Positions 1 through 61,461 of a DNA stretch of 61,461 nucleotides are shown here, piece after piece. Under the pieces are notes generated by a model that was not told the DNA's origin, did no database searches, and saw nothing but the letters and a program-made list of their open reading frames with translations. The position numbers and the translations under genes were made by a program. The first letter of the stretch is position 1; each line of letters begins with the position of its first letter. Source of the DNA: a virus; IMG/VR virus record IMGVR_UViG_3300042868_008304, positions 1 through 61,461 of that record. The stretch is one strand, 5' to 3'.

Positions 1-2051
1 GTCTTTCAGGAACATTAGGTATTAGCGGATTATCAGGTCAAGTTGGAATATCAGGTACTTCAGGTATTAGCGGTCTTTCAGGAACATTAGGTATATCAGG
101 ACTTTCAGGAACTATTGGTATCAGTGGATTATCAGGTACAATCGGTATTAGCGGACTTTCAGGTCAAGTTGGAATATCAGGTACTTCAGGAATTAGTGGT
201 CTTTCAGGAACATTAGGTATTTCAGGTTTATCAGGTCAAGTTGGAATATCAGGTACTTCAGGAATTAGTGGATTATCCGGTACAATCGGTATATCAGGAA
301 CTAGCGGTATTAGTGGACTTTCAGGAACATTAGGTATTAGCGGATTATCAGGTCAAGTTGGAATATCAGGTACTTCAGGTATTAGCGGTCTTTCAGGAAC
401 ATTAGGTATATCAGGACTTTCAGGAACTTCAGGTGTTAGCGGCATCTCAGGATTGTCTGGTAGAAGTGGTATTTCAGGTTTATCAGGAACTTTAGGTATA
501 TCAGGTTTATCAGGAACATTAGGTATTTCAGGACTTTCAGGAACTATTGGTATTAGCGGTTTATCAGGAACTTTAGGTATATCAGGTTTATCAGGAACTT
601 CAGGTCAAGTTGGAATATCAGGTATTAGTGGTTTATCAGGTAGAAGTGGTATTTCAGGTTTATCAGGAACTTTAGGTATATCAGGTTTATCAGGAACATT
701 AGGTATTTCAGGACTTTCAGGAACTATTGGTATTAGCGGTTTATCAGGAACTTTAGGTATATCAGGTTTATCAGGAACTTCAGGTCAAGTTGGAATATCA
801 GGTATTAGTGGTTTATCAGGTAGAAGTGGTATTTCAGGTTTAGTTGGGACATCAGGACTTAACGGTATAGACGGTGTTGCGGGAGCAAGTGGTTCTAGCG
901 GTTTATCAGGAACTTTAGGTATAAGCGGTTTATCAGGAACTTTAGGTATAAGCGGTTTATCAGGTCAAGTTGGAATATCAGGTTTATCAGGTCAAGTTGG
1001 AATATCAGGAACTTCAGGTATTAGCGGTTTATCAGGTAGAAGTGGTATTTCAGGTTTATCAGGAACTTTAGGTATAAGCGGTTTATCAGGAACTTTAGGT
1101 ATAAGCGGTTTATCAGGTCAAGTTGGAATATCAGGTTTATCAGGTCAAGTTGGAATATCAGGTTTATCAGGAACTTCAGGTAGAAGTGGTATTTCAGGAT
1201 TAGTAGGAACTAGCGGAACATCAGGTTTAGTTGGAATATCAGGATTAGTTGGAATATCAGGATTAGTTGGAATATCAGGTTTATCAGGTCAAGTTGGAAT
1301 ATCAGGTTTATCAGGAACTTCAGGTAGAAGTGGTATTTCAGGATTAGTAGGAACTAGCGGAACGTCAGGTTTAGTTGGAATATCAGGATTAGTTGGAATA
1401 TCAGGATTAGTTGGAATATCAGGTCGAGATGGTACCGGTACATCAGGTATTTCAGGTATTATAGGAACAGGAACAGCCGGAGCCTCAGGTATCTCAGGTA
1501 TTGCCGGTGGAGGTGGTGGTGGTTGCGCATTTGAATATGTGTTAGTTGCATCACACTCAGGTCAATTTACAGAAGATAGTTATTCTGCGACAGAATATTG
1601 GATTGGTGACGATAAATGCGGGTGGGACGCTTGTACACTTACGTTATCTAACAATGTTAAAGATAACCCAATTCTTCCTTTACAATACACTAACATCGGT
1701 ATACCTCTTCCTGTAAGTCCACCAGCGGGAGCAGTAATAACCTTTTGCGGTATCGCTTTTACCGAAGATGGTGATGTGGTTAATTTTGGTACTTATTTAG
1801 CTTTTTTCTCTTGTGCCAACCGTGACGGAAGTGGTGATTATCCTGTGACAACTTTATTTGACGATAGCACAACGAGTACTTTTGATGCGAAGACTACTTG
1901 TTTTTCTAATAGTTATACTGTAGTTGGAAATGAGGGATTACACAGTTGTGACCACTTTCTTATTGCTGGTATGAATGCGGATGGTGGGACCCCTAACTAT
2001 ACAATTAAATTTTCATATACTATTACAATAAAATATAGTTGTACTGAATAA
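1..2051 (+). CDS. Collagen-like repeat fibre protein, 5' end outside window
   Basis: The reading frame is open from base 3 with no stop, so the gene begins upstream of the window; the TTG at 453 is an internal codon, not a start. About 500 codons are Gly-X-Y triplets built from GLS, GTL, GIS, GQV, GTS and GRS units. The repeat has no proline, unlike most collagens. A Gly-rich hinge of seven glycines near 1507-1530 leads into a C-terminal globular domain of about 170 residues with eight or so cysteines (bases 1530-2048). This is the usual layout of a trimeric phage fibre: a long repetitive shaft and a C-terminal tip that could fold the trimer or bind the host. A strong terminator follows immediately. 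The DNA contains recent internal duplications. Which fibre it is cannot be told from this sequence. Confidence 0.85.
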   Translation, partial: LSGTLGISGLSGQVGISGTSGISGLSGTLGISGLSGTIGISGLSGTIGISGLSGQVGISGTSGISGLSGTLGISGLSGQVGISGTSGISGLSGTIGISGTSGISGLSGTLGISGLSGQVGISGTSGISGLSGTLGISGLSGTSGVSGISGLSGRSGISGLSGTLGISGLSGTLGISGLSGTIGISGLSGTLGISGLSGTSGQVGISGISGLSGRSGISGLSGTLGISGLSGTLGISGLSGTIGISGLSGTLGISGLSGTSGQVGISGISGLSGRSGISGLVGTSGLNGIDGVAGASGSSGLSGTLGISGLSGTLGISGLSGQVGISGLSGQVGISGTSGISGLSGRSGISGLSGTLGISGLSGTLGISGLSGQVGISGLSGQVGISGLSGTSGRSGISGLVGTSGTSGLVGISGLVGISGLVGISGLSGQVGISGLSGTSGRSGISGLVGTSGTSGLVGISGLVGISGLVGISGRDGTGTSGISGIIGTGTAGASGISGIAGGGGGGCAFEYVLVASHSGQFTEDSYSATEYWIGDDKCGWDACTLTLSNNVKDNPILPLQYTNIGIPLPVSPPAGAVITFCGIAFTEDGDVVNFGTYLAFFSCANRDGSGDYPVTTLFDDSTTSTFDAKTTCFSNSYTVVGNEGLHSCDHFLIAGMNADGGTPNYTIKFSYTITIKYSCTE
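459..842 (+). repeat. Perfect 180-bp tandem repeat in collagen-like gene
   Basis: Bases 459-842 have an exact period of 180 bp (60 codons, 20 Gly-X-Y triplets), giving 2.1 copies without a mismatch. Similar but imperfect repeats flank it, at 892-1010 versus 1051-1160 and at 1162-1290 versus 1309-1420. Perfect identity implies very recent duplication or ongoing slippage or recombination. Confidence 0.9.
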
Positions 2052-2060
2052 AATTAATAC

Positions 2061-2084
2061 CCCCACTTTTTAGTGGGGTTTTTT
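2061..2084 (+). terminator. Rho-independent terminator after fibre gene
   Basis: A 7-bp stem CCCCACT/AGTGGGG with a T-rich loop is followed by six T residues. It closes the collagen-like gene and separates it from the sugar operon. Confidence 0.85.
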
Positions 2085-2132
2085 ATTTATGTTTTTTTGT
2101 AATTGTTTATTATTAGGACAAAGTTAAATAAT

Positions 2133-2477
2133 ATGAGATTTTGTTTTGATGTTGATGGAACAATTGCTGAATTAAAAAAAGAGGGTGAACAATACCAAGA
2201 CGTTCTACCCAAAAAAGGTGCCGTTGAAACCTTAAAGAAATTAAGAGAAGACGGACATTACATAATTCTCCATACTGCGAGAAATATGCAAACTTACTCA
2301 GGAAATGTTGGGAAAGTAATCTCAGTTCAATCACCCATATTATTTGAATGGTTAAAGAAATATGATGTTCCTTATGATGAGGTATATTTTGGAAAACCAA
2401 GCGCCGATTTTTATGTCGACGATAAAGCAATAAGAATGAACGAGTGGGAGGACTTTGAATGGAAAAACCTAATGTAA
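2133..2477 (+). CDS. Small HAD-family phosphatase
   Basis: A 114-residue protein opening with FDVDGT, in which Asp6 and Asp8 match the HAD nucleophile and acid/base pair. HTAR near residue 50 fits motif II, and FYVDDKAI near residue 95 fits the C-terminal acidic motif. I chose the ATG at 2133, which places the HAD motif at the very N-terminus; an in-frame TTG at 2103 would add ten residues without family support. The next gene starts 19 bases before this one ends. Small HAD proteins of this type occur in capsule and heptose clusters. A GmhB-like 7-phosphatase role would suit the neighbours, but the protein is shorter than GmhB (about 190 residues) and may act on another sugar phosphate. Confidence 0.75.
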   Translation: MRFCFDVDGTIAELKKEGEQYQDVLPKKGAVETLKKLREDGHYIILHTARNMQTYSGNVGKVISVQSPILFEWLKKYDVPYDEVYFGKPSADFYVDDKAIRMNEWEDFEWKNLM

Positions 2478-2845
2478 TCAATGTAATTGAATGTGAGGGG
2501 TGTTGTGTCCCAAAAGGGTGGGGTAAAGAAATCATTATTGAGAATAATGAACTTTATTGTGGTAAATTGTTGTGCTTTGATAAAGGTGCAAAATTTTCAA
2601 TGCACTACCATATGATTAAAGACGAAACTTGGTATGTTGATAAAGGTGAGTTCATCTATAGATGGATTGATACCGAAACTGCTGAGGTGATTGAGAAAAT
2701 ATTAAAGGTTGGTGATACGGTTAGACAAAGACCGGGTCAACCCCACCAATTAGAGGCGTTATCTGATGGTGTAATCTTCGAGGTATCCACAACCCACGCT
2801 GATAGTGATTCTTATAGAGTATGGAAAGGAGATTCTCAAAAATGA
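2459..2845 (+). CDS. Cupin-fold protein, sugar isomerase-like
   Basis: A 128-residue single-domain cupin. The metal-binding histidine pair MHYH with DETWYV lies near residues 48-60, and the second motif, GQPHQLEAL, near residues 97-105. Arrangement and length resemble the C-terminal cupin of mannose-6-phosphate isomerase and small sugar-processing cupins such as WbuC. It overlaps the HAD gene upstream and is coupled to the adenylyltransferase downstream by an ATGA overlap at 2842-2845, so the proteins are probably made together. The substrate is not visible. A role as sugar-phosphate isomerase or epimerase in activated-sugar synthesis is inferred from context. Confidence 0.7.
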   Translation: MEKPNVINVIECEGCCVPKGWGKEIIIENNELYCGKLLCFDKGAKFSMHYHMIKDETWYVDKGEFIYRWIDTETAEVIEKILKVGDTVRQRPGQPHQLEALSDGVIFEVSTTHADSDSYRVWKGDSQK

Positions 2846-3225
2846 GAGTTTGGGTAAACGGAACATTTGATGTTCTTCATATTGGACATATTGAGTTATT
2901 AAAATTTGCAAGTATTTTTGGTAAAGTTAGAGTTGGTATTGATACAGATTCAAGGGTTAAACAATTCAAAGGAGATGGTCGACCGGTTAATACTTGGGAA
3001 GATAGGGTAAAATTAATGGAATCCATCCGTTATGTTTATGACGTGGTAGGATTCTCAACGGATGATGAATTAAGACAACAAATTAAAGATTGGGAAACTG
3101 ATGTTATGATTGTTGGTTCGGATTATAAAGATAAGAATGTCATTGGTTCTGAATTGGTTAAAGAGGTTATCTTCTTTGATAGAATCGAAGGGTATTCAAC
3201 AACAAATACATTAAATAATGTTTAG
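2842..3225 (+). CDS. hldE2-like: Heptose-1-phosphate adenylyltransferase (HldE C-domain-like)
   Basis: A 127-residue nucleotidyltransferase with NGTFDVLHIGH (His13 and His16 of the HxGH motif), FKGDGRPVN near residue 43 and GYSTTN near the C-terminus. These match from memory the order and wording of the C-terminal domain of bacterial HldE, which transfers AMP from ATP to D-glycero-beta-D-manno-heptose 1-phosphate. Glycerol-3-phosphate cytidylyltransferase is a relative, but RPVN and STTN favour HldE. The start at 2842 overlaps the upstream stop as ATGA; an in-frame ATG at 2821 lies inside the cupin gene and is less likely. An AAGGAG-like sequence about 10 bases upstream may help initiation. 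Confidence 0.8.
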   Translation: MRVWVNGTFDVLHIGHIELLKFASIFGKVRVGIDTDSRVKQFKGDGRPVNTWEDRVKLMESIRYVYDVVGFSTDDELRQQIKDWETDVMIVGSDYKDKNVIGSELVKEVIFFDRIEGYSTTNTLNNV

Positions 3226-3949
3226 AGTTTTAGTCGTAGGTGAAACCTGTATAGATAGGTTTATTTATAGTAAGGTTGAAAGGTTATCTCCTGAAGCTCC
3301 GGTTCCGGTTTTAATTCCGGTAGAAACAACCGAGAATAAAGGAATGTCGGGTAATGTTGTTGAGAATCTAAGGGCCTTGGGTGTTGATTATAATGATATC
3401 ACTCATTGGTGTCAATTTACTCCAATAACAAAAACAAGATATGTGGATAAAAAAAGTAACCATATGTTTATTCGAGTTGATGAGGGTGAAGATTTAGTGA
3501 AGGAGATTGATGATGTTAATATGAATCAATACTTTGATGTGATTATTGTTAGCGATTATAACAAAGGGTTTTTAGATGATAGTTTTTTAAAAGAACTTTG
3601 TACGATGGGAGGAATCACCATATTAGATTCAAAAAGAAAATTAACTCAGGACATTATTGATTGTTTTGATTTTGTTAAATTAAACGAACAAGAATTTAGA
3701 AATAACGAAGAGTTATTAAGGTGGGAAAATATATTAATAACATTGGGACCCAAAGGGACAATGTATCAAGGTATTGTTTATCCGAGTCCAAACCCCCAAG
3801 AAACGATAGACGTTAGTGGAGCGGGGGATACATTTACATCTTCATTTATATTAAAATATTATGAAACAAAAGATGTTAAAACGTCTATAATCTACGCAAA
3901 TGAAATGTCTTCAATTGTGGTATCAAAAAGGGGGGTGGCAACCCCATAG
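3218..3949 (+). CDS. hldE1-like: Heptose-7-phosphate kinase (HldE N-domain-like, PfkB)
   Basis: A 243-residue PfkB-family sugar kinase. RLSPEAPVPV at residues 22-31 is nearly the hallmark RISPEAPVPV of HldE. VSDYNKG near residue 110, LNEQEF near 155 and DVSGAGDTF at 198-206 (catalytic Asp in GAGD) complete the family pattern. HldE1 phosphorylates D-glycero-beta-D-manno-heptose 7-phosphate at O1, giving the substrate of the adenylyltransferase encoded just upstream. In bacteria both activities are usually fused kinase first; here they are separate and in reverse order, overlapping by 8 bases. The protein is shorter than a typical HldE kinase domain (about 315 residues), mainly through a compact central lid region. 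Confidence 0.8.
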   Translation: MFRVLVVGETCIDRFIYSKVERLSPEAPVPVLIPVETTENKGMSGNVVENLRALGVDYNDITHWCQFTPITKTRYVDKKSNHMFIRVDEGEDLVKEIDDVNMNQYFDVIIVSDYNKGFLDDSFLKELCTMGGITILDSKRKLTQDIIDCFDFVKLNEQEFRNNEELLRWENILITLGPKGTMYQGIVYPSPNPQETIDVSGAGDTFTSSFILKYYETKDVKTSIIYANEMSSIVVSKRGVATP

Positions 3950-3952
3950 AAT

Positions 3953-5236
3953 ATGAGAATTAAAAGTAGGTCAAATATTACAATAGTTATTCACACAGAA
4001 AACCAAGATAAATTAAAAAAACTTTTAAAAATTATTAAAAACTTTAAAAGTGAAGGGTATTTTTGTATTAACTTAAACGCTAAGGGATACATTCCTTGGG
4101 ATGATGAAGAGATTAAACAAAGTATTGTTAGTTTTGATAAATACAACGCCAACCCAACCGAAAAATTAAAAACAGATTCTATTGTTGAATTAATAACTAA
4201 AAGTGATACTGAGTTTATTTTAATTTTGGATGAAGATTGTTCGTCAATTAAATTGAACACTTTTGATGAAAAAATTGTTGAATCATTATATGGTGGTAAA
4301 CGAGATTTATTAGGGTTAAATATGGATTCAAAATACCAATCAGTTAAATGGTTTATTATTGATTTATTATCTCAAAAGAAACAAACTAAACTAAATTTTG
4401 TTGATGATAGTGAAGACTGTGTAAGATATAATAAAAAAATTGAGAATCCTATTTTTTACGATAAGATATTTTATCTTGATGGTGGAATAGGGGACCACGT
4501 TATGGCGTTACCATTATTAGAGAAAATTCATAAAAATTTTTACATTTGTTGTAAATATCCGGTGGTATTTGAACACTTAGAATTTAAGGGACATATTCAT
4601 TGGGATGATGAATTATTTGGTGGTTATAGAAGATTTGTTTACGAACAAGGTTCCACAAATAATTCTAAAACTATCGTGGATGCGTTTTTTGAGTTGTACG
4701 GTTATAAACGAACTAATACTGATGTTTTAACATATAATGGACGTAGAGAAAGTAACGGGATTCAAAACGAAGGTAAAAAAATTGCTCTTATTTGTAGTAG
4801 TGCCGCCAAAATAAACGATATCGATTCTAATAAAAATTGGAAGGAAATCAGATGGTTAAAATTAGTTAATGAACTACAACAAAGAGGTTACTATGTTGTT
4901 CAAGTTGGGTCTTTTAAAGATAATCAAATTCCAATGGTTGATTTAAAGTTTTTAGACCAACCATTACCTAAATTATCTTCACTAATAGATGAATGTTCAT
5001 TATGGATTAGTGTTGACACGTTCTTTCATCATTTTGCGTCGTCAATTAAACCTGAGGTTGGGATTTGTTTAACCCCATTTTATAACGACCACGCAAAACA
5101 TTCCGGTGTAAGATATGTTGAGAAAGATTGTGGTAAAGATTTTTCATCAAGAAAATGGTGGTTGGATTTACAACAACCTGAAAGAAAAGAATGTATGGAC
5201 TTAATCCAATTAGCTGATATTATTAATTTATTATGA
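3953..5236 (+). CDS. Two-domain glycosyltransferase with GT9 heptosyltransferase-like C-domain
   Basis: 427 residues. Residues 1-145 resemble a degenerate GT-A fold with an acidic LDEDCS motif near residue 97. From about residue 170 the protein looks like GT9 (ADP-heptose:LPS heptosyltransferase): YLDGGIGDHVMALPLLEKI corresponds to the family GGIGD...TPLL signature, and WISVDTFFHHFASSI near 351-365 to the conserved SVDTG..H.A segment. A heptosyltransferase directly behind an HldE pair supports the sugar being a heptose. Four bases separate it from the kinase stop, and it overlaps the next gene by four bases. The acceptor is unknown: host surface glycan or phage protein are both possible. Confidence 0.7.
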   Translation: MRIKSRSNITIVIHTENQDKLKKLLKIIKNFKSEGYFCINLNAKGYIPWDDEEIKQSIVSFDKYNANPTEKLKTDSIVELITKSDTEFILILDEDCSSIKLNTFDEKIVESLYGGKRDLLGLNMDSKYQSVKWFIIDLLSQKKQTKLNFVDDSEDCVRYNKKIENPIFYDKIFYLDGGIGDHVMALPLLEKIHKNFYICCKYPVVFEHLEFKGHIHWDDELFGGYRRFVYEQGSTNNSKTIVDAFFELYGYKRTNTDVLTYNGRRESNGIQNEGKKIALICSSAAKINDIDSNKNWKEIRWLKLVNELQQRGYYVVQVGSFKDNQIPMVDLKFLDQPLPKLSSLIDECSLWISVDTFFHHFASSIKPEVGICLTPFYNDHAKHSGVRYVEKDCGKDFSSRKWWLDLQQPERKECMDLIQLADIINLL

Positions 5237-6804
5237 TTAAAGTAAAATTTTTTTGTTCAGATGCCGAAATTAATAATATTGATAACTGGAGAATTCGTAT
5301 GCAATATTATGGAGATATTGAAGGCGTTGAAATTGAATATGATTTTTCTCCCACCATATCACAGGAAAATAAAATTAATTTTGATATAATTGTGATTACA
5401 AGACCATTATTAAGGTTTCTTGGATATATTAGATTTTTAAAAACGAAGGGTGTTAAAGTTATTGTTGATTATGACGACCCATTTCCGTTAGTGTTTGAAC
5501 CGGATAATTTATTATCACATTTAAACGAATCTATCCAAATTCTGAATGAAGCGGATTTGATAACAACAACAACTGAAAAATTAAAAACATATTTTTATTA
5601 TCATAGTTTTAATGATAAAATTAAAGTTTTACCAAATATAATTAATAAATCATTTATTTCAGAAAATAAACTTTATAATAATGATAAAGTGGTTTTAGGT
5701 TGGTTTGGTAATAATGGTCATTATGAATCTTTAAAAAAAATTAAAGATGTTATACTTAATATTCTAAATGAGTATGAAAACGTTTATTTTAATTTATATG
5801 GTACACAACCATTTTTTGACTTATTTGACCATCCAAGAGTGATAAAAATTCCATATGTTTTTAATTTTTCAGAATTCCAAAAAAATATTGGAGAAATTGA
5901 TATTAATTTGGCACCATTAATTGAAAATTATCATAATTTTTTTAAATCAAATATTAGAATTATTTTACCGGGATATAAAGGTATTCCTTCAGTAGCCGAC
6001 AACTTTTCAGAATACAAATTATTGGGTCGTGATAATGTTATTTTATGTGATAATAATGATGATTGGTATAACGGTATTAAAAATTTAATTAATGATTTAG
6101 ATTTAAGAAATAAAATAGGGTCAAATATACAGAAATACGTTACTGATAATTTAACATTTGATGTTTGGAAAACAGACAAATCAGAAATGTTCAAATCATT
6201 AGTTAAAATAAATAAAGAAAAAAATAATATTATGGAACATTTTTATCATAACATTGGGGAAGATTGGTTTTCTTACCCTAATTTATATTCATCAATGGTT
6301 GAAAAATTTGATGATGGGGCTCATTTTATTGAGGTTGGGGTTTGGAAAGGTAGAAGCGCATCTTATATGGGTGTTGAAATAAATAATTCAGGTAAAAATA
6401 TTAAATTTGATTGTGTGGATGTTTTTTCAGGTTCATCCGAACATTTAGACTCAAGTAGTCCATTTTTTAATCAAGAATTGTTAAAAGATAACGATTGGTT
6501 ATATAATGAATTTTTAAAAAATACTGAACCTATTAAACATATCGTCACACCTATTAAACAATTATCTTGGTTGGCTGCAGAATTATATGAAGACCATTCA
6601 GTTGATTTTGTTTTTATTGATGCTGCTCACGATTATGAGAGCGTAAAAAAAGACTTAAAAGCTTGGTTTCCAAAGATTAAAAAAGGTGGTGTGTTAGCCG
6701 GCCACGATTATCTATATTGGGAAGTTATTGATGCGGTAAATGAGTTCTTTGGTGAAAATAAAATAGAAGTTAAAGAAGGTTGCTGGATTTACGAAAAAAA
6801 ATAA
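5233..6804 (+). CDS. Glycosyltransferase-methyltransferase fusion
   Basis: 523 residues in two halves. Residues 1-325 look like a GT-B (GT4-like) glycosyltransferase, with VLGWFGNNGHYESL near 153 and a C-terminal Rossmann-like segment containing GIPSVADNFSEY. Residues 336-523 form a class I SAM methyltransferase of the Methyltransf_24 type: FIEVGVWKGRSASYMG near 364 binds SAM, and FIDAAHDYESVKKD near 461 and AGHDY near 490 are the family's later motifs. The methyltransferase half is a close paralogue of the C-terminal half of the next gene, including a 53-bp stretch of identical DNA. Methylating enzymes fused to transferases commonly cap or modify glycan chains; acceptor and sugar are unknown. 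Confidence 0.7.
   Translation: MIKVKFFCSDAEINNIDNWRIRMQYYGDIEGVEIEYDFSPTISQENKINFDIIVITRPLLRFLGYIRFLKTKGVKVIVDYDDPFPLVFEPDNLLSHLNESIQILNEADLITTTTEKLKTYFYYHSFNDKIKVLPNIINKSFISENKLYNNDKVVLGWFGNNGHYESLKKIKDVILNILNEYENVYFNLYGTQPFFDLFDHPRVIKIPYVFNFSEFQKNIGEIDINLAPLIENYHNFFKSNIRIILPGYKGIPSVADNFSEYKLLGRDNVILCDNNDDWYNGIKNLINDLDLRNKIGSNIQKYVTDNLTFDVWKTDKSEMFKSLVKINKEKNNIMEHFYHNIGEDWFSYPNLYSSMVEKFDDGAHFIEVGVWKGRSASYMGVEINNSGKNIKFDCVDVFSGSSEHLDSSSPFFNQELLKDNDWLYNEFLKNTEPIKHIVTPIKQLSWLAAELYEDHSVDFVFIDAAHDYESVKKDLKAWFPKIKKGGVLAGHDYLYWEVIDAVNEFFGENKIEVKEGCWIYEKK
6364..6416 (+). repeat. 53-bp exact direct repeat, copy 1
   Basis: Identical base for base to 7705-7757. It encodes the post-SAM-motif segment of the Methyltransf_24 domain and marks a recent duplication or gene conversion. 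Confidence 0.9.
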
Positions 6805-6810
6805 AAAAAT

Positions 6811-8130
6811 ATGAAAAAAATTATCACATACCATAACGAAGGATTCAATGGTTACATAAAAGATGGGAATTTGGTTATTGGTCCCGAAACAAAATCACCG
6901 AAATGGTGGTTAGATGAAGATTGTGAAGAGTCTTTCCAATTTTTTGATTTAGATGGATTTTATAATGAAGATTATTTTAAAGATGACCACGTTCCTGATT
7001 TTATTGCAAATAACTATGTTTTATATGTTTTACATTATTTCAAAGAAATAAGTGGTAAAGATTTAAAAAGTGTTTTAGAAATAGGGAGTGCTGGTGGTTG
7101 GTTTACTAAAAAATTTATGGACTATGGACTAGAAATTTTGGGAGTGGAAGGTTCTGAATGTGGATATAGGGCTTGTTTAGAAAGAGGTTTATCTGAATCA
7201 CAGATACTTAAAAAAGATTTTAGAAATCCAATTAAATTAGATAAAAAATATGATATAGTATGTTGTACTGAAGTTGCTGAACATATTGAAATACCATTTT
7301 CAGGGACTTTAATTAAAACATTAACCGATAATTCTGATATGGTTTGGTTTTCATCCGTATCGCCCGGTTTATTAGGTATACCACCAACTTATGACCATTG
7401 TAATGAGCAACCTGATAAATTTTGGATTAATCTTTTTGATTTTTTTAACTATGGTTATATTAAATTATCCGATGAAGTTTATAATAATACTCATTTAAGA
7501 GGTAGATATGTTTTTTATAATAGAAATGTTTATAATGTAGAAGGTGAATCGTCTCAGAAAGAATATAAAAAAATAAACCACTTTTATCAGAATATTGGTG
7601 AGGATTGGTTTGGACATTCAAATTTTTATTCTGAAATAGTAAACAAATTTCCGGATGGTTCTCATTTTGTGGAGGTCGGTGTTTGGAAAGGAAGAGGAGC
7701 ATCATATATGGGTGTTGAAATAAATAATTCAGGTAAAAATATTAAATTTGATTGTGTCGATACTTGGGAATATATTGATTCTCAAAATGACATCTCTAAA
7801 GATTCATATGAAAATCTTTATGATATTTTTTTAAAAAATATAGAACCTGTTAAACATATTATTAATCCAGTTAAATTATTATCAACTGACGCGGCAAAAA
7901 AATATGAAGACAATTCGTTAGATTTTGTTTTTGTTGATGCTGCTCACGATTATACAAATGTTAAAAACGATATTGAAGCTTGGTTCCCAAAGATTAAAGT
8001 TGGAGGTATTATTGCCGGTCACGATTATAATACATCGATTGACGGAGTTAAAAAAGCGGTTGATGAATTTTTTAATGAAAAAAATATAATAAATAAAGAA
8101 AACTGTTGGATATACGAAAAAATTAAATAA
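6811..8130 (+). CDS. Tandem methyltransferase protein
   Basis: 439 residues with two SAM-dependent methyltransferase domains. The N-terminal one has VLEIGSAGGWFTKKF near residue 88 and CCTEVAEHIE near 150, typical of Methyltransf_23-like (UbiG-type) enzymes. The C-terminal one, from residue 257, has FVEVGVWKGRGASYMG near 286, FVDAAHDYTNVKND near 373 and AGHDY, and is the paralogue of the C-terminal domain of the gene upstream. Both copies keep the motif residues, so both could be active. The gene sits six bases after its neighbour in the same operon. A role in methylating sugars or sugar-modified proteins is inferred only from the surrounding transferases. Confidence 0.7.
   Translation: MKKIITYHNEGFNGYIKDGNLVIGPETKSPKWWLDEDCEESFQFFDLDGFYNEDYFKDDHVPDFIANNYVLYVLHYFKEISGKDLKSVLEIGSAGGWFTKKFMDYGLEILGVEGSECGYRACLERGLSESQILKKDFRNPIKLDKKYDIVCCTEVAEHIEIPFSGTLIKTLTDNSDMVWFSSVSPGLLGIPPTYDHCNEQPDKFWINLFDFFNYGYIKLSDEVYNNTHLRGRYVFYNRNVYNVEGESSQKEYKKINHFYQNIGEDWFGHSNFYSEIVNKFPDGSHFVEVGVWKGRGASYMGVEINNSGKNIKFDCVDTWEYIDSQNDISKDSYENLYDIFLKNIEPVKHIINPVKLLSTDAAKKYEDNSLDFVFVDAAHDYTNVKNDIEAWFPKIKVGGIIAGHDYNTSIDGVKKAVDEFFNEKNIINKENCWIYEKIK
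7705..7757 (+). repeat. 53-bp exact direct repeat, copy 2
   Basis: The partner of 6364-6416, in the homologous position of the second Methyltransf_24 domain. Confidence 0.9.
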
Positions 8131-8133
8131 AAT

Positions 8134-11100
8134 ATGAGAGATTATAAAGTAATAGACACGTTTATATTTGGAGGAGAATTAGAAATTTTAAAAATGAGAT
8201 TGGATTATTTATATGATTCCGTTGATTATTTTATTTTTTCCGAAAGTAATAAAACTCACAATGGAACGACTAAAGATTTGACTTACCTACAAAACATTAA
8301 TATGTTTGAAAGTTATAAAGATAAAATTCATTACGTGGTTTTTGACCCCGATATAACAAACCTTAATCTTTCAGTTACTCCGGAGGATATATTCAAATCT
8401 GACCTTTGGAAATTAGAAAGGGCACAAAGAAGTGAAGTCCACAGTAAAGTTATGGAATTATCAGACCAATCAACAATGATTTTACATTCTGATTGTGATG
8501 AATTTCCTGACAAATTAAAATTTAATGAATTAAGAGAAATGACTAAAGATTTATTTTTAGAAGTAGTATCTTTAGGTCAACCAACATATTACTATTCTCC
8601 ATTAAATTTATTAGAGATTAATTGGTATGGAACCGTCGCTTTTAATCATCAAACATTAATTAATTTAACAGATTATTTTTCAGTTAGAGAAAATAGATTT
8701 CAATCAAAGCATTTAGAAAATTCTGGATGGCATTTTTCGTTTTTTGTATCACCTGAAGAAATCCAACATAAAATACAAACATACGCTCATCAAGAATATA
8801 ATGTTCCGGAAATTGTCAACATAGAAACAATTAAATATAACATTTATAATGGTTTAGATGTATTAAATAGACCTGACGTTATAATAAAAAAATTAGACAA
8901 AATTAGTGGGGATTTCCCAATAGAATTTTATAGACACGAGTTATTTTTTAAAAACACGTTTGATAGAGTTTATTTAAAACCTCAAACCAAATTAAGAAAA
9001 AATGGGTCAATGCAAATTCCATTAGAAATTGAAAATTTACAACTTAGTGTTGCAAACCAACAACCTAAAATTATTGTTGAAATTGGGACAGCTAACGGAG
9101 GGACATTATCAAGATGGTTTGAAATTCCTTCTGCTGAAATTGTTATAAGTATTGATTTACCAATCGGTATTCACGGAGGACAAGGGTTTGAAGAAAGAAC
9201 TTATGTTATATCTGACGCATTAGAACAAGCTAATTTAACAAATAAAAAATTCTTTGCAATTAATGGAAATTCAAAAGATTATTATATTGTTGAACGATTA
9301 AGAGAAATTTTAAATGGTGAAAAAATTGATTTTTTATTTATAGATGGTGACCACACATATGAGGGTGTTAAAGGTGATTATGAATTATATGAACAATTTT
9401 TAAATGAAAACTCAATTGTTGGTTTTCACGATATTATTAATAGTGAATATCACGCAGAACATAATTGTTTTGTTTCAACATTTTGGTCTGAAATAAAAAA
9501 ACAATATGAAAGTGTTGAGTTTGTATACACTAATTTATTAGATAAGAATATTTTGGAATTTTTCTACAACATATCAAACCATAAAGGTGGGTTTGGGGGA
9601 ATTGGGTATATTGAACACTCAAAAAAAAAAGACTTTAGTGGTAATATCTCATTAGTAGTTCCAATTTACAATAATGTTGATGATACAATTAATAATGTAT
9701 CGTTAACTTTATCAACTTCAAAATATATTGATGAAGTTATTTTATACTCAAACGGAACTGACCAATATGGTAATGAAAAATTAAAAACATTTTCACAATC
9801 AAATTCAATAATTAAATTACACATTGTTGATAAACCTATTGGATTTATTAAGGCAGTTAATGAGTCATTTAAACTATCTAAAAACGAATTTATTTTATGT
9901 TTAAATAGTGACGCCGCTTTATATCACAATTGGGAAGATATGTTGATACCATTTCTTAACGATGATTTAAATGGTATTATCGGACCAGTTAAAGTTAGAG
10001 ACTTTATTTTAGGTTGTTGTTACATTGTTAAAAAATCAATATTAAACCAAATTGGTCTGTTAAATGAAGGATTTGGTCTTGGGTATTGTGATGATGTTGA
10101 ATTTTCAAATAGAGTTGAGATGAATGGTTATAAGTTAGGTTATTGTGAATTTAAAGATGATTTTGGATGGACAGAATCTGTTAATTTTCCAATATATCAT
10201 AGACAAGGTTCATCGTTTGAATTATTAGAAGATGAAACTAAAACTAATTTAAATGAGAGAAATGAAATTAAATATCATAAATTTATTAATACCAAAAAAG
10301 TTGTTATTTTAAAAGATTTAAATTATGACGATATAAAATCATTATTAAATAATGAAGAAGTCTTTATTGTTGTTAACAAATCAGGAGATAATTTTGAAAA
10401 AATTAGATATGATAAAGAAATTATTGAATTATCTAATATTTTTGAATGTACAAATGATATGGATATTAATCAAATAATTAATTCAGTTGCAAAAGGAAAA
10501 GAAATTGAGTTTAGAACAAATAAAAAAATAATTAAAGATAATATGAATAGAGTTGACATCATTAACTCATTGATTGAAAAACACAATTATAATTCTTATT
10601 TAGAAATTGGTGTTAATAATCCGGATAATTGTTTAAACCATATTAATTGTGATTTAAAACACGGGGTTGACCCTGGCGTTGAAGGTTATTATCCTGTCAC
10701 ATATAATATGACTTCAGATGAATTTTTTAAAATAAACACATTAACATACGATATTATCTTTATTGATGGACTACATATCGATGAACAAGTTGAAAAAGAT
10801 ATATATAATAGTTTAAGTATTTTAAATAAAAATGGGACAATTGTTTTACACGATTGTAATCCTCCACAAATTTATCACGCTAGAGAAGATTATGGTGATA
10901 AATCAACACCTGTTGGTGATTATTGGACCGGAACATCTTGGAAAGCGTTTGTTAAAGTTAGATGCGAAATTGATAATATTTACGCAAGTGTTGTTGATAC
11001 AGATTGGGGTGTTGGAATTATACAATATTCAGAAACACCAAATAAAATAATTAATGATAATCCATATTTTTCTTACAATAAATTTGCTGAAAATAGAGAG

Positions 11101-12930
11101 AAGTATCTTAATTTAATTTCAACAGAAGAATTCATTAATCAATATATCGATGAGATACCAAATAAAAAAAAAAGATTAACTTGGTTAGCAAAATATGATG
11201 ATTACGCGTCAATGGGTATTTTATCTCAGAAGATTCTTCAAAATCTAAAAACAACCGATGTGTCTTGTAAAGAAATTATTGGGGTTACAGAAACTAAAAA
11301 CGAGTTAATTCACAAATTAATTAAAAAACCAATTAATCACGATTTGGGGATTATGTTTGCTTATCCCGACATTATTGGTGAATTAAAACAATTTAATACT
11401 AAGGTTATTTACACTGGTGTTGACACCACAGAAGGAATACCAAATTATACAACAAACATTAATCAATCGGATTATATTTTAACCCCATCCAACTTATCGA
11501 AAGATAGAATGATTAAAATGGGTGTAACAAAACCAATCTTTGTATTCCCTCACGGAATTGAGAAAAATGAATTTACCTACAAACCAAGAGTGATGGGTGA
11601 TAAGTTCAAATTCCTTTATGTTGGGGAATGTAGTGATAGAAAGGGTGTTTTTCATTTATTAAGAGCATTTACTGAACTATATAAAAACAATCCAAATGTT
11701 GAGTTACATTTAAAATCAAACTCAGCAATGTTATTTTATGGGGGTGATAAAGTTCAAAAATATGTGGACGAAAACTCAAACATATTTTGGGATAAATCGG
11801 ATACAGGTCACGAAAGAACTTTAGAATTATATAACGAATGTCACGTTTATGTTTATCCATCAAGAGCCGACACTTTTGGTATGACAATATTAGAAGCTAT
11901 GGGATGTGGTTTACCTGTAATTTCAACATCAGAACCAGGTGTAACTGAATTAGTTAAGGGGATGTATATAGACATACCGACCAATGAGGTTCCTGTGGTA
12001 GGACATCCTTGGATGACAGGAAATTGGGGTGAACCAAATTACCTAATGTTACAACTTCAAATGCGAACAATACAAGAGAATTATAGTGATTTTTCAAATC
12101 CGGAAAAATTAAAAAAAATCTCAGAGTTTGTTAATGAAAATTATTGTTGGGAAAAAATTACCGAGAATTTTGAAAAAAATATTTTACCTAAACTAACTAA
12201 AGAGGTTAAAATTATAACATTATTAACGTCATATAAAAGACCACATCATATTAAAAATGTAATTAATTCTTTAAAAGATGTTAGAGAAGATGGGTATACT
12301 AACGATATATATATTGTTGACAATACAAATGATGATTCAAAAGATGAAGTTACTAAAATTATTAATGAAAACATTGATGATAATTTTACCTTATATTCTT
12401 CAAGTTTTAATTTAGGTCAACGAGGGGCGCTCCTTCAAATGTTAGATGATATTAACATTGATGAGTATGATTTTATTCAATTCACTGACCAAGATAATTT
12501 ATTATTAGAACCATTGAGTACTTATTGTAACATTTTAAATGAGAATCAAGAAATATTTTTTGCAACAGGATATATGAGTAAAGAACACAATGAACTTGGG
12601 TGGAGAAAAACACGATTCGGTAATCTATGTGAAAAACGTTCTTTAAGGGCGGGACATATGTTTATGAGGGTGAGTGATTTAAAAAGTTTATTACCAATTC
12701 ATTTAGATGGTCAACACGGACAACCACATAATTCTTCTTGGTATGCAGGATTAGATTGGGAAGTGTCTTATTGGAATCCTAATTCACCGGGAAGAACAAG
12801 TAATAAAAATTTTGTGTTATGTGTTCCGGGTGGTGTATTACATAAAGGTGTTGATAGCACATTTTATGAATGGGATGTTGAGGATAATGAATATAGTTTA
12901 GAAGAGTTACAAAATATGAGACAAAAATAA
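8134..12930 (+). CDS. Giant six-domain glycosyltransferase/methyltransferase
   Basis: 1598 residues. In order: (1) about 1-285, GT17-like (beta-1,4-GlcNAc-transferase family), with FSESNKTHNG near 37 and SDCDEF near 120; (2) about 310-470, Methyltransf_24, with VEIGTANGG and FIDGDHTYEGV; (3) about 505-700, GT2, with SLVVPIYNN, LNSDAA near 590 and a GYCDDVEFSNR acceptor-site motif; (4) about 805-950, a second methyltransferase, with LEIGVNNPD and FIDGLHID; (5) about 1060-1355, GT4, with FLYVGECSDRKGV and the donor-binding DTFGMTILEAMGCGLP near 1247; (6) about 1358-1598, GT2-like, with LLTSYKRP and FTDQDN. Such an assembly could build and cap an oligosaccharide on one polypeptide. No stop, frameshift or membrane segment is apparent, so it is probably a soluble enzyme. 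Confidence 0.8.
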   Translation: MRDYKVIDTFIFGGELEILKMRLDYLYDSVDYFIFSESNKTHNGTTKDLTYLQNINMFESYKDKIHYVVFDPDITNLNLSVTPEDIFKSDLWKLERAQRSEVHSKVMELSDQSTMILHSDCDEFPDKLKFNELREMTKDLFLEVVSLGQPTYYYSPLNLLEINWYGTVAFNHQTLINLTDYFSVRENRFQSKHLENSGWHFSFFVSPEEIQHKIQTYAHQEYNVPEIVNIETIKYNIYNGLDVLNRPDVIIKKLDKISGDFPIEFYRHELFFKNTFDRVYLKPQTKLRKNGSMQIPLEIENLQLSVANQQPKIIVEIGTANGGTLSRWFEIPSAEIVISIDLPIGIHGGQGFEERTYVISDALEQANLTNKKFFAINGNSKDYYIVERLREILNGEKIDFLFIDGDHTYEGVKGDYELYEQFLNENSIVGFHDIINSEYHAEHNCFVSTFWSEIKKQYESVEFVYTNLLDKNILEFFYNISNHKGGFGGIGYIEHSKKKDFSGNISLVVPIYNNVDDTINNVSLTLSTSKYIDEVILYSNGTDQYGNEKLKTFSQSNSIIKLHIVDKPIGFIKAVNESFKLSKNEFILCLNSDAALYHNWEDMLIPFLNDDLNGIIGPVKVRDFILGCCYIVKKSILNQIGLLNEGFGLGYCDDVEFSNRVEMNGYKLGYCEFKDDFGWTESVNFPIYHRQGSSFELLEDETKTNLNERNEIKYHKFINTKKVVILKDLNYDDIKSLLNNEEVFIVVNKSGDNFEKIRYDKEIIELSNIFECTNDMDINQIINSVAKGKEIEFRTNKKIIKDNMNRVDIINSLIEKHNYNSYLEIGVNNPDNCLNHINCDLKHGVDPGVEGYYPVTYNMTSDEFFKINTLTYDIIFIDGLHIDEQVEKDIYNSLSILNKNGTIVLHDCNPPQIYHAREDYGDKSTPVGDYWTGTSWKAFVKVRCEIDNIYASVVDTDWGVGIIQYSETPNKIINDNPYFSYNKFAENREKYLNLISTEEFINQYIDEIPNKKKRLTWLAKYDDYASMGILSQKILQNLKTTDVSCKEIIGVTETKNELIHKLIKKPINHDLGIMFAYPDIIGELKQFNTKVIYTGVDTTEGIPNYTTNINQSDYILTPSNLSKDRMIKMGVTKPIFVFPHGIEKNEFTYKPRVMGDKFKFLYVGECSDRKGVFHLLRAFTELYKNNPNVELHLKSNSAMLFYGGDKVQKYVDENSNIFWDKSDTGHERTLELYNECHVYVYPSRADTFGMTILEAMGCGLPVISTSEPGVTELVKGMYIDIPTNEVPVVGHPWMTGNWGEPNYLMLQLQMRTIQENYSDFSNPEKLKKISEFVNENYCWEKITENFEKNILPKLTKEVKIITLLTSYKRPHHIKNVINSLKDVREDGYTNDIYIVDNTNDDSKDEVTKIINENIDDNFTLYSSSFNLGQRGALLQMLDDINIDEYDFIQFTDQDNLLLEPLSTYCNILNENQEIFFATGYMSKEHNELGWRKTRFGNLCEKRSLRAGHMFMRVSDLKSLLPIHLDGQHGQPHNSSWYAGLDWEVSYWNPNSPGRTSNKNFVLCVPGGVLHKGVDSTFYEWDVEDNEYSLEELQNMRQK

Positions 12931-12941
12931 TAATAATTAAC

Positions 12942-12949
12942 TATTTATA
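12942..12949 (+). promoter_or_regulatory. TATTTATA motif before 12954 gene
   Basis: One copy of the recurrent motif. It lies only four bases before the ATG, so transcription starting from it would miss that codon. It may serve the 13175 gene, or be unrelated. Confidence 0.25.
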
Positions 12950-12953
12950 CAAT

Positions 12954-13172
12954 ATGAACGAAATTAAATATCCATCAGAACTTACTTATTTCATATCATA
13001 CGATGATTATGAAACATTACCTCATTATGGTGAAGTATCGTCAGGTCAATATCTGATAACACCAAAACCTAATATGTTTACAACAACTATTCGTGAAGAA
13101 TTTGTTACAGAACTATTAAAATTTGGTATTGATTATGATAAACAATCAACAAATGAGTTAATTATTAACTAA
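12954..13172 (+). CDS. Small hypothetical protein
   Basis: A 72-residue acidic soluble protein, not recognised. It is rich in Tyr, Glu and Thr, with no membrane segment, signal peptide or cysteine. It starts 23 bases after the giant transferase and stops two bases before the DUF285 protein, so it is probably co-translated with the latter. Short proteins directly before a large fibre gene are sometimes assembly helpers or small virion parts; nothing in this sequence decides. Confidence 0.55.
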   Translation: MNEIKYPSELTYFISYDDYETLPHYGEVSSGQYLITPKPNMFTTTIREEFVTELLKFGIDYDKQSTNELIIN

Positions 13173-13174
13173 CA

Positions 13175-16100
13175 ATGCAAGTAATACAAATCACAAGTTT
13201 AACAGGACACTCTCCTTATGATATTACAATTTGTGATATTACAAACACTTATTGTTATTTAGGTGTTTCAGGTGCAACATCAGCTCCTTTAACAATTAAT
13301 ATTCCAACAGAACTTATTAATGTTGATGAAGTATTAGTTGTAATTACTGATTCTTTAGGTTGTTCAGAACTTCAGTATCATAATTGTGACGACCCAAAAC
13401 CTTCACAAACACCAACATCTACACTAACTCCGACACCAACAAAAGCCGCGTGTAATTGTATATCCTTTGAAAACACTTCGGGGGTAACTTTAACGTATAA
13501 TTACATAAATTGTGATGGAGAATCTTTTTATGGTGCGATATATTCCGCAACAACATTATTTGTTTGTGGAAGTAACCCATATGCTGATAGTGGTGTGACA
13601 ATCAATATCTCTTCAGATATTTGTATTAATAATGAATGTCCGGGACCGACACCAACTCCAACACCAACTCCAACAATTACACCAACATTACCACCTATTG
13701 TGGGATATTTTGAAGATAGTTGTGACCCTTCAAATCAATTTACATTATCTAACATACCAATATCATTCAGTCCTTTATCAGGGGCTTATTATATTGAGAG
13801 TGATGGATTTGTTGGTTGTGCAACTTATGTTGTAAGTTCATCGACCAATAATGTTTATTCATTCATTGCAATGGGTTCTCAACCAAGTATTCTTCATTGT
13901 CAAAGAGCCAATTTTATCTATCCGTGCCCAACGGCAACTCCAACACCAACACCATCGGCAACTCCTTGTATTGGTTGTAGAAATTATATTTTATATGGTG
14001 GTTCTGGTAAAGGAGGAAATTCAACATTTCAATATATACCTTGTGGGGGTAGTTCATCAATCAATATTAATATTCCAAGAAGTGATAGTGGTTCAGAGTT
14101 TACTCAAAATATCTGTGCGGAGTGTAATAGTGTTTATAAATTAACCACTAGTGGAAGTTATGGAATTACGGGACCTTGTCCTACACCGACACCAACCTCA
14201 ACACTTACACCGACACCAACACCAACAACACCGGTCAAATATATCTTATTCCAAGCACAATCTTGTTGTACTAAAAAAATCATAAAATATATAATGTTAC
14301 CGTCAACATTCTTACCCGGAACGGCAATTGTTAATTCATTTGGGGAATGTTTACAAATAATTGATAAATCTCCGGGAAAAGCGTGGATAACTGATTATTG
14401 GAACCACTCAACAACATATGTAGATTGTGAGTTATGTATTAAATATCAAACTTGTGACCCAATAGCACCTTTACCATTTATTTCTGTATGGACAACAACA
14501 TCTTCTAACGAAACTATTAATTTACCATATGCGTCTTCCGGGTTTTATTATGGGACAATTGATTGGGGTGATGGAACTATTACTACTAATGATTATGTTA
14601 ATAGGTCACACATTTATGGAACTCCGGGAACATATACGATAACAATAACTGGAACATTAATTGGTTGGAGTTTTGGGTTATATTCGTCAAATGCGTTAAA
14701 CATTGTTGAGGTATTACAATGGGGTTGTTTGCAATTAGGAAATTCAGGTTTTAATTTTGTCAATTGTCAAAATTTAACATTAAATAATGTTAGTGATGTT
14801 TTAAATTTATCAGAAACAAATAGTTTATACTCAACATTCTCCGATTGTAATAGTTTAACTACAATAAATAATGTTAATTCTTGGGATACATCGACTATAA
14901 CCAATATGGTTAATACTTTTGTTTATTGTTATAATTTTAATGATGACATCAGTAATTGGGATGTTAGTAACGTTACTGATTTTGGTGGAATGTTTGATAA
15001 CGCAAGTTCATTTAATCAACCAATTGGTATTTGGGATACGTCTAGCTCTCTTAGTATGGGTAATATGTTTTTTGTTTGTACAAATTTTAATCAGGATTTA
15101 AGTAATTGGAATGTGTCAAATGTGACTGATATGAACAATATGTTTAATAGTTGTATTCAATTTAATAATGGAGGTTCCCCATCTATTAATAGTTGGTTAA
15201 CATCTAATGTTACAAATATGGCGGGTATGTTTCTCTCCACTCCATTTAATCAACCAATTGATAGTTGGGACACATCAAGTGTAATTTATACGTCGTTTAT
15301 GTTTTATAATGCAACCCAATTTAATCAATCATTAAATTCTTGGGATGTAAGTAATGTTATTAATATGTCGTATATGTTTTATTTGGCAACGTCGTTTAAT
15401 CAACCTTTAAATTCTTGGGATGTTGGTAATGTTACAAATATGTCGTATATGTTTAACGAAGCAACGTCGTTTAATCAACCACTAAATAATTGGGTTGTAT
15501 CGAATGTTACAAATATGACTAGTATGTTTAGGGGGGCACAATTATTTAATCAAAACATTGGTGGTTGGGATGTTAGTAGTGTGACTACTATGTCGTTGAT
15601 GCTTCAAGGCTCACCATCGGCTAACTCATTTAATAATGGTGGTTCACCATCAATAAGTGGTTGGTCAACATCAAACGTTACTAGTATGTTTGGGATGTTT
15701 AATGCGTCCTTATTTAATCAAAATATTGGAAATTGGGATGTTAGTAATGTTACTAATTTTGGTGGTATGTTTTTAGGAACACCGTTTAATAATGGTGGTT
15801 CACCATCAATTAGTGGTTGGACAATTAATACCTCAATTAATGGTATCAGTATGTATATAATGTTTGGATTTTCAGCATTTAATCAACCTATAGGTTCGTG
15901 GAATGTCTCAAAGGTTACGGGTATGTCTGAAATGTTTAGGTCAGCATTTTCATTCAATCAAAATATTGGTGGTTGGAATGTTAGTGGTGTTACTGATTTT
16001 AGTAATTTTATGCAAAGTAAAACATTTTCGGATTATTCAACAACAAATTTAGATGCAATATACAATGGATGGAGTACGTTACCTTCACTACAACCATTTA

Positions 16101-16207
16101 TTAATATTAATTTTGGGACTATTAAATATACTGCAGGTGGTTCGTCAGGAAAAGCCATACTTCAAGGACCTCCAAATAATTGGTCAATTTCAGACGGAGG
16201 TATATAA
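13175..16207 (+). CDS. Cys-module, PKD and BspA-like (DUF285) repeat virion protein
   Basis: 1010 residues. The N-terminal 430 hold four small Cys-rich modules (about 13448-13643, 13696-13928, 13969-14178 and 14234-14460) separated by Thr-Pro linkers (near 13408, 13649, 13930 and 14178). A PKD-like or BspA leader domain follows, with IDWGDGT near residue 462. From about residue 560 to 980 the chain is a run of roughly 25-residue DUF285 repeats of the form FNQPLNSWDVSNVTNMSYMF. DUF285 proteins are typical bacterial surface adhesins, so this is best read as a phage display protein for binding host surfaces or particles. It lacks a signal peptide, consistent with a virion rather than a secreted protein. 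It has the same module types as the 20884 and 24217 genes. Confidence 0.75.
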   Translation: MQVIQITSLTGHSPYDITICDITNTYCYLGVSGATSAPLTINIPTELINVDEVLVVITDSLGCSELQYHNCDDPKPSQTPTSTLTPTPTKAACNCISFENTSGVTLTYNYINCDGESFYGAIYSATTLFVCGSNPYADSGVTINISSDICINNECPGPTPTPTPTPTITPTLPPIVGYFEDSCDPSNQFTLSNIPISFSPLSGAYYIESDGFVGCATYVVSSSTNNVYSFIAMGSQPSILHCQRANFIYPCPTATPTPTPSATPCIGCRNYILYGGSGKGGNSTFQYIPCGGSSSININIPRSDSGSEFTQNICAECNSVYKLTTSGSYGITGPCPTPTPTSTLTPTPTPTTPVKYILFQAQSCCTKKIIKYIMLPSTFLPGTAIVNSFGECLQIIDKSPGKAWITDYWNHSTTYVDCELCIKYQTCDPIAPLPFISVWTTTSSNETINLPYASSGFYYGTIDWGDGTITTNDYVNRSHIYGTPGTYTITITGTLIGWSFGLYSSNALNIVEVLQWGCLQLGNSGFNFVNCQNLTLNNVSDVLNLSETNSLYSTFSDCNSLTTINNVNSWDTSTITNMVNTFVYCYNFNDDISNWDVSNVTDFGGMFDNASSFNQPIGIWDTSSSLSMGNMFFVCTNFNQDLSNWNVSNVTDMNNMFNSCIQFNNGGSPSINSWLTSNVTNMAGMFLSTPFNQPIDSWDTSSVIYTSFMFYNATQFNQSLNSWDVSNVINMSYMFYLATSFNQPLNSWDVGNVTNMSYMFNEATSFNQPLNNWVVSNVTNMTSMFRGAQLFNQNIGGWDVSSVTTMSLMLQGSPSANSFNNGGSPSISGWSTSNVTSMFGMFNASLFNQNIGNWDVSNVTNFGGMFLGTPFNNGGSPSISGWTINTSINGISMYIMFGFSAFNQPIGSWNVSKVTGMSEMFRSAFSFNQNIGGWNVSGVTDFSNFMQSKTFSDYSTTNLDAIYNGWSTLPSLQPFININFGTIKYTAGGSSGKAILQGPPNNWSISDGGI
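14850..16110 (+). repeat. DUF285 (BspA-like) coding repeats
   Basis: About 14 tandem units of 60-80 bp encode FNQ...WDVSNVTNM...MF. Several share exact short stretches; the 20 bases beginning gcaacgtcgtttaatc occur at both 15387 and 15462. Units vary, including insertions of an NNGGSPSI segment. Confidence 0.85.
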
Positions 16208-16211
16208 TTTC

Positions 16212-16219
16212 TATTTATC
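16212..16219 (+). promoter_or_regulatory. TATTTATC motif before GlcNAc-transferase gene
   Basis: It matches the recurrent AT-rich motif in sense orientation, 41 bases before the ATG at 16261, in a 53-base intergenic gap. Confidence 0.35.
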
Positions 16220-16260
16220 TTTTTATAAAAAATATTATTTTTTTAATAAAAAGATATTAA

Positions 16261-17508
16261 ATGAAAATATTTGTCCAAATTGCGTCCTATCGTGACCCCC
16301 AACTTATCCCAACAATTAAATCAATGTTGGAGAATGCAAAAAAACCTAAAAATTTAGTAATCGGAATTTGTCGCCAATACCATCCTGAAGATGGTTTTGA
16401 TAACTTAGATGAATTTAAAGGAGATAAACGATTTAGAGTTATTGATGTCCTATATACTGAATCAAAAGGTGTTTGTTGGGCAAGAAACCAAGTTCAACAA
16501 TTATATAAAGGTGAAGAATATACCTTACAAATCGATTCTCATATGAGATTTGAAAAGGATTGGGACGATACTTTAATCAAAATGATTAAACAACTTCAAA
16601 AGAAAGGTTTTAAGAAACCTTTGTTAACCGGATATGTTTCTTCATTTGACCCGGATAATGACCCGGCAGGAAGAGTTAAGGAGCCTTGGAGAATGGCGTT
16701 TGATAGATTTATTCCTGAAGGTGCGGTATTCTTCTTACCTGAAACAATTCCGGGATGGGAAACACTTACCGAACCGGTTACTTCACGATTTTATTCTGCC
16801 CATATGGCATTTACCTTAGGACAATTTAGTGTTGAGGTTCAACACGACCCTGAATTTTATTTTCACGGAGAAGAGATATCGATTGCCGTTAGAGCGTATA
16901 CTCACGGATATGATTTATTTCACCCACATAAAACTGTAATTTGGCACGAATACACTCGTAAGGGTAGAACTAAACAATGGGATGACGATAAAGAATGGGG
17001 ATTAAAAAATGAATTGTCTCATAAGAAAAACCGTCAATTATTTGGTATGGACGGTGAAGAAGTTACTTTAGATTTTAGTTATTATGGTTTTGGGACCGAA
17101 AGAACTTTAAAAGAATATGAAATATATTCAGGTCTTAAATTTTCAAATAGAGCTGTTCAACAATACACTTTAGATAAACATTACGCACCTAACCCTCAAA
17201 TTTTTGAAACTGAAGAAGAATGGTTGGCAAGTTACGCTAGTATCTTTAAACATTGTATTGATATTGGGTTCCATCAAGTTCCTGAAAAAGATTACGAATT
17301 TTGGGTGGTTGCTTTCCACGATGAAAAAGACGAGACAATCTTTAGAAAAGATGCTGACATCAATGAGATTAATAATATGATGAATGACCCTGATGGGTAT
17401 TGTAAAGTTTGGAGAGATTTTCAAACAGTTCATAAACCAAAATACTGGGTTGTTTGGCCATTTAGTAAGTCAAAAGGTTGGTGTGATAGAATAACAGGTA
17501 ATTTATAA
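16261..17508 (+). CDS. GlcNAc-transferase-like glycosyltransferase
   Basis: 415 residues resembling the Glyco_transf GlcNAc family (Skp1 hydroxyproline GlcNAc-transferase type). It opens with IFVQIASYRDPQL. GVCWARNQVQQLYKGE near residue 76 and LQIDSHMRF near 90 (DxH in place of DxD, binding the metal and UDP-sugar) are family hallmarks, as is the H-D...FHGEEISIAVRAYTHGYDLF region near 195. In this family the enzyme adds GlcNAc to protein; members are found in bacteria and large viruses too. Its place between two Thr/Pro-rich virion genes makes a phage protein a plausible acceptor, but that is inference. The stop codon overlaps the next ATG. Confidence 0.7.
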   Translation: MKIFVQIASYRDPQLIPTIKSMLENAKKPKNLVIGICRQYHPEDGFDNLDEFKGDKRFRVIDVLYTESKGVCWARNQVQQLYKGEEYTLQIDSHMRFEKDWDDTLIKMIKQLQKKGFKKPLLTGYVSSFDPDNDPAGRVKEPWRMAFDRFIPEGAVFFLPETIPGWETLTEPVTSRFYSAHMAFTLGQFSVEVQHDPEFYFHGEEISIAVRAYTHGYDLFHPHKTVIWHEYTRKGRTKQWDDDKEWGLKNELSHKKNRQLFGMDGEEVTLDFSYYGFGTERTLKEYEIYSGLKFSNRAVQQYTLDKHYAPNPQIFETEEEWLASYASIFKHCIDIGFHQVPEKDYEFWVVAFHDEKDETIFRKDADINEINNMMNDPDGYCKVWRDFQTVHKPKYWVVWPFSKSKGWCDRITGNL

Positions 17509-19178
17509 TGGTAGACATTAATAATCTTAGAAAAGTTGTAATAAATCTTAAACGTAGGACAGACAGATTAGAGGAATTTAATCGTGAGATGGAATACATT
17601 GGTTGGGATTATGAAATTTTTGAAGGTATTGATAAAGGTGGTTACGATGGGTGTGCGTTATCACATTTAAAAATTGTTGAGGATTTTTTAAATTCTGATG
17701 ATGAACATATTATGATACTTGAAGATGATTGTTTCTTTATGCCTTATGCTAAAACTCAATTAGAAAAATCTTTAAGTGAATTAAATAATATTGAATGGGA
17801 TTTTTTTCATTTAGGGCCTAGTTTAAATAGACCTGTAAATAACTATTCTGAAAATTTGATGGATTTGTCTAATTTACCTGAAAAAGAACCTCATCATAGA
17901 GGGATTTATAATTTAGCGTGTTATATAATAAATCGTAAATTTGGGGAAGAAATATTAAAATTCAAATTTGAAAGTCAAAAAGCTATAGACCAATATCTTG
18001 ATGAAGATGTGTTTCCAAGTTTTAAATGTTATTCAACTTCATTACCAATAATTACACAAAGAGGTGGTTTTTCAGATATTAATCAAACTAACGATAATAA
18101 TCATTATATGATTACGTATAATTGGAATTTATATACTGAAAATAAAATTAGTGGTTTATATTATGATATGGGTTATTGTGAAAATGAAAAAAAATACCCT
18201 GAAAATTTAATTAGAAAAGAAAATAAAATTTTAAAACCAACATTCAAACCATTAGAAATTGATTTACCATCATTAGATATTGAATCAGAACATAGTGTTA
18301 AATTTATCACCTCAATTTATTCTAATTTATATGGGACTGAATTAGGTGGAAGACCAAATCGTCACGGACATTATCGATGGAGTTTATTGTCTATACTAAA
18401 AATGAATAATGCCGATTTTATTTGTTATACTTCAGATGAAGAATTCGATGATTTAGAACATTTTTTTTATGAAGAAAATAATATTAGTAGAGAAAAATTA
18501 CAAATAGTTAAATTTAATCTATATGATAATGAATTTTCTGGAATAATTAACCAATATAAAGATATTGAAGGAATTAAACGTGGTGATAGATGTATTGAAA
18601 TTCAATATATGAAATTTATATGGTTTTTATCTGAAGATAAATCTTACGATTATTATTTTTGGATTGACGCTGGGTTATCTCACTGCGGTCTAATACCAAA
18701 TAAACATCTTTCATTAACTGGTCCACATAATAGAGGTTATTATGAAAGTCCATTATTTAATAATTTATTTTTAAATAATTTAATAAAAAACACAGGCGAT
18801 AAATTTACTCTCATTGGAAAAGAGAATGAACGTAATTTTTGGTCAGGGACAGTAAATCCAATACATTTTATTGACTATAATCGAAGTATCCATATCATCG
18901 GTGGGATGTTTGGTGGTAGAAAAGAATTGTGGGACCCAATTATTGAATTGTTTAGAAATTATGTCAATACAGTTTCAGAACACGATAAACGATTATATCA
19001 CGAGGAAGATATTATAACATTAATGTTTAGAAATCATCCTGAATTATTTTACGATTATTATTTTGAAACTTGGTGGCACGAAGACGAAAGAATTGCCGGA
19101 ACAGATATGGCGGAACACGTAAAAAATAATAAAAGTTTTTATAAAATATTAACAGAGTTAAACAACATATATGAATAA
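17508..19178 (+). CDS. GT25-like plus HtrL/YibB-like transferase fusion
   Basis: 556 residues. Residues 1-190 match GT25: VVINLKRRTDRLEEF at 8-22, GCALSHLKIVEDF near 48 and the acidic ILEDDCFF near 70. GT25 includes LPS galactosyltransferases and the animal and viral procollagen galactosyltransferases. From about residue 264 a second domain resembles HtrL/YibB (putative nucleotide-diphospho-sugar transferase), with FITSIYSNLYG and YYFWIDAGLSH near 382. The same domain forms the N-terminus of the next gene, which starts eight bases before this stop. The acceptor is unknown; the collagen-like fibre encoded in this window is a tempting candidate for the GT25 half. Confidence 0.65.
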   Translation: MVDINNLRKVVINLKRRTDRLEEFNREMEYIGWDYEIFEGIDKGGYDGCALSHLKIVEDFLNSDDEHIMILEDDCFFMPYAKTQLEKSLSELNNIEWDFFHLGPSLNRPVNNYSENLMDLSNLPEKEPHHRGIYNLACYIINRKFGEEILKFKFESQKAIDQYLDEDVFPSFKCYSTSLPIITQRGGFSDINQTNDNNHYMITYNWNLYTENKISGLYYDMGYCENEKKYPENLIRKENKILKPTFKPLEIDLPSLDIESEHSVKFITSIYSNLYGTELGGRPNRHGHYRWSLLSILKMNNADFICYTSDEEFDDLEHFFYEENNISREKLQIVKFNLYDNEFSGIINQYKDIEGIKRGDRCIEIQYMKFIWFLSEDKSYDYYFWIDAGLSHCGLIPNKHLSLTGPHNRGYYESPLFNNLFLNNLIKNTGDKFTLIGKENERNFWSGTVNPIHFIDYNRSIHIIGGMFGGRKELWDPIIELFRNYVNTVSEHDKRLYHEEDIITLMFRNHPELFYDYYFETWWHEDERIAGTDMAEHVKNNKSFYKILTELNNIYE

Positions 19179-20847
19179 TATAACATTAGTAACCGGATTA
19201 TGGGATATTGGTAGAGGAGACCTTCAAGAAGGATGGTCTCGTTCATTCCAACATTATTTAGATAAATTCCAACAACTATTACAAGTTGATGTGAATATGA
19301 TAATATTTGGTGATGAAGAACTAGAAAAATTTGTTTTTAATAATAGACGAGACGATAACACTCAATTTGTTCGTAGAGAGTTATCTTGGTTTAAGAATAA
19401 TGAATTATATGATAAAATACAAAAAATTAGGACTAATCCTGATTGGTATAATCAAGTTGGTTGGTTAACAGAATCAACACAGGCTAAATTAGAAATGTAT
19501 AATCCTTTAGTTATGTCTAAAGTTTATTTGTTACACGATGCAAAAATTTTAGATAAGTTTGATTCAGAATATATGTTTTGGATTGACGCAGGTTTAACAA
19601 ACACAATCCATCCCGGATACTTTACACACGACAAAGTTTTAGACAAATTACCACAATTAGTTAAAAACTTTCATTTTGTTTGTTTTCCTTACGAAGCTAA
19701 TAGTGAAATTCACGGATTCAAATACAATGAGTTATGTGATTTAGCCGGAAAACAAGTTGATATGGTTGCTCGAGCAGGTTTCTTTGGTGGTAAAAAAAAT
19801 GTGATATCTGAAATTAACAGTATCTATTACGGATTAATGAATGAAACTCTTTCAAATGGTTTAATGGGAACTGAGGAGTCTTTATTTACAATTATGACAT
19901 ACAAATATCCTAACCTTATTACATATTCTGAAATTGAGGGTAATGGTTTAATGGGTAAATTTTTTGAAGACTTAAAAGATATGACTGTTGAAGTTAAATC
20001 TGAGGTATCAAAAGATGTTGTTATAAATAATTTGGATGATTCAAAAGTGGGTCTTTATATTATAACATTTAACTCACCAAAACAATTAGAAGTTTTAATT
20101 CAATCTATGTTAGATTATGATAAAGATTTTATTGAAAAACCAAGAAAATTTTTATTAGACAATTCAACAGATTTATCAACAACTCCAAGATATATTGAAC
20201 TATGTGAACAATATGGTTTTGAACATATTAAGAAAGATAATATTGGTATTGTTGGGGGTAGAGTATTTGTTGCGGAACATTTTGATGAAACAGGTTTAGA
20301 TTTTTGTTGGTGGTTTGAAGATGATATGGCGTTTTACCCTAACAAAGGTGAGGTTTGTAGAAATGGATTTCCAAGATTTGTAGATAATCTATATCAAAAA
20401 TCGTTAGAGATTGTAGATAAAGAAAATTTTGATTTTTTAAAATTAAATTTTAGTGAATTTTTTGGTGATAATAGTGTTCAGTGGAGTTGGTATAATGTCC
20501 CTCAGGATTTTAGACAATCACATTGGCCTAATAACTCAAAACTACCTGTACAAGGATTAGACCCAAACTCACCAAAAACAAAATTTGATGAAATTAATAT
20601 TCATAAAGGATTACCATATGTGTCAGGTGAAATTTATCTATGTAATTGGCCAATTATTTTAACAAAACAAGGGAATTATAAATGTTATTTGGAAACTAAA
20701 TGGGCTCATCCGTTTGAACAAACACTTATGTCGTATGCTTATCAAGAAACTGTTAAAGGTAATATAAAATCAGGATTATTATTACTAACACCAACCGAAC
20801 ATAATCGATTTGAACATTATGATGGTTCTTTAAGAAAAGAAAGCTAA
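19171..20847 (+). CDS. HtrL/YibB-like plus GT2-like transferase fusion
   Basis: 558 residues. Residues 1-275 are HtrL/YibB-like: LVTGLWDIGRGDL near the N-terminus, YMFWIDAGLTN near 134 and a MGTEESLFTIM segment near 232. The C-terminal part, from about 293, opens like GT2 (VGLYIITFNSPKQLEVLIQSM) and carries WWFEDDMAF near 380, the likely metal-binding acidic cluster. HtrL/YibB proteins sit in LPS and capsule clusters and are predicted glycosyltransferases, little studied. The gene is translationally coupled to its upstream neighbour and ends the transferase run before the next virion gene. Confidence 0.6.
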   Translation: MNNITLVTGLWDIGRGDLQEGWSRSFQHYLDKFQQLLQVDVNMIIFGDEELEKFVFNNRRDDNTQFVRRELSWFKNNELYDKIQKIRTNPDWYNQVGWLTESTQAKLEMYNPLVMSKVYLLHDAKILDKFDSEYMFWIDAGLTNTIHPGYFTHDKVLDKLPQLVKNFHFVCFPYEANSEIHGFKYNELCDLAGKQVDMVARAGFFGGKKNVISEINSIYYGLMNETLSNGLMGTEESLFTIMTYKYPNLITYSEIEGNGLMGKFFEDLKDMTVEVKSEVSKDVVINNLDDSKVGLYIITFNSPKQLEVLIQSMLDYDKDFIEKPRKFLLDNSTDLSTTPRYIELCEQYGFEHIKKDNIGIVGGRVFVAEHFDETGLDFCWWFEDDMAFYPNKGEVCRNGFPRFVDNLYQKSLEIVDKENFDFLKLNFSEFFGDNSVQWSWYNVPQDFRQSHWPNNSKLPVQGLDPNSPKTKFDEINIHKGLPYVSGEIYLCNWPIILTKQGNYKCYLETKWAHPFEQTLMSYAYQETVKGNIKSGLLLLTPTEHNRFEHYDGSLRKES

Positions 20848-20862
20848 TTTCATATTATGAAG

Positions 20863-20870
20863 TATTTATA
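20863..20870 (+). promoter_or_regulatory. TATTTATA motif before 20884 virion gene
   Basis: A sense-strand TATTTATA continuing as ATAAAAAC, 13 bases before the ATG and 15 bases after the previous stop. The same extended form precedes the tail chaperone gene. Confidence 0.4.
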
Positions 20871-20883
20871 ATAAAAACTTTAG

Positions 20884-23800
20884 ATGGAATTTTTTATAAA
20901 GAAAAACGCGACCTTACCCCTTTTAAAATTACAGGTAGTAAAAGATGGTAGAAGTGATTACAATAATTTTATGGAATTATTGGAAACTTCTACAATATTC
21001 TTTTCTATGATTAATTCTGAAACAGGTATTCCTAAGATAACTTCAAGACCGGGAGGATTTGTTGAAAAAATATTCGATGAGCCAAATGCTGAGCCAGAAT
21101 ATTACATTTACTATCAATTTACTAAACAAGACACTAGTATAGAAGGAAGATACGAGGGTCAATTTTTAGTTAAAACATTTGATGGTAATGTAATATTACC
21201 AATTAGAGAAAAATTATACATATATGTTCAAGAATCGTTTATTGCTGACGATTTAGAGTATAATACTTGTTATACCTCAACATTCCCTTGTTGTGGTAAT
21301 CCAAATATTGTTGAGAATCCGGATGAAAATACAATAACTATTGTTCCACAGTATTATCCCGGTTCGATAGGTGTATTATATACCGCGACATCAAGATATC
21401 CGGTGGATACTGATATCACAGTAACATTTAAAAATGTTTTAGGTGTTATTACGGGTGACCCAATTATAATAAATTCATCAGTTTCAATCTTTACGGGTAG
21501 TAAAGAGGGTATAACGGAACTTATTATTGATGAAGATTTTAATAGATTAAATTTATATACACTATTTTCTGATATTATATTAACAGATAATGGGGATTCA
21601 CAATATGATAACGTTCCGGTTATTGCTGGTCCAATTCAAATTGAACCAATACGTCCAAGACCTTTCCCAAAATATATATCGGCATATGTTACAAGTTGTT
21701 GTGACGATACGGAGATGTGTATGGCAGGTATTCCATCGTTCTTAGATATTCAGATAGGTAGTAGTGTTTTAGGTAGTGATGGTATATGTTATACTATTCA
21801 AAAATTAGACATTGTTTGTGATATGGAAACGGCCATTTCTTACGCACAGTCATATTATCAAAGATGTGGTTTTTGTATTGCTAAACATCCTTGTAATGTT
21901 ATTCAAGTAACACCAACACCAACACCGACACAAACACCAAATCCTTGTTTAATAACTCCAACACCAACTCCAACACAAACAAAGAATTGTCAAGCACCGA
22001 TTTTACAAACAGTATTAAATAGTAGTGGTAATACATTTTTATTGTATTTTACTGTTACAGGACCTTGTGGAACAATTTTAGTGAATTGGTCTACGGATAA
22101 TGTTAATTGGAATAGTAGTGCGGGTGGTTGTTCGTCACCTAGAAGTATCACAATACCGGGCACATTACCTCCAACAATATATTTTTATATTCAACAACTT
22201 GGTAATGATTGTCCACCATTTATTTCAAATACAATAACGTATAATGTTATACCGGTTACTAGAACTCCAACACCAACACGAACTAATACACCAACACCGA
22301 CAGGGACTCCGTTACCATCAATTCCGGTATCTTTTGTTGATTGTTGTAATACGTCAAACATCTTTATTATTTATGGGGCACCTTCATTGGGTATCGCATA
22401 TGAAGGTACATTTTATATTCAAAGTTCTGGTTTTAATGGTTGTGCAACAGTAATTGTTCCACAAAATAGACCTAATTTAGCATATTCATATATTGGATTA
22501 GTTAAACAAGAAGATTGTAATACTTGTTTTAATAATACTGACACTCTTTGTCTTACCCCAACTCCAACCCCAACACCTACAACTACACCAACACCGACGG
22601 TTACATCATTATCTTGCGATTTTGAATTTGAAACTGTATCATTAAGTCCTACACCAACTTCGACACCAACAACAACACCAACGGTAACTCCAACTAAAAC
22701 TCCAACTCAAACTCCAACTATCACACAAACAAATACTCAAACTCCGACTATAACACCTACTAAAACACCTACACCAACAAGAACTATTGGGTTAACAGTT
22801 ACACCAACTCCGACTACGACTAAAACACCAACATCAACTACAACACTAACACCTACACCAACAACAACTAAAACAGTAACACCGACTCAAACACCAACAC
22901 TAACTCAAACTCAAACACCTACACCAACTCAAACACCAACCCCTACACTCGGAGCTATAGTAGTTCCTCAATGTTCTGTAATATATAACGACAATAATAA
23001 GAGAATTTATTCTTATAACAGTACTACTAATGTATCTACTTTATTAAATTTAGGACCATCTCCGGCTTCTAATATAATATCAGGAGACGTAGCTCATACA
23101 GATAATAAACTTTGGTTATATAATAATTCTTTTATTTATGAATTTAATATAACATTAAATCCTTTTACTTCTGTATATAACCGAACAATAAGTTTGCCTG
23201 TAGGAGTATCTTTAGGTGCTGGTTTATGTGCTATTAATAACACAACTTTAATATCTTCTAATGCTTTAGATAATGATAGAATTATTAGAATTACATTAAA
23301 TCCATCACCTAATAATACAAGTAGTATAACAAATTTATTCTCTCTACCATCAGGAAGAAGAATATCTGGAGATATAATATACACAACTAATAATAAAATT
23401 ATTGTAACCGTTGCATTATCGATAGGTCTTTATTTTGGAATTTCCCAATATACCTTTACAAATAATGCGTGGGTGTTAGAATTTGACCAAAATATTACAA
23501 ACACCGCACCATATCCTTATGGATTAGCAATAATAAATGGTGGTATTTATATTTTTAGCGGTACAAATCTTAAACAAATTAGTACAACATTCCCATATAC
23601 AGTTACTCAAGTAAATAATATAGGTAACGGTGCGTTAGGTGCATCACAAGTACCAAGTTGTAGTAATGTTACATTTAACACAATAACTGAGACTTGTTCT
23701 TCTTGTAGCACATATGCTTTACCTAATAATGGTATTGGTAGTTTAACAGTTGACGGTTTAACAGTTTCCACAACATATAGTGGACCGACTTTACTTCAAA

Positions 23801-24204
23801 ATCCATCAACTTTAATTTCCACAAATTGCACCGCATACGGTAGACCTTTAAACACAATATTAGTAGGGTATAATCCTGGATTATTTACGTATACTTTAAA
23901 TTTTAATCAACCGGTTAATAATATTAAATTTTTACTTGATGGAGGTGGTCTTAATACACAACAAGGTGCAATAGAAACTTATACTTTCGGAACTAATGTT
24001 GGTAATCCAACACTGTCTATTTGTGGGACATCTTGTTCAACTACGACAAGTGGAAATACAGTATCATTAACTATGGTTAATAGTGTGCCGGGGGCGGCAT
24101 TAATTCAAGTAAAATCCAACACCCCATACACTCAAATAACAATTGCGGGTCTTGGAGTGTTAAATGGGGTTAATTTGACTATTTGCTTAACAACACAATC
24201 ATAA
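20884..24204 (+). CDS. BppU-like N-domain, Thr-Pro linker, propeller-like virion protein
   Basis: 1106 residues. Residues 1-130 read like the baseplate-upper-protein N-terminal domain (BppU_N) that anchors fibres to baseplates: an LKLQVVKDGRSDY opening, EYYIYYQFT in the middle and LYIYVQESF at the end. Then come Cys-rich module A (about 21669-21897), a fibronectin-like domain (about 21990-22255), module B (about 22321-22555) and a 100-residue Thr-Pro-Thr-Gln linker (22648-22950). A probable six-bladed propeller-like domain with repeating LWLYNNSFIYEFN-type strands occupies about 700-930, followed by a beta-rich C-terminal domain. It is likely a baseplate-attached receptor-binding or display protein. 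Thr-Pro runs are potential O-glycosylation sites. Confidence 0.7.
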   Translation: MEFFIKKNATLPLLKLQVVKDGRSDYNNFMELLETSTIFFSMINSETGIPKITSRPGGFVEKIFDEPNAEPEYYIYYQFTKQDTSIEGRYEGQFLVKTFDGNVILPIREKLYIYVQESFIADDLEYNTCYTSTFPCCGNPNIVENPDENTITIVPQYYPGSIGVLYTATSRYPVDTDITVTFKNVLGVITGDPIIINSSVSIFTGSKEGITELIIDEDFNRLNLYTLFSDIILTDNGDSQYDNVPVIAGPIQIEPIRPRPFPKYISAYVTSCCDDTEMCMAGIPSFLDIQIGSSVLGSDGICYTIQKLDIVCDMETAISYAQSYYQRCGFCIAKHPCNVIQVTPTPTPTQTPNPCLITPTPTPTQTKNCQAPILQTVLNSSGNTFLLYFTVTGPCGTILVNWSTDNVNWNSSAGGCSSPRSITIPGTLPPTIYFYIQQLGNDCPPFISNTITYNVIPVTRTPTPTRTNTPTPTGTPLPSIPVSFVDCCNTSNIFIIYGAPSLGIAYEGTFYIQSSGFNGCATVIVPQNRPNLAYSYIGLVKQEDCNTCFNNTDTLCLTPTPTPTPTTTPTPTVTSLSCDFEFETVSLSPTPTSTPTTTPTVTPTKTPTQTPTITQTNTQTPTITPTKTPTPTRTIGLTVTPTPTTTKTPTSTTTLTPTPTTTKTVTPTQTPTLTQTQTPTPTQTPTPTLGAIVVPQCSVIYNDNNKRIYSYNSTTNVSTLLNLGPSPASNIISGDVAHTDNKLWLYNNSFIYEFNITLNPFTSVYNRTISLPVGVSLGAGLCAINNTTLISSNALDNDRIIRITLNPSPNNTSSITNLFSLPSGRRISGDIIYTTNNKIIVTVALSIGLYFGISQYTFTNNAWVLEFDQNITNTAPYPYGLAIINGGIYIFSGTNLKQISTTFPYTVTQVNNIGNGALGASQVPSCSNVTFNTITETCSSCSTYALPNNGIGSLTVDGLTVSTTYSGPTLLQNPSTLISTNCTAYGRPLNTILVGYNPGLFTYTLNFNQPVNNIKFLLDGGGLNTQQGAIETYTFGTNVGNPTLSICGTSCSTTTSGNTVSLTMVNSVPGAALIQVKSNTPYTQITIAGLGVLNGVNLTICLTTQS
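22648..22950 (+). repeat. Thr-Pro/Thr-Gln coding repeat (long mucin-like linker)
   Basis: About 100 codons of TPTPT, TPTQT and TPTKT units. The DNA is low-complexity ACN-CCN triplets. Shorter tracts of the same kind occur near 13408, 13649, 13930, 14178, 21910, 22262, 22557, 24412, 24690, 24938 and 26089. Confidence 0.9.
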
Positions 24205-24216
24205 TAATAAAACAAT

Positions 24217-26175
24217 ATGGGAATATTTTTAGAAATAACGACAACAAACTATAACGGACAATTGGCCGACATTACCTTTTTCCCTTGTTCAGGGGGGAGT
24301 ATAAATCTTGGTCAAGTCATATTACCTTATTATTATGATAATGATTATTATTACGGGACATTTCAAATTTACATACCAAAATATGATAAATATTGTGACT
24401 TAGTAATTCCTTGTCCAACACCAACGTCAACACCAACTCCAACTCCAACACCAACACCAAAAATAAGAAATTTGGCCTACAATGTATTATCTTGTTGTAG
24501 TAGACTTTCAGGTGTAATAATATTACCATCAACTTTTGATATTGGTACGACAATATTAACTACCTCTAGACTATGTATGACAATTACAGGTTTTGCACCA
24601 AAAGGTAGTATTCCAACATTTACTTGGTTGGGTATTTCATATGGTGAAGGTTGTGAAAAATGTTTGGAAGATTATCCTTGTAATCCTCTACCAACACCAA
24701 CACCTACAACAACAGGGTGTAAAGGTTGTTTTAGTTATACATTATATGGTGGTAAAGGTAGTAGTGAACATACTGAGTTTAGTTACATCCCTTGTGGAGA
24801 ACGAACACCTGTAATCGTATCTTTAGATGATGTAATTGGGGGAGAACTAAATACTCTTACCGTTTGTGCGGAATGTTATTATGGTATTGTAATATTATCG
24901 GGTACGGGTAGTTACACGGTAAATGGGGATTGTATTCAACCAACACCAACTCCAACCCCAACTCCAACAATGACTCAAACACCGGCAAATAATTATTGTA
25001 TACTAATAACTAATGAATCTGGTTGTGGGACTTATAATTACCCTACTCAAGGGGCTGGATTAATTAATGGTAAAAAATATTGGAATACTGTTCTTGACGG
25101 TAAAACTGTTTTAATATATTGGGATAACATTCAAGTTTGTTGGGTTGTTAAGAATACTAATACAAATGAACAATGTTCTAAATTATTTATAAATTCAGAA
25201 TATCCTGTTGGTGATTATACTGAATGGGTTTCAACCATACCACCAACATCAGGATGTTCTTGTTTATCTACAGACACTTACTTTACTGTAAGACTAATTG
25301 ATTGTCCAACACCGACTCCAACTCCAACGGCAACCCTAACACCAACTGTGACACCAACAAATACATTAACCCCAACAAATACATTAACCCCAACAAATAC
25401 TCAAACGCCAACTCAAACTATCACTCAAACACCAACTCAAACTATCACTCAAACACCAACAGTTACGCAAACATCAACTACGACACCAACACCAACTCAA
25501 ACTATAACACAAACACCAACCCTAACTCCTACACCAACGGTTACCTCGTCACCATTATCACCAATCATTGGTTATTTCCAAGATTGTTGTGATAGTAATA
25601 TAAAATTTAAAATTGGTTTATTGGTTCAACCAGTAACTGTTGGTGAGTCTTACTATGTACAAACTGTCGGATATACAGGATGTACAAGAGCAATTGACGA
25701 GACACAGGTTTCGGCCGGATATACAACAGCAATCATTTTAAATAATGAAGGTAATTGTAATAGTTGTAATGTTAAATACTCTATAGTTTGTCCAACTCCA
25801 ACACCAACCCCAACTATAACAAGTACTGTAACCCCAACTGTAACACCTACTCCGACAGTTACATCAACACCAACACTTACTCCGACATCAACACTAACTT
25901 TAACACCTACAAATACTTCAACAGTTACTCCTACTACAACAGTTACAGAAACACCGACATTAACACCGACAAATACTTCAACACCGACACTTACACCAAC
26001 AATTACACCATCACCAAGTGGTGATTTATGTATTAATTGTAATATATCAGGATATACTTATATAGTATCAGACCCAATAATTCTTCCGTCACCAAGACCG
26101 ACAAGAACTCCAACACCAACACCAACAAGAACACCGGATAACACAATTTACACAATATGGGTTCATATTGAATAA
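24217..26175 (+). CDS. Modular Cys-rich, Thr-Pro-linked virion protein
   Basis: 652 residues arranged as beads on a string. Module C-like N-terminus (24226-24415), Thr-Pro linker, module A (24466-24690), linker, module C (24715-24936), linker, a unique domain with six cysteines (24988-25305), an 85-residue Thr-Pro-Gln linker (25306-25560), module B (25563-25790), a 75-residue linker (25793-26020) and a short Cys tail. No signal peptide or membrane segment is visible. Modules A, B and C are homologous to those in the 13175 and 20884 proteins. The layout resembles extended glycosylated display proteins, likely on the outside of the virion. It lacks the BppU-like anchor of its neighbour, so how it attaches is unclear. 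Confidence 0.7.
25306..25560 (+). repeat. Thr-Pro/Thr-Gln coding repeat
   Basis: About 85 codons with direct repeats of TLTPTN and TQTITQTP units. It links the unique domain to module B. Confidence 0.9.
25793..26020 (+). repeat. Thr-Pro coding repeat
   Basis: About 75 codons rich in Thr-Pro, Thr-Val and Thr-Ser, between module B and the C-terminal Cys tail. Confidence 0.9.
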
Positions 26176-26193
26176 TATAAAAAATAACTAATT

Positions 26194-27453
26194 ATGTTTA
26201 CACAAGAGATAAAAGATAAATTAAACGAATTATATCAAACCACACCTGATTATGTTGGTGTTGCTTATGGTCGTAAAACAGTTCAGGGGGTTGAAACCAA
26301 TGAGATATCAATTGTTTTCACAGTCCCAAAAAAGAAATCATTAAATGAAATTCCATTCAATGAACATTTACCTAAATTTGTTGAAATTAATGAGACAATT
26401 TATAGGACAGATGTGATTGAAATTGGAAAAGTTGTTACTATGATTGATTACCCTATTTGTGATAACCCTTTAATTGCACCAAATTGTTATACTTGGAGTC
26501 CATTAGGTTCTGTTAATCCTCCAAACAGGGCGAGTTATAGACCATTAGTTGGTGGGATATCTTTAACTGCACAACGTTTAGCCCCCGCTGTTGGAACATT
26601 AGGTTTAATTGTTGTAGATAGTTTAAGTCAAAAACTTGTTGGGTTAACAAATAATCACGTTGTTGTCCAAGACGCATCATATACTAGTTATAGAAATTTA
26701 AATAGTAGTGTTATTGTTAATGAATATAAATCTTCAGCATATCAAAATGGTGAAGTTGCTCCTTCAGTAACAACAAGAATTGGTGAAGTTGTTAGATATG
26801 TTCCATTAAAAAGTGAACCTGAATTAAATACTGTTGATTGTGCATTAGTTTCAGTATGTGCTAATACCGTCAATACAATAACATCTTTTAAACAATTGGG
26901 TATTGATTATAATCAACCTATGCCATTTGCAACAACTGCAGAAATAGATAGTTTACTTGCAACACCAAGAACAATATTAAGTAGTGGTAGAACATCAGGT
27001 GTAAAATCTGGTGATTGTGGATTAAAAATAAAATATTTAGGTGCGACTCAACCGGTAGGTAGCTATCCTTTACAGAATTCCGGTAGAACGATTTCTTTTA
27101 ATTCTTTAATTGTTTTCACTAGATTAAGTGAGGGTTGTAATTTTCCAATTTATGGAGGTGATTCCGGCTCTGTCCTTATTGCGGATTTTGATGGTATTTA
27201 TAAAATAATTGGATTAAATTTTGCTGGGTCATCTCAAGTTCCCGGTTCAACAACAGATATTGGTCAATTTGGTTATGCCTGTAGAATAGATAATGTTGCT
27301 TTTGAATTAGGTATTGAGGCTTGGGATGGGACACCTAAAAATACGGTATCAACTATTGAAAAAGTAATAACACCTGGAGGTAGTCCTAATAAGACAATTA
27401 TTGTCGATGGTAAAACATATTGGCAAGTAGGTTTATCACCTTATTTAAACTAA
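26194..27453 (+). CDS. Trypsin-like serine protease
   Basis: 419 residues with a complete chymotrypsin-fold triad in the right order and spacing: His155 in LTNNHVVV, Asp215 in VDCALV and Ser324 in GGDSGSVL. NNHVV replaces the usual AAHCV/TAAHVV wording, as in several bacterial trypsin-like families. The N-terminal 100 residues contain a small domain opening with VGVAYGRKTVQG, typical of proteins in which a non-catalytic head precedes the protease. A C-terminal 45-residue tail follows the catalytic domain. No signal peptide is visible. It lies between two fibre genes, so roles in maturing fibre proteins, or as a virion-borne enzyme acting on host surface proteins, are both possible. Confidence 0.75.
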   Translation: MFTQEIKDKLNELYQTTPDYVGVAYGRKTVQGVETNEISIVFTVPKKKSLNEIPFNEHLPKFVEINETIYRTDVIEIGKVVTMIDYPICDNPLIAPNCYTWSPLGSVNPPNRASYRPLVGGISLTAQRLAPAVGTLGLIVVDSLSQKLVGLTNNHVVVQDASYTSYRNLNSSVIVNEYKSSAYQNGEVAPSVTTRIGEVVRYVPLKSEPELNTVDCALVSVCANTVNTITSFKQLGIDYNQPMPFATTAEIDSLLATPRTILSSGRTSGVKSGDCGLKIKYLGATQPVGSYPLQNSGRTISFNSLIVFTRLSEGCNFPIYGGDSGSVLIADFDGIYKIIGLNFAGSSQVPGSTTDIGQFGYACRIDNVAFELGIEAWDGTPKNTVSTIEKVITPGGSPNKTIIVDGKTYWQVGLSPYLN

Positions 27454-27478
27454 ATAAACAAAACAAACAAAATAATTT

Positions 27479-30127
27479 ATGCCATTTTCATCATCAATCT
27501 GTTTAACAAATACTGGAACATTACCATTAGGTAGTTATGTTGATATTTATTCTAACTCAGATAGTTACGCATTTCCATTTCAACCAAATATATCACTTTC
27601 TCTATTAACATCAAATTGTCCATATATTTTAACTAATATACCTGACGGGACAACAGAAATTAAATTTCAGGACACTGTGTCTCATTGTTGTTATAATCTT
27701 ATAATATCACCAAATAACATATGTAATTTATTTGGGATTCAATTATCAGGGTTTTCATCTACAACAATTAGTGAAATTGTTGCAGGTCTTTTAGTTAGTT
27801 CTGTTGGTGCAAATATTACCGATTATATAATTGATTGGTATGGCCCTGATGATAACACAACAGTTTCGTTCACATCAGGTTTTGGAACCTTATTTGGTCC
27901 TTATAATCAAACACATCCGTTCACCAGATTATCTCTTTCAGGGTATTACGCACCAATGATTAGACAAATACGAATTAACGGAATTAATTATTCAATAACT
28001 GGTGGTACAGGTTTTGTTCAAGCAAATACTAATTGTTTAGAAAATCAAACAGTACAGGTATTTCCATCAAATTGTTTGGGTAATCGACAAGAACCATATT
28101 ACACTGAACCACAATATAACAATTTTTATTTTTCTAATAGTGCAGCATTTAACCTTCCACCTGAAACATTAGAAGCGGATTTTGACCTTGATGTTAACAC
28201 AAATTATTTTGCTTGGGAATTTAAACCTGAATCCGTTAGTGATACTATCGAAATTAGTTTTGTAAGTGATAATTATTCAGAACCTATTGTTTTAGATTAT
28301 TGGAGAGTTGGATTAGAAAACACTGAAAGTAATCTTTTAGTAACTCCAAAAGTAATGAAAATTGCTGATGCCAGTTATTTTAAAAAAGTTATAAATCTTA
28401 AACCATTCTTAAGAAATCAGAATGATAAAATTAGGATAAGAGTAATACCAAATATAACAAACTCTAGAACAAATTGGCAATTATATTTTAAATGTTTAGA
28501 GACTTTTGATTGTTCAACTTGTTTAGACACCGCACCACTTCCTTATAAATTTATTAACAATTCGTTATCGTTAACCCCTTTAAGTTGTAATCGATATTTA
28601 TTTGTGGGAACGTATACATCGTGTACGACATTTGACTATTATAAAACAGATTTATTTAACTATTTTTTTGATAAAGTAGGTTATTATGATGCGGGTATAA
28701 ACGCATCCGCTTTTTCTTTTAACGATTTTGGTTCACAATTTCTTTCTCTAACAACATCTACAGGGGGAACATTGTGTAATCAGGGTAGTATTTATGGACA
28801 ATCAGAAGATTGTTATCTTCCACCTGGTGGGGTTACAACATTTGCAAAAACAAACGACGGTCCTAACGGTGATGGTAGAATTTATATGACTTTTCAATTA
28901 TTATCCGATTTGACAATATACTACAATTCATATTTAAATAATATTGTTGCAAATGGATTAGGCACACCATTTGACAATACTAATATCAATTATTATCGTA
29001 AGTTTACATTTATGATACCTATAATACCTTCCACCGATATAAGTAGACCTTGTAGTTCAGACATTTTTGATATCCGTAGGTATGACATACACACATCAAG
29101 TGTGGTAACTACAGGATTTACGGGAACCGTTTATTGGATGAATATGACAATGCCAAGAATTACAAAAAATATTAATTTTATTAATTGTGAATTAATGTGT
29201 GATTCTTTAACAACTAATTATGTTAACGTTATTAATCAGAATTCCATATCGCAAAGTAACCAAGCCAATTTTGTTAGTCAAATTGGTGCTAAACTTCTGA
29301 GACCATTCAACTTTTATCTTAATGTTTTTAAATATAATTCTGGCCCGGAAGAGATATATGTATCTAGAGAAATAAGTTTTAATAATATTGTGAATGATAC
29401 CATACCAATGTCAGGAAGTACTTACACCCCAATACCTTCATTATCTTCGTCAACTTGTGATATGTCAACATACGTCGCTACTGACTACAGCTATATTAAC
29501 CCATTAGTTTCTCCTTATGTTAACTATCAAAAAACCGCAATGTATTTTAGATTTAAAATATCAAATCCTAATAGTTTTCAAATATTTGATACAATTCCTA
29601 ATAATGATGTTTTAATTTATGATTATAATTTAACTACAAGTGCTGTAACATATAGTGCGTCTAGTTATTTTGTTGGACCGTCTATTGGATTAATATCTGT
29701 GTCATATACTGAAGGAGAAAATATCCCTATTTTATTTAAATCTGTTTATTGTGGTCAACAAAATTTTTCACCTTTTATGAATTGGGGGTTAAATGGTATT
29801 AGTGTAACAAATATCCTTAGTTATGAGATACTTTGTGAAGATACTGACGCTCAGGGTAGTAGTCCTGATGGGTATTTTATACATTGGTCTGTGACAGGTA
29901 TTGACCCATCACAATCATTTATTACACAAAATGGTGATTGGTTAGGTACTCCGGTTATAAATCCGACAGATTACCAACCCGGATTTTATACTGATAGAAG
30001 TAATGGTTGGAATGGACCTTGTCCTCCTTCAGGAACTCATAATTATAGAATACAAATAACCGCTAATTTAGTTGGTGGTGGAACAATTAAAAGTAATTAT
30101 TCAAGATTTACGTCATCAACACCTTAA
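27479..30127 (+). CDS. Putative virion fibre or baseplate-associated protein
   Basis: 882 residues of beta-rich sequence with many Asn, Ser, Thr and Tyr and scattered cysteines (CC near residue 64, CSTC near 345). I recognise no family. The N-terminal 75 residues resemble the small domains of the Cys-module proteins (SICLTNTGTLPLG opening). Residues about 215-350 look like a jelly-roll, with DFDLDVNTNYFAWEF. Position at the end of the fibre block, before a terminator, and absence of a signal peptide suggest a virion component. Function is unknown. Confidence 0.6.
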   Translation: MPFSSSICLTNTGTLPLGSYVDIYSNSDSYAFPFQPNISLSLLTSNCPYILTNIPDGTTEIKFQDTVSHCCYNLIISPNNICNLFGIQLSGFSSTTISEIVAGLLVSSVGANITDYIIDWYGPDDNTTVSFTSGFGTLFGPYNQTHPFTRLSLSGYYAPMIRQIRINGINYSITGGTGFVQANTNCLENQTVQVFPSNCLGNRQEPYYTEPQYNNFYFSNSAAFNLPPETLEADFDLDVNTNYFAWEFKPESVSDTIEISFVSDNYSEPIVLDYWRVGLENTESNLLVTPKVMKIADASYFKKVINLKPFLRNQNDKIRIRVIPNITNSRTNWQLYFKCLETFDCSTCLDTAPLPYKFINNSLSLTPLSCNRYLFVGTYTSCTTFDYYKTDLFNYFFDKVGYYDAGINASAFSFNDFGSQFLSLTTSTGGTLCNQGSIYGQSEDCYLPPGGVTTFAKTNDGPNGDGRIYMTFQLLSDLTIYYNSYLNNIVANGLGTPFDNTNINYYRKFTFMIPIIPSTDISRPCSSDIFDIRRYDIHTSSVVTTGFTGTVYWMNMTMPRITKNINFINCELMCDSLTTNYVNVINQNSISQSNQANFVSQIGAKLLRPFNFYLNVFKYNSGPEEIYVSREISFNNIVNDTIPMSGSTYTPIPSLSSSTCDMSTYVATDYSYINPLVSPYVNYQKTAMYFRFKISNPNSFQIFDTIPNNDVLIYDYNLTTSAVTYSASSYFVGPSIGLISVSYTEGENIPILFKSVYCGQQNFSPFMNWGLNGISVTNILSYEILCEDTDAQGSSPDGYFIHWSVTGIDPSQSFITQNGDWLGTPVINPTDYQPGFYTDRSNGWNGPCPPSGTHNYRIQITANLVGGGTIKSNYSRFTSSTP

Positions 30128-30141
30128 ATTATAAAAAACAC

Positions 30142-30169
30142 CCCTCCCCAAAAAAGGAGGGTTTTTTTT
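30142..30169 (+). terminator. Rho-independent terminator
   Basis: A CCCTCC/GGAGGG stem with an A-rich loop, followed by eight T residues. It ends the fibre and transferase block. Confidence 0.85.
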
Positions 30170-30175
30170 ATTTAT

Positions 30176-30204
30176 TTGACTTACCCAAAGATTTCCGATA
30201 TATT
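30176..30204 (+). promoter_or_regulatory. Promoter for DNA polymerase gene
   Basis: TTGACT at 30176-30181, a 17-base spacer and TATATT at 30199-30204 fit a sigma70-type promoter. The same bases also fit the Bacteroidota pattern (TTTG, then TAnnTTT). A TATTTATA motif overlaps at 30201-30208. The ATG is about 60 bases downstream. Confidence 0.6.
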
Positions 30205-30222
30205 TATAGAAACAAGACAAAC

Positions 30223-30240
30223 CTGACTTATGTCGGAGCT
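30223..30240 (+). promoter_or_regulatory. Hairpin in polymerase mRNA leader
   Basis: CTGAC and GTCGG can pair (with one G-U) around a TTAT loop, about 28 bases upstream of the polymerase ATG. T4 gp43 represses its own translation through a leader hairpin; whether this one acts likewise is speculation. Confidence 0.25.
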
Positions 30241-30266
30241 AATATGTCACTCTAAAAAAATATAAT

Positions 30267-33056
30267 ATGGTAACACAAGAAGAAATCAAAGCATTCCTTG
30301 AGGGGAATGACCCTGAAGAGCACATCGTTGCAATTGAGTATGATTACGTCACCGACGCAATCTACAAAATCAAAGAAATCCCTGGTCAGGGAAAGATAAT
30401 CAAGAAAGACACATTTACGGCATTTGCTTGGGTTGGAGACTTAAGAGATTTGAATTTTTATTCAAAATCTAAAGACTTACAAAAAGAAGCAATGAAAAAA
30501 CACGGAATCATCATTGATAAGTTAGAAACCAAAGGTAATGAAAGATTAGAGAAAGGTCTTAAGTTTATGGTTAAATCAATGAAGGGTTATCGTTCACTTA
30601 TTCAATTTTTTAAAGAGGGTGGTGTAGACCCGTGGGGTGAGAAAACAAAAGGAAAACTAACGGTACTTCCACCGGTTGAACAGTTCCTTATCTCAAGAGA
30701 GAAGAGATTATTTAAAGGGTATGAAGAATACAACGACATCACCCGACTCGGGTTTGACTTGGAGACGACCGCTTTGGAACCAAAGGATGGTCGTATATTT
30801 ATGATTGGAATTAAAACCAATAAAGGATACCAAAAAGTTATTGAGTGTGCTGACGAAGACCAAGAAAGAAGAGGGTTAGTAGAATTCTTCAACATTATTG
30901 ACGAACTTAAACCATCAATCATCGGTGGATATAATTCTGCAAACTTCGACTGGTTTTGGATATTCGAGAGATGTAAAGCACTTAACTTAGACATCAAAAA
31001 AATTGCTAAATCACTAAACCCGGCAAGACCTATCTCTCAAAAGGATGGTATGTTAAAACTTGCTAACGAAGTAGAAAGATTCTCACAAACTCAATTGTGG
31101 GGTTATAATGTTATTGATATTATTCATTCAGTTCGTAGAGCTCAAGCAATCAATTCAAGTATTAAATCGGCGGGTCTTAAATATATTACTCAATATATTA
31201 AAGCTGAGGCTCCCGACCGAGTTTATATTGACCACTTAGAGATTGGACCAATGTATGCTAAAAAAGAGGAATATTGGTTAAATGTTGAGAACGGGAAATA
31301 TAAAAGAGCGGATAATCCGGACTTCAATAACTTAGATACAAGATTTCCGGGTAAATACCTAAAGGTTACCGGAGATAATATTGTGGAGAGATATCTTGAC
31401 GATGACTTAGAGGAAACGTTAACAGTCGATGATGAATTTAATCAGGGGACGTTTCTATTAGCATCGATGGTACCAACAACATATGAGAGAGTTTCCACTA
31501 TGGGAACCGCAACTCTATGGAGAATGATTATGTTGGCTTGGTCATATAAGAATAATTTGGCTATTCCCCAAAAAGAAGAGAAGACAGACTTCGTAGGAGG
31601 ACTTTCAAGACTACTTAAGGTGGGTTACTCTACCAACGTATTAAAACTCGATTACTCTTCCCTATATCCATCTATTCAGTTAGTTCACGATGTGTTCCCT
31701 GAGTGTGATGTTATGGGTGGAATGAAAGGGATGTTAACTTACTTCCGTAATGCTCGTATTATGTATAAAAACTTAGCAACGGAATATAAATCAACTGATT
31801 CTAAAAAATCACTTTCATACGATAGAAAACAATTACCATTAAAAATCTTCATTAACTCGATGTTTGGTGGGTTATCGGCACCACACGTTTATGAGTGGGG
31901 AGAAATGAATAGTGGAGAAAGAATTACTTGTACCGGAAGACAATATCTTCGTCAGATGGTGAAATACTTTGTTAAGAGAGGTTATACTCCTTTGGTACTC
32001 GATACCGATGGTGTCAACTTTAGTTTACCTGAAGGTGGTGTTGAAGATAGAGTTTATATTGGAAAAGGGTTAAATTGGTTAGTTAAAGAGGGTCAAGAAT
32101 ATAGAGGTTATTATGCCGACACCGCAGAATACAACGACTTGTTTATGAAAGGTGAGATGGGGTTAGATTGTGATGGAACTTGGGATTCTTGTATTAATTT
32201 AAGTAGAAAGAATTACGCGACAATGGAATCTAACGGTAAAATTAAATTAACCGGAAATTCAATTAAGTCTAAAAAATTACCACTGTATATTGAGGTGTTT
32301 TTAGATAAAGGGGTAAAATTATTATTGGAAGGGAAAGGTCAGGAATTTGTTGAGTGGTATTTTGAGTATCACCAAAGAATATACGACCAACAGATACCTT
32401 TAAAACAAATTGCTCAAAGAGCAAGAGTTAAATTGTCTGTCGAAGATTATAAAAAAAGATGTGGAATGAAAACTAAAGCGGGTTCTTTAATGAGTAGAAT
32501 GGCTCATATGGAATTGGCGATTAAACACGATTTAAAAGTTTCATTAGGGGATGTAATTAGTTATGTTAATAATGGAGTTAAGGCGTCTCACGGAGATGTT
32601 CAAAAAATCACCAAAAACAATTACACTAAAAAAGCGTTAGATTTGTTCACATCAGTAAATGGGGTGGAACCTGAAGATAAGTCTACCTCAACAATACAAT
32701 TAAATTGTTATATGTTAGACCAAACTGAAATTGAGAATAACCCTGATTTAACCGGAGAATACAATGTTCCAAGAGCAATCTCAACATTTAATAAAAAAGT
32801 CGAACCATTATTAATTGTTTTTAATAAAGAGTTAAGAGAAAGTTTGTTAATTGCTAACCCTGAAGATAGAGGTTTCTTTACTAAAACTCAATGTGAGTTA
32901 ATTGGTGGTATTCCAAATAAAGAAGGAGACCAAGACACTATTGAGGATTTATTAACAATAACAGATTTAGAATTAAAGTTTTGGGATAGAGTTGGTGTTA
33001 GTTCTGAATATATTTATGAATTAGCTGAACCTGGTTGGGAAGAACATATTAATTAA
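30267..33056 (+). CDS. 43-like: Family B replicative DNA polymerase with 3'-5' exonuclease
   Basis: 929 residues, close to T4 gp43 (898). Exonuclease motifs: FDLETT (Asp164, Glu166), GYNSANFDW near 216 and YLDDD (Tyr376, Asp380). Polymerase motifs: LDYSSLYPS (Asp462) for motif A, LPLKIFINSMFGG near 522 for motif B, and DTDGVNF (Asp579, Asp581) for motif C, where DTDG replaces the commoner DTDS. No intein is inserted. All catalytic acids are present, so the enzyme should be an active proofreading replicase. It has its own promoter and terminator and stands alone between the fibre block and the minus-strand block, unlike the clustered replication genes of T4. Confidence 0.93.
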   Translation: MVTQEEIKAFLEGNDPEEHIVAIEYDYVTDAIYKIKEIPGQGKIIKKDTFTAFAWVGDLRDLNFYSKSKDLQKEAMKKHGIIIDKLETKGNERLEKGLKFMVKSMKGYRSLIQFFKEGGVDPWGEKTKGKLTVLPPVEQFLISREKRLFKGYEEYNDITRLGFDLETTALEPKDGRIFMIGIKTNKGYQKVIECADEDQERRGLVEFFNIIDELKPSIIGGYNSANFDWFWIFERCKALNLDIKKIAKSLNPARPISQKDGMLKLANEVERFSQTQLWGYNVIDIIHSVRRAQAINSSIKSAGLKYITQYIKAEAPDRVYIDHLEIGPMYAKKEEYWLNVENGKYKRADNPDFNNLDTRFPGKYLKVTGDNIVERYLDDDLEETLTVDDEFNQGTFLLASMVPTTYERVSTMGTATLWRMIMLAWSYKNNLAIPQKEEKTDFVGGLSRLLKVGYSTNVLKLDYSSLYPSIQLVHDVFPECDVMGGMKGMLTYFRNARIMYKNLATEYKSTDSKKSLSYDRKQLPLKIFINSMFGGLSAPHVYEWGEMNSGERITCTGRQYLRQMVKYFVKRGYTPLVLDTDGVNFSLPEGGVEDRVYIGKGLNWLVKEGQEYRGYYADTAEYNDLFMKGEMGLDCDGTWDSCINLSRKNYATMESNGKIKLTGNSIKSKKLPLYIEVFLDKGVKLLLEGKGQEFVEWYFEYHQRIYDQQIPLKQIAQRARVKLSVEDYKKRCGMKTKAGSLMSRMAHMELAIKHDLKVSLGDVISYVNNGVKASHGDVQKITKNNYTKKALDLFTSVNGVEPEDKSTSTIQLNCYMLDQTEIENNPDLTGEYNVPRAISTFNKKVEPLLIVFNKELRESLLIANPEDRGFFTKTQCELIGGIPNKEGDQDTIEDLLTITDLELKFWDRVGVSSEYIYELAEPGWEEHIN

Positions 33057-33061
33057 AAAAG

Positions 33062-33090
33062 AAAAGGTGTCATATTCGACACCTTTTTTT
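33062..33090. terminator. Bidirectional terminator between convergent genes
   Basis: A 10-bp stem AAAAGGTGTC/GACACCTTTT with a 6-base loop. T-runs on both strands serve the polymerase (+) and the minus-strand neck operon. Confidence 0.85.
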
Positions 33091-33433
33091 ACTCTAACTT
33101 TAATCCATCGGAACTTAAAATATACCAACCACCATCAACTCTAAAGAACTCAACGGCCGCCCCTTTATCTATTAGTATTTCATCATATTGTTCGTCAATT
33201 TGTCCCATCAAAGGTAAAATTAATACCTTTGTTAAAGTTTTAATTACAATATGTTCAGTTGTGTTTTGGTCTAAAATTATTTTACAATAATCAACATCTT
33301 TAACCAAAATGAGTTCTTCACCATTTGTTCTATGTTCCGGAATAGTAATCGTTTCAATAGCTGGTCTATTTGGTAAGTTAGACATCACACCGAATACTTT
33401 GTTTCCAATTTTTGTTCTTGTTATAAAAGTCAT
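33089..33433 (-). CDS. Small hypothetical, probably virion-related
   Basis: A 114-residue protein, beta-rich, ending in GGWYILSSDGLKLE. That ending is reminiscent of small phage head or neck decoration proteins, but I cannot name a family. It starts five bases after the neck protein stop, so the two are probably made from one message. No membrane segment is visible. Confidence 0.55.
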   Translation of the reverse strand: MTFITRTKIGNKVFGVMSNLPNRPAIETITIPEHRTNGEELILVKDVDYCKIILDQNTTEHIVIKTLTKVLILPLMGQIDEQYDEILIDKGAAVEFFRVDGGWYILSSDGLKLE

Positions 33434-33438
33434 ATAAA

Positions 33439-34560
33439 TTAAATTACGTATATTTGTCTTGGCATTGCTCTGAACTTTAATTGTTTGTTAAGATTCTCAG
33501 CAATTTGTGCCTCGCGTTCCATAACCTTTTCAGGTTTTAAACGAGTTAATCTTCCTTCGGCACCAATTAACTCTTCAATTAATTTTGTTTTTTCATCTTT
33601 AGCTTCTGTCGCTAACGATTGATAATCCATAGTTAATTCACTATCAGGTGTTTTGATATTTCCACTAAATTTACCACGAACTCTTGCCAATGTTTCTTTA
33701 ACATATGCGGTAAACCAACGACGAATCCAAACTTGTGCAGGATTATTTAAATCAACCCAATCAATTTCGTCAAATGGAACATCCGATGGTAATTTAATAA
33801 TATCAGGATTGTTTTTTAAACATTTGTCTCTATCTTCAGGTCCGATATCATAATACCAATACCATACTTTTCCACGAGTCATAGTCGCATTTCCAAAATC
33901 AAATTTCCCACCCGGTGTATTCATTAAATGTAATGCCTTTTTTCCTTCAGGTAAAGCGGTAATTCTATAAGTTAAATCACCAGCAATAATTCTTCTTTGA
34001 ATATTAGTTTCTTGCATTCTTAATAACATATCAAATGCCGGCATCATAAAATATGAACCCGACATACCCATTTGTGAGAAACCTCCCGGGCCACCAAGAC
34101 CGATACCACCTAATGAACCAAAAGACCAGGGGTCAAATAATAGGTTGTTAAGTTCTGCGGGAGTAAACCACATAACTTCATTTATTTCTCTTCCCGCAGG
34201 AATTTCATAAATTTGTTGTCCTTTAACTAATTCTACATAATCTTTTTTAAGTTCCCACTCACCACCGGCTTGTAGTCCAACAATTTTTGAGTAAGCGTAA
34301 GTGTATCGAGTTTCATAATCTAAACTTTTGGTTATGAAGGCACGAGATAATGATTGAGTATCTAAATTAAGATTATACAATGAAGTCCATTGTGATTCTA
34401 TTAACCAATCTTGAACATATTGTGAATAGTCGCTAATAGATAATTCTAATAAACTATCCATCATCTCATCTTCAATTTCGATTGAACGAAGAGGGGCACC
34501 TAAAAGGTGTTTAATTCTTGTATAGAGTTTGGTTCTTTCCGGTTCTGCGATAACTGCCAT
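33439..34560 (-). CDS. Neck protein, T4 gp13-like
   Basis: 373 residues. The acidic helical start (IEIEDEMMDSLLELSISDYSQYVQDWLIE near 22-50), then an EIPAGREINEV turn near 120, a Gly-Met-rich loop around 150-170 and a WIRRWFTAYVKETLARVRGKFSG helix near 277 resemble head-completion and neck proteins of T4-like phages. gp13 joins head to tail by capping the connector. The assignment rests on overall pattern and on the paired gp14- and gp15-like genes 3-5 kb away. A TATTTATA motif stands 17 bases upstream on this strand. Encoding it opposite to the other tail genes is unusual. Confidence 0.5.
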   Translation of the reverse strand: MAVIAEPERTKLYTRIKHLLGAPLRSIEIEDEMMDSLLELSISDYSQYVQDWLIESQWTSLYNLNLDTQSLSRAFITKSLDYETRYTYAYSKIVGLQAGGEWELKKDYVELVKGQQIYEIPAGREINEVMWFTPAELNNLLFDPWSFGSLGGIGLGGPGGFSQMGMSGSYFMMPAFDMLLRMQETNIQRRIIAGDLTYRITALPEGKKALHLMNTPGGKFDFGNATMTRGKVWYWYYDIGPEDRDKCLKNNPDIIKLPSDVPFDEIDWVDLNNPAQVWIRRWFTAYVKETLARVRGKFSGNIKTPDSELTMDYQSLATEAKDEKTKLIEELIGAEGRLTRLKPEKVMEREAQIAENLNKQLKFRAMPRQIYVI

Positions 34561-34577
34561 ATAGATTTGTGTTTCTA

Positions 34578-34585
34578 TATAAATA
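34578..34585 (-). promoter_or_regulatory. TATTTATA motif upstream of neck gene
   Basis: On the minus strand it reads TATTTATATAGAAACAC, 17 bases before the ATG at 34560. The same AGAAACA tail follows the motifs at 30201 and 46420. Confidence 0.45.
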
Positions 34586-35470
34586 TCAGCTAAGAGTATA
34601 AATTAAACTTTTTTCAGGGAAAACGAAATTACCACCAAAAATTGTTGTTTCGTTATTATCAAATATTAAAATTTCTTTATTATTTTTAGAAAAAATTAAC
34701 CAGTCGGTATTGTATTTTTTAACATTACCTGAACCTAATACAACAATAAAGTGATGTTCTTCACTGATAGATGAGAAAGGTTTAATTTGTGCAGTTTTGG
34801 TTACACCATCAACAATTATTTCACAATCTATCCCTCCAATCATATCTTCGCTACTCCCAAGTTTTCCAACAGATTTAACATTATCTTCACCAAATTGTTT
34901 TTTAAGTATGTCAACGGTGGTATCTTCTCTTTTTTGACCCCAAGCGTGGGTTTGACCTAACACCATCATAAGAGATTGAAACGTTGATGATTCAGTATTA
35001 AAGATTCTTGTTTTATATTGGCCAATTACATTAACAAATCTTCTAACTTGATTGATTTGTTCAAGTTCAGATATGTTTTGAAATGAAATTGGTTGTTGTT
35101 TTTTAGATTTCAACACTTTGTTAATGTCTCTAAGTAATACACAAAAACAACTATAATTTGTGTTTAATTTGTTAATTACTGAACGACCTTCTTGTTCTAA
35201 GTCATATATTCCGGACATTTCACCTTCACCATACGCACCTCTATTGTAGTAATTGTTAGGAAAAACATCTTTTAATATTCTATTGATTGCGTATTTAAAT
35301 AAATCTTTAACTTTTGGGTTTGTGTTAAATACTTGTCTAATTTCCTCAACTTTAGATGTTGAACATTTTTCGGCTTTGGATTCTGATAACACTAAGGTTA
35401 CTTTTCTATCCGTTTCATTTTTTTTAATCTCTTCAATAATAAGATTAACTTTGTTTTCTGTATTTTTCAT
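34586..35470 (-). CDS. PD-(D/E)XK-like nuclease candidate
   Basis: 294 residues, not firmly recognised. The last third has GSSEDMIGGIDCEIIVDG followed by KTAQIKPF (Asp near 213, Gln-Ile-Lys near 227-229). This is the GxD...xK pattern of PD-(D/E)XK nucleases, with a strand-turn-strand between. Before it lies a helical region with MMVLGQTHAWGQKREDTTVDILKKQFGEDNV, the kind of helix-Glu segment that precedes such a core. The first 150 residues are helical and charged. It lies between a neck gene and a helicase, so both packaging and recombination roles are conceivable. The catalytic reading is inference. Confidence 0.45.
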   Translation of the reverse strand: MKNTENKVNLIIEEIKKNETDRKVTLVLSESKAEKCSTSKVEEIRQVFNTNPKVKDLFKYAINRILKDVFPNNYYNRGAYGEGEMSGIYDLEQEGRSVINKLNTNYSCFCVLLRDINKVLKSKKQQPISFQNISELEQINQVRRFVNVIGQYKTRIFNTESSTFQSLMMVLGQTHAWGQKREDTTVDILKKQFGEDNVKSVGKLGSSEDMIGGIDCEIIVDGVTKTAQIKPFSSISEEHHFIVVLGSGNVKKYNTDWLIFSKNNKEILIFDNNETTIFGGNFVFPEKSLIYTLS

Positions 35471-35489
35471 ATAGGCTTGTGTTTATTAT

Positions 35490-35497
35490 GATAAATA
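35490..35497 (-). promoter_or_regulatory. TATTTATC motif upstream of nuclease-like gene
   Basis: On the minus strand it reads TATTTATCATAATAAACAC, ending 19 bases before the ATG at 35470. Confidence 0.4.
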
Positions 35498-35511
35498 TCT
35501 AAACAACCGAA

Positions 35512-37317
35512 TTAACCTCGATTGTTTATTCTATTCATAATATCTGAGATGAAATCACCCTTTTCATCTATGTTGTCACCCATTACGGTTCCAATGTTTT
35601 GTTTCTTTTGATTTACCATATCATAGATGATTCCTTCGATTGAGTTATCAAATATTGGGTAGTAAACCGATACTGAATTTTTTTGACCATATCTGTATGC
35701 TCGGTCTTCCGCTTGTGCTAAGTCACCCGGAACAAATGATAGGTCATTAATTATTACGGCTTCAGCGGCGGTTAATGTAATCCCAACACCAGCGGCTTTG
35801 ACATTCCCAACAAACACTTTAATCTTTTCATTATCTTGAAATTGGTCAACAGCATATTGTCGTTGAGGTTTTGATGTAGAACCATCCAATCTCACAGCTT
35901 GTTTTCCAAAATGGTCGGCAATTCTGTTTAATGTTTCAGTAAAGTTGGTAAAGATAATGACTTTTTTGTCTTGTTCCAAAATATTTTCAGCTAATTCTAT
36001 GGTATCTTTGATTTTTTCTTCGGCAATAACTTGACGAACCTTCATTAACTTACTGAATTGAACTGTTAAAGATGTTGACTCATCTGGGTTCTTATTATAC
36101 CAATCATAGTATTCACCCATCAACCCTTCATAAAGTTTTGACTTTAATCTTAGATAAACCGGTGTAATAATTTTCTCAGGTAAATCTAAAACTTCCGTCT
36201 TCAATCTACGTAAAACTTGTCTTGATGTTCTATCTCTTAATTCTTCTAAGTTTGATGCTCCGGTAACATTCCATATCTTACGAGTTCCCGCAGTGAATTG
36301 ATACCCTTGACAATATCTAATAGCATAAGCCATCCAATTCTGAGCGACAGGACTTTCAATAAGTGCCAACAGATTGAAATAATTCATCGGTCGGTTAGTC
36401 ATCGGTGTTCCGGTTAATAACCACACTCTTTCACAACTTTTAGAAAAACTATTAACAAGTTTGGTTCTTGCCGCTTGTCCATTACTAACATAATGAGCTT
36501 CATCCAAGATAATTAAATCAAAATTTCCTTGTGTGATTAAAGATTCGGTCTTACTTTTTAAATCGTAGAAGTTTTTAAGAATGTCGTAATTAACAATTAC
36601 AAAATCGTGTTCAATTGAGAAATTTTTACCTTCAGAAATATAAACACTTCTATCTGTATAGTTTTCAATTTCTCTTTGCCAGTTAATCTTTAATGATGCC
36701 GGACAAACAATCAATATTTTTTTTGCACCTGTTTCTAACGCAGCGATAATTGTTGCGGTTGTCTTACCTAACCCCATATCATCGGCAAGAATAAATCTTT
36801 TAGAACCGGCAAGTTTTTCAATAGCCTCTTTTTGATGTTCCAATGGCGGACGATTGGAGTACTTTGAATAATCCACAACAATATTCTTAATTGTGTGTGT
36901 TTTAATCAAGGCACCTTTTGGTAGCCAAAAATCGTGGATAGTTTCAGAATCTAATACTTTTCCCCAAACGTGGTAGGATTTTTCTTTCTCAACTAATAGC
37001 TTTTCCACCCATACCTGTTCGGGGATTTTAAGTAATAATTTTTCGTCGGCAATTTTTTTGGCAAAGTAGGGGTCTAAATCAACCCATCGTTTGGCTACCT
37101 TAGGTGTAACTTCGTAATAATTTATAATGTAATCACATTGAGCCCTTGTAGGAAAAAATCTTTTGTTGGTCTCTTTTTGATGTTTTAATTTTAAGATATA
37201 GTTATTCGCCCCCTGATAAGTTTCAAGGAGAGATATTGCTCGTTGTTCTATTGTTAAATTAGAATTTTCAGATGTATTGTTTTCCAAATTTAATCTTTTA
37301 ATAGAAATATAACACAT
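35512..37317 (-). CDS. SNF2-family DNA helicase/translocase
   Basis: 601 residues with the full SF2/SNF2 set: LADDMGLGKTT (Walker A, near 178), IVCPASLKINWQ (Ia), LIILDEAH (DEAH, near 268), LLTGTPMTNRP (III), VIIFTNF (IV), VRLDGSTSKPQRQ, AGVGITLTAAEAVI (V) and QAEDRAYRYGQ (VI). The order and QAEDRAYRYGQ wording resemble SMARCAL1/HARP-like annealing helicases; the functional analogue in T4 would be UvsW, acting in recombination and fork rescue. The N-terminal 150 residues are a distinct small domain. The ATG lies only 18 bases from the divergent plus-strand gene, so its promoter must overlap that gene, or a downstream non-ATG start is used. Confidence 0.85.
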   Translation of the reverse strand: MCYISIKRLNLENNTSENSNLTIEQRAISLLETYQGANNYILKLKHQKETNKRFFPTRAQCDYIINYYEVTPKVAKRWVDLDPYFAKKIADEKLLLKIPEQVWVEKLLVEKEKSYHVWGKVLDSETIHDFWLPKGALIKTHTIKNIVVDYSKYSNRPPLEHQKEAIEKLAGSKRFILADDMGLGKTTATIIAALETGAKKILIVCPASLKINWQREIENYTDRSVYISEGKNFSIEHDFVIVNYDILKNFYDLKSKTESLITQGNFDLIILDEAHYVSNGQAARTKLVNSFSKSCERVWLLTGTPMTNRPMNYFNLLALIESPVAQNWMAYAIRYCQGYQFTAGTRKIWNVTGASNLEELRDRTSRQVLRRLKTEVLDLPEKIITPVYLRLKSKLYEGLMGEYYDWYNKNPDESTSLTVQFSKLMKVRQVIAEEKIKDTIELAENILEQDKKVIIFTNFTETLNRIADHFGKQAVRLDGSTSKPQRQYAVDQFQDNEKIKVFVGNVKAAGVGITLTAAEAVIINDLSFVPGDLAQAEDRAYRYGQKNSVSVYYPIFDNSIEGIIYDMVNQKKQNIGTVMGDNIDEKGDFISDIMNRINNRG

Positions 37318-37324
37318 TTTATAA

Positions 37325-37332
37325 TATTTATC
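37325..37332 (+). promoter_or_regulatory. TATTTATC motif in divergent gap
   Basis: It lies three bases before the ATG at 37336 in the 18-base divergent spacer. It is too close to be a -10 for that ATG unless the transcript is leaderless or serves the next gene. Confidence 0.25.
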
Positions 37333-37335
37333 AAT

Positions 37336-37641
37336 ATGAATGATGAGTCAGACAAAATTAAAAACTATACTAAGTTAATCGGTCGATATTTAAACATTAC
37401 TAAACCCAATGGTGTATCGGAGATTAAGTTTGAATTGAGACCAACAGGTGATGATGACGAATATTATATGTCTATAATGTATATTGTCCCTAGTGACAGC
37501 AAATATTTAAGTTATGCTGTTACAAAAAATGTTACACGAAATGAATGGAATCACCAAATAATAAAAGATATTAAAAATTATTTTGGGTTAAGAGTGATTA
37601 TCAATAACTCCGGAACAAGAAGCGAAGAATTTTTACAATAG
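37336..37641 (+). CDS. Small hypothetical protein
   Basis: 101 residues, mixed alpha/beta and soluble, not recognised. It starts the plus-strand tail operon, 11 bases before the gp14-like gene. Such a small acidic protein may be a regulator or minor structural part; no motif decides. Confidence 0.55.
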   Translation: MNDESDKIKNYTKLIGRYLNITKPNGVSEIKFELRPTGDDDEYYMSIMYIVPSDSKYLSYAVTKNVTRNEWNHQIIKDIKNYFGLRVIINNSGTRSEEFLQ

Positions 37642-37652
37642 ATAAAAAAAAT

Positions 37653-38165
37653 ATGAATAATAAAGTACCAATTACAAGAATAGGTAAGTTCTTCGGAGCG
37701 GAGGATTTCAAGTTAGAACAAGACTTCGGAACCGAATGGTTGCACGGGGATATGAACTTTACATTAGTTCTATATCGCGTTGATAGATATAAGACCAAAA
37801 CAGATGATGTTTATGGTGAGACCGTATCTGATGGTATTAAGTTTTTACCACCGGTCGAATTCAAAGGGTATGTTCAAATTATGGCACCTGAGAACAAATA
37901 TTTGGGAACTTCTAAAATTGACCAAATGGAGCCGGGTAATATGAAAGTGTCTGTTTATCAAAGAGATTTGGAAGAGTTGGATATTGATATTAGTTATGGT
38001 GATTACATTGGATACTATGAAACGGAAGATAAAGTAAGGTATTATACGGTTAATAACGATGGAAGGGTGACTTCTGACAACAAACATACTTTGGGTGGAT
38101 ACAAACCATTCTACAGAACTATTATGGCATCACCGGTTACAAATAACGAATTTAGAGGATTATAA
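37653..38165 (+). CDS. Neck protein, T4 gp14-like
   Basis: 170 residues. An ITRIGKFFG opening, LYRVDRYKTKTDDVYGE near 47 and a barrel-like stretch with FKGYVQIM, ISYGDYIGYY and KVRYYTVNN fit the shorter gp14-type head-to-tail joining proteins of T4-like phages, although T4 gp14 is 256 residues. It is followed by two small genes and the gp15-like protein, which supports a connector and neck module. Its stop overlaps the next start (TAATG). I rate the family guess as moderate; the structural role is likelier than the exact name. Confidence 0.45.
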   Translation: MNNKVPITRIGKFFGAEDFKLEQDFGTEWLHGDMNFTLVLYRVDRYKTKTDDVYGETVSDGIKFLPPVEFKGYVQIMAPENKYLGTSKIDQMEPGNMKVSVYQRDLEELDIDISYGDYIGYYETEDKVRYYTVNNDGRVTSDNKHTLGGYKPFYRTIMASPVTNNEFRGL

Positions 38166-38581
38166 TGAAAGTAATTATAACAGAAAATAAATTAACTAAT
38201 TCAATCTATAACTATATTGATGAAACCTTTAACCCAAATGATATGGATTGGGTTTATGGTCTTGGTATAGATGATGACGGATATGTCGATATTGATAAGG
38301 AAAATGAAAACTTTTTAATTTTTTTTAAAGGTGAGTGGGAAGGTGAAGAAGATTCTGATTCTGTTTTTCATTATTTTGATGTTGACTTCTATGATAAAAA
38401 TGACCCTTCACACAAACCATTTAGAGACCAAACACCGATTTTAGAAGTTTTGGGTGAGTATGCGAGACACTTAGATAGTATGTTTGATAACCATTGGCAC
38501 GAACCAATGAAAAAATGGTTCCAAGATAATTTTAATTTACCGGTTAAAACATTATCAACATATTACAATTATGGAAATTGA
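38165..38581 (+). CDS. Small acidic hypothetical protein
   Basis: 138 residues, strongly acidic (many Asp and Glu, DDDGYVDID near 38) with several Trp and Tyr. Not recognised. The start shares bases with the previous stop, and the stop overlaps the next gene by 11 bases, so it is part of a coupled operon. The negative charge resembles DNA-mimic or small inhibitor proteins, but nothing specific is visible. Confidence 0.55.
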   Translation: MKVIITENKLTNSIYNYIDETFNPNDMDWVYGLGIDDDGYVDIDKENENFLIFFKGEWEGEEDSDSVFHYFDVDFYDKNDPSHKPFRDQTPILEVLGEYARHLDSMFDNHWHEPMKKWFQDNFNLPVKTLSTYYNYGN

Positions 38582-38963
38582 AAATAATCATATAAATAAA
38601 AAAGTAATGGTGTATTATAATTTAAATAAACACACATTCTCAATCACATATAAAAATAAATTAATCTCACACGCAGACCACGTCAAATTAAACGATGTTG
38701 AATTTAGAGTTAGACCGGGAGGTAGAACAAGAGTGTTAAAAGATAAAAGAAAAAATGTTCACGCATTTGTAATCGGAACATTACTTGAATATTGTAAATA
38801 TCCTTGTGAGAGTTTACCTAATGACATAAATGATAACATTGTTACCTATGACCCATACAAATACAGTTCTTATGTTATAAAAGATACAAAAGAACCAATA
38901 TATAATGTGGGGGGAGTAGAAATGATAAATTCAAGAAACAAAATATTTATAACAAAACAATAA
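38571..38963 (+). CDS. Small basic hypothetical protein
   Basis: 130 residues, basic, with VEFRVRPGGRTRVLKDKRKNVHAFVIG in the middle. Not recognised. Its opposite charge to the acidic protein it overlaps is noticeable and could mean that they pair, though this is only inference. It ends two bases before the gp15-like gene. Confidence 0.5.
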   Translation: MEIENNHINKKVMVYYNLNKHTFSITYKNKLISHADHVKLNDVEFRVRPGGRTRVLKDKRKNVHAFVIGTLLEYCKYPCESLPNDINDNIVTYDPYKYSSYVIKDTKEPIYNVGGVEMINSRNKIFITKQ

Positions 38964-38964
38964 A

Positions 38965-39999
38965 ATGGGTTTACCAAGTAAAATAAAGAAAAATTTACCA
39001 TTAACGGAACCAAAAACTCTTTTACCAAGAAGAGAAGAACTTTTGGAAAAAATCAATAAAGACGGAACTTATCTTCCAAAATCTTTATTACACGCTGATT
39101 TGGACAGAGGATTTTTAGATTTTGTTAAGAATGATTTAAAAGTTGTTGTTGAAGGTAAAACTATTCCAACTGTTGATATTTTGGTTACAACTCAGAATTG
39201 GGCTCAATTTACTGAAACTTGGAATTTTCAAAACATAGATAAAAATGCTGAACCACCGTTCATTACCGTAGTTAGAACACCTGAAGTTAAATTTGGAAGT
39301 AATCCAGCGATTTTATATAATATCCCAAATAGAAGACAATATTTTTACGCACAAGTTCCGACTTTTGATGGGCAAAGAAATGGAATGGATGTTTATACTA
39401 TCCCACAACCTGTTCCGGTAGATATTACTTATTCAGTTAAAATTGTTTGTAATAGAATGAGAGAATTAAATAAACTCAATCAAACTATTATTGAAAAATT
39501 TTCTTCTCGACAAGCGTATGCGGTTATTAAAGGTCATTACATTCCAATTATTATGGGTAACATTACTGATGAATCAGTAATGGAAGTTGAAAAAAGAAAA
39601 TATTACATTCAAACTTATGAATTTACAATGTTAGGGTTTTTAATTGACGAAGATGAATTTGAAGTATCTCCGGCAATAACAAGAGTTTTACAGGTTGTTG
39701 AGTTTGAAAAAAAGACAACAAGACGAAATAAAAAGAAACCTGTTGAAGAGGGCCCGGGAAGTCAGGCATTATTTTTAGTTGGTAATACGACACTAACACA
39801 ATTATTTAGTTATGTTGTTGACATTAAAATTGGTGATACAATAAATGTAGATTCATTTGATGTTTATATTAATGACGATTACTATGGGTCTGATTTAGAA
39901 TTAATACAAATTAATTCAGGTGATGTGTTAAGGTTAGAGATTGTTAAAGATAATCCATCAACGGAATCAACAATTCAATTCATAGATAAGATATTTTAG
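38965..39999 (+). CDS. Tail completion/sheath stabiliser, T4 gp15-like
   Basis: 344 residues. The central region (VPTVDILVTTQNWAQF near 65, PFITVVRTPEV near 92, VDITYSVKIVCNRMRELNKLN near 153, then GHYIPIIMG) matches the gp15 architecture of an IYELSIFTR-like strand and paired helix that forms the hexameric ring capping the tail. T4 gp15 is 272 residues; the extra C-terminal 90 form a small beta domain. It precedes the sheath gene, as expected for a tail-terminator. Its stop codon overlaps the stop of the minus-strand gene at 39996. Confidence 0.55.
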   Translation: MGLPSKIKKNLPLTEPKTLLPRREELLEKINKDGTYLPKSLLHADLDRGFLDFVKNDLKVVVEGKTIPTVDILVTTQNWAQFTETWNFQNIDKNAEPPFITVVRTPEVKFGSNPAILYNIPNRRQYFYAQVPTFDGQRNGMDVYTIPQPVPVDITYSVKIVCNRMRELNKLNQTIIEKFSSRQAYAVIKGHYIPIIMGNITDESVMEVEKRKYYIQTYEFTMLGFLIDEDEFEVSPAITRVLQVVEFEKKTTRRNKKKPVEEGPGSQALFLVGNTTLTQLFSYVVDIKIGDTINVDSFDVYINDDYYGSDLELIQINSGDVLRLEIVKDNPSTESTIQFIDKIF

Positions 40000-40160
40000 T
40001 CTTCTCCATAAACATCTTTTTTAGGTTTACACTTTTCAATAATTAACCTTTCTAAAAACCGATACATTTTAATACCTCTCTTTTCACAGTAGGTTTTAAG
40101 AATCTCGTGTGTCTCCACAGATATCTTTAAATTTTTAATCTTTTTGATGTCTTTATCCAT
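39996..40160 (-). CDS. 54-residue helical protein, ribbon-helix-helix-like
   Basis: This short gene reads on the minus strand from the ATG at 40160 to a TAA overlapping the stop of the gp15-like gene. The protein is highly basic and helical. KNLKISVETHEILKTYC resembles the beta strand and first helix of Arc/MetJ-type ribbon-helix-helix DNA-binding proteins, and KRGIKMYRFLERLIIEK the turn and second helix. Length fits a minimal RHH dimer. A TATTTATA motif lies 35 bases upstream on the same strand, and about 117 bases separate its start from the sheath start. It may be a local regulator of the tail genes; homology is a guess from pattern. Confidence 0.65.
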   Translation of the reverse strand: MDKDIKKIKNLKISVETHEILKTYCEKRGIKMYRFLERLIIEKCKPKKDVYGED

Positions 40161-40195
40161 AAGTAGAAAAAAGGTAGAAAATAATCTCCCTAAAA

Positions 40196-40203
40196 TATAA
40201 ATA
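40196..40203 (-). promoter_or_regulatory. TATTTATA motif upstream of small RHH-like gene
   Basis: A minus-strand copy, 35 bases before the ATG at 40160. It shows that the motif tracks gene orientation. Confidence 0.45.
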
Positions 40204-40239
40204 GTTGCTACGAAGTAAAGTATTTTGATTTTTTTTTAA

Positions 40240-40247
40240 TATTTATA
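40240..40247 (+). promoter_or_regulatory. TATTTATA motif upstream of sheath gene
   Basis: TATTTATATATAAATA forms a near-palindrome, 30 bases before the sheath ATG. The second half is the reverse complement TATAAATA. Confidence 0.45.
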
Positions 40248-40277
40248 TATAAATAAAATTATAAACAAAACAAACTA

Positions 40278-43200
40278 ATGGCAACAAACAGCAAAGTATT
40301 CGTATCTCCCGGGGTATATACTTCCGAAGTTGATTTAAGTTTCGTAGCACAAAGTGTGGGGGTAACCACATTAGGTATTGTTGGTGAAACACAAAAAGGA
40401 CCAGCATTCGAACCTATCTTTATACGAAATTTCGATGAATTCTCAACTTTTTTTGGAGGAACATCCCCTGAAAAGTTTATTAATACACAAATACCGAAGT
40501 ATGAAGCTTCGTATATCGCAAAATCTTATTTACAACAATCAAATCAATTGTTTGTTACAAGAATTTTGGGATTGTCAGGATATGACGCGGGACCATCTTG
40601 GTCTTTTAGAACGATAGCGAATGTTGATAAAACAACAGTTGATTTTGACTGTTCAGGTAGTACATATGATTTTACATCATGTGAATCTATATGTACAGGA
40701 TATACGGAATATTCATTCACATTACCGTTTACCGGATGTAATAATGATATAAGTTCAGTTGTCTTTGGTGCATTTACAGGTGATGAATCGATAATAACAA
40801 ATAAATTTAATGAAACTTATGAAAATTTTAACGGAACATCGTCAACAATAATTTCAGATTTCCAACAACAAGTTTTCAATGTTATTGTTTCCTCAACAAC
40901 TTTATCAACTTCAGCAACCTCATTATACTGTTATGGTACAATATTAGGTGATGATTACGATAATTTAGTTTCAATAGGTTATACAAACGTAACAAACGTA
41001 TTCGACGTAAACAATGTTGATTCACATTTAGCTGATTATACTGCTCCAGAGAATGACCCTTGGTATTACGCATTATTTGATAATAATAATGGTAGTTATA
41101 CAGGTAGTTCTTACTATACGGTAATCGATACTCTTGGACAAAGTTCTACATCATCAAATTGTTCATCTTTCTATTCATTTAGTGTTCTTGGTGTTGCAGG
41201 AAGTATTAATTACAATAACAGCACAATTAGTGTTGTTTTACCTTTTGCGACTTTTTCAGGAACAAATTTATCAACTATTGTTCCAACGTTTAGTGCTTGT
41301 TGTACAGGTGTAACGGTAAATTTATCAGCACAAACTAGTAATGTATCGGTTGTTAATTTTTCAACAGGTGCTGTTACATATCTTTTAATACCTAACGATG
41401 GTAGTTCAACAGGAACATCTTTTAACGTAACCGTTGAAATACAAAATCCTTGTAACCCACTAACATCAGGTAATACTGGAAACTATACTTCAGGTTCAAT
41501 TAAAACTTGTTATACGGGTAGTGTTAGAGGTTCTGTTTATGTTTATACAGGAACATCTTATACAGACTTTGACGATTTAATTCTTGCAACACTTCGTTCA
41601 AGAGGTATTGCGACTTATGGTGCGGGTAGTGATGGACCAACTTATCAAGTAAATGATGTGACCGATGTAACAATGAATTGTACAGGTGGATACTCAAGTA
41701 TTGGTAAAAATCCTTATTCTGAATTTGGTTTAAACATAACTGATAAGGATAATAATACATTTTTCTTTGAAACCTCATTTAGTGAGTCAGATTCTAAATA
41801 TTTACCAAAAGTATTTGGTTCTTCAAACTTTGCAAAACCAAGAACTACGGTTCCATTATTTGTAGAAGAGAGATTTCAAACATTATTAAACTATGGTTAT
41901 AATAAAGGTTATATTAGAGGTATTAATTGTAATTTAGTTGGATTACCAAGAGCTAATAACAGTAATAACGATATGTCTTCGATAGCGTTTTATTTAGAAA
42001 AATACCAAACACCGTCTTCCCCTTGGGTTGTATCTGAATTAAGAGGTAGTAAAGTATACAATCTATTCAGATTCACAACAGTTTCTGATGGTGATGACGC
42101 TAACACTGAGGTTAAAATTTCAATAGCAAATATGTCATTTGGTAATTTAACTTTTGATATTTTAGTTAGAGATTTTTATGACACAGATAATAATCCTGTT
42201 GTTATTGAGAAATTCACAAATTGTTCGATGAATCCTCAGGATAATGCGTTTGTTGGACAAAAAATTGGTACTGCCGATGGAGAATACGCGTTGAACTCAA
42301 AATACATTATGGTTGAGATGAATGAGGACGCACCGATTGATGCGTTACCTTGTGGTTTCCAAGGATTTAGATTTAGAAATTACGCAACTTCTAGACCACC
42401 GTTCCCAATTTATAAAACTAAATATGATTACCCTGGAGAGGTTGTATTTGACCCACCATTTGGATTAAGTTCAGGTTCTAACTTGGCAATCCAAAGTCCG
42501 GGCGATAATGTTCGTAGAACTTACTTAGGTATTTCTACAGGATATGGTGCAGGATATGACCCTGATTTCTTCCAATATAAAGGTAAACAATTACCATTAG
42601 ATTTATGTACAGCTGTGGAAGGGAATGATTGGACATATAAAACAAGAGGATTCCATATGGATGTTAACGCATCATCAATTGTTTATCCGGGAACATCTAA
42701 CCCAGAATTCTTTGTTGGTGACGCACCATTTACATCAGACCCTGATAGTGAAGTTAGTCCTTATTACAGAATTTATTCACGTAAATTCTCATTATTAGTT
42801 CAAGGAGGATTTGATGGTTGGGATATCTATAGAGAATCTAGAACAAATACCGACACATTTAAATTAGGTAGAAGAGGTTACTTAAACGGGGCTTGTACAA
42901 GTATACAATATCCAACGGCAACAGGATGGGGAGCATTCAAGAAAATTACTGTTGGAAAAAATAATGTTGATTGGGCAAACACCGATTATTACGCTTACTT
43001 ATTAGGACAACAAACATTCTCTAATCCTGAGGCGGTGAATATTAACTTATTTGTTACTCCGGGTATTGATTATGTTAATAATTCTGATTTAGTTGAAGAT
43101 GCGATTGAGATGATTGAATTTAACAGAGCTGACTCATTATACGTTTGTACAACACCGGATATTGATTTGTTTATGCCAACAGTAAACTTGGCAACTGATT

Positions 43201-43871
43201 TAATTTACCCTCAAGAGGCAATAAATAACTTAGAAACTACAGGAGTCGACTCTAACTATACCGCAACATACTACCCTTGGGTATTAACAAGAGATAGTGT
43301 TAACAATACACAAATCTACTTACCACCAACGGCAGAAGTTGTTAGAAACTTAGCGTTAACCGACAACATCGCTTTCCCTTGGTTCGCGGCGGCAGGTTAC
43401 ACAAGAGGTATCGTAAACGCAATCAAAGCGAGAAAGAAACTTACTCAAGAAGATAGAGACACCCTTTACCAAGGACGTATCAATCCAATTGCAACTTTCT
43501 CTGATGTTGGGACGGTAATTTGGGGTAATAAAACACTACAAGTGGCTCAATCGGCACTTGATAGAATAAACGTAAGAAGATTATTACTTCAAGCTCGTAA
43601 ATTGATTTCAGCGGTATCTGTAAGATTATTGTTTGAACAAAACGACCAAAAAGTAAGACAAGACTTCTTAGACGCGGTTAACCCTATCTTGGATGCTATC
43701 AGAAGAGACAGAGGTTTATATGATTTCCGAGTTACAGTATCGTCAGATACGGCTGATTTAGATAGAAATCAAATGACAGGTAAGATTTACATCAAACCAA
43801 CCAAATCGTTAGAATTTATAGACATTACGTTCTATATTACTCCAACAGGAGCTTCTTTCGAGAATATATAA
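40278..43871 (+). CDS. 18-like: Tail sheath protein, gp18-like, enlarged
   Basis: 1197 residues, against 659 for T4 gp18. The N-terminus (FVSPGVYTSEVDLSF, then GIVGETQKGPAFEP) and C-terminus (FPWFAAAGYTRGIV near 1034, RRLLLQARKLI, LYDFRVTVSSDTAD, MTGKIYIKPTKSLEFIDITFYI) are classic contractile sheath core motifs. Roughly residues 115-540 form an insertion with paired cysteines and at least one immunoglobulin-like stretch (SNCSSFYSFSVLGVAG to VEIQNPCNPL). Sheath insertions map to the outer surface in known structures, so this probably adds knobs to the tail. An A-rich leader without a Shine-Dalgarno sequence precedes the ATG. A hairpin follows the stop. Confidence 0.9.
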   Translation: MATNSKVFVSPGVYTSEVDLSFVAQSVGVTTLGIVGETQKGPAFEPIFIRNFDEFSTFFGGTSPEKFINTQIPKYEASYIAKSYLQQSNQLFVTRILGLSGYDAGPSWSFRTIANVDKTTVDFDCSGSTYDFTSCESICTGYTEYSFTLPFTGCNNDISSVVFGAFTGDESIITNKFNETYENFNGTSSTIISDFQQQVFNVIVSSTTLSTSATSLYCYGTILGDDYDNLVSIGYTNVTNVFDVNNVDSHLADYTAPENDPWYYALFDNNNGSYTGSSYYTVIDTLGQSSTSSNCSSFYSFSVLGVAGSINYNNSTISVVLPFATFSGTNLSTIVPTFSACCTGVTVNLSAQTSNVSVVNFSTGAVTYLLIPNDGSSTGTSFNVTVEIQNPCNPLTSGNTGNYTSGSIKTCYTGSVRGSVYVYTGTSYTDFDDLILATLRSRGIATYGAGSDGPTYQVNDVTDVTMNCTGGYSSIGKNPYSEFGLNITDKDNNTFFFETSFSESDSKYLPKVFGSSNFAKPRTTVPLFVEERFQTLLNYGYNKGYIRGINCNLVGLPRANNSNNDMSSIAFYLEKYQTPSSPWVVSELRGSKVYNLFRFTTVSDGDDANTEVKISIANMSFGNLTFDILVRDFYDTDNNPVVIEKFTNCSMNPQDNAFVGQKIGTADGEYALNSKYIMVEMNEDAPIDALPCGFQGFRFRNYATSRPPFPIYKTKYDYPGEVVFDPPFGLSSGSNLAIQSPGDNVRRTYLGISTGYGAGYDPDFFQYKGKQLPLDLCTAVEGNDWTYKTRGFHMDVNASSIVYPGTSNPEFFVGDAPFTSDPDSEVSPYYRIYSRKFSLLVQGGFDGWDIYRESRTNTDTFKLGRRGYLNGACTSIQYPTATGWGAFKKITVGKNNVDWANTDYYAYLLGQQTFSNPEAVNINLFVTPGIDYVNNSDLVEDAIEMIEFNRADSLYVCTTPDIDLFMPTVNLATDLIYPQEAINNLETTGVDSNYTATYYPWVLTRDSVNNTQIYLPPTAEVVRNLALTDNIAFPWFAAAGYTRGIVNAIKARKKLTQEDRDTLYQGRINPIATFSDVGTVIWGNKTLQVAQSALDRINVRRLLLQARKLISAVSVRLLFEQNDQKVRQDFLDAVNPILDAIRRDRGLYDFRVTVSSDTADLDRNQMTGKIYIKPTKSLEFIDITFYITPTGASFENI

Positions 43872-43880
43872 TAAATAAAA

Positions 43881-43909
43881 TTATGACCCATTGTAATAGT
43901 GGGTCATAA
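43881..43909. terminator. Hairpin after sheath gene, no T-run
   Basis: A perfect 10-bp stem TTATGACCCA/TGGGTCATAA with a 9-base loop. It lacks a T-tract, so it may be a weak terminator, an mRNA stabiliser or a processing site rather than a true terminator. Confidence 0.5.
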
Positions 43910-43928
43910 TAAGCCTTAATATAAAGAT

Positions 43929-44747
43929 ATGTTAAAAAATAGAATAAAAGAAGGTATTGACGAGTTTGGTGCCCCCGATGAAAAGTATTACGCGTTTGAT
44001 TGGGATGATAACATTGTTTCAATGCCAACAAAGATAATCTTGAAAGATGAAGAAGGTGACGAAGTAGGAATGTCTACTGAAGATTTTGCAACTTACAGAG
44101 AAGAAGTTGGAAAAGAACCTTTAGAATTTGATGGTCACACAATCGTAGGGTTTGCAAACGACCCTTTTAGATGGTTTGGTGTAAAGGGTGATAAACAATT
44201 TATTGTTGATGCGATAACCGCAAAACCGGGTCCGGCTTGGGATGATTTTGTTGAGGCAATTAATAACGGTTCAATTTTTTCAATTGTTACCGCTAGAGGA
44301 CACACACCTTCAATATTAAAAGAGGCTTGTTACAATTATATTGTGTCAAATACAAATGGGATTGATTCAGACGAATTGGTTAAAAATTTAGAAAAATATC
44401 GTGATTTAGCGGATGAAGAAAATGTCTCTAAAAGAGAAATGATTCGAGAATATTTAGACTTGTGTAGATTTTATCCGGTAAGTTACGGTGAGGGTTCTGC
44501 AACAAATCCGGAACAAGGTAAAATTAACGCATTAAAAGAGTTTGTTCAATATGTTAAGGCGATGTCTCAACATATACAAAAGAAAGCTTTCTTAAAAAAT
44601 AAAATAAATAATTATTTTGTCCCTAAGATAGGTTTTTCAGATGACGACTTAAAAAATGTGGATGTAGTGAAAAAACATTTTGAGCAAGACCCAGAGAATA
44701 TAATTAAAACATATTCAACAGCAGGAGGAATTAAAAAAGAATATTAA
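43929..44747 (+). CDS. HAD-like hydrolase-fold protein between sheath and tube
   Basis: 272 residues. FDWDDN (Asp24, Asp26) stands where HAD enzymes have DxDGT, IVTARGH near 119 fits motif II, and VPKIGFSDDDLKNV near 235 the acidic motif IV. Replacement of GT by DN after the second Asp is atypical, but both key acids are retained, so phosphatase activity is possible. The long helical insert (about 145-225) is a cap candidate. It sits between sheath and tube genes, where T4 has none. A structural or assembly role is conceivable. The substrate is unknown. Confidence 0.55.
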   Translation: MLKNRIKEGIDEFGAPDEKYYAFDWDDNIVSMPTKIILKDEEGDEVGMSTEDFATYREEVGKEPLEFDGHTIVGFANDPFRWFGVKGDKQFIVDAITAKPGPAWDDFVEAINNGSIFSIVTARGHTPSILKEACYNYIVSNTNGIDSDELVKNLEKYRDLADEENVSKREMIREYLDLCRFYPVSYGEGSATNPEQGKINALKEFVQYVKAMSQHIQKKAFLKNKINNYFVPKIGFSDDDLKNVDVVKKHFEQDPENIIKTYSTAGGIKKEY

Positions 44748-44860
44748 AATATTTATTATAAAATAATTAATAAATAAAAACTATTAATATAAAAACTAGG
44801 ATTTCTAGAATGATAGATTTTTTAATTCTAAAAGTCAAGAGAAAAAAATTAAATAGGTTA

Positions 44861-44868
44861 TATTTATA
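44861..44868 (+). promoter_or_regulatory. TATTTATA motif upstream of tube gene
   Basis: TATTTATAATAAAC, 42 bases before the tube ATG. A weaker copy, TATTTATT, lies at 44750-44757, directly after the HAD-like gene. Confidence 0.45.
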
Positions 44869-44910
44869 ATAAACAAGATAAAAAAATAAAAATTAAAAAA
44901 CAAATAGAAA

Positions 44911-45399
44911 ATGGCTGATTTATTAATGAAAATGCCCATACCGTATGAACCAAAAAGACAAAATAGGTTTATTGTACGATTCCCTTCTACATTAGGGATT
45001 AACGAATGGTTTGTAGAGTCGGCTGCTAGACCACATATCACTATTAAAGACGTTGAGATACCCTTTTTAAACACTTCAACTTATGTTGCGGGTAGATTTA
45101 CTTGGGGAACAATTAATGTCAAATTTAGAGACCCAATTGGACCTTCAGCATCACAAGCACTTATGGAATGGGTGCGTTTATGTGCGGAGTCTGTTACAGG
45201 ACGTATGGGATATGCTGCGGGGTATAAGAAAAACATTGACCTTGAGATGTTAGACCCAACAGGTGTTGTTGTTGAAAAATGGATATTAGAAGGAACTTTC
45301 TTATCTGATGTTAACTTTGATACTTTAGCTTATAGTTCAGACGCATTGGCAACAATTTCTGCGACACTTCGTATGGATAGATGTGTATTAGTTTACTAA
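44911..45399 (+). CDS. 19-like: Tail tube protein, gp19-like
   Basis: 162 residues, T4 gp19 being 163. The KRQNRFIVRFPSTLGINEWFVESAARP start, ITIKDVEIPFLNTSTYVAGRFTWG and the closing LATISATLRMDRCVLVY are the standard tube pattern; the protein stacks as hexamers inside the sheath. A terminator follows, isolating it from the chaperone. Tube, chaperone and tape measure are in the order seen across tailed phages. Confidence 0.9.
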   Translation: MADLLMKMPIPYEPKRQNRFIVRFPSTLGINEWFVESAARPHITIKDVEIPFLNTSTYVAGRFTWGTINVKFRDPIGPSASQALMEWVRLCAESVTGRMGYAAGYKKNIDLEMLDPTGVVVEKWILEGTFLSDVNFDTLAYSSDALATISATLRMDRCVLVY

Positions 45400-45422
45400 T
45401 CAATTAAAATAAAATATATTAC

Positions 45423-45451
45423 ACCCTACATTTAATTATGTGGGGTTTTTT
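45423..45451 (+). terminator. Terminator after tube gene
   Basis: A 9-bp stem ACCCTACAT/ATGTGGGGT with one G-U pair and a 6-base loop, followed by six T residues. Confidence 0.8.
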
Positions 45452-45477
45452 ATTTATATAAAAAAAACATATCCTAT

Positions 45478-45485
45478 TATTTATA
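45478..45485 (+). promoter_or_regulatory. TATTTATA motif upstream of tail chaperone
   Basis: TATTTATAATAAAAAC, 16 bases before the ATG at 45502. It follows the terminator at 45423, consistent with separate transcription of chaperone and tape measure. Confidence 0.45.
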
Positions 45486-45501
45486 ATAAAAACAAAATTA
45501 T

Positions 45502-46257
45502 ATGGAACAAAATTTAATAGACGCTGCAACTGAAAATTTCAGCTTACCACACGATGTGGTTCAATTACCAACCGGAGGGATTTTTTATAAATCAAAAAAG
45601 AAAGCTGTTAAGATTGGTTATTTAACGGCAAATGATGAAAATTATTTAATCGGTTCTGGTCGTAATAGTGAAAATATTATATTAAAACTATTGAGAAATA
45701 AAATGTATGAACACGATTTACGTCCTGAAGAACTATTAGACGGTGATGTTGAGGCGATTTTAATTTTTTTAAGAAACTCTTCTTTTGGTTCGGAATATAG
45801 TGTTAATTTAATTGACCCGGGAACTGATAAACCATTTATTGGTTCGGTTATTTTAGATGAATTAAACATTAGAAAAACTGAAGTTAAACCTGATGAAGAT
45901 GGGACGTTTACAACTAAATTACCAAGAACAGGTGTTACAGTAAAATTAAGACCAACAACTTTTTATGATACTATTGAATTAGATAAAATGGTGGAACAAT
46001 ATCCCGTTGGTAGACAAGCCCCTAAAATTACTTGGAAACTGTTAAAACATATTGTTGAAGTTGATGGTAGTTCAGATAAATCAAAAATTGCGTTATTTGT
46101 TGATTCACTACCAATTATGGATTCTAAATACATAAGAAGTTTTTTAAGAGAAAATGAACCGTCATTGGACTTAAAAAGAAGTGTAATCGCCCCTTCAGGA
46201 GAATTGGTATCTTTCGAGATAACCTTTGGGGTGGACTTTTTTCGACCTTTCTTCTAA
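45502..46257 (+). CDS. Tail assembly chaperone/baseplate protein (T4 gp26-like), short form
   Basis: 251 residues ending in GVDFFRPFF. FSLPHDVVQLPTGGIFYKSKKK near residues 14-35, VKIGYLTANDENYL and LLRNKMYEHDLRPEELLDGDVEAILIFLRNSSFG near 65-100 match the gp26-type family of T4-like phages that sits before the tape measure and is often called tail assembly chaperone. Such proteins coat the tape measure during tail assembly. The frame continues with a +1 shift into a 50-codon tail. The short form is likely the more abundant product. An A-rich leader without a Shine-Dalgarno sequence precedes the start. Confidence 0.8.
   Translation: MEQNLIDAATENFSLPHDVVQLPTGGIFYKSKKKAVKIGYLTANDENYLIGSGRNSENIILKLLRNKMYEHDLRPEELLDGDVEAILIFLRNSSFGSEYSVNLIDPGTDKPFIGSVILDELNIRKTEVKPDEDGTFTTKLPRTGVTVKLRPTTFYDTIELDKMVEQYPVGRQAPKITWKLLKHIVEVDGSSDKSKIALFVDSLPIMDSKYIRSFLRENEPSLDLKRSVIAPSGELVSFEITFGVDFFRPFF
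46234..46246 (+). other. Candidate programmed frameshift site
   Basis: GAC TTT TTT CGA C. Phe-tRNA on TTT at 46240-46242 can slip forward to TTC (+1), facing GAC; CGA may pause the A site. A -2 slip on the T6 run would reach the same frame. A -1 slip would stop after about ten codons. Confidence 0.6.
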
Positions 46258-46396
46258 TCATAGACAATTATTAATTGAGGAATATTTGTACTTAGCTCAA
46301 ACAATATACGTATCATATTCGGATTTCCACACAATGCCGACATATGTTAGAAAATATTTAATAAATCGAGTAATCGAGAATAACACACCAAACTAG
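46244..46396 (+). CDS. Frameshift-encoded C-terminal extension of tail chaperone
   Basis: A 50-codon extension in the +1 frame from GAC at 46244 to TAG at 46394-46396, giving a long form of about 297 residues. The peptide includes LLIEEYLYLAQTIYVSYSD and MPTYVRKYLINRVIE. This is the motif I know from C-terminal parts of tail assembly chaperones: a helix, then an MPxYxR(K/R) turn and another helix. There is no good separate start; TTG at 46286 or ATG at 46340 would give only 36 or 18 residues. It lies exactly where tailed phages place the frameshifted chaperone (GT of lambda), between tube and tape measure. Confidence 0.65.
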   Translation, partial: DLSSNHRQLLIEEYLYLAQTIYVSYSDFHTMPTYVRKYLINRVIENNTPN

Positions 46397-46420
46397 TGAT
46401 TTAAAAACTATGTTTGGTGT
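46385..46420 (+). terminator. Inverted repeat after chaperone extension
   Basis: ACACCAAAC and GTTTGGTGT form a perfect 9-bp stem around an 18-base loop, overlapping the extension's stop codon. The following ATTTATTT is only moderately T-rich, so termination is likely weak. Confidence 0.5.
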
Positions 46421-46427
46421 ATTTATT
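46420..46427 (+). promoter_or_regulatory. TATTTATT motif upstream of tape measure
   Basis: TATTTATTTAGAAACAC, 17 bases before the ATG at 46445. The tail matches the motif upstream of the neck gene. Confidence 0.4.
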
Positions 46428-46444
46428 TAGAAACACATTTAATT

Positions 46445-48190
46445 ATGGTAGATAAAGCACCGGAGGGTACTTCAACAGGAGGGATAAAAGGACTAGGGGA
46501 CGCCCTTGGGTCTAATTTTGACCCAATCGCAATAGCAAAAGTAGTGTTGACACTTGATAATGCGGCAAGTGAAATGCTTAAGAAATTTGGTCAAGGTCAG
46601 GCTATGTCGGATTTATTACGTGGTAGTATGGCGGAGGCTGTTACTTCAGTAAGAAAATTAGGTGGTGATATTGCAGATGTTCTTGCGACACAAAAAGATG
46701 CGTCCGAAACTTTAGGTAGAAACGTTGTTTTATCAGAAAAAACAACTAAAGATTTATACGCAACAATGAAAGTTACCGGACAATCTGTTAAAGATATTGT
46801 TGCAGGTATGGCGGACGCGGGTATTGGTGCGGGAAGGGCAACAAGTGAAATGTTAAAAGTTGTTAATGTTGCTCGAGAATCAGGGGTTAATGCTCAGGCG
46901 GTGTCAGGTGCAGTTATTAAAAATATGGAGGCTCTTAATAAATTTAATTTTGCTGGTGGTGTTGAAGGTTTGGCAAAAATGGCAGCACAATCAACAGCGT
47001 TAAGAGTTGATATGGGTAAAACATTAGAGTTGGCTGACAGATTATTTGACCCTGAAAAAGCGATTGATTTAGCCGCATCAATGCAACGATTAGGTGTTTC
47101 ACAAAGTTCATTATTAGACCCATTAAAATTAATGGATTTAGCTCAAAATGACCCTGCTGAATTACAAAATCAAATTGCACAAATGAGTAAACAATTTGTT
47201 CAATTGGGTAAAGATGGACATTTTGAAATTATGCCGGGAGCGAAACGACAATTGAGAGAGATTTCAAGTGCTATGGGGATATCATATAATGACATTACTA
47301 AAATGGCGTTAGGTAGTGCCGACTTAGATAAGAAAATGAAGGAAATATCCTTTCCAAGCGCGACTGAGGACCAAAAGAAAATGATTGCCAATATGGCAGA
47401 AATGGGTGCCGGTGGAACTTATGAAATTAAAACAGCCGCGGGAGAAACTAAAGATGTTAGTAAATTAACAGGTCCTGAAATAGAAGCTCTTGAAAAAATG
47501 GCAAATACCGCTCCTCCAACAATGGAAGAGTTAGCCAAACAACAATTAACCGCAACACAATCTATTACGGCAGCGATAAATAGTTTGGCGGATAGAACGG
47601 GTTTAGGTGCTGCTCGTAGTGAAACTGCAGGTGGGATATTAAAAGGGACGAGAGCGGTTGCCACCGCGGCGTCAGAAATTCCAGGTGAAGGGTTATCAGC
47701 AAAAAACATTGCTCAAGGTATTGATAATACTGTGGACTCACTAAAAACTGCGATTGCAAAATATGCGGCGACAGGGGAAAAAACAGATGTTTTAGGAAAT
47801 ATTATGTCTAGTTTTGGAGGGTTTGTAAAAAAAGAATTAATGGATTCATTTTCAAATGTACAAGTTCAGGCGGATAAGCTAAGTGCGGAATTTCCTATGG
47901 CAACAGGTACAATAAAGGCATTCAACCAAATGATGGCAGGGACCTTACCTCCATCCTCAACAAATTCATCAATACCTCGAGGAACAGTTGGGACTAGTAG
48001 TTCACAAGTGTCAAATCAAAAATCAACAATGGACGTTAATTTAAATGTTAAAGTGGATTCTAATTCTCCAAATATTGATGCAAAACAAATGGAACAAATT
48101 TTTACAAATCCCGCATTAATGGAAAAATTAACAGTTAGTGTTAGAGATGGTATTAATAAAATGAATCCTGTTAAAAATGAACGACCTTAA
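46445..48190 (+). CDS. Tape measure/tail hub protein (T4 gp29-like)
   Basis: 581 residues, near T4 gp29 (590). Long Ala-, Lys- and Gln-rich helical stretches run through most of the protein (for example KKFGQGQAMSDLLRGSMAEAV near 40 and ITAAINSLADRTG near 375), with no large globular domain. The C-terminal 60 residues contain a Ser/Thr-rich linker and a VDLNLNVKVD-type strand followed by LTVSVRDGINKM. Such proteins set tail length and are chaperoned by the upstream gene product. Position directly after the frameshifting chaperone is the strongest evidence. Confidence 0.75.
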   Translation: MVDKAPEGTSTGGIKGLGDALGSNFDPIAIAKVVLTLDNAASEMLKKFGQGQAMSDLLRGSMAEAVTSVRKLGGDIADVLATQKDASETLGRNVVLSEKTTKDLYATMKVTGQSVKDIVAGMADAGIGAGRATSEMLKVVNVARESGVNAQAVSGAVIKNMEALNKFNFAGGVEGLAKMAAQSTALRVDMGKTLELADRLFDPEKAIDLAASMQRLGVSQSSLLDPLKLMDLAQNDPAELQNQIAQMSKQFVQLGKDGHFEIMPGAKRQLREISSAMGISYNDITKMALGSADLDKKMKEISFPSATEDQKKMIANMAEMGAGGTYEIKTAAGETKDVSKLTGPEIEALEKMANTAPPTMEELAKQQLTATQSITAAINSLADRTGLGAARSETAGGILKGTRAVATAASEIPGEGLSAKNIAQGIDNTVDSLKTAIAKYAATGEKTDVLGNIMSSFGGFVKKELMDSFSNVQVQADKLSAEFPMATGTIKAFNQMMAGTLPPSSTNSSIPRGTVGTSSSQVSNQKSTMDVNLNVKVDSNSPNIDAKQMEQIFTNPALMEKLTVSVRDGINKMNPVKNERP

Positions 48191-48205
48191 AATAGATTAT
48201 TAATC

Positions 48206-48213
48206 TATTTATT
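48206..48213 (+). promoter_or_regulatory. TATTTATT motif upstream of large baseplate gene
   Basis: TATTTATTATAAAAG, 16 bases before the ATG at 48230. Confidence 0.4.
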
Positions 48214-48229
48214 ATAAAAGAAAAAAAAT

Positions 48230-51200
48230 ATGTCAAATAGTACATTATCATTTGCTTCATCATCTTCATTTAGAGATATTTTATTGGCTAAAAATTTAGC
48301 CCCATATAATGTTGTCGGAGTATATTCACCACAAGTTGGTAATTTAACTTATGAAACAGTTTTAAATGTTAGTAATGTTATTGATTCACCAAATGACTTA
48401 ATTGCTAATGACCCATTTGCTGCACAATTATATCCATTAAATGAATATGGTCCTAATGGAGGTTATAACACAATAATAGATTATAATGGAGCTCCTCTTC
48501 CGGTAAATTCAAATCAGGGTGAGTATAGTCCGGATGATACTGTGTTAGATTTAGTTAATGAATTTTTTATTGATACAGCGTATATTGTAAACTATTATGG
48601 ACCTGTTGGTGGATTTAGCAATTTGTTTGGGGTTACCACACAAATGTTAGCAGCACCAATACATCAACCATATGGGTCTACGTTTATACCTTCAACCTAT
48701 TCTCCTTATTCAATATTATTATCAACAAATCCTACGGGTAGTGATGGTTCATTATCTCAGGATTCGTATTTAGCGAGATTAGGTGCTCTACAATTAAACG
48801 AGGCGTTTCAAGATAGGATAGCTAGACAAATTTTTATAAACACAGTTGGTCAAGTAAATTTAGAATCACTATCGGACCCATTTGAGGCTAGTTTAATTAT
48901 TTCAGGACAAGAACCTTTAATTTATAGAAATTGGAAGATTACGTCACCTGAGGACCCTATTACGGCAGCCGCTGACTTAATTACAAGATTAGGTGGTGCG
49001 TATTGGCCTGTTTCACCAATTCCGGGAGATTATTTTACAGATAACACAAGAAATGGTCAAACACAACAAACATCAAACGCGTTAAACGTAGTTAATCAAT
49101 TAACAGGTGGGTTTTTGGGTCCAATTTTAAATGCTAAAAGAAACCCTTCTGAAATATTTTTGGCGAACACCGGAAATGGACAAAGGTCTGTTTTATTTAG
49201 AAATCTAAATTATAATCGTTATCAACCAAGTTATAATAAAACTTTTGGTGGGTTATTAGGTGTTGGGCAAGCTATTGTTAGTTTAATAAACCCTGATAAT
49301 GGAACCTTAGTTGGTGGTTATTATGTTGGTAGTAGAAATGCTGAACCATCTACAATAACTTCACCACCAAATCAAGTTCCTGTTAACGCTTTTGGACAAC
49401 AAGAAGATGTTCCGGTATATGGACCATCTGAATTAGGTATTTTATTTGAGGGTAATCAAGACACTCTTAACTTTGGACTTGCGGCTAAATCATTAAGTGA
49501 TGGTGGTGGTATTGATGGACAATTTGTTTGGACATCACCAAAATATAAACCAAATGCGGGATTCAAAGCGACACCCGGAGGTGGGTCAGGTTCAGCGGAT
49601 TCTGAATTTAATTTAATTAGTAGCAATTACCTTAAAGACGAATCAACTAATTTTGTGTTTAAAGCAACATCAATTTTAGATGAAACTCAAAGATTAGTAA
49701 ATTCTGCTGATAATGTTCAAGGAATTTCAAGACTAAAACACGTCGGTAATGCTATTAATCAAGTTAGTAAAGTGTTTCACGATGGATATAAAGAAATGAC
49801 AAAAGGTTCTCAGGTTGTGTCGTATACTGACCAAACAACCGGTGGTGAGGCAGGTATTGAATATTGTAGAGTTTTTACTAAAGACACACCATATTACACA
49901 TATAATGATTTACAAAAAGTAGATGGTATTACAACATCAGGAAGAAAATTTGCTAGTTCAGTATTTGACAACACATTTAATTTAAATATTTCACCAACAA
50001 GAAATCCGGGGTCGACAAATATTATTGCCGATGGACCAAATGGTATTGGTGGGTATGCTAAAAAATATATGTTCTCAATTGAGAATTTGGCTTGGAGAAC
50101 ATCAAGTAAACAAGGTTTTACTTATGATGAACTACCTGTTTGTGAAAAAGGACCAAACGGGGGTAGAGTTATGTGGTTTCCACCATATGATATTAAATTT
50201 AACGATACAAGTAACGCTAATTGGACGGAAACTTCTTTCTTAGGTAGACCCGAACCAATCTATACATATAAAGACACTAGAAGAAGTGGAACATTAAGTT
50301 GGAAAATAATTGTTGACCACCCTTCGGTTATGAATGTTATTGTTGAGAAACAATTAAAAGGACAGAATAAAGAAAGAATTAATTCTATTATTGATTCATT
50401 TTTTGCGGGTTGTGTTAAATATGATATTTACGAATTGGCTAAAAAATTCAATACTGTCCCAACTAAAGATTTATATACTTATCAACAGATATTAAACGAC
50501 CCTAATTTAGATAAAAATACCGCAAAAGAGGTTATTAGTAGTAATGAAGGAAATGCGTCGGTTGGAACGGTAACAACGCCTCGTAATAGTTCGACAAAAT
50601 CAAACCCTGAGTTATCAATTGCCGATTTAAGTAAGTATAATAATTTAGGGTTCTATTTTGATAATGATGTTCCGGGACCAAATAATAAAACTGCGGAAAA
50701 ACCAAACTCATCATATAAGGCGGATTATGATAATTACACTAGTACTATGAATCAAGACCAATATGTTGCGATATCAACAAATACTTTTAGTCCACCAAGT
50801 ATTAATTTAAATGTTCAACCATTTTTTACTAATGTTGTTATTGACAATTTTAATCAGATTAACTCTGGTTTTGTTGAAGATGCTTTTAAAATATTAAGTG
50901 AAAAAACAGGGACTATTCAAATATTATTAACTAGTTCAGCTTCCGCTCCTGCGAGTAAAGATTACAATGTAAAATTATCCATAAGACGAAAAAATTCTGT
51001 TGTTGAATATTTACAAACAACTAAATTAAAACCATTTATTGATGTGGATAAGACACTAACGTTTCTTGATGTTAATAAAGGTGAGGGAGAAGTTGTTTCA
51101 TTCCCACAATCATCGACAGGTGTTTTTGGTGCGTCAGTTAACTGTACTGACGATATTTTATCAAAAACAAATAAAGTTACTAAAGATTCTCAAAAGTATT

Positions 51201-53143
51201 CTGTTAGTGCAATGGCTTGTCGAAGAGTTACATTAAAAGATATAAAAGTAACGGCAACACCTGTTGATAAACCGGTAGAACCTATTATTGAGGATGTTAT
51301 AATACCTCCGGTAGTGGCACCAAAACCAAAACCAAAACCAACATATCGAACAGAAAAAACAATAAAGGATGGGATTAGTAAACTAATTGTAAGAAGATTA
51401 CTTTCTGAATGTGATTATTTTGATGTTGTTAAAAAAGAGGTTCCTATGTTATATGATTCTATTCAGGAAAAAATCAAATATTTTAATCCTGCGTTCCACT
51501 CTATGACACCGGAAGGATTAAACTCTCGTTTAACCTTCTTGAATCAATGTGTTCGTCCTGGTGAAACAATTCCGGTTATTGGGGATAATGGACAGATAGT
51601 TGCAAATGATGCCTTAAATACCTCCTTTGGTGCTCCACCGGTATTAGTTTTAAGGATTGGGGATTTTTATAATTGTAAAATAATACCAAAAAGTGTTGCG
51701 TTCTCATACGAACCATTAGTGTTTGATTTAAACCCTGAAGGAATTGGTATTCAACCTATGATTGCTAATGTTTCAATGAATTTTGATATTATTGGTGGTA
51801 TGGGTCTTGAAAAACCTGTTGAAGAATTACAAAACGCATTATCATTCAATTACTACGCTAATACTGAAATTTATGACGAAAGAGCTAAAGCGACCGATGA
51901 TAGTTGGAAAAAATTAGACAAACAATATTTCCAAGATTTAATTGATGAACAACCTACGCAAACTCAAGTTGATAATCAACAAACAAATTCTGCGGGAGAA
52001 ACTATTGGACAAATTCAAACAACTGTTAATGGTGCTAGTGGTCAAACAGGTGATATCACTTATATGAAAATTATGGATAGTTTATTGGATGTTAGTAAAG
52101 AATATATTGTAAATCTAGTGAATCAATCAGAATCGACAATTAAATCATATAATGGTGGTGTTTGGCAATTAATGACTCAAGAAAGACAATATACAGGTGG
52201 TGAATTTAATATGGGAACATCAAGTCAATTAGTTACAATCTATGGTAAGTCAGTTTATGAACAAAGAGTGATTGATTTATTTTCGGCATTATTAAATGAT
52301 ATATCAAGTGGCACTAATTTTATTATTGTTGGTTTAAATAGTGTGTTTACTGACACAACAGCGGTTAGGAGTGTTACAACTAATTTAACAAATTACATTA
52401 AAGCAATGCAGACGGATTTCAGTAACGGGATTGAGGAAATTAGTAATAAGATTGTTGAACAAGAACAGGGTATGGTACAAGTTTTTAGAAAAATTAATTA
52501 TGTGACAACATTATCTGATGGTGTGTTGATAGATAGTAAAGCAAAAATTTATACAATTACCGCAACTGAAGAAGTTGACAGAGGTGATACTCAAGAGAGT
52601 GTGGACACATTCCAAGAAATGATATTTGATTATGATTTGGTTGCGACTAGAATGAATAAATATAATGAAACTTTAAGTAGTGTAGATTTTAATATAATTA
52701 GTAATGGATATACTGAACCGGGAGGATTTACTTCGGCGGTGTTTGATGATTTAACTGATAAAAGATTTTTTATGGTTATGGCTCAAGTATTCAATAATAG
52801 AAGTAATTTCAACACATTTAAATCTGCAATTATTACAAATGAGTTGGATAATACTTATGATGACTTATCTAAAAATTTTAACAAAATTGTTGATAAATTT
52901 AGAGATAGTGTAATTGAAGAATTAGATTTTGAAGAAAAAAATATTAAATCTCTTAAAAAATCGCCTGACTATATTGGGTGGACTAAAGATAACATTTATA
53001 ATAAGGGAAAAGTACGTAAGTTTACGTATACTACAGAACCTTCACCAACAAATGATGAACAAACTAATAATTTAATATTATTGTATAAAGGTGATAATAC
53101 AGGTGATAAAACAATTTGGACGGATAAAACTCAATTTAATTAA
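48230..53143 (+). CDS. Very large baseplate/tail-tube-junction protein
   Basis: 1637 residues. Residues about 610-780 contain MFSIENLAWR, FPPYDIKF and FLGRPEPIYTYKDTRRSGTLSW, a signature of proteins that initiate the tail tube on the baseplate (gp48/gp54-like, and PVC-type contractile systems). Residues about 1130-1230 contain PVLVLRIGDFYNCKI, SYEPLVFDLNPEGIGIQPM and ALSFNYYANTEIYD, a second conserved block. A Pro-Lys linker (KPKPKPTYRT) near 1036 separates the halves; the first 500 residues are unassigned. It is far longer than T4 baseplate proteins (gp48, 364 residues), suggesting fusion of several wedge or hub parts. The next gene begins two bases after the stop. Confidence 0.6.
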   Translation: MSNSTLSFASSSSFRDILLAKNLAPYNVVGVYSPQVGNLTYETVLNVSNVIDSPNDLIANDPFAAQLYPLNEYGPNGGYNTIIDYNGAPLPVNSNQGEYSPDDTVLDLVNEFFIDTAYIVNYYGPVGGFSNLFGVTTQMLAAPIHQPYGSTFIPSTYSPYSILLSTNPTGSDGSLSQDSYLARLGALQLNEAFQDRIARQIFINTVGQVNLESLSDPFEASLIISGQEPLIYRNWKITSPEDPITAAADLITRLGGAYWPVSPIPGDYFTDNTRNGQTQQTSNALNVVNQLTGGFLGPILNAKRNPSEIFLANTGNGQRSVLFRNLNYNRYQPSYNKTFGGLLGVGQAIVSLINPDNGTLVGGYYVGSRNAEPSTITSPPNQVPVNAFGQQEDVPVYGPSELGILFEGNQDTLNFGLAAKSLSDGGGIDGQFVWTSPKYKPNAGFKATPGGGSGSADSEFNLISSNYLKDESTNFVFKATSILDETQRLVNSADNVQGISRLKHVGNAINQVSKVFHDGYKEMTKGSQVVSYTDQTTGGEAGIEYCRVFTKDTPYYTYNDLQKVDGITTSGRKFASSVFDNTFNLNISPTRNPGSTNIIADGPNGIGGYAKKYMFSIENLAWRTSSKQGFTYDELPVCEKGPNGGRVMWFPPYDIKFNDTSNANWTETSFLGRPEPIYTYKDTRRSGTLSWKIIVDHPSVMNVIVEKQLKGQNKERINSIIDSFFAGCVKYDIYELAKKFNTVPTKDLYTYQQILNDPNLDKNTAKEVISSNEGNASVGTVTTPRNSSTKSNPELSIADLSKYNNLGFYFDNDVPGPNNKTAEKPNSSYKADYDNYTSTMNQDQYVAISTNTFSPPSINLNVQPFFTNVVIDNFNQINSGFVEDAFKILSEKTGTIQILLTSSASAPASKDYNVKLSIRRKNSVVEYLQTTKLKPFIDVDKTLTFLDVNKGEGEVVSFPQSSTGVFGASVNCTDDILSKTNKVTKDSQKYSVSAMACRRVTLKDIKVTATPVDKPVEPIIEDVIIPPVVAPKPKPKPTYRTEKTIKDGISKLIVRRLLSECDYFDVVKKEVPMLYDSIQEKIKYFNPAFHSMTPEGLNSRLTFLNQCVRPGETIPVIGDNGQIVANDALNTSFGAPPVLVLRIGDFYNCKIIPKSVAFSYEPLVFDLNPEGIGIQPMIANVSMNFDIIGGMGLEKPVEELQNALSFNYYANTEIYDERAKATDDSWKKLDKQYFQDLIDEQPTQTQVDNQQTNSAGETIGQIQTTVNGASGQTGDITYMKIMDSLLDVSKEYIVNLVNQSESTIKSYNGGVWQLMTQERQYTGGEFNMGTSSQLVTIYGKSVYEQRVIDLFSALLNDISSGTNFIIVGLNSVFTDTTAVRSVTTNLTNYIKAMQTDFSNGIEEISNKIVEQEQGMVQVFRKINYVTTLSDGVLIDSKAKIYTITATEEVDRGDTQESVDTFQEMIFDYDLVATRMNKYNETLSSVDFNIISNGYTEPGGFTSAVFDDLTDKRFFMVMAQVFNNRSNFNTFKSAIITNELDNTYDDLSKNFNKIVDKFRDSVIEELDFEEKNIKSLKKSPDYIGWTKDNIYNKGKVRKFTYTTEPSPTNDEQTNNLILLYKGDNTGDKTIWTDKTQFN

Positions 53144-53145
53144 AA

Positions 53146-53472
53146 ATGACTAATAGACAAAATTATAATAGGTATAATGAATTTTTAATAAATGGTGAAC
53201 AGAGTGTTGTCCCATACATCTCCATTTCAAGTAAATCATCAGATAAAAGAGTAATTTATAAGATAGGTCAATCTAGATTGGATAAAATATCTCAACAATA
53301 TTATGGTACACCAACATTTGGGTGGTTAATTTTAGCCGCAAACCCAATTTTTGGGGGAAATGAGTGGGCTATCCCGGATGCTGCTATATTGACAATTCCA
53401 TTTCCTTTAGTATCATCTTTACAAGAATATAAATCTCAATTAGACAATCATTTCTATTATTATGGTAGGTAA
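53146..53472 (+). CDS. Baseplate wedge protein, gp53/LysM-like
   Basis: 108 residues. VIYKIGQSRLDKISQQYYGTPTFGWLILAANPI and IPDAAILTIPFPL follow the LysM-like pattern of tail protein X and of gp53-type baseplate proteins, which bind at the wedge or hub and help place the baseplate at the cell wall. T4 gp53 is 196 residues, so this is a compact version. It overlaps the next gene by 11 bases. Confidence 0.65.
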   Translation: MTNRQNYNRYNEFLINGEQSVVPYISISSKSSDKRVIYKIGQSRLDKISQQYYGTPTFGWLILAANPIFGGNEWAIPDAAILTIPFPLVSSLQEYKSQLDNHFYYYGR

Positions 53473-56400
53473 ACCCGAAAATATATTAGTCGAATTCGAC
53501 TATAACAATATTACAATTATTGACCCAAACAAGGTTGTTGATAGTGATAATAAAGTAAAAGATAGATTTGTAAAGCAAGAAGATTTAGTAATGTATGCCA
53601 ATCTTGAGTGTAGTGTTTTACCGAGAACTAAATTAGCTCTTGGTACCGCAAATAATGATTCTATTAGAACAGTATCAATCGCTAAAATTAATTTTTTAAA
53701 ACCGGGTGATAAACCATATTTAGATAATTCATATACTGATGAAATAACAGGTAAAGGTGCGATAAGAGGAGAAGGTGTTAACCAACCAACTTTCCAAAGT
53801 ATTACAAACCCAAATAACAGTGATGATTTTTATCTTAAACAAACAATTAGTTCAGGGGGTAAACCCGGAGCGGTAGATAATGGTTTGTTAGGAATCACTT
53901 CGATTAATATTAGACAAGGGTTAGATTTCTTACCAACAATTGATATTACTTTAGTTGATGTGAAAGGACGTGCTTTGTTTGAAGCTGGTGATAACTCACC
54001 ATATGCGGCATTTTTTAATTTACCATATCCATTATTTCATTTAACAATTAAAGGGTATTTTGGTAAAGCGGTTAGATTAGGGTTAATGTTACAAAATTTC
54101 ACAACAACATATGATTCTAATACGGCTAATTTTACAATTGCTTTGAAGTTTTACACATACAAATATACTGTTTTAAGTGATGTTACTATGGGTGCTCTTT
54201 TAGCAACACCACATATGTATCAATCAAGATTTAATATTACTAGAACTAGTGGTGGTCCATCTACAACAACTAAAACAGATAATGTTGTTGTTGAACGAGG
54301 TTATCAGAAAATAGTTGAAATGTATAGTGAGTATAAGTCAAAAGGGTTAATACCTAATGATTTTCCTGAAATCACATTAATGCAGATGAAGGATAGAATA
54401 GAAAACTTCATTAAGAATGTTCTTGATTCATTTACAAAACAAAACTTAGACCCATTAACTAATTTAGACACTTATGGAACCCAATTGAGGGACTATCAAA
54501 AAGAAGTGTTTTATACGGTAAAAACTTCGTGGTTTAATGAATTTATGGATACTGAGAATTACTATATTTTAAATAAATTAGACACAAAGGTTTACACCTT
54601 CAAGAAAAATTTAGACCCTCAAAAGAAAAGTGACGCGATTTCAAAACTAAAAGGGTTAATTGGGAAGTATAATACATTACTTAATGAAAATGTTACTTGT
54701 GGTAATGTCAATGGTAAAGGTAGTTATACAATCAACGGGAAAGTTACGAAATGTTCTATTCCAAATAGTGTTAAATACGAAACAAAGGGTGTTTTTACAA
54801 TAGATATTAACCCTAATGATATTAATTTAACTGAAACATATAAATTACAGAAAAAAAATAGTCAACCAACACCAGAAGATTTAACAAAATTCCAAGCAGA
54901 GTTGGCGACCACAAATCTTTTTAATAATACTGAAATAACCCTTAAAAATGGTGCAAAAGAAGTTGTTCAAAACTATTTTGTGTTTGAAGGAAAGGGTTCG
55001 TTTATCGATTTAACAGATAAAATGAATACTCTTTTAACAACTAACAGAGGATTAGTTGAAGACGAGTTAACAAAAGCTCTTGCTGAGTTATTGGAGAATA
55101 AAGACAATGGTATCGGGTTTGTACCAACAATTAGAAATGTGTTAGCGGTTGTTTTTGCTAATGGAGAGGCGTTTTTACGTTTAATGGATGATGTTCACAC
55201 AAAAGCTTGGGAGCAAAGAGATTCTAAAATTAGAAAAGGTGTTATTTTTGACAAACAAATTGCAAACGCTAGTGCGGATAATAAAAGTTCGGGGGACGAT
55301 AAAAATCAACCGGTATATCCTTGGCCTCAAGTTATTAAAGAAACGACAGGGGAAAATGGTCAGGAAAAGTATGAGTTAAGATATCCGGGGGATAGTGATA
55401 TTGTTGGTGAAACTAAAGGTTACCTATATGATGTTTGGCCGGAAATAGAATTTGTTGAAGAATTCATTAAGGGTTTGACTCAAAAAACACCACCACCACA
55501 ACCACCAGCTAAAACTTCTAATGACACAAAAGACACGAATAGAGTTTCATTAGGTGCGATTGAATTTCCTATCAGTAATGAGGTGTATCAAAATAAAGTT
55601 ATTAGTAAATTTATTTATGAAATATATGAAAGAGTATTGTTGACCTCACATTATTCCAAATTAGATAGAACTAATGTTTCAACATCTGAGGCGGATAAAA
55701 TTGCTAACGTTATTGGTGAAGGAGAAAATATAAATATATCAAAGAGTGTTTCAGATAATAGTGATGTTGAATTAATTAAAACTTTAAAAGAGTATAATCT
55801 TAACTCATCTAATTTTCAAAGTGTGTTAAAACATATATCAAATGAGGGTGTTTCGGTTAGTTGGCAAAACTACATACGAGGTATTTTCAACACGGGGTAT
55901 ATAAAAAATACTGTTGAAAACGCGTCTTTTGAGTTTAAAACATCTGATGAAATAAATGATTCAAAATCACAACCATTAGTTTCGTTAAGTAATGAAAAAG
56001 ATATTGTTGATTATGTTGCGACTTCTACAACATCAAATAAGTATGACTTTACTGACACTTATCCGTTTACAGATAAGACTTGGGTAAAAGGTAATTTGGC
56101 GAATGGTGTTTCTACAGATGAAACGTTAGCGTTTAATACAACAAAAACGTTAATTTATAACCCCAATAAAAAAGTTATTTCAAATTTCAGTGATATCCAA
56201 TCTGAAGATGTTAAAAAACCAATAACAAATTTTGTTTATAAAAATGTTGTAATGCCAACAATTGTTGACGATGATTTGAGGAATTTTTATAGTACTAGAA
56301 CATATACTAATCAATTACCAACTGAAGGGGATGTCAAATATTTAAATTATAGTGGACTTGTTAGTAGTTATCAAACTACATCAATTTTTAATACACCATA

Positions 56401-59400
56401 TTTTATAAACTCAATTCAAGAGGGTGTGGTGAATTCTATTAATCAAGATGCAAACCCATATATTAGTTCCGCCTATTTGTTTATTAATAGCTTACCTTTA
56501 TCGACACTAAGGGAAAAATATAAAACATACACAGGTAATGATACAAATTATTCTGATGAGAATTTAGACTATATATTCGCGTCTATGAAAAAATATGCGG
56601 CTCTTCATAAAGTCCCATATGCTTGGATATTAAAAATAGGTTCAATTTGGCATCGTTATAAAAAATATGTTAATACTAATGTTGATATTTTAGATAATTG
56701 TTGGAAAAAGTTTGACGCGGTTAAAAATTATGACCCGGTTAATAATAGTGCCTCAACAGTTTATAATTTTACTATTCCGGGACAAGTTTCTGCGACGACA
56801 ATGGTGTTGGAAACAACAAACATAATTCCAACATTCTCAATTCCAATGGGGGCAACTAACGTTCAAACAATAATTAACACAGGATTTTATCCTAAATTAA
56901 TTAACGATTTTAATGTTTTTTATCAAGGATATAATGTTTATACAGGTTATACTAGTTCTGATATTCAAAATGGGTTTAGTGAAGGTATATTGTTAAATTA
57001 TGTTCCTGAGGCGGTTATAAATAATGTAACAGGGACTACAACAGGTAATAGTCAAACTATTTCGGTAATCCCTTGGTCTGTATCTATTGTTGCTGATTAT
57101 GGACAATATATCTATATTCTACCATCTCATGGGGGATTAATTAACCAAACTAAAAATGAGTGTTTTGACACATCAGATAATTTAGTTTATCAAGTTACCG
57201 GTAATACTGCGATGTACAATGGTTCTGCTAGATTATTTTGGGGTTCACCTAATTATGGATATTTTGATAATACTAAAGTAATAAAACCGGAACCTATTCA
57301 CTACCTAAAACAAATCTTTTCAGGTCAAGAAGCTCAAGAAAATTTCTCCATAAATGGGTTAAGTCAGGACTATACAAAAATTAGTGAAATTTTTTCAGTT
57401 TTTGATAGAGACGCTTTAGATAACTTTGAAACAGAGTTTTTAAATTTCTCAATATCTATCTACGATTATGAGACAGATATAAACTCAACAGATACTGAAA
57501 CACAAAAATCTTTTAAAAATTTCCAATCATTAATGAGGAATATGATGAAAATTCCAAATACGGCAACAAATAATGTGGAATGGGTGGAAAATATTCAAAA
57601 TAAACAGTTATCAAATATTTCAAATATAATTAATCAATTTTTAAACTACGATGTTTATTTTAAATTAGGTAACCCATCTTCGTTTAACAAACAATTGTTT
57701 TATACGTTCTCAAGTAACCATAGAATTGAAACTCCGGTTACGTGGGATTATTATAACTATATGACACCAAATTCGTTACCTACGGGAAGAACATTAAATA
57801 ATTCAATTACGACTTATCCGTTAGAATGGGCGGCTTTGGAGACATACGTTGGTTTTTCTGAAATACCTCAATTAACGTATAAAGATGGTGGTTCATATAT
57901 TACTGATTTCTTTATAGATTGTAATGTCGCCTTTGATGTGTATAACATTGAAAAATTGGCACCTATTATTAAAATATATGCTACTCAGAAATTAAAAGAT
58001 AATACTTTAAATTACGAAAAGTTTGTTAAATTAATGAATGATTATTTAGATAATTTAGATTTGTTTAACAATAGAATTATCAATAATCTTATGATTAAAT
58101 TACAAAAATCATTACCAAACGTTAATTTTACACCACAAACTAAACCTGAAACGGTGTTAGAAAGTAAACAAACTAAACTTGAATTATGGGAATCATTTAA
58201 AGCAACAAACGATAAATGGATTTCCGGGACTGACTTTAAAGAAAAAACATTATTTGAAGATGTCTTACTATTAGATAGAGCGAGTAGAGATGTTGGTAAT
58301 TTAGTTTTAGTGGATGTTCAAAAATTAAAAGATGATTTAAAAGAAATTAATGTTGCTTCAACAATGTTAACGTATATTCAAACTATTTTAGTTAGAAATA
58401 ATTTTGTAGTTATGAATATACCGTCATATGTTAATTTTTATAATGTCCAAGATGCGGTTAAGAATCCAAAACCAAAACCTGAAGGGACTTTAGAGTTTGC
58501 AAACACTTTATTTGGGACATTTATGAATGTTGATTATCGAAATTCATCTGCTAAGATGGTTTGTTTTTACGCCGGAAAACCAAGTGAACAATTAGACTTA
58601 AAAGAGAATGTTGATTACCGTTATAGAAATGATGCGTTTGATTTGAGACGTGTTGATAATCCATTGGTTGAAAATCAAATAGGTAAAAATGATTGGGATA
58701 AATCAAATAAGGTTGTTGGGTTTAATGTAGATTTTGGACCACAAAATCAATCAATATTTCACGGGTTTAATATTAGTCAAAATCCGGGGTTAGCGACTGC
58801 GGAATCATTAGAGGTATTAAATCAAATGGCGAATCAATCAAATAATAGAGGAGGGGCAACTCAGAATACTTCATTATATAATTTATATAAAAATAGAAGT
58901 TATTCTTGTACTGTTAGTATGATGGGTAATGCTATGATACAACCAACGATGTATTTTAATTTAAGACACGTCCCAATGTTTAGTGGTCCATATATGATAC
59001 AAAAAGTTAATCACTCAATAACACCGGGACATTTTGATACAACATTTGAAGGTATTAGACAACCAACAGCATCTTTACCCAAGTTAGATAATTATATTCA
59101 ATCTCTTAAAACAACATTATTACAATCAATAATTGATGAAAATAAAAAAAATAAACAGGAAAAAGAAAAGGCGGCACTCTCGGCAACAACCACTAACAGT
59201 ATTACTCAGAACGCTGCTGTAGTTAGTGATAGTGTTGACCAAGATGGTACAACTCAAAGTAATAGTCAAAAATGTCCACCAAGTAAGGTTAAAAATGATA
59301 AGTATGTTAAGTTTATCGCGACAGACACTAAAAATGCGACTAGTGCAACATATAAAGAAGTGGTTGATATAATATCAACAAAAACAACAGACCAAAAAAT

Positions 59401-60385
59401 ACGATATGCTGTTTTTGCTAAAATGTATTTAAGCTCGTCTCAAAGTGGGTTGTTGCAATCTCAATCATTCAATTATAGTAATACTGATTTGAAACAAGAT
59501 TGGGGACCATCCGTGGAGACATTCTTTACAACAAAAAAATATTATTGTAGTGATTCAAATATTCCTTATATTACATTTAAAAGTTTGAGTCAAAATATTG
59601 ATTTTTTAATTTCAAGATATAAAGATAGAGTTGGTAAAATTAATAGTATTAGTGCTAAAGATATTACTAAATTTTTAATATTATATGGTGAAAGCGGTAT
59701 TTCACCGGAGACAGAATATACAACTCTAAACCCGACTGACGTGACAACAATTGAAAATAATGTTCAAAACGCTATTAATGTTTATAATCCAACAAGTGGG
59801 AATAATACTAATCAAACACCTCCGGCGACAACACCGGCACCAACAGCAATACCACCAACAACTAGTGGGGATAAAGGTATTCTTGAAGAGTCGTTAGTTT
59901 TAAACACTTATTTTTTTAAAAATTTAAAAATAAATAGTAATGGGTCTTTAAGTGGTGATTTTGTTATTCTTAGTAATGGTAATATTTTAAGTCAATCATA
60001 TCCTGCTAAATTATATCTTCCGGGTCAAATGGATTTAGTTGAAATTGCTACTTTTACTATGAACACTAATAAAAATAATACAGGTTCATTCATAACTAAT
60101 GCTAACGTTATTGAGGCGATAGAACTAGTTCGTAATGATAATACTTATCAAAATGCTTTTATTGTTAAAATTAATGCGTTTTCAGATTTAAGATTTGTAC
60201 GTAATAAGGTCATTATGCCGTTGGATTGTCCTGGTGAAGGATTTACGTATCGTCAAATAATTGATGTTGGTGATTGGGATGCAATTAAAGATGACATATG
60301 TTGTAATTGTTACCCTAATCCGTATACCGGTATGGAAATTATTTGGGATGGAAAACCTTGTTCTAAGAATGGAACAAAATGTTAA
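53462..60385 (+). CDS. Giant baseplate hub protein
   Basis: 2307 residues. N-terminal 220: ITSINIRQGLDFLPTIDITLVDVKGRALFE and FHLTIKGYFG resemble hub (gp27/gpD-type) barrels. Around 1820-1870, SCTVSMMGNAMIQPTMYFNL and GPYMIQKVNHSITPGHFDTTFEGIRQ is the closing hub barrel pattern. Residues 1940-2100 (KIRYAVFAKMYLSSS, then DWGPSVETFFTTKKYYC and DFLISRYKDRV) could be a cell-wall hydrolase-like domain of glucosaminidase or transglycosylase kind, but no catalytic residue is certain. A Thr-Pro linker near 2120-2137 and a Cys-ended C-domain follow. The middle 1500 residues are unassigned. It probably forms the central spike-bearing hub, replacing several T4 parts. Confidence 0.65.
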   Translation: MVGKPENILVEFDYNNITIIDPNKVVDSDNKVKDRFVKQEDLVMYANLECSVLPRTKLALGTANNDSIRTVSIAKINFLKPGDKPYLDNSYTDEITGKGAIRGEGVNQPTFQSITNPNNSDDFYLKQTISSGGKPGAVDNGLLGITSINIRQGLDFLPTIDITLVDVKGRALFEAGDNSPYAAFFNLPYPLFHLTIKGYFGKAVRLGLMLQNFTTTYDSNTANFTIALKFYTYKYTVLSDVTMGALLATPHMYQSRFNITRTSGGPSTTTKTDNVVVERGYQKIVEMYSEYKSKGLIPNDFPEITLMQMKDRIENFIKNVLDSFTKQNLDPLTNLDTYGTQLRDYQKEVFYTVKTSWFNEFMDTENYYILNKLDTKVYTFKKNLDPQKKSDAISKLKGLIGKYNTLLNENVTCGNVNGKGSYTINGKVTKCSIPNSVKYETKGVFTIDINPNDINLTETYKLQKKNSQPTPEDLTKFQAELATTNLFNNTEITLKNGAKEVVQNYFVFEGKGSFIDLTDKMNTLLTTNRGLVEDELTKALAELLENKDNGIGFVPTIRNVLAVVFANGEAFLRLMDDVHTKAWEQRDSKIRKGVIFDKQIANASADNKSSGDDKNQPVYPWPQVIKETTGENGQEKYELRYPGDSDIVGETKGYLYDVWPEIEFVEEFIKGLTQKTPPPQPPAKTSNDTKDTNRVSLGAIEFPISNEVYQNKVISKFIYEIYERVLLTSHYSKLDRTNVSTSEADKIANVIGEGENINISKSVSDNSDVELIKTLKEYNLNSSNFQSVLKHISNEGVSVSWQNYIRGIFNTGYIKNTVENASFEFKTSDEINDSKSQPLVSLSNEKDIVDYVATSTTSNKYDFTDTYPFTDKTWVKGNLANGVSTDETLAFNTTKTLIYNPNKKVISNFSDIQSEDVKKPITNFVYKNVVMPTIVDDDLRNFYSTRTYTNQLPTEGDVKYLNYSGLVSSYQTTSIFNTPYFINSIQEGVVNSINQDANPYISSAYLFINSLPLSTLREKYKTYTGNDTNYSDENLDYIFASMKKYAALHKVPYAWILKIGSIWHRYKKYVNTNVDILDNCWKKFDAVKNYDPVNNSASTVYNFTIPGQVSATTMVLETTNIIPTFSIPMGATNVQTIINTGFYPKLINDFNVFYQGYNVYTGYTSSDIQNGFSEGILLNYVPEAVINNVTGTTTGNSQTISVIPWSVSIVADYGQYIYILPSHGGLINQTKNECFDTSDNLVYQVTGNTAMYNGSARLFWGSPNYGYFDNTKVIKPEPIHYLKQIFSGQEAQENFSINGLSQDYTKISEIFSVFDRDALDNFETEFLNFSISIYDYETDINSTDTETQKSFKNFQSLMRNMMKIPNTATNNVEWVENIQNKQLSNISNIINQFLNYDVYFKLGNPSSFNKQLFYTFSSNHRIETPVTWDYYNYMTPNSLPTGRTLNNSITTYPLEWAALETYVGFSEIPQLTYKDGGSYITDFFIDCNVAFDVYNIEKLAPIIKIYATQKLKDNTLNYEKFVKLMNDYLDNLDLFNNRIINNLMIKLQKSLPNVNFTPQTKPETVLESKQTKLELWESFKATNDKWISGTDFKEKTLFEDVLLLDRASRDVGNLVLVDVQKLKDDLKEINVASTMLTYIQTILVRNNFVVMNIPSYVNFYNVQDAVKNPKPKPEGTLEFANTLFGTFMNVDYRNSSAKMVCFYAGKPSEQLDLKENVDYRYRNDAFDLRRVDNPLVENQIGKNDWDKSNKVVGFNVDFGPQNQSIFHGFNISQNPGLATAESLEVLNQMANQSNNRGGATQNTSLYNLYKNRSYSCTVSMMGNAMIQPTMYFNLRHVPMFSGPYMIQKVNHSITPGHFDTTFEGIRQPTASLPKLDNYIQSLKTTLLQSIIDENKKNKQEKEKAALSATTTNSITQNAAVVSDSVDQDGTTQSNSQKCPPSKVKNDKYVKFIATDTKNATSATYKEVVDIISTKTTDQKIRYAVFAKMYLSSSQSGLLQSQSFNYSNTDLKQDWGPSVETFFTTKKYYCSDSNIPYITFKSLSQNIDFLISRYKDRVGKINSISAKDITKFLILYGESGISPETEYTTLNPTDVTTIENNVQNAINVYNPTSGNNTNQTPPATTPAPTAIPPTTSGDKGILEESLVLNTYFFKNLKINSNGSLSGDFVILSNGNILSQSYPAKLYLPGQMDLVEIATFTMNTNKNNTGSFITNANVIEAIELVRNDNTYQNAFIVKINAFSDLRFVRNKVIMPLDCPGEGFTYRQIIDVGDWDAIKDDICCNCYPNPYTGMEIIWDGKPCSKNGTKC

Positions 60386-60409
60386 ATTAAATTTTTCTTA
60401 ACTAACAGA

Positions 60410-60417
60410 TATTTATA
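60410..60417 (+). promoter_or_regulatory. TATTTATA motif upstream of 60431 gene
   Basis: TATTTATATATAAAAAAG, 13 bases before the ATG. Confidence 0.4.
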
Positions 60418-60430
60418 TATAAAAAAGATT

Positions 60431-60655
60431 ATGGATACAAAATCATTATTAGAGAATTACTTAGGTAAAAAAACTCGTACTACTGAAAAAGATATGGGTA
60501 ACGGTTCAAAACAAATTTGTGATTTAGAGTCAGGAGATTGTTATACAATTAGAATGAAAGATGGTCTAATAGAAAGAGTTGACAATACAATGAGTCAAAA
60601 TAGAAAAATTCAAGTTGAAACAACAACTGGTGTAAAACAATTATTAAACGGATAA
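60431..60655 (+). CDS. Small hypothetical protein
   Basis: 74 residues, hydrophilic, with CDLESGDCYTIRMKDG in the middle (two cysteines six apart). Not recognised. It ends one base before the next ATG, so the two are co-translated. It could be a small virion or regulatory protein. Confidence 0.6.
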   Translation: MDTKSLLENYLGKKTRTTEKDMGNGSKQICDLESGDCYTIRMKDGLIERVDNTMSQNRKIQVETTTGVKQLLNG

Positions 60656-60656
60656 A

Positions 60657-61313
60657 ATGAAAAAAATAGACAATAGGATTTTAGAAGAGATTGCTAGATA
60701 TAATTCAATTAATAATTATATTGTAGAGCAAGACGCTACATTACCTCCACCACCGGGTGAAGACCCAAACGCTTTACCACCGGCAGGAGGTGCTCCGGCA
60801 CCTGTTGACCCAAGTATGGCGGCACCGGCAGCACCTACAGGACCTCAACCTGTGGATTTATCCAATGACCCTGATGTTGAAAAAGTTGAGGGTGATGGAG
60901 AAACAGGTAAAACTGAAGAAATGGATATTACTGATTTAGTAAAATCTCAGAAAAAAGTTGAACAAAAACAAGAGGAATATTTTGATAACCTATTCCAACA
61001 TTTAGATAATTTAGAATCTAAGTTAGGTGAAATGGACGGTATTATGACTAAGTTAAATGACTTAGAAATGAAAATTGAAAAATATAGAGAAAAAACTCCT
61101 CAAGAAAGATTAGAATTAAGAACATTAGATTCAGGACCATTCAATCAAAAATTAAGTCAATTCTTTGATGATAAGGAAGAGGATATGGAAAAATCAGGAA
61201 AAAATGAGTATGTTTTAACTCAAGATGAGGTTCAAGATTATTCACCAATCGAAATTAAAAAAACATTTAGAAATTTTGATGATTCTTCATCAGGGTTCCA
61301 ACAAGTAAGATAA
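60657..61313 (+). CDS. Pro-rich, coiled-coil virion or assembly protein
   Basis: 218 residues. A helical start is followed by a Pro-Ala linker (about 25-60), then an acidic coiled coil (LVKSQKKVEQKQEEYFDNLFQHLDNLESKLGEM near 93-125 continuing to about 150) and a polar C-terminus. No family is recognised. The architecture suits a structural or scaffolding component or an assembly adaptor; a terminator ends the operon just after it. Confidence 0.6.
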   Translation: MKKIDNRILEEIARYNSINNYIVEQDATLPPPPGEDPNALPPAGGAPAPVDPSMAAPAAPTGPQPVDLSNDPDVEKVEGDGETGKTEEMDITDLVKSQKKVEQKQEEYFDNLFQHLDNLESKLGEMDGIMTKLNDLEMKIEKYREKTPQERLELRTLDSGPFNQKLSQFFDDKEEDMEKSGKNEYVLTQDEVQDYSPIEIKKTFRNFDDSSSGFQQVR

Positions 61314-61315
61314 TT

Positions 61316-61342
61316 AAAAGGGTCTTAGTACCCTTTTTTTTT
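61316..61342 (+). terminator. Rho-independent terminator
   Basis: A stem of AAAGGGT and ACCCTTT with a short loop, followed by ten T residues. Confidence 0.85.
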
Positions 61343-61353
61343 TACAAAACAAT

Positions 61354-61382
61354 TTGACAAACACACGGCTGACACTTATACT
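61354..61382 (+). promoter_or_regulatory. Sigma70-like promoter for 61412 gene
   Basis: A perfect TTGACA at 61354-61359, a 17-base spacer and TATACT at 61377-61382. The ATG is 29 bases downstream. It is the strongest canonical promoter in the window and resembles the one before the polymerase, suggesting early expression by host RNA polymerase. Confidence 0.65.
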
Positions 61383-61411
61383 TTTATAAACCTTTAAATA
61401 TTTTAAACACT

Positions 61412-61461
61412 ATGGCGACAAATTCATTAGACGCAGTTTTGGCTCAATACGAGAAAGCAAA
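61412..61461 (+). CDS. Start of a gene cut by window end, possibly ssDNA-binding protein
   Basis: Only MATNSLDAVLAQYEKA is visible. A short helical N-terminus behind an early-type promoter is compatible with a gp32-like single-strand DNA-binding protein, whose basic N-terminus looks similar, but sixteen residues do not prove it. Confidence 0.5.
   Translation, partial: MATNSLDAVLAQYEKA

Follow-up and report, generated by a model that had tools for sequence, protein, structure and literature searches.

A candidate +1 frameshift at UUU_CGN with a conserved upstream stem in a predicted T4 gp26-type tail chaperone gene of an IMG/VR virus and its relatives

Pairs of short and long tail chaperones of the G/GT type, made through −1 frameshifting, are reportedly the subject of work by Xu, Hendrix and Duda in 2004. 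In phage lambda, G and GT are a short and a C-terminally extended chaperone that arise by such a −1 shift (PMC5009743). The locus described here lies in a window of 61,461 nucleotides, the whole of the stretch that was analysed (positions 1 to 61,461 of IMG/VR virus record IMGVR_UViG_3300042868_008304). It resembles lambda in that a short and an extended chaperone would be produced from one start within a tail gene cluster, whereas its extension is in the +1 frame, no −1 slippery heptamer leads into that extension, and the protein is of another family. In T4, gp26 and gp51 are said to have been recognized as tail assembly chaperones by Vladimirov, Gautam and Davidson in 2022. A review of T4 lists both as hub assembly chaperones (PMC3004832), and the authors of PRFect, citing Vladimirov et al. 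2022, mention T4-like phages in which a short gene is accompanied by a long, fused one (PMC10885494). Our predicted chaperone falls into the same protein family, in which gp51 comprises the short-form domain plus an extra C-terminal stretch, both domains being held in one protein; however, T4 uses two genes, while here there is one gene and a presumed frameshift.

Forward shifts are represented by 350 sites in annotated tail chaperone genes of actinobacteriophages, which served in the training set of PRFect and, like the candidate described here, fall within a tail assembly chaperone gene; according to the same authors, no general +1 motif has been identified (PMC10885494). A likely +1 frameshift is noted for HSTV-2 (PMC5009743), and a TTT-CGC +1 shift has already been proposed for haloviruses of the HF1 group (PMC7230728), where TTT-CGC near the chaperone stop codon, a +1 extension and a place between tail tube and tape measure form an arrangement like that of our locus, whose tape-measure neighbour is presumed. 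By contrast, the HF1-group viruses are archaeal, the HF2 chaperone has 156 amino acids, and the sections of the source consulted describe no upstream stem (PMC7230728). Sites of the form UUU_CGN are also described in the influenza PA-X gene (UCC_UUU_CGU), in a study that predicted a class of UUU_C sites and remarked that CGN is preferred (PMC3498833), and in amalgaviruses (PMC5052127). These share with our candidate both UUU_CGN and a P-site slip to UUC, but operate on eukaryotic ribosomes, and PA-X is described as having no evident stimulatory signal (PMC5009743). An artificial hairpin placed upstream, combined with a hungry A-site codon, stimulates +1 shifting on the 70S ribosome and mimics an internal Shine-Dalgarno duplex (PMC6321510). 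Our locus likewise combines an upstream hairpin adjoining the E site with a putatively hungry A-site codon; unlike the hairpin of that engineered reporter, this one occurs naturally, shows covariation and encloses a large loop with interruptions.

In the open-access literature consulted, we found neither an upstream stem at a +1 site of this kind nor a report on this clade, while −1 sites elsewhere are described. What is new here is the upstream stem GCCCC:GGGGY; TTT-CGC itself had been suggested for the HF1 haloviruses. The preliminary description of this DNA had not included the stem, the codon signature or the finding that other phages have UUU_C junctions. Since general rules for +1 sites are lacking, it is of value that the natural diversity of many viral genomes allows codon choice, slip site and stem to be read here.

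Gene layout and protein family

The features at the junction are as follows.

45502 to 46257, + strand: frame-0 gene, predicted short form of a T4 gp26-like tail/baseplate assembly chaperone (PF12322, phrog_150, model of the fused product, fold matches)
46244 to 46396, + strand: +1-frame C-terminal extension resembling the C-terminus of gp51, 50 codons and TAG (open frame, pN/pS, profile matches)
46237 to 46245, + strand: putative shift site, with TTT in the E site, TTT in the P site (46240 to 46242) and CGA in the A site, where UUU would re-pair as UUC (TTT_CGN conservation)

The frame-0 reading frame encodes 251 amino acids and ends with GTG GAC TTT TTT CGA CCT TTC TTC TAA, while the +1 frame opens 32 nt 5′ of the frame-0 stop codon and continues to the TAG at 46394 to 46396. 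A +1 shift at the TTT at 46240 to 46242 would thus add 50 extension codons (46244 to 46393) and give a fused product of 297 amino acids. The frame-0 end at 46257 and the 50-codon continuation had been reported in the preliminary description, and both coordinates hold, as does its remark that the −1 frame provides only about ten codons: that frame closes 17 nt after the start of the frame-0 stop codon, about 10 codons beyond the site. The arrangement shares with G/GT a conserved overlapping extension in another frame, which here is the +1 frame and not one entered by a −1 shift at a slippery heptamer.

The frame-0 product is predicted to be an assembly chaperone of the T4 gp26 type. It matches PF12322 (T4_baseplate) with 31.5–32.2 bits against a cut-off of 24.5 (E 1.1e-7) and phrog_150 with E 5.1e-13, and T4 gp26 and gp51 each match the full PF12322 model and phrog_150 as well, which upholds the earlier designation of the gene as a chaperone. 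For the extension, the profile of the clade matches that built from +1 extensions of 11 further sequences (E 2.2e-9 in hhalign), and the profile of those 11 matches the C-termini of T4 gp51, KVP40, Bellamy and two others (hhalign E 3.1e-6). Compared directly, the clade extension and the T4-type C-termini give a weak match (hhalign E 0.025, probability 1.9), and the chaperone alignment against gp51 alone is not significant (hhalign E 0.21), so that the link to T4 runs through PF12322, phrog_150 and the intermediate set of 11 sequences. One alignment (A4) was dropped as probably misplaced, its extension pieces having only 16–31% identity to the fused protein. A model of the fused 297-residue product has a pLDDT of 86.8 and shows the extension as helices, at 57–76 by block, this part having been predicted without alignment depth. 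Its best match among predicted viral folds is a protein of an uncultured phage, the third is a hub subunit of SP-15, and most of the named matches, which rank lower, are baseplate hub proteins of T4-like type; among solved structures there was no sequence match at E ≤1 and no Foldseek match at E ≤0.001.

The surroundings of the gene contain the following features.

44911 to 45399, + strand: predicted tail tube protein (phrog_4542, E 7.2e-27; Pfam gp19 below its own cut-off)
40278 to 43871: reading frame of 1197 amino acids in the place that the tail sheath takes in related phages, by position only
45423 to 45446, + strand: terminator-like hairpin in the gap between the tail tube gene and the chaperone gene (matched in folding by 4 of 200 shuffles of the 56 nt around it)
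46378 to 46428, + strand: stable hairpin overlapping the end of the extension (−17.2 kcal/mol, z −4.5, equalled by none of 200 shuffles)

The chaperone gene had been placed between genes for the tail tube and the tape measure. The tube side of this placement is supported by phrog_4542, but the 581-residue frame downstream (46445 to 48190) has no tape-measure match in Pfam or PHROGs and none to the tape measure of immuto; nor did that frame or one of 272 residues (43929 to 44747) give any convincing match in Pfam or PHROGs, or one of 1637 residues (48230 to 53143) in PHROGs. The record of SP-15 has a terminator annotated at the place corresponding to the hairpin at 45423 to 45446. The hairpin at 46378 to 46428 is followed by A/T-rich sequence and is possibly a terminator. 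No tRNA genes were found in the window (1 to 61,461).

Conservation of the site and codon choice at the A site

Three protein-based scans of viral contigs returned 240 loci (the best 80 of each), in which a single contig often recurs; those with enough flank, together with the window, provide 154 distinct end regions. A scan with a DNA motif added 38 loci, which were pre-selected for the site and are therefore excluded from the site counts, giving 192 distinct loci in all. A set of 175 distinct 90-nt clade junctions, part of them found through the DNA motif itself, was used for the extension and for folding. A scan with GXN1 as the query and a scan of genome contigs led to one relative and one distant relative, respectively.

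Among the matches listed, each of the 154 protein-found end regions has an in-frame TTT_CGN inside the last 10 codons, i.e., a P-site UUU_C with a CGN codon in the A site, as in the UUU_CGN +1 class, and the E-site codon is TTT in all but 5 of them (149), those 5 having TTC. Because 154 distinct end regions retain this arrangement, sequencing error or chance is ruled out as its source. The string T6CGA, which the preliminary description had singled out, is thus kept as TTT_CGN and mostly as a run of six T, but the final A is not, CGA being found in only 13 of 154. The extension, whose conservation in relatives had been proposed as a check, is complete in 169 of the 175 junctions, the remaining 6 running past the end of the stored sequence. 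It is under purifying selection as a protein in the +1 frame, where its pN/pS is 0.27; read in the other two frames, the DNA gives 0.80 and 1.53. These values come from the 305 pairs at 65–98% identity among 2000 that were sampled.

The choice of arginine codon at the A site departs strongly from usage elsewhere in the same loci. Among the matches listed (n = 154), CGG occurs 57 times, CGC 50, CGT 34 and CGA 13, and AGA/AGG not at all, although AGA/AGG make up about 70% of the Arg codons in these loci. For the 103 loci with enough data outside the chaperone gene, which share ancestry and do not count as independent events, the Arg usage of each locus predicts AGA 60.6, AGG 9.5, CGT 24.6, CGA 6.9, CGG 0.8 and CGC 0.6, whereas CGG 43, CGC 27, CGT 19 and CGA 14 are observed. 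The pooled shares of Arg codons are 0.7% for CGG, 0.4% for CGC, 6.8% for CGA and 23% for CGT. As in the UUU_CGN class, the A-site codon is rare, but relatives with CGT are not rare-codon cases. In the window, CGN accounts for 22% of Arg codons and CGA for 9%, which makes CGA uncommon, yet not the rarest. The 27 long reading frames of the window contain a single in-frame TTT-CGN, the one at the shift site, vs. 21 occurrences of TTT-AGA and 2 of TTT-AGG.

In the +1 frame, the N of CGN becomes the middle position of the following codon (GNC), and a preference for Gly or Ala there could by itself account for the surplus of CGG and CGC. The C after TTT itself looks selected, however, because AGG would serve both frames like CGG, with Arg in frame 0 and the same residue in the +1 frame, and yet it is never seen; such a selected C is what slippage from UUU to UUC requires.

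The upstream stem

A short stem precedes the site in the coding sequence of the chaperone.

46189 to 46193, + strand: 5′ arm of the stem, GCCCC (no pair of the five lost in any of 192 loci)
46228 to 46232, + strand: 3′ arm of the stem, GGGGT (Gly GGG in 107 of 108 loci; linked change in two loci)
46195 to 46203, + strand: conserved TCAGGAGAA within the loop (TCA 93/108, GGA 107/108, GAA in 94 of 95 Glu codons)

The 3′ arm ends 7 nt 5′ of the P-site codon at which slipping is proposed. All five pairs of GCCCC:GGGGY are intact in 192 of 192 distinct loci, 154 of which were obtained without motif selection; in the other 38, the motif had fixed four of the five 3′-arm bases (among them the last, as T or C), leaving the 5′ arm and the third base of the Gly codon free. 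Synonymous choice in this region is frozen (Ala GCC in 98 of 99, Gly GGG in 107 of 108, GGG being 10% of Gly codons in these loci), and where the sequence varies, pairing is maintained. For example, the first pair is G-U in 142 loci, G-C in 26, A-U in 24 and A-C in none, all 24 loci with ACCCC having A-U, and two loci carry a linked double synonymous change, GCACC with GGTGT. In the window clade, the stem adjoining the E site is thus kept by compensatory change.

RNAalifold selects this stem both on the upstream 69 nt and, when scored by default, on the 90-nt alignment, and at least four of its five pairs are present in the minimum-energy fold of the upstream 69 nt of 171 of the 175 individual sequences. 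With another scoring of the 90-nt alignment, TCAGGAGAA is paired with the downstream TTCTTCTGA instead; we set this pairing aside by argument, as its downstream part is dual-coded and would lie inside the ribosome at the time of the slip. When one arm is slid by 1–3 bases, the paired cells fall from 1128 to 349–753 of 1225. In a tree-aware test, in which changes were redistributed on the gene tree in 500 simulations, the observed pairing was reached by 2 simulations for the total, 26 for the first pair and 5 for the third, two of the stem pairs being invariant. An outer flanking pair, paired in 108 of 175, was reached by 1 of 500, and the inner flanking pair gave no covariation signal (301 of 500 as good).

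The case for the stem is based on the family and not on the window sequence alone, because the segment taken from the window does not outdo dinucleotide shuffles, 64 of 200 of which fold as well; synonymous shuffles give 14 of 200 in one test and p 0.055 in another. For other clade members, the number of equally good shuffles among 200 is 60 (L179), 41 (L116), 1 (L114) and 0 (L132). No Rfam family matched above its gathering score in 45400 to 46500. The loop segment TCAGGAGAA includes the Shine-Dalgarno-like AGGAG in a genome without Shine-Dalgarno leaders, and reads TCAGGTG in L116 and L307. No Shine-Dalgarno-like leader (AGGA, GGAGG or GAGGT at −18 to −4) was found for any of the 27 window reading frames of at least 150 codons, and an internal Shine-Dalgarno stimulator is accordingly unlikely in the window.

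Other phage lineages, alternatives and a proposed mechanism

Among 20 phage records chosen from search hits, T4 and HF2 being kept apart, 11 carry TTT_C a short distance 5′ of the stop codon together with an open +1 frame, namely LR756508, GXN1, SP-15, BRock, LuckySocke, pSt2308, GiJojo, QdP_Psa3, phiXF1, RHph_I42 and immuto; homology of the extension was profile-tested for the first six of these. In two further records of the 20, a +1 frame is preceded by TTT_A (LIS04) or TTT_T (Mel-JY01); TTT_T is also found in L197 and most of a related group, L181–L198. In five of the 20 records (Atu_ph07, Bellamy, KVP40, Serratia BF and Salmonella SD-6), a −1 frame is open behind T_TTT_TTC; small separate genes are annotated in the records of this group, and a frameshift in it is a possibility. 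LR756511 and PhiXhv-16 were assigned to neither group.

Against synonymous shuffles, an upstream hairpin by the E site is supported in BRock (p 0.007) and LR756508 (p 0.042), near-significant in SP-15 and the window (p 0.055 each), not significant in L183 (p 0.092), GXN1 (p 0.137) and phiXF1 (p 0.187), and without signal in Mel-JY01, immuto, RHph_I42, L197 and LIS04 (p 0.37–0.88). Combined by Fisher's method, p is 0.0054 over 12 +1 lineages vs. 0.85 over 5 −1 lineages. A wider hairpin test gave 40 of 200 shuffles for LuckySocke, 37 for pSt2308, 40 for GiJojo and 78 for QdP_Psa3; for HF2 it gave 1 of 200, with 12 of 200 for plain folding energy.

Instead of arising by a frameshift, the extension might be an independent gene with its own start codon within the chaperone gene. 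The preliminary description had seen no good separate start, which is true of 7 of the 175 junctions, where the open +1 frame has no ATG, GTG or TTG up to extension codon 10, but does not extend to the rest: the window has a +1-frame TTG at 46226, an ATG occurs up to extension codon 10 in 72 of 175, and a start preceded by a Shine-Dalgarno-like motif occurs in 22 of 175. The homologous domain is annotated as a small gene of its own in KVP40, Bellamy, SP-15 and BRock, and a small gene is also annotated for the extension in immuto, though not in GXN1 and LIS04. On the other hand, the +1 frame of 6 junctions opens only 5 nt ahead of the P-site codon, a separate gene accounts for the C after TTT only if its reading starts upstream of the site, and T4 gp51 joins both domains in one protein, so that we consider internal initiation improbable. 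In several members of L181–L198, which have TTT_TGG instead of TTT_CGN ahead of the +1 extension, the +1 frame opens just 20 nt 5′ of the frame-0 stop codon and contains no start codon there.

A shift by −2 on the U6 run, which the preliminary description had left as an option beside +1, would lead into the same frame, and U6 is present in 149 of 154. However, TTC TTT in 5 of 154, and CTG TTT or AAC TTT in other phages, would re-pair poorly after −2, whereas UUU to UUC after +1 would be a perfect re-pairing; +1 fits better, and we regard −2 as quite unlikely. These same relatives, with just T3, argue against transcriptional slippage giving two mRNAs, for which T6 is a suitable homopolymer but which leaves both CGN and the stem unexplained, and we give it very little credence. 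Slipping could also be sought upstream at GGG_G (46228 to 46231), a tetranucleotide that permits +1 re-pairing and whose GGG is found in 107 of 108. This candidate was rejected, with next to no probability left to it, since L152 and L154 have a +1-frame TAG directly after GGG; moreover, L116 and L307 carry GGT, and the stem explains GGG better.

We return to +1 slippage from UUU to UUC, and hypothesize, with a good deal of confidence given the comparisons described above, that one gene yields a short and a long tail chaperone through such a slip at an uncommon CGN codon, aided by the hairpin. Most ribosomes would stop at 46257 and release the short form. A minority, we infer, would pause with tRNA-Phe on the P-site UUU while the uncommon CGN waits in the A site; the tRNA would then advance by one base to pair with UUC, and translation would continue in the +1 frame, adding the gp51-like C-terminal helical domain of the long form. 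The hairpin, with its 3′ arm 7 nt 5′ of the P-site codon, probably aids shifting, and we infer that it may do so by refolding behind the ribosome and pushing it forward, thereby standing in for an internal Shine-Dalgarno duplex that is apparently unused in this genome. Such a substitution is attractive because none of the 27 window reading frames has a Shine-Dalgarno-like leader.

More broadly, UUU_C as the slip codon, a deliberately uncommon CGN and an upstream hairpin refolding at the ribosome exit might form a natural, compact +1 module of bacterial viruses, replacing the internal Shine-Dalgarno duplex where genes lack Shine-Dalgarno sequences. In the same family, phages with U_UUU_UUC at the matching Phe-Phe pair might shift by −1, so that the direction would flip when U6CG moves by one base relative to the frame, and the T4 gp26/gp51 pair might represent duplication in place of frameshifting. 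Taken jointly, we rate this set of propositions as evenly poised between right and wrong. A direct route to the direction of the shift and the junction might be offered by Flavobacterium phage immuto, which is more distantly related, has a named host and carries a TTT_CTT site, but gave no sign of an upstream hairpin.

The string TTTTTTCG is also found in five −1 phages (L091, L092, L093, L402 and L403), where it stands one base out of phase, as T_TTT_TTC G. It falls there at the corresponding Phe-Phe pair, and one string may thus serve opposite directions of shift.
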